DNA of 10,968 bases from an archaeon (lineage in GTDB: Archaea; Thermoproteota; Nitrososphaeria; Nitrososphaerales; UBA183): NCBI GenBank assembly GCA_021807225.1, contig JAKAPI010000020.1:1-10968 (forward strand), written 5' to 3'. A program made the translations under genes and the position numbers. This document shows, piece after piece, positions 1 to 10,968 of the stretch; the stretch's first letter is position 1, and each line of letters starts with the position of its first letter. Below the pieces are notes generated by a model. It searched no databases. It worked only from the letters and a program-made list of their open reading frames with translations, and was not told where the DNA came from.

Positions 1-1
1 G

Positions 2-157
2 GAGGCGGTGGAGAGCCTCGAGAGCGACTCTGCTTTCCTGGACGGGATCTTCCCGAAGGACCTGGTCGAGGTGATGACCGAACTCGAGATGGAGGCGTAC
101 CGTAGCGTGGCCGCGCGGCCGCACCCCCACGAGTTCAACCTCTACTTCGACATCTAG
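2..157 (+). CDS. glnA: Glutamine synthetase, C-terminal end (5' part outside window)
   Basis: Reading frame 2 is open from the window edge to TAG at 155-157 and gives 51 residues ending HPHEFNLYFDI. This Arg-Pro-His-Pro-x-Glu-Phe-x-Leu-Tyr-Phe-Asp-Ile ending is characteristic of archaeal/bacterial GlnA. The stretch before it (AFLDGIFPKDLVEVMTELE) matches the last helices of the catalytic domain, where 'FP.DL' and 'E.E.YR' recur. The enzyme makes glutamine from glutamate, ammonia and ATP in the cytoplasm, as a dodecamer, and is the entry point for ammonium assimilation. The catalytic residues lie upstream of the window, so activity cannot be judged. A perfect palindrome overlaps the stop codon. 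The next gene is an integrase remnant, so glnA marks the left, host-chromosome side of the accessory region. Confidence 0.9.
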   Translation, partial: EAVESLESDSAFLDGIFPKDLVEVMTELEMEAYRSVAARPHPHEFNLYFDI

Positions 158-170
158 AAGTTAACTTCTA
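155..170. terminator. 16-nt perfect palindrome at the glnA stop codon
   Basis: TAGAAGTTAACTTCTA is identical to its reverse complement and includes the glnA TAG. It could fold as a short stem at the end of the transcript or act as a dimeric protein-binding site. No T-run follows, so a terminator role is only an inference. Its place between glnA and the integrase remnant would also suit a boundary scar, but no second copy is seen in the window. Confidence 0.35.
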
Positions 171-215
171 CCTGTCAAGGCTTGAATGCGGGTTGGGACC
201 AGCCTCCCGCCCTGC

Positions 216-928
216 ATGAAGGTCCTAAACCGCAAGGCCTACGAGTGGAGGAGGGACCACCGCGCCGAGGTCCTCGCTCAGCTCAAGCTCTACCTGGAGA
301 AGGGGGGAGGCGCGGCTCCGAGAAGAGCGTCGAGAACGCCACGGGCGGGATGATGGACTTTTGCAGCTACCTCGAGATGCTCCCCAACGACGCCCTTGCC
401 CACATGAGGAAGAACGACGTCTACAAGGTCCTCGACGGATACGTCGCCTGGATGCTCAAGGACAAGTTCGCGCCAAACTCCCTCAGGAACCGGCTCTCGG
501 CCGTGAAGCAGTTCCTCGCCATAAATGACTTCGAGCTTGACAACGCTAAGATGAGGGTCAAGGTGGACCTCCCCCGGTATCACGCGGTCACCACCGACAG
601 GGTCCCTACGCAGGAGGAGCTCAGGAGCGTCCTCACGCACACGGACGTGCGCGGAAAGGCCCTCGTCACCATGCTGGCATCGAGCGGGATGAGGGTGGGA
701 GAGTTTCTCACTCTCAGGGTGAAGGACGTCGACAAGTTGGACCTGTCGAGCATCAAGGACGAGGACTTTCAGAAGATGGTGCGAGAGAAGCTGCTCGGGG
801 CCATGGCGAACAACGGGTCGAGGCAGAAGGTCATCCACACGGGGGAGGTGGAGCGATACATCCAGCATGGGTGGGAGTACGTGGCCTCTCTCTCCGACGA
901 CAGGGCGATCCTCAAGCTGCCGTTTTGA
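216..928 (+). pseudogene. Tyrosine recombinase (phage/plasmid-type integrase), frameshifted and internally deleted
   Basis: The real start is probably ATG 216, which reads MKVLNRKAYEWRRDHRAEVL and then LYLEKG. The frame then changes at a run of six Gs (302-307) into the downstream frame (GRGSEKSVENATGGMMDF), which continues to TGA at 926-928. The middle is a SAM-like core-binding domain (NSLRNRLSAVKQFL, about 478-530). It is followed by the start of the catalytic domain with the first catalytic Arg in SSGMRVGEFLTLRVKDVD (Arg codon 692-694). Directly after this the sequence jumps to an archaeal-integrase-like C-terminal tail (DEDFQKMVREKLLGAMANNG ... GWEYVASL ... ILKLPF). The catalytic Lys, the HxxR box and the nucleophilic Tyr are all absent. 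About 237 residues remain, against the 350-400 usual for such enzymes. The gene is therefore dead as a recombinase, whether or not the G-run is a sequencing error. An open frame that starts at 182 exists but has a non-protein-like N-terminus. Confidence 0.8.
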
Positions 929-941
929 GCCGTCATACGTA

Positions 942-988
942 ATCTGATATCAATCGGATTATCCGACAAACATCGGATTATTTATATA
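942..988 (+). promoter_or_regulatory. TATA box and ATCGGAT operator of the AbiE-type operon
   Basis: A textbook archaeal TATA box (TTATTTATATAG, about 978-989) is preceded by clustered half-sites. These are ATCTGAT (942-948), ATCGGAT (953-959), its inverse ATCCGA (961-966) and ATCGGAT again (972-978), the last abutting the TATA box. TCGGAT-T-ATCCGA (954-966) is a perfect inverted repeat. A regulator bound here would block TBP/TFB. Negative autoregulation by the winged-helix antitoxin is known for AbiE systems, and I infer the same here. The AT-rich TATA box contrasts with the weak, GC-rich promoters of the neighbouring genes. Confidence 0.7.
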
Positions 989-1053
989 GCCACCCGCAAA
1001 CATCGTGTGGGTGTAACCGACTGGTCAGGCTAACTGCGCCACAGACCTACAGG

Positions 1054-1644
1054 GTGATCTCCTATCTGTTGGCGCACCCGGACACGTCCCAGATTGAGAT
1101 CGCAAGGGAACTGAACACGTCGGCGGATCTGGTCAACCACGTGACGAAGGAACTGGAATTCCCCGGCATCGTCGAACAGAAGTCGCGCGGGCACCTGGAG
1201 CTCAAAGACCCCCTCAGGCTGCTCGAGGCTCTTTCGGTCGAACGGCCCCTCTCGAAACTGCTGCTAGCCAGAATCCGTACAGAGCAGTCCGACGTCCACG
1301 TCGTGGAACGCGCGATGGCGGACGGGCGATCAGCTGGCGATTACGCCCTCACCGCCTTCTCGGCGCTCGCAAGGTACACGCAATACTACATCACGTATCC
1401 GACGATTCATGTCTACGCGGATCGTCCAGGCGACATCGCAAAGGGGATCAGACCGGGAAGAGGGGACGTGGCGGTAGACGTGCTGCGCCCCGACTCCGAG
1501 GCGATACTTCACAACGCAAGGGAACTTGAAGGAGTTCGCGTCGTCGAGCCGATTCAGGCCGTGATCGACTTGTTCTGCCTGGGCGGGCCTGGCCGCGATG
1601 GCGCGCTCAAGCTCTACCATCAGATCACAGAAGGAAAGAGCTAG
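1054..1644 (+). CDS. AbiEi-like antitoxin / winged-helix transcriptional repressor
   Basis: From GTG 1054 the protein is 196 aa. Residues 1-50 form a winged helix (SQIEIARELNTSADLVNHVT is the helix-turn-helix). Residues about 90-190 match the AbiEi-type domain: GDYALTAFSALARYTQYY, then TYPTIHVYAD, and a closing VVEPIQAVIDLFCLGGPGRDGALKL. In type IV-like AbiE systems this protein represses its own promoter and counteracts the nucleotidyltransferase toxin without direct contact. The start is uncertain. The frame is open further upstream, and CTG 1021 would add LVRLTAPQTYR before VISYLL, completing helix 1 of the DNA-binding domain better than GTG 1054, which has no clear ribosome binding site. 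The operator lies 66-112 nt upstream. The stop is 2 nt before the next ATG, so the two genes are one operon. Confidence 0.8.
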   Translation: MISYLLAHPDTSQIEIARELNTSADLVNHVTKELEFPGIVEQKSRGHLELKDPLRLLEALSVERPLSKLLLARIRTEQSDVHVVERAMADGRSAGDYALTAFSALARYTQYYITYPTIHVYADRPGDIAKGIRPGRGDVAVDVLRPDSEAILHNARELEGVRVVEPIQAVIDLFCLGGPGRDGALKLYHQITEGKS

Positions 1645-1646
1645 GC

Positions 1647-2453
1647 ATGAAGATCCAGGGCTCGCCGCTCGTCAAGGCGTCTTACGACGAGCTCGTCTCG
1701 TTCATCCGTCATTATCGCCACCACGGCACTCCAACGATAATCGGAGGGTGGGCCGTGTGGTTCTACAACCCATACTTCGGGTCGATCGACATAGACGTCG
1801 TCGGCCCAAGCTACAAGGGAGAATTCTATCGAATCATCGAGGAATACGAGCACACCCACGGATATCAGACCGCTCCGACCGATTTGTTTGGGGTCGAAGC
1901 CATCGCGTCCAAACCGATCATCTCCGAAGGAAAGAAGGTGGGAGACATGGAGATTGACGCCTGCAGCTTCGAGCAGCCGGGAGCGGGCGAATTCCACGAG
2001 GATCGCTCCCTCACGCTCCCATACTCCCTGTGCAACGAACCTGGCAACAAGCGAGAGGTGAAGATAGCGCGCGACTGCGTCTGCTACGCCCCGAGCAAGG
2101 CCTTGCTGACCATGTTCAAGGTCAAGGCCTACAGGGACAGGTCCTACGACATAAGGTCGAAGGGGGCGACCATGAATCCGGAGCGGCTCGTGTGGCTCCG
2201 GACGAAGGTCGCGAAGGATGCCACTGACATAATCGCCCTGTTGGACCCGAGAGGGAGGGGCGGGCTCGTCGGAGATAAGATGGACTATGGACAGCTCAGG
2301 CAGATCGCGAAGGCCAGAGGCTTGGAAGCTCTGACGAAGGAGACCTTGGGCGCAATCTTGGGGAGCAAGGAGGCGTTGGTGTCGTATGGCAAGACAGTCA
2401 ACCTCAGAGCCGTGAAGGCAAGCCTCGGTTCGGTCTTCCATCCTTTTGGGTGA
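1647..2453 (+). CDS. AbiEii-like nucleotidyltransferase toxin
   Basis: This 268-residue protein has the DNA polymerase-beta-type nucleotidyltransferase core. The motif GGWAVWFY is at 33-40, the two metal-binding acids follow in SIDIDVVG (Asp48, Asp50), and a third acid is at Asp104 in MEIDACSF. Downstream, K151-ALLTMFKVKAYRDRSYD and K190-DATDIIALL are the conserved lysine/aspartate helices seen in AbiEii-type enzymes. Family members transfer nucleotides (for example onto tRNA) and arrest growth or abort phage infection. The substrate here cannot be told. All core acidic residues are present, so the protein is predicted active. It starts 2 nt after the antitoxin stop and is presumably co-transcribed from the TATA box near 983. 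Location directly after an integrase remnant suggests it arrived on a mobile element and has persisted as an addiction or defence module. Confidence 0.85.
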   Translation: MKIQGSPLVKASYDELVSFIRHYRHHGTPTIIGGWAVWFYNPYFGSIDIDVVGPSYKGEFYRIIEEYEHTHGYQTAPTDLFGVEAIASKPIISEGKKVGDMEIDACSFEQPGAGEFHEDRSLTLPYSLCNEPGNKREVKIARDCVCYAPSKALLTMFKVKAYRDRSYDIRSKGATMNPERLVWLRTKVAKDATDIIALLDPRGRGGLVGDKMDYGQLRQIAKARGLEALTKETLGAILGSKEALVSYGKTVNLRAVKASLGSVFHPFG

Positions 2454-2500
2454 AGGGATGGACGAGGAATCTCGGCTTCGCCGCCTGAGGCAGGGGTGCG

Positions 2501-2746
2501 TCAGGGAGTCGAGTTTGTGCGCCAGTGACCTTCGATGAGCGTCCTACTCTCGCCGAGAACCATCTTCAATCTCTCGACCAGCCTCGAAACCCCGGCGACG
2601 TTTGATTGGTAGCGGGCCAGTTGGGAATCCGACGGATAACGCGCGATTACGGCGTGCGAAAGAGCCAAACCATTAAGCCTGGAGCCGTGAGGCAATGGCG
2701 CTTCGAATGAAGAAACTACCACTGGTGCGGGTCGCCGAAATAGCAT
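2501..2746 (-). other. Open frame of uncertain status, possible HEPN-like gene remnant
   Basis: This is the only content seen in the 241-nt gap between the toxin gene and the VOC gene. The minus-strand frame (81 codons) has an implausible N-terminus lying over the VOC gene start. Its second half reads like a real helical protein: ARYPSDSQLARYQSNVAGVS followed by RLVERLKMVLGESRTLIEG. The 'RYP' followed by an amphipathic C-terminal helix faintly recalls HEPN-domain proteins. It has no credible start codon or promoter of its own. It may be the 3' end of a decayed gene or just chance. Confidence 0.2.
2667..2678 (+). promoter_or_regulatory. Candidate promoter of the VOC gene
   Basis: AAACCATTAAGC is the only AT-rich patch in front of the VOC gene. 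Its centre is about 22 nt before ATG 2695 and 34 nt before ATG 2707. That is the spacing expected for a TATA-like box with a leaderless or nearly leaderless transcript. The match to the TATA consensus is weak. Confidence 0.35.
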
Positions 2747-3147
2747 TCCTCACCGCAAGGACTGAGGAATGCGCCAAATTCTATCGAAAAATCGGGCTCG
2801 ATTTTCCGGTTCGTCCGAACAAGAAACACATTCACTTCGCTGACGTAGGCGAACAATATTTCGGCTTTGCCCACGAAGACAGAGGATTCATGAGCGGGCA
2901 TGGGGACGAAATGGTCAAGGTCCCTCTGCACATGGCGTTCGAAGTCCAACCTGACAAGTTAGACGAGTGCATTCGATTCCTGAAACGCAAGGGTGTAAAG
3001 TGCAGTCCCAAGAACGAAAACTCGAGAGGCTGGCACGGCTCTCAACGGGCATGGAGCACATACTTCTCGGACCCTGCGGGCAACATCATGGAGTTGTGGG
3101 CGCCACAGAGGCGAACACGGAATCCTCCTTCACCGGCGGCGGATTAA
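2695..3147 (+). CDS. VOC-superfamily protein (glyoxalase / dioxygenase fold)
   Basis: The 150-residue product has two beta-alpha-beta-beta-beta modules. Module 1 is VAEIAFLTARTEECAKFYRKIGLDF (residues 13-37) with HIHFADVG (45-52). Module 2 starts PLHMAFEVQPDKLDECIRFLKRKGV (77-101) and ends FSDPAGNIMELWAP (124-137). Candidate metal ligands are His79 and Glu133. The usual His of strand 1 is replaced (Glu15 sits there), so metal use and reaction are uncertain. Relatives include glyoxalase I, fosfomycin/bleomycin resistance proteins and ring-cleaving dioxygenases, and nothing here selects one. ATG 2695 is given as start, but ATG 2707 (MKKLPLVRVAE) is equally good. Codon use is visibly less GC-rich than in the secreted-protein genes, which fits recent acquisition together with the adjacent toxin-antitoxin operon. 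The last 12-15 residues are a Pro/Arg-rich tail outside the fold. Confidence 0.8.
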   Translation: MALRMKKLPLVRVAEIAFLTARTEECAKFYRKIGLDFPVRPNKKHIHFADVGEQYFGFAHEDRGFMSGHGDEMVKVPLHMAFEVQPDKLDECIRFLKRKGVKCSPKNENSRGWHGSQRAWSTYFSDPAGNIMELWAPQRRTRNPPSPAAD

Positions 3148-3423
3148 CCTGAAAGCGAGCTACGCGCTGTTTGATACTATTGCCCATGTTGTCTAACCGT
3201 CCAAAGTCGTCGCACGATATCGCTGTCTTCTTCTCGCTCGATCTGGACTGAACTGGTGTTTCCGCCAGCCAGAGGGGGCGGCGGTCGGCTCCCCCGCACC
3301 TGCATGTGGCAGGACGCCTAGACCTCGCTACCGCCGGCTGGTTTCTGCCCTCGGGTCCACCCCCGCGTGACGAACTCCGTCAGCCCCCCGGCCCAGCGTC
3401 CGTCGGCGAGGACGGCGGCTCGT
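3148..3423. other. Gene-free stretch between two convergent genes, with small hairpins
   Basis: No credible coding frame is seen. The stretch separates the VOC gene (plus strand) from the methyltransferase gene (minus strand), so it should hold both 3' ends. It contains a G5/C5 inverted repeat (3274-3278 with 3291-3295) and a small stem CCTGC/GCAGG (3299-3303 with 3309-3313). Neither is followed by a T-run, so I call them possible 3'-end structures only. Confidence 0.4.
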
Positions 3424-4308
3424 CTATGGCCTTTTGTGGGCGCTGACCAGCGCATGGGTGAACCAGTCGCCTTCGAACGGGAGCAGGTCCATGGGGTTGC
3501 GGGTCCACCTCCCTTCGTAGAACTCCTCGACCTCATCAGCGGCGAACCCCGCCCTCTCCAACGTCCCCATGAGACTCGCCCTGGACAGGGTGTCTCCCAG
3601 GCCGAGCTCCCTAGCCTTCCTGAGGCTCCTCGAGCCGCGTCGTAGGAAGGTAGCCGAGAAGAGCAGCTTCCCCCGTGGGAGGAGGATGCGGCGCGCTTCG
3701 GCGAAGGCCGCCCCGGCGTCGGGGACGTTGTCGAACCCGAAGTAAGACGTCGCCAGCGGCGCGACCCCAGTCGCCACGGCCATGTGCTTGGCGTCCATCA
3801 CGCAGAGGGACACACGGCCGTAGGAGCCGTCAGCCCTCAGCTTCTGCATGGCCCCCCTGAGCGGCGCCTCGTCCACGTCGGTGGCCAGGATGCCGCCCGC
3901 CCTCAGGCGCTTGGCCATGACCAGCACCAGGGTGCCCATCCCAGACGCCACGTCCACCGCCCACTCTGACTCGGAGCCCAGCGCCGCGAGAGACCGGACC
4001 AGCCGCCCGTCGGCTTCGACGAGCCCGTCGGGGAGGTAAGATGCGTACCTCCTGCGAATCCGGTCGTACTTCGCCACGTCTGGTATATTCACCTTCCATG
4101 AGAACTCGCCTCCGCTCAGCCTGGCCTCCTTCAGGAGGGGGACTTCGCCCTTCACCTGGAAGAGGTGCCCGAAGGGGCACGTGAACTCGCCGTCGACGAG
4201 GCGCCCGCCGGCCGTCGTGCCCGCGTATCCCAGCTTGCCATGGCAGGCGGGACATGCGAGCCTCGCGGCCATCCGCTTCTTCATCTGACCGGCGTCCCCG
4301 CGCGGCAT
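3424..4308 (-). CDS. SAM-dependent class I methyltransferase with N-terminal zinc ribbon
   Basis: The 294-residue product starts with a Trm112-like zinc ribbon: CPAC at 19-22 and CPFGH at 44-48. The Rossmann-type methyltransferase domain follows, with motif I VDVASGMGTLVLVMAKRL (118-135), an acidic loop ATDVDEAPL (142-150) and NVPDAGAAFAEARRILLPRGKLLFSATF (194-221) as motifs IV-VI. The C-terminal part ends in HALVSAHKRP. Architecture resembles the RlmA/UbiE-like group, in which the ribbon helps hold RNA or protein substrates. The substrate cannot be assigned. ATG 4308 follows a purine-rich AGAAGGGA, a usable ribosome binding site. ATG 4284 (MKKRMAARLACP) is an alternative that keeps the whole ribbon. 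The gene is divergent from the secreted-protein gene at 4576 and convergent with the VOC gene. Confidence 0.8.
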   Translation of the reverse strand: MPRGDAGQMKKRMAARLACPACHGKLGYAGTTAGGRLVDGEFTCPFGHLFQVKGEVPLLKEARLSGGEFSWKVNIPDVAKYDRIRRRYASYLPDGLVEADGRLVRSLAALGSESEWAVDVASGMGTLVLVMAKRLRAGGILATDVDEAPLRGAMQKLRADGSYGRVSLCVMDAKHMAVATGVAPLATSYFGFDNVPDAGAAFAEARRILLPRGKLLFSATFLRRGSRSLRKARELGLGDTLSRASLMGTLERAGFAADEVEEFYEGRWTRNPMDLLPFEGDWFTHALVSAHKRP

Positions 4309-4422
4309 CGGTCCCTTCTCGGCCCGCCGGGCGCAGGCGCTCGACCCACGCCTGGATTCGTCCCGGGGGCCGCTTGACTTTGTTGTTCCGAAACGGTTAG
4401 GGCGGCCGACCCTCCGGCGGGC

Positions 4423-4456
4423 CCCCGAAGCCCCCTGTTATCGGCCAGGCAGGAGC
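4423..4456 (+). repeat. 34-nt block, copy 1 (second copy at 10707-10740)
   Basis: The block reads CCCCGAAGCCCC, one extra C, then TGTTATCGGCCAGGCAGGAG and CG. With that one-base gap it matches 10707-10740 at all but four positions. The second copy is placed as the promoter of the paiB-like gene (TTATC 25 nt before its ATG). Here no start codon lies 25 nt downstream, so this copy may be an additional upstream promoter for the secreted-protein gene at 4576, a promoter for an untranslated RNA, or a dispersed repeat. Confidence 0.6.
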
Positions 4457-4521
4457 GCAGACCCTGAGAGGGCATTCAGACCAATCCGCTGCCGTGTTCC
4501 AACTCCGTTCCAACCCGTTCG

Positions 4522-4555
4522 GGAACGGGTGTTCCTCGGGGTTCCTAATCTCCCC
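4522..4555 (+). promoter_or_regulatory. Shared promoter/operator of the surface-protein regulon, copy 1
   Basis: GGAAC-N4-GTTCC (4522-4535) is followed by GTTCC (4541-4545) and CTAATCTCCCC, a TATA-like box. ATG 4576 lies about 28 nt beyond the box, so the transcript is probably leaderless or nearly so. An ungapped comparison with 5860-5893 gives 29 identities in 34, and the distance to the start codon is 54 nt in both. In this copy the GGAAC half-site also belongs to a longer perfect inverted repeat, ACCCGTTC-GG-GAACGGGT (4513-4530). Confidence 0.75.
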
Positions 4556-4575
4556 CAGCCTCCAAGGGGGCATCG

Positions 4576-5610
4576 ATGAAGAAAACATATGTCGCGACAG
4601 TCGCGATCACAGCGGCTCTAGTGATAGTACTGGCGGCCGCGATCGCACCAATCAATCAGCCAGCCCAGGCGAAGTCCGGGACTTTGGCGGTCATGGGGAC
4701 GGATCCCCCTGTCACCTCGACCGGCATCAGCTCTGCCACCATGTCCTACAGCTCCGTCAGCGCCCACACCGCAGGCTCTGACATGTCGAGCGGGTGGGTC
4801 AGGGTTGCCGGATCCGGGTCCATGAATCTCATGGCCAACGGGACCGCCCAGGTGCTCGCAACCTCCAAAGTCAACGCAACAACCTACGACGCCTTCAGGT
4901 TCGACGTGAACTCCATCAGCGTCGTCTACAATGGCCAGACCTATGCAGCCACCGTGGCATCTACCTCGGTCACAGCGGCCTCCCAGAGCCAGGTCCAGGT
5001 CAGCTCTGGCTCGTCGGCAGCGGCCCTCGTAGACGTCAGGACGTTCATCCAGAACACAGCAACAACGTCAAACCCGCAGTTCGTCTTCAGCGCAACAGCC
5101 ATGGCGACGGAAGTCCCCTCGCAGGCATCGGCTGCGGTCTCCCTGAAGCTTGGCGCCACCTTGGACCTAACGGGGCAGGCGTGGTTCAGCTCGTTCGAGA
5201 CCCAGACCGGCGCGAATGTGACCATAGTCTCGGCCACGGTCGCGAGCGGGGCGCTCAGCATCGACCTCCGGAACAGCGGGGGCGCCAGCGGCCAAGTCCA
5301 AGAGGTCATCATCACGCCCGCCTCGGCTTCGGTCTTCGCCTCGGCCTCGCTCCCCTCTTCGTTGAGCGGCTCTGCCGTCTTCACGGTCAGCGGGTCCGGG
5401 TCGGTGCAGCAGGCATCTTCCCTGCAGGCGTCCACCTTCACCAGTTCTGGGGCCACCGTGGCCCAGGGGGCGTCGAGCACCATTGACTACACCGGGGACA
5501 TAGCGATGAGCGGGGGCTTGCAGCCCACCGGAATCGTCGCAGGCCAACAGTACATCATCACCTGCATCGGAGCCAACACATACGCCAGTACCACCGTGGT
5601 GGCCTCCTAG
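4576..5610 (+). CDS. Secreted DUF4382-like surface protein
   Basis: The 344-residue product begins with a Sec-type signal peptide: MKK, a hydrophobic core at about 6-24, and a likely cleavage site AQA-KS after residue 32. Residues 35-165 resemble DUF4382: GTLAVMGTDPP, a GWVRVAGSGSMNLMANG segment and FDVNSISVVYNGQTY are the hallmark strands. Residues about 185-335 form a second Ser/Ala/Val-rich beta domain (DLTGQAWFSSFETQTGANVT, IDLRNSGGASGQVQEVIITP). Asn-Gly-Thr, Asn-Ala-Thr and Asn-Val-Thr sequons suggest N-glycosylation. There is no C-terminal membrane helix or LPXTG-like anchor, so it is presumably released or held by the S-layer. DUF4382 proteins have no established biochemical role. The promoter is shared with the gene at 5914, and a hairpin overlaps the stop codon. 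Confidence 0.85.
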   Translation: MKKTYVATVAITAALVIVLAAAIAPINQPAQAKSGTLAVMGTDPPVTSTGISSATMSYSSVSAHTAGSDMSSGWVRVAGSGSMNLMANGTAQVLATSKVNATTYDAFRFDVNSISVVYNGQTYAATVASTSVTAASQSQVQVSSGSSAAALVDVRTFIQNTATTSNPQFVFSATAMATEVPSQASAAVSLKLGATLDLTGQAWFSSFETQTGANVTIVSATVASGALSIDLRNSGGASGQVQEVIITPASASVFASASLPSSLSGSAVFTVSGSGSVQQASSLQASTFTSSGATVAQGASSTIDYTGDIAMSGGLQPTGIVAGQQYIITCIGANTYASTTVVAS

Positions 5611-5630
5611 GCCACCTCCCTTTTCTTTTA
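5598..5630 (+). terminator. Hairpin plus T-rich tract at the end of the DUF4382 gene
   Basis: GGTGGCC (5598-5604) pairs with GGCCACC (5610-5616) across a five-base loop that contains most of the stop codon. It is followed by TCCCTTTTCTTTTA (5617-5630). Stem plus T-tract is the form of an intrinsic-like terminator, and archaeal RNA polymerase responds mainly to the T-tract. GGTGG (5598-5602) can alternatively pair with CCACC just upstream (5591-5595). Confidence 0.6.
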
Positions 5631-5859
5631 GGTGAGAGTTCATATTGAATAGAATGCAACTGGCCGACGCTTTCGAAGCCGCGACCGAAGAGACCCATCC
5701 CGAAGCGTCCAGGCAGTTCGAGGAAGCCCGGCCGGGGCGTCTCATGGGTCAGAGGGGAGGACGCGGTGCAAGTCCCCGAGCCCAGTCATACGATCCGGGT
5801 CCCGGAGGAGCCATCCGGGGGAGGGACCCCCGCGTCATGAAAGCCCTCTCCTGCGGCTT
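5631..5859. other. GC-rich intergenic stretch with many inverted repeats, possible structured RNA
   Basis: The stretch lies between the terminator of the upstream gene and the promoter of the gene at 5914. Complementary pairs seen are GACCCAT/ATGGGTC (5692-5698 with 5744-5750), GCGTCC/GGACGC (5705-5710 with 5759-5764), GGGGA/TCCCC (5754-5758 with 5773-5777), CCGGG-T-CCCGG (5795-5805) and CGGGGG/CCCCCG (5816-5821 with 5827-5832). The first two cross, so they would form a pseudoknot. A weak 90-codon TTG-start frame (5645-5917) runs through it but reads as low-complexity and is not accepted as a gene. No known RNA family is recognised. Confidence 0.35.
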
Positions 5860-5893
5860 GGAACGGCCGTTCCACGGGGTTCCTTATCCCCCC
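5860..5893 (+). promoter_or_regulatory. Shared promoter/operator of the surface-protein regulon, copy 2
   Basis: A perfect 14-bp palindrome GGAACGGCCGTTCC (5860-5873) is followed after five bases by GTTCC (5879-5883) and CTTATCCCCCC, a TATA-like box. ATG 5914 is about 28 nt past the box. It matches the element at 4522-4555 in 29 of 34 positions with the same distance to the start codon. The inverted GGAAC half-sites lie just upstream of the TATA-like box, where an activator could help TFB/TBP or a repressor could block them. Confidence 0.75.
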
Positions 5894-5913
5894 AGGGAGG
5901 GATACCTCACGGC

Positions 5914-7758
5914 ATGAGCGCCGTTCGCGCAAGACCGCTGCTCTCGGCGGCGGTTGCCATCGTGATCCTCGCGGGAGTCTTCACCCCGCTGGTCGCCGTC
6001 GGCCTTGCGGGCCCCTCGACGCAGTCCCAGGGCCAGCTCAACGACGTCATCAACGCGACCCTCTCGTCGAGGGCCTACGCCCAGCAGGTTGTCGGCATGG
6101 CATCGGCTCATGGCCTGGCAGTCAGTTCGGCCCAGTCGAAGCTCAGCCAGGGGGATGCGCTCTTGGCGACCGCCCAGGCCGACGCGCAGTCAGGGGCCTC
6201 GGCGGCCGCGGTCGAGTCAGCCCAGGCGGCGATGAGCGACTACACGGCGGCCTCGGCGTCGGCCAGCCTCGCGCTGAGCGGCGCGGGGCTCACCACCTCG
6301 GTCGACTACTCCGCTGCAGCGGGGGCCGCCGCAGAGGTCAACGCCACCGTGTCCGTCATTGCCGCCGCTGCCGCCCACGCCTGCGCTCAGACTGACGTCT
6401 CGACCTCAGGGAGCAGCGGCCTTGCCGAGGCATGCGCCCAGGTCAACGCTCAGGTCCAGGCGGCCGATGCCCACCTCAGCCAGGCAGCCTCCCTGCTCGC
6501 CCGGGCCAACGGAGAGGCCAACGCCACCGTAAGCCTGTCCCAGGTCCTCACTCAGGTTGCCCAGGCAAGGTCGGAGGTCAACGCGACTCAGTCCTATCTG
6601 GTGACGATCGCTTCGTACTCCTACGCGCAGCGAGCCGACGCATATGTGAGCGCCTACATCCGGTCCCTCTCCTCCGAGGCCAACGCCACGATCCAAGCGG
6701 AGCAGTCCGCCTACGCCAACCTGACCAGCTTCCAGGCCCAATATGCGGCCTACGCGAGACTGCAAGGCTCGGCGGCAGCGAACGTCGCTTCGTCGGCCTC
6801 GATTCTCGCGGCCGCCATCTCGAAGGTCGATGGCTATTCGGGCAACGTTTCGTCCTCCATCAGCGCCGCCCAGTCGACGGAGTCGCAGCTCCACGCCGAC
6901 CTGCAGGCGCTGCCCGGCCTATCAGTCATAGCCGCCCAACCTGGCATCGTCGCCGACATCCAGGCATGCATGTCAGACGGCGCTTCATACAATGCCTCCC
7001 TTTCCGCGCTTCAGGCTGAGCTCAACGGCTTCTCCAAGGTCCAGCTGCCGTCCTACGGGAGCTACCTCGGGGCCGTGAACTCGGACGGGAGCTCGGCTCG
7101 GTCGAACGGCTCCGCCTACGTGTCGTCCTATGACAAGGTCGTCAGCGACCTTCAGCCGTTTCTGAGCCTGCCGCAGGTGCAGGCAGTCCTCGGCCTCTCC
7201 GTCTCGGCCACCGTAGGTGCAGCCGCCTCGTCAATGTCACAGCAGGCCGCCCAGATGACAAGCGGGGGGACCGACGCGTCACGCTTCAGCTCAAGCGTCA
7301 CGACGGCCCAATCAGACGTCCCTGTGAGCGGCGCCCTTCTCTCGATGGCAGCCTCGGCGGCAGCGCAGTCGTCGGTGTATCTCAACGCCACCGCAGCAGC
7401 CGCGACCGCCCAAGTGTCAGCCTCGGTTCAGGCGGTGGCCAAGGCAGCTGCCGCCTTCGACGGCGCGGCCTACCAGTCCACGCAGGCGACCCTGGGAGCG
7501 TACCCGTCCGACGAGAGGGGGCTCTCCGGCGCAGGCGCTTCGCTGTCCTCAACCACTGGGGCGTCCGCAGGCGCCACTGCCACGGCCGTCGCCTATGTGG
7601 GCGGCTCGATACAGGCGAGGATAGCAGGTGCGGCGTCGGGCCGCGCCGAGGTGTCTCAGGCCCTTCGGTTCTTCTCTAGCCAGGACATAACTGCGGGCAT
7701 ATCTGCCATGGTCCAGGCATCCCTGGAGTTCCAGACAGCGTCCGCCGTCAGCGTCTAG
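5914..7758 (+). CDS. Large secreted Ala/Ser-rich helical surface protein
   Basis: I do not recognise a family. The 614-residue product has an N-terminal signal sequence (MSAVRARPLLSAAVAIVILAG, hydrophobic to about residue 31). The remainder is dominated by Ala, Ser, Gln and Val with heptad-like spacing, as in long helical bundles or coiled coils. A short motif Glu-(Val/Ala)-Asn-Ala-Thr recurs with the Glu at residues 141, 201, 221 and 255. Further N-glycosylation sequons (Asn-Leu-Thr, Asn-Val-Ser, Asn-Ala-Ser, Asn-Gly-Ser) make a heavily glycosylated rod likely. Two Cys (about 156 and 172) flank a Ser/Gly loop and may form a disulphide. No C-terminal membrane segment is present. Shared promoter architecture links it to the DUF4382 protein upstream. 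The stop overlaps that of the convergent regulator gene in the palindrome CTAG (7755-7758). It may be a stalk, adhesin or S-layer-associated protein (inference). Confidence 0.8.
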   Translation: MSAVRARPLLSAAVAIVILAGVFTPLVAVGLAGPSTQSQGQLNDVINATLSSRAYAQQVVGMASAHGLAVSSAQSKLSQGDALLATAQADAQSGASAAAVESAQAAMSDYTAASASASLALSGAGLTTSVDYSAAAGAAAEVNATVSVIAAAAAHACAQTDVSTSGSSGLAEACAQVNAQVQAADAHLSQAASLLARANGEANATVSLSQVLTQVAQARSEVNATQSYLVTIASYSYAQRADAYVSAYIRSLSSEANATIQAEQSAYANLTSFQAQYAAYARLQGSAAANVASSASILAAAISKVDGYSGNVSSSISAAQSTESQLHADLQALPGLSVIAAQPGIVADIQACMSDGASYNASLSALQAELNGFSKVQLPSYGSYLGAVNSDGSSARSNGSAYVSSYDKVVSDLQPFLSLPQVQAVLGLSVSATVGAAASSMSQQAAQMTSGGTDASRFSSSVTTAQSDVPVSGALLSMAASAAAQSSVYLNATAAAATAQVSASVQAVAKAAAAFDGAAYQSTQATLGAYPSDERGLSGAGASLSSTTGASAGATATAVAYVGGSIQARIAGAASGRAEVSQALRFFSSQDITAGISAMVQASLEFQTASAVSV

Positions 7759-8687
7759 CCCTGCGGACTGGCGCCCCTGTCCTTCACTACCTCGATCTGG
7801 TTTTGTGTGCCGATCTTTCGCACTCTGACGTAGCCCAGCCTTTCTAGCCGTTTGATTTGCCGCCAGCCCGAAGTCTTGGGAAGAGCGAATTTCGCCCTGA
7901 TCTCAGGCTCGAGCACTTTGCCGCCATTCTCGCGTATGAAGCTGAGCACTTGGACGTCATCTGGCCTCAGCCCCCCGCCTGTGGGCCCGGGGCCGCGCCT
8001 CCTCCACAGCAAGATTGAGAGCCCCGCTGCAGCCAGCGCGGCCGCCGCAGCCCCTGCCTCCTCTGCCTCCCGAGCTGACAGCCCCAGGAATCCGCTCGCC
8101 CCTCCTCCGGGCCCGGGGCTGCTTGTGGTGGTCAGGCCGGCGATGGGGGCCCCGTAGCTTATCGTCCAGGTCCCTGCAGGGACGTCGAGCTCTGGGGCCG
8201 CGTTAGTCTCGTTGATGGAGTAAGGAGATGGATAGGGAGCCCCTGATACGAAGCTCAGGGTAGAGAGCGGGGGGAGCACCACGGTGGAGTTGTATTCCGT
8301 GGCGTATGTCAGGGTCCATACAGTCCCATTCTTCGAGGTCAGGGCGTCGGTATCGTACCGGAGCGTGACGGAAGTAGCCCCCAACGTGTAGACGGTTATG
8401 TTGGCGTTCCCAGGACCGAAGCTGTAGGAAAGTGGGGAGCCGTTTTGGTCGGTCGCCACCAGGTTGGACACCACTTCCGACAGCAACGGGACCACGACGG
8501 ACGTCGACCTTGAGCCCGTCGCCAGGGTCTGCGTCACGTCGACATAGCCGTCGGCGTATACCCTCAGAGTCAGGGCCTTCCCGCTGTAGGCGAACGAGGC
8601 AGGGACCGAGCACAGGAGAATCGCGACCGCGAGAAAGACGAGGAGAACTCTCAGACTCAAGTTTGGCAGGTCCCCCTTCTGGCCCAC
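7755..8687 (-). CDS. Membrane-anchored winged-helix regulator with extracellular sensor domain
   Basis: The 310-residue product has a signal/anchor segment (14-34, VLLVFLAVAILLCSVPASFA) and an exported beta-rich domain (about 35-185) with Asn-Ile-Thr, Asn-Gly-Thr, Asn-Ser-Thr and Asn-Glu-Thr sequons. A Gly/Pro linker (189-199) leads to one membrane helix (about 209-228) closed by WRRRGPG. Residues 241-302 form a cytoplasmic winged helix (DDVQVLSFIRENGGKVLEPE, IRAKFALPKTSGWRQIKRLE, then a wing YVRVRKIGTQNQIEVV). Archaea carry many such one-component receptors, in which an external signal is passed to a DNA-binding domain at the membrane. GTG 8687 is the longest start. TTG 8660 would give a cleaner signal sequence (MSLRVLLVFL) and lies better relative to the TTTTAG box at 8695-8700. 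The neighbouring surface-protein genes are plausible targets (inference). Confidence 0.8.
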   Translation of the reverse strand: MGQKGDLPNLSLRVLLVFLAVAILLCSVPASFAYSGKALTLRVYADGYVDVTQTLATGSRSTSVVVPLLSEVVSNLVATDQNGSPLSYSFGPGNANITVYTLGATSVTLRYDTDALTSKNGTVWTLTYATEYNSTVVLPPLSTLSFVSGAPYPSPYSINETNAAPELDVPAGTWTISYGAPIAGLTTTSSPGPGGGASGFLGLSAREAEEAGAAAAALAAAGLSILLWRRRGPGPTGGGLRPDDVQVLSFIRENGGKVLEPEIRAKFALPKTSGWRQIKRLERLGYVRVRKIGTQNQIEVVKDRGASPQG

Positions 8688-8713
8688 CTGCCCGCTAAAA
8701 GCCTGACGGGGAG

Positions 8714-8773
8714 CGCATCACCCGCGGCGGATGCGAGCAAGCACGGCATCTAGCAGGAAGACGGTCTAGATGC
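8714..8773 (-). promoter_or_regulatory. Tandem inverted repeats upstream of the membrane regulator
   Basis: Two hairpin-forming inverted repeats use the same pentamer: CGCATC/GATGCG (8714-8719 with 8730-8735) and GCATCTAG/CTAGATGC (8746-8753 with 8766-8773). The four alternating GCATC and GATGC half-sites lie 28-87 nt upstream of GTG 8687, just behind a TTTTAG box (8695-8700). They could be operator sites, perhaps for autoregulation, or 3'-end structures of the operon that ends at 8823. Nothing else is seen in the 135-nt gap. Confidence 0.5.
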
Positions 8774-8822
8774 GGGACGTGGGCAGAGGAACGCGGCGCC
8801 AAGTGGAAGACCGTTTCCCGCC

Positions 8823-9104
8823 TCATGCTGAGGCAGTGAGCCAGGGGACCAGGCCGACCTTCGTCTCCCTCCCCACCACCGAGACACCCGCTGGCGGTTC
8901 CTTCTCGAGCACAAGGAAGAACAGCCTGTATTCGTGGTAGTCCACAACCACGAAATCCCCGTCCACGACAGGCGTCCCTGAGAGCGCCTCCGCCGCGAAC
9001 CTGTTCTCCACCGGCTCCTCGGCCTCTTGCCGGTGCTTGATGAAGAAGTTCGTTGTCTCGGAGTGCTCGCCGAGGGGGGTGAGGAGGACCCTGCGCGCCG
9101 TCAC
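8823..9104 (-). CDS. Small protein resembling the CDC48/VAT N-domain (CDC48_2-like)
   Basis: This is a 93-residue product from GTG 9104. The sequence RRVLLTPLGE (4-13), then ALSGTPVVDGDFVVVDYHEY (40-59), LFFLVLEKEPPAGVSVVGRE (61-80) and TKVGLV follows the strand order of the substrate-recruiting N domain of archaeal CDC48/VAT AAA ATPases: 'G.PV..GD.V.V ... F.V....P.G...V...T.V'. No AAA ATPase domain follows, so it is either a free-standing adaptor-like domain or the front of a truncated ATPase. The GTG overlaps the stop of the upstream membrane-protein gene (GTGA), so the two are probably translationally coupled. That overlap is the best evidence that both frames are real. The domain assignment is from pattern memory and moderately uncertain. 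Confidence 0.55.
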   Translation of the reverse strand: MTARRVLLTPLGEHSETTNFFIKHRQEAEEPVENRFAAEALSGTPVVDGDFVVVDYHEYRLFFLVLEKEPPAGVSVVGRETKVGLVPWLTASA

Positions 9105-9427
9105 CGGTGCAGGTCTGGGCGAGAGGATATCCTCGTGCTCCCCCTGAAACCGAGAGTTGTGATTCCCTTTCTCAGAAGGTAGACCCCCAAAATCAGCAAG
9201 CCGACTCCTGCAAAGAATGCGGGTTCAAAGAAGAGGACGGCCGCCCCATAATGCAGGACAGCGATGGTACCTGCCGGAGTGACAATGTGTGCGGAGCAAC
9301 AGGGTGAGGCAACTAATGGGAAGCCGAAGTTGCCTACACCGGAAAGCGTCACCGGCACGGCTACTGCAATAGCAAACAGCCCTGACGACAGGAACACAGC
9401 CGCTGGCATCGCGCTGGTCATCCTCAT
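9101..9427 (-). CDS. Small two-helix membrane protein
   Basis: The family is not recognised. From ATG 9427 the product is 108 residues with two hydrophobic segments, about 8-28 (PAAVFLSSGLFAIAVAVPVT) and 62-85 (AAVLFFEPAFFAGVGLLILG). The loop between them contains a Cys-Cys pair (43-44) in VASPCCSAH. After helix 2 comes a basic cytoplasmic tail (LLRKG ... SSRPDLHR). The frame is open further upstream to 9571, but that extension is polar and unlike the rest, so ATG 9427 (MRMTSAM) is preferred. A ribosome binding site is weak (AAGGCGACT). It overlaps the next gene by four bases (GTGA), making a likely operon. The Cys-Cys loop could bind metal or form a disulphide on the outer face (inference). 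Confidence 0.6.
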   Translation of the reverse strand: MRMTSAMPAAVFLSSGLFAIAVAVPVTLSGVGNFGFPLVASPCCSAHIVTPAGTIAVLHYGAAVLFFEPAFFAGVGLLILGVYLLRKGITTLGFRGSTRISSRPDLHR

Positions 9428-9729
9428 AGTCGCCTTGTGACCGTGAGCCAAGTAGTTACGCCTTGCGGGGCGACTATTCGAGTAGCACTTTACTACGGGG
9501 ACGGTTGGAAGGGCATGCATCGCCCAAGGTGGGACACCCGTTCTCATCACGCGGACATCGGGCAGAATCAACTCTTGGGCCGCAGCATAGAGTCATGCTT
9601 ACAAGAACAAGGGCAGGACGCGTCTTTGCCTGTATGCTCATGCGGTTGAGCGACTTTGGGAATCAGAGGTCACGATATGCGAACACCGAAAGTGAGTCGG
9701 CCTTATGTCGCCGGCCAGCAGGCTCGGTG
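9428..9729. other. Divergent intergenic region with a candidate promoter
   Basis: This stretch separates the minus-strand membrane-protein gene from the plus-strand gene at 9730 and looks less GC-rich than the surroundings. A TATA-like CCTTATGTC (9701-9709) lies 25 nt before ATG 9730, giving a leaderless transcript. A short inverted repeat GGGC-ATGCATC-GCCC is near 9510-9525. The frame of the 9730 gene stays open back to 9463, but the translated extension is unlike a protein and is not counted. No RNA gene is recognised. Confidence 0.4.
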
Positions 9730-10587
9730 ATGAGCGAGTTGAACAAGGGCGCTTTGTCGCCGAAGACGCCGTCGATGCCCTTCATGCTGGGTCCGTACAA
9801 AGGCGAAGCGACCGTCCGCTACTCGGCCAACCGAGGCGTCGAAGACTCGGGTTTCACGGCCATCGGGCGAGAGTTCACCGACGAAATGGTGAAGGGGTTC
9901 CCCGTGATGAGGGCAGCGGTCACTTTCAGCGGCAAAGGCCACGAAGCCATGTTCGGTTGGGCCCAGGCGGTGTCGCACATCCACGGCGACGGCGTCGAGA
10001 AGCGCTTCACGGTCGACCTTGCCCCTTCCGTGCAGGGGAACGACTTCCCCTGCTGCGCGGTGGGATACAAGCCGAGCACGTTCGACGCTCCGTGCAACAG
10101 GCCCAGGACCGACATGGCCTGGAGGGCATACACGTTCCTCTTCCGGTTCATCTCCCAGCCCAGGCGCGAGTCCAGCAGGCGCGTCTACCCGATCGTCGGC
10201 TTCATGCGGGGCTACGTCCTTTCGGACCGGGGCAAGAAGGTGGCTGTGACCGAGCTTCGGGAGATGGGGGCCAGCGAATGGGAGAGGATTTTCCCGAGGT
10301 GCCTCCGGAAGCTCCCAAGGCGGTACGCTATGGCGAAGAAGGACCCGCTGTCGGCAGAGTGGGCTCCTGGCAGCCAGGCTTGGGATACTCCTGCCACCCC
10401 CGTCTATCGGCCCACGCCATCACCGGAACGGTCCCCGCTTGCCGGGGTCGGCTGTCAGACCGCCTCGACGCGGGCTCGACCGCTCAGTCGGCGGGTGAGT
10501 TCACATCGTCTCCCCAAGAAAGGATTTGCGACGGCGCTACGGGAACGGCGTCAGGCGGCGGTAGCATGTCTGGCACAGTCAGGATAG
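9730..10587 (+). CDS. Hypothetical protein, soluble, with a doubtful C-terminal tail
   Basis: I do not recognise the family. From ATG 9730 the product is 285 residues. Residues 1-200 read like a conserved globular protein: LGPYKGEATVRYSANRGVED, FTDEMVKGFPVMRAAVTFSG, GWAQAVSHIHGDG, DLAPSVQGNDFPCCAVGYKP, then DAPCNRPRTDMAWRAYTFLF. Three Cys (108, 109, 122) and His83/His85 are grouped and could bind a metal, though no known motif is matched. The part after about residue 205 is Pro/Arg/Ser-rich and low in complexity, which suggests that the original stop was lost by a mutation near 10340-10370. The start has a TATA-like box 25 nt upstream. The end overlaps the next gene by 22 nt in a different frame. 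There are no membrane segments or signal peptide, so it should be cytoplasmic. Confidence 0.65.
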   Translation: MSELNKGALSPKTPSMPFMLGPYKGEATVRYSANRGVEDSGFTAIGREFTDEMVKGFPVMRAAVTFSGKGHEAMFGWAQAVSHIHGDGVEKRFTVDLAPSVQGNDFPCCAVGYKPSTFDAPCNRPRTDMAWRAYTFLFRFISQPRRESSRRVYPIVGFMRGYVLSDRGKKVAVTELREMGASEWERIFPRCLRKLPRRYAMAKKDPLSAEWAPGSQAWDTPATPVYRPTPSPERSPLAGVGCQTASTRARPLSRRVSSHRLPKKGFATALRERRQAAVACLAQSG

Positions 10588-10790
10588 CTGGGGACCAGCT
10601 GGTCTTCGAGATCCACGGCATCGACGGGATACCGTCCATCAGGAGGAGCATCTCGGTCCCCCTGGAGCGCGTGCGGCCTGTCTCGACCGGCGACCCAGGC
10701 TGGGCGCCCCGAAGCCCCTATTATCCGCCAGGCGGGACCGGGGACGCATGTACGTCCCGAAGTGGTATCGCGAGGAGAGGGAGGAGGTGA
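10566..10790 (+). pseudogene. Truncated PH-like domain protein
   Basis: ATG 10566 opens with MSGTVRIAGDQLVFEIHGID, then RRSISVPLERVRPVSTGDPG. This matches the first half of a small (about 120-130 residue) PH-like family in which '..LVF...G.D....L...I.VPL.HVR.V' is typical. After GGTG (about codon 56-59) the expected second half, with its Phe/Trp-rich strands, is replaced by DACTSRSGIARRGRR and a stop. The frame runs 43 nt into the paiB-like gene. The remnant therefore stops where the 34-nt repeat and the paiB promoter begin, which points to a deletion. The family match is from memory; the truncation is inferred from it. Its function is unknown. Confidence 0.5.
10707..10740 (+). repeat. 34-nt block, copy 2, holding the paiB-like promoter
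   Basis: CCCCGAAGCCCC-TATTATC-C-GCCAGGC-GGGACCG matches the block at 4423-4456 with four substitutions and one gap. The central TATTATC is 25 nt before ATG 10748, so in this copy it should be the TATA-like box of the paiB-like gene, with the GC-rich left arm in the BRE position. It lies inside the truncated PH-like frame. Confidence 0.6.
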
Positions 10791-10968
10791 TCTTCGACGC
10801 CATCGACAGGATCTCATTTGGGACCCTGGTGACCACGACCGGAAAAGGAGCCTCGGCTTCGCACGTTCCGATGCTGGTCGACAGGGGCGACGGCGAGCGC
10901 GGGACGGTCGTGGGCCACATCGCCCGGGGGAACCTCCAGTGGAGGGACACCATCCCGGGGACGGAGGG
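10748..10968 (+). CDS. PaiB-family FMN-binding protein, N-terminal part (3' end outside window)
   Basis: ATG 10748 gives 73 residues to the window edge. MYVPKWYREEREEVIFDAID followed by ISFGTLVTTTGKGASASHVP, MLVDRGDGERGTVVGHIARG and NLQWR is the typical start of the PaiB group. Such members begin 'MY.P..F', then 'F.TLVT....G..ATHLP.L', then 'G.L.GH.ARAN.QW'. These are split-barrel, FMN-binding proteins of about 200 residues. Bacillus PaiB was described as a negative regulator of sporulation and protease genes, but archaeal members are probably flavin-dependent oxidoreductases or flavin-binding proteins of unknown substrate. A TATA-like box 25 nt upstream implies a leaderless transcript. All of the conserved N-terminal motifs are present. 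Confidence 0.85.
   Translation, partial: MYVPKWYREEREEVIFDAIDRISFGTLVTTTGKGASASHVPMLVDRGDGERGTVVGHIARGNLQWRDTIPGTE

What the first reader, a model, noticed from the sequence alone, without database searches (positions are those of the whole stretch)
4522..5914. Two secreted-protein genes share a 34-nt operator-promoter at identical distance from the start codon
4522-4555 and 5860-5893 align without gaps at 29 of 34 positions (GGAACGG-N2-GTTCC-N-CGGGGTTCCT-W-ATC-Y-CCCC). Both begin exactly 54 nt before an ATG. Upstream and downstream of this block the two leaders differ, so selection rather than simple duplication is likely. The inverted GGAAC/GTTCC pair in front of a TATA-like box has the form of a specific transcription-factor site. 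This would define a small surface-protein regulon in this lineage that I do not recognise from known archaeal regulators.
Basis: partly seen in the sequence, partly recalled or inferred. Interest (0 to 1): 0.75.

Follow-up and report, generated by a model that had tools for sequence, protein, structure and literature searches.

The report
Ancient operator for archaeal secreted proteins
Two neighbouring genes for secreted proteins in an uncultured archaeon share a DNA control site that recurs, with the same layout, in front of secreted-protein genes in many members of its phylum, often right beside a gene for a membrane-anchored DNA-binding protein that is the likely controller.

Summary
In detail: 4522-4555 and 5860-5893 match at 29 of 34 positions, each 54 nt before an ATG; 20 shuffles reached at most 25. 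The element is GGAAC-N4-GTTCC, 10 nt, then a TATA-like TWATC at -30..-26, where a relative's ordinary genes show their AT peak. It precedes both genes in all 12 relatives aligned, and 25 of 26 near-matches in 12 relatives' genomes lie at these promoter types. The third GTTCC is probably core promoter, not operator.

The likely partner is gene C (7755-8687, minus): signal peptide, beta ectodomain, one membrane helix, C-terminal MarR-like winged helix. It abuts B tail to tail. Of 22 relatives with the extended site, 21 have C. In other classes of the phylum the layout persists as GAAAC-N4/5-GTTTC: 11 of 12 loci inspected, and 16 of 20 sites lie within 1.75 kb of C.

Best reading: C binds this operator and controls surface proteins A and B, probably as an activator. 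No binding or expression was tested. Membrane-bound regulators are a known kind; my paper searches listed no description of this family, operator or pairing.

The parts
4496..4521 (+). extra half-site-like GTTCC/GTTCC/GTTCG (4496-4500, 4507-4511, 4517-4521) upstream of the gene A operator
   Evidence: sequence; over 13 A promoters CGTTCCA at -16..-10 (4506-4512) is well conserved, and the -20..-1 stretch has 1.12 bits before A against 0.22 before B
4522..4535 (+). operator palindrome GGAAC-GGGT-GTTCC of gene A
   Evidence: conserved in relatives
4541..4545 (+). GTTCC directly before the TATA-like box, probably BRE-like core promoter (RTYCC in deeper relatives)
4546..4550 (+). TATA-like TAATC, -30 to -26 from the ATG
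4576..5610 (+). gene A: secreted or surface protein, DUF4382 domain plus pilin/FlaF-FlaG-like C-terminal beta domain
   Evidence: Pfam PF14321; homologues; model and fold comparison
5860..5873 (+). operator palindrome GGAAC-GGCC-GTTCC of gene B
5879..5883 (+). GTTCC directly before the TATA-like box of gene B, probably BRE-like
5884..5888 (+). TATA-like TTATC, -30 to -26 from the ATG
5914..7758 (+). gene B: secreted 614-aa, Ala/Ser-rich, probably coiled-coil surface protein
   Evidence: homologues; no Pfam match; signal-peptide-like N-terminus and coiled coil are my reading of the sequence, no predictor was run
7755..8687 (-). gene C: candidate regulator, a transmembrane transcription regulator (first helix 12-26, beta ectodomain 37-179, helix 205-230 read as TM, winged helix 238-302)

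Best explanation
The 34-nt block is an operator plus core promoter. The palindrome GGAAC-N4-GTTCC is bound by a winged-helix dimer, and 10 nt downstream lies a weak TATA-like box that starts a leaderless transcript at or near the ATG. The binder is most likely gene C next door, a one-component regulator anchored in the membrane: its ectodomain outside the cell senses the envelope, perhaps surface protein B or its partners, and its cytoplasmic winged helix binds the operator. Position directly upstream of the promoter core, at a fixed distance from a poor TATA box, suggests activation. SHOWN by computation: the element, its conservation, genome-wide specificity, fixed spacing, linkage with C, and the predicted domain layout of C. 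INFERRED: that C is the binder, that it acts as a dimer, its membrane topology, activation rather than repression, the leaderless start, and the signal sensed.
Against: No binding, expression or start-site data. C-like proteins are much wider than the site: in a phylum sample C (E<=1e-10, many weak) is in 91 of 151 genomes, the merged pattern in 18; the strict GGAAC pattern is in 2 of 151, one of them (G441) not among those with C. The bare palindrome is near background. In G026 and G039 some sites lie far from C, and in G088, G445, G442 and G436 on other contigs than C. G177 and G087 have C but no recognisable site nearby; L220 keeps one arm only. G138 and G122 have longer spacers. In ammonia oxidisers a second, small winged-helix gene shares the operon and could be the binder. 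I saw no palindrome in the 110 nt before C itself in the window and 8 core loci. 3 of 20 outgroup sites have one arm of each form. The whole-chain model of C has low pTM (0.34).
Confidence: 0.8

Rival explanations
1. The element is a real operator, but the binder is a different, cytoplasmic winged-helix protein; C is only a neighbour that travels with B.
For: C's family is wider than the site; in ammonia oxidisers a small winged-helix gene stands between the site and C.
Against: C is the only DNA-binding gene found to recur beside B in the core loci, and it stands beside a secreted gene in other classes too; 21 of 22 site-bearing relatives have C; 16 of 20 outgroup sites lie within 1.75 kb of C. 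I did not test other regulators genome-wide.
Confidence: 0.13
2. C represses A and B: bound at the palindrome and the half-site that overlaps the promoter core, it blocks TBP/TFB until an envelope signal releases it.
For: The third GTTCC abuts the TATA-like box in the core clade; MarR-like proteins are often repressors (recalled).
Against: The palindrome lies upstream of the core at a mostly fixed 10-nt distance, and the third copy loosens to RTYCC in deeper relatives that were found by the palindrome or by C alone; the TATA-like box is poorer than the words enriched in G009 promoters.
Confidence: 0.33
3. The block is a special core promoter read by a dedicated TFB or TBP paralogue; no separate regulator is needed.
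For: Near-constant spacing to the start codon and a conserved core.
Against: The dyad is conserved, and where the half-site differs both arms usually differ together (GAAAC with GTTTC in 17 of 20 outgroup places, mixed in 3), as expected for a dimeric DNA-binding protein; only one to a few promoters per genome carry it.
Confidence: 0.06
4. Recent duplication or gene conversion between two leaders, without function.
For: 29 of 34 identical positions within one window.
Against: Both sites are kept in all relatives aligned with gene-specific differences, while flanks are not.
Confidence: 0.01

Closest known systems
Transmembrane transcription regulators (TTRs), survey PMC10269533 (passages read)
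   Same: one-component protein with a predicted membrane region and a DNA-binding domain; the survey reports at least one in 367 of 404 archaeal species
   Different: the terms Thaumarchaeota and Nitroso- do not occur in its main text; the passages I saw describe no operator of this form and no partner secreted protein
ArnR / ArnR1 of Sulfolobus acidocaldarius (PMC6396743, passages read)
   Same: membrane-bound archaeal regulators of surface-structure genes acting through inverted repeats before the promoter; reported as activators of archaellum expression
   Different: N-terminal HTH, putative HAMP and two C-terminal TM domains; ArnR box TCGAC-N5-GTCGA; gene C has a C-terminal winged helix, an N-terminal ectodomain and one TM helix, and the box is GGAAC-N4-GTTCC
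MarR-type winged helix proteins
   Different: C has an ectodomain and membrane anchor; its match to Pfam MarR_2 is below the cut-off (22.9 against 27 bits)
LexA/DinR SOS box of Gram-positive bacteria (recalled, from no call)
   Same: GAAC-N4-GTTC letters
   Different: bacterial soluble repressor (recalled); nothing here links it to C or to secreted genes, and it was not tested

Membership tests
Transmembrane transcription regulators (TTR) | predicted transmembrane region | tested here: met
   helix 205-230 in the model, hydrophobic and followed by WRRR; no dedicated TM predictor was run
Transmembrane transcription regulators (TTR) | DNA-binding domain in the same protein | tested here: met
   winged helix 238-302: model and MarR-like matches; 42 of 42 proteins of alignment A3 match MarR_2 at E<=0.01; the window protein itself is below Pfam's cut-off
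Transmembrane transcription regulators (TTR) | acts on transcription from the membrane | not testable with these tools
   needs expression or binding assays
ArnR/ArnR1 | N-terminal HTH, putative HAMP, two C-terminal TM domains | tested here: not met
   gene C has the winged helix at the C-terminus behind one TM helix
ArnR/ArnR1 | box TCGAC-N5-GTCGA | tested here: not met
   box here is GGAAC-N4-GTTCC
MarR family | winged-helix fold | tested here: met
MarR family | sequence over the Pfam cut-off | tested here: not met
   22.9 against 27 bits for the window protein
MarR family | dimer through N- and C-terminal helices around the winged helix (recalled) | not tested
   no dimer model was made
Archaeal type IV pilin / FlaF-FlaG fold (gene A) | C-terminal beta domain of this fold | tested here: met
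Archaeal type IV pilin / FlaF-FlaG fold (gene A) | class III signal peptide with processing site of pilins (recalled) | tested here: inconclusive
   N-terminus MKKTYVATVAIT read by eye: hydrophobic helix, no evident charged-residue-glycine site; no predictor run

The most novel reading that the evidence does not exclude
An envelope-sensing circuit conserved across the phylum: a membrane-anchored regulator (C) monitors the state of its secreted coiled-coil partner (B) at the cell surface and adjusts transcription of B and a few other surface proteins through an operator whose geometry has been kept, and whose two arms mostly changed letters together (GGAAC/GTTCC and GAAAC/GTTTC), from ammonia oxidisers and related lineages to other classes of Thermoproteota. 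It would be an archaeal counterpart of bacterial envelope-stress responses.
Probability: 0.35. Interest if true: 0.88.

Novelty: new variant of a known kind. Interest (0 to 1): 0.75.

Why it matters
Few archaeal regulators have a known operator, and my searches listed none for Nitrososphaerota. Here one regulator family, its operator in two letter forms and its targets can be read from sequence over much of a phylum, including ammonia oxidisers, some of which are in culture (recalled). That makes two open questions directly testable: how these archaea sense their own surface, and how a DNA-binding domain tied to the membrane finds and drives one or two promoters per genome.

Tried and rejected
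Rfam: no RNA family in the window at gathering scores. Viral contigs: no relative of A. RNA-leader reading: disfavoured because the palindrome lies upstream of the TATA position. Gene conversion: rejected. Third GTTCC as an operator half-site: doubtful, it reads GTCCC, ATCCC or ATTCC in deeper relatives found by C or by the palindrome alone. Autoregulation of C: no palindrome seen in 110 nt before C in the window and 8 core loci. The bare 14-mer is not specific: 2-6 exact places per genome in 13 genomes against 2-15 for the reversed control; the added promoter core makes it so. Strict GGAAC pattern in the phylum sample: 2 of 151, one (G441) without C. G075 has a site, is not among the genomes with C, and has no ORF of 90 aa or more right behind it. 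G177, G087 and L220 are misses. Old palindrome GAAC-N4-GTTC beside C in other classes: absent from the promoters there, which led to the GAAAC form. PADLOC for 1054-1644 and 1647-2453: weak CasR/CARF hits to the first, none to the second. Paper searches, seen as listings: (0 papers), 88 listed nothing that describes this operator or pairing; (leaderless starts) gave background, none of its papers opened. Passages of PMC10269533, PMC6396743 and PMC4158269 were read, no paper in full. Rows dropped: L008 (same sequence as L009 in these promoters) and L012 (A paralogue without the site) were left out; L007, L008, L010 and L011 were not measured for the B-C gap; of the 18 stretches fetched, 12 went to (L217 ends at C, L227 has another neighbour, L230-L232 and L234 have the small winged helix - C - B layout).
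Full report
WHERE THIS IS. The window comes from an uncultured Nitrososphaerota archaeon: those homologues of A, B and C that bear an organism name are from Nitrososphaerota/Thaumarchaeota or unplaced archaeal MAGs. No whole genome is held for it. Gene A (4576-5610) is a secreted 344-aa protein with DUF4382; gene B (5914-7758) is a secreted 614-aa protein without a Pfam match; gene C (7755-8687, minus strand) runs towards B and overlaps its end by 4 nt.

THE OBSERVATION. The two blocks match at 29 of 34 positions and start 54 nt before the two ATGs. They are the best 34-mer pair in the window; 20 dinucleotide shuffles reached 24-25. GGAAC-N4-GTTCC-N5-GTTCC is found twice, without mismatch, at these places.

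CONSERVATION AND SPECIFICITY. A scan with gene A gave 13 loci in 12 genomes. In the window, 11 of those loci and G022, sites with at most 2 mismatches precede both A and B, with the ATG 53-55 nt after the first G in 26 of 26 promoters (L008 dropped as a copy of L009, L012 as a paralogue without the site). The site has about 1.5 bits per position against 0.18 (A) and 0.01 (B) at -40..-21; the -20..-1 stretch has 1.12 bits before A, where extra GTTCC copies stand, and 0.22 before B. A sites carry TAAT in 11 of 13 and B sites TTAT in 12 of 13, so the two copies are old and separate. In the 12 relatives' genomes the 24-mer pattern with up to 1 mismatch has 26 places (2 for the reversed control): 23 are A and B sites, one overlaps an A site in another register, one precedes another A-type gene fragment (G007:C137), and one (G002:C49) is not at such a promoter. 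In 400 genomes of the order the exact pattern is in 15, at 26 places (reversed: 3). The bare palindrome alone is near background.

PROMOTER. In a 772-kb contig of relative G009, 137 ATG-started ORFs with at least 60 nt of intergenic space (crude gene calls) show an AT peak at about -35 to -26, the mark of leaderless promoters; enriched words there are TTTAT, TAAAT and the like. TWATC of A and B is at -30 to -26. The distance from palindrome to TWAT is 10 nt in the window and in most deep relatives found by C or by the palindrome alone, while the third GTTCC loosens to RTYCC. I therefore read the third copy as core promoter and the palindrome as the operator. G138 and G122 have longer spacers.

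DEEP RELATIVES IN THE ORDER. C homologues (E<=1e-10) are in 56 of 121 relatives. A secreted, coiled-coil-like gene often stands beside them, upstream or downstream of C. Of 13 such genomes other than ammonia oxidisers fetched, 11 have the palindrome with at most 1 mismatch in front of a secreted gene (G138, G122, G018, G033, G037, G047, G024, G026, G039, G088, and G147, the weakest case, where the start codon has to be placed inside the called ORF); G177 and G087 do not. In G026, G039 and G088 that gene is not next to C. G024 and G047 have one exact palindrome in the genome, and it is this one. The extended pattern (palindrome core plus TYCCTWA) has 37 places in 22 of 121 genomes, 3 for the reversed pattern; 21 of the 22 genomes have C. 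G026 and G039 have it at 4 and 3 places: two and one of these, respectively, precede secreted coiled-coil-like proteins, one each a protein with a Tat-like signal (by eye), and one each (L207, L211) has no long exported ORF behind it.

AMMONIA OXIDISERS. Seven of the genomes tested have amoA. In L126 (and in L230, L231, L232 and L234, not tested for amoA) a small winged-helix gene, C and a B-like gene follow each other on one strand; in the other six the same start ATGTCAAAAC is seen at the place of the small gene. Before it all seven have GTTTC-N5-GTNCC at the promoter and more GTTCC-like copies upstream. Here the site would also control C.

OTHER CLASSES: A LATER TEST. In a sample of 151 genomes of the phylum C-like proteins are in 91 while the strict GGAAC pattern is in 2. 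I fetched C loci from there and looked for the old palindrome: it was absent from the neighbours' promoters. But in 12 of the 14 stretches that are not of the ammonia-oxidiser layout C stands beside a secreted B-like gene, and 11 of these 12 promoters have GAAAC-N4/5-GTTTC, followed after 10 nt by TTAT, TTAA or TTTT (L220 keeps the right arm only). A merged pattern written after seeing these gave 22 places in 18 of 151 genomes (reversed: 7); all 18 are among the 91 with C, G465 only weakly. Apart from G009 there are 20 places: 16 within 1.75 kb of C on the same contig, and 17 before an ORF of at least 100 aa, all with a hydrophobic N-terminus (15 by a crude filter, 2 more by eye); 3 places have no such ORF. 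The pattern was written from part of these loci, so the second count is not fully independent, but the pattern does not know where C lies.

MECHANISM AND LIMITS. Best reading: C binds the palindrome as a dimer and, from just upstream of a poor TATA box, recruits or stabilises TBP/TFB. Activation is favoured over repression about two to one. That C is the binder rests on linkage and co-occurrence, not on an assay; kinship among genomes was not corrected for; other regulators were not tested for co-occurrence; many of the genomes are MAGs in many contigs.

NOVELTY. Membrane-bound one-component regulators are known (TTR survey PMC10269533; ArnR/ArnR1 PMC6396743; passages read). Gene C differs from ArnR in domain order, TM number and operator. 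Searches listed no description of this family, operator or pairing; the library lacks most subscription papers. I file it as a new variant of a known kind.

Noticed in passing
window 7755-7758 and L001-L006, L009, L013, L127: Genes B and C are convergent with ends within -4 to +4 nt in 10 of 10 pairs measured; near contact of the two ends also recurs in outgroup loci such as L220, L221, L224 and L225 and may couple their expression.
   Followed up: partly
window 4496-4521: Gene A alone has extra GTTCC-like copies about 10-11 nt apart upstream of its operator, like the arrays before the operon of ammonia oxidisers.
   Followed up: partly
L012: REEA66 has a second DUF4382 gene without the operator (paralogue, 36% identity).
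   Followed up: no
L207 (G026:C2:25096) and L211 (G039:C6:97431): Operator-promoter sites with no long ORF directly behind (or only a 92-aa one); possible small gene or RNA.
   Followed up: no
window 1054-2453: A winged-helix protein and a downstream protein with GGWAVWF...SIDIDVVG, which looks by eye like an antitoxin-nucleotidyltransferase pair (AbiE-like); Pfam and PADLOC gave no support for the second.
   Followed up: partly
window 182-928: Integrase-like ORF with Pfam matches below cut-off, possibly a decayed tyrosine recombinase.
   Followed up: no
window 7755-8687 (C ectodomain, residues 37-179): Fold comparison ranks oligosaccharyltransferase subunit and M1/M61 peptidase beta domains highest; meaning unknown.
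   Followed up: no
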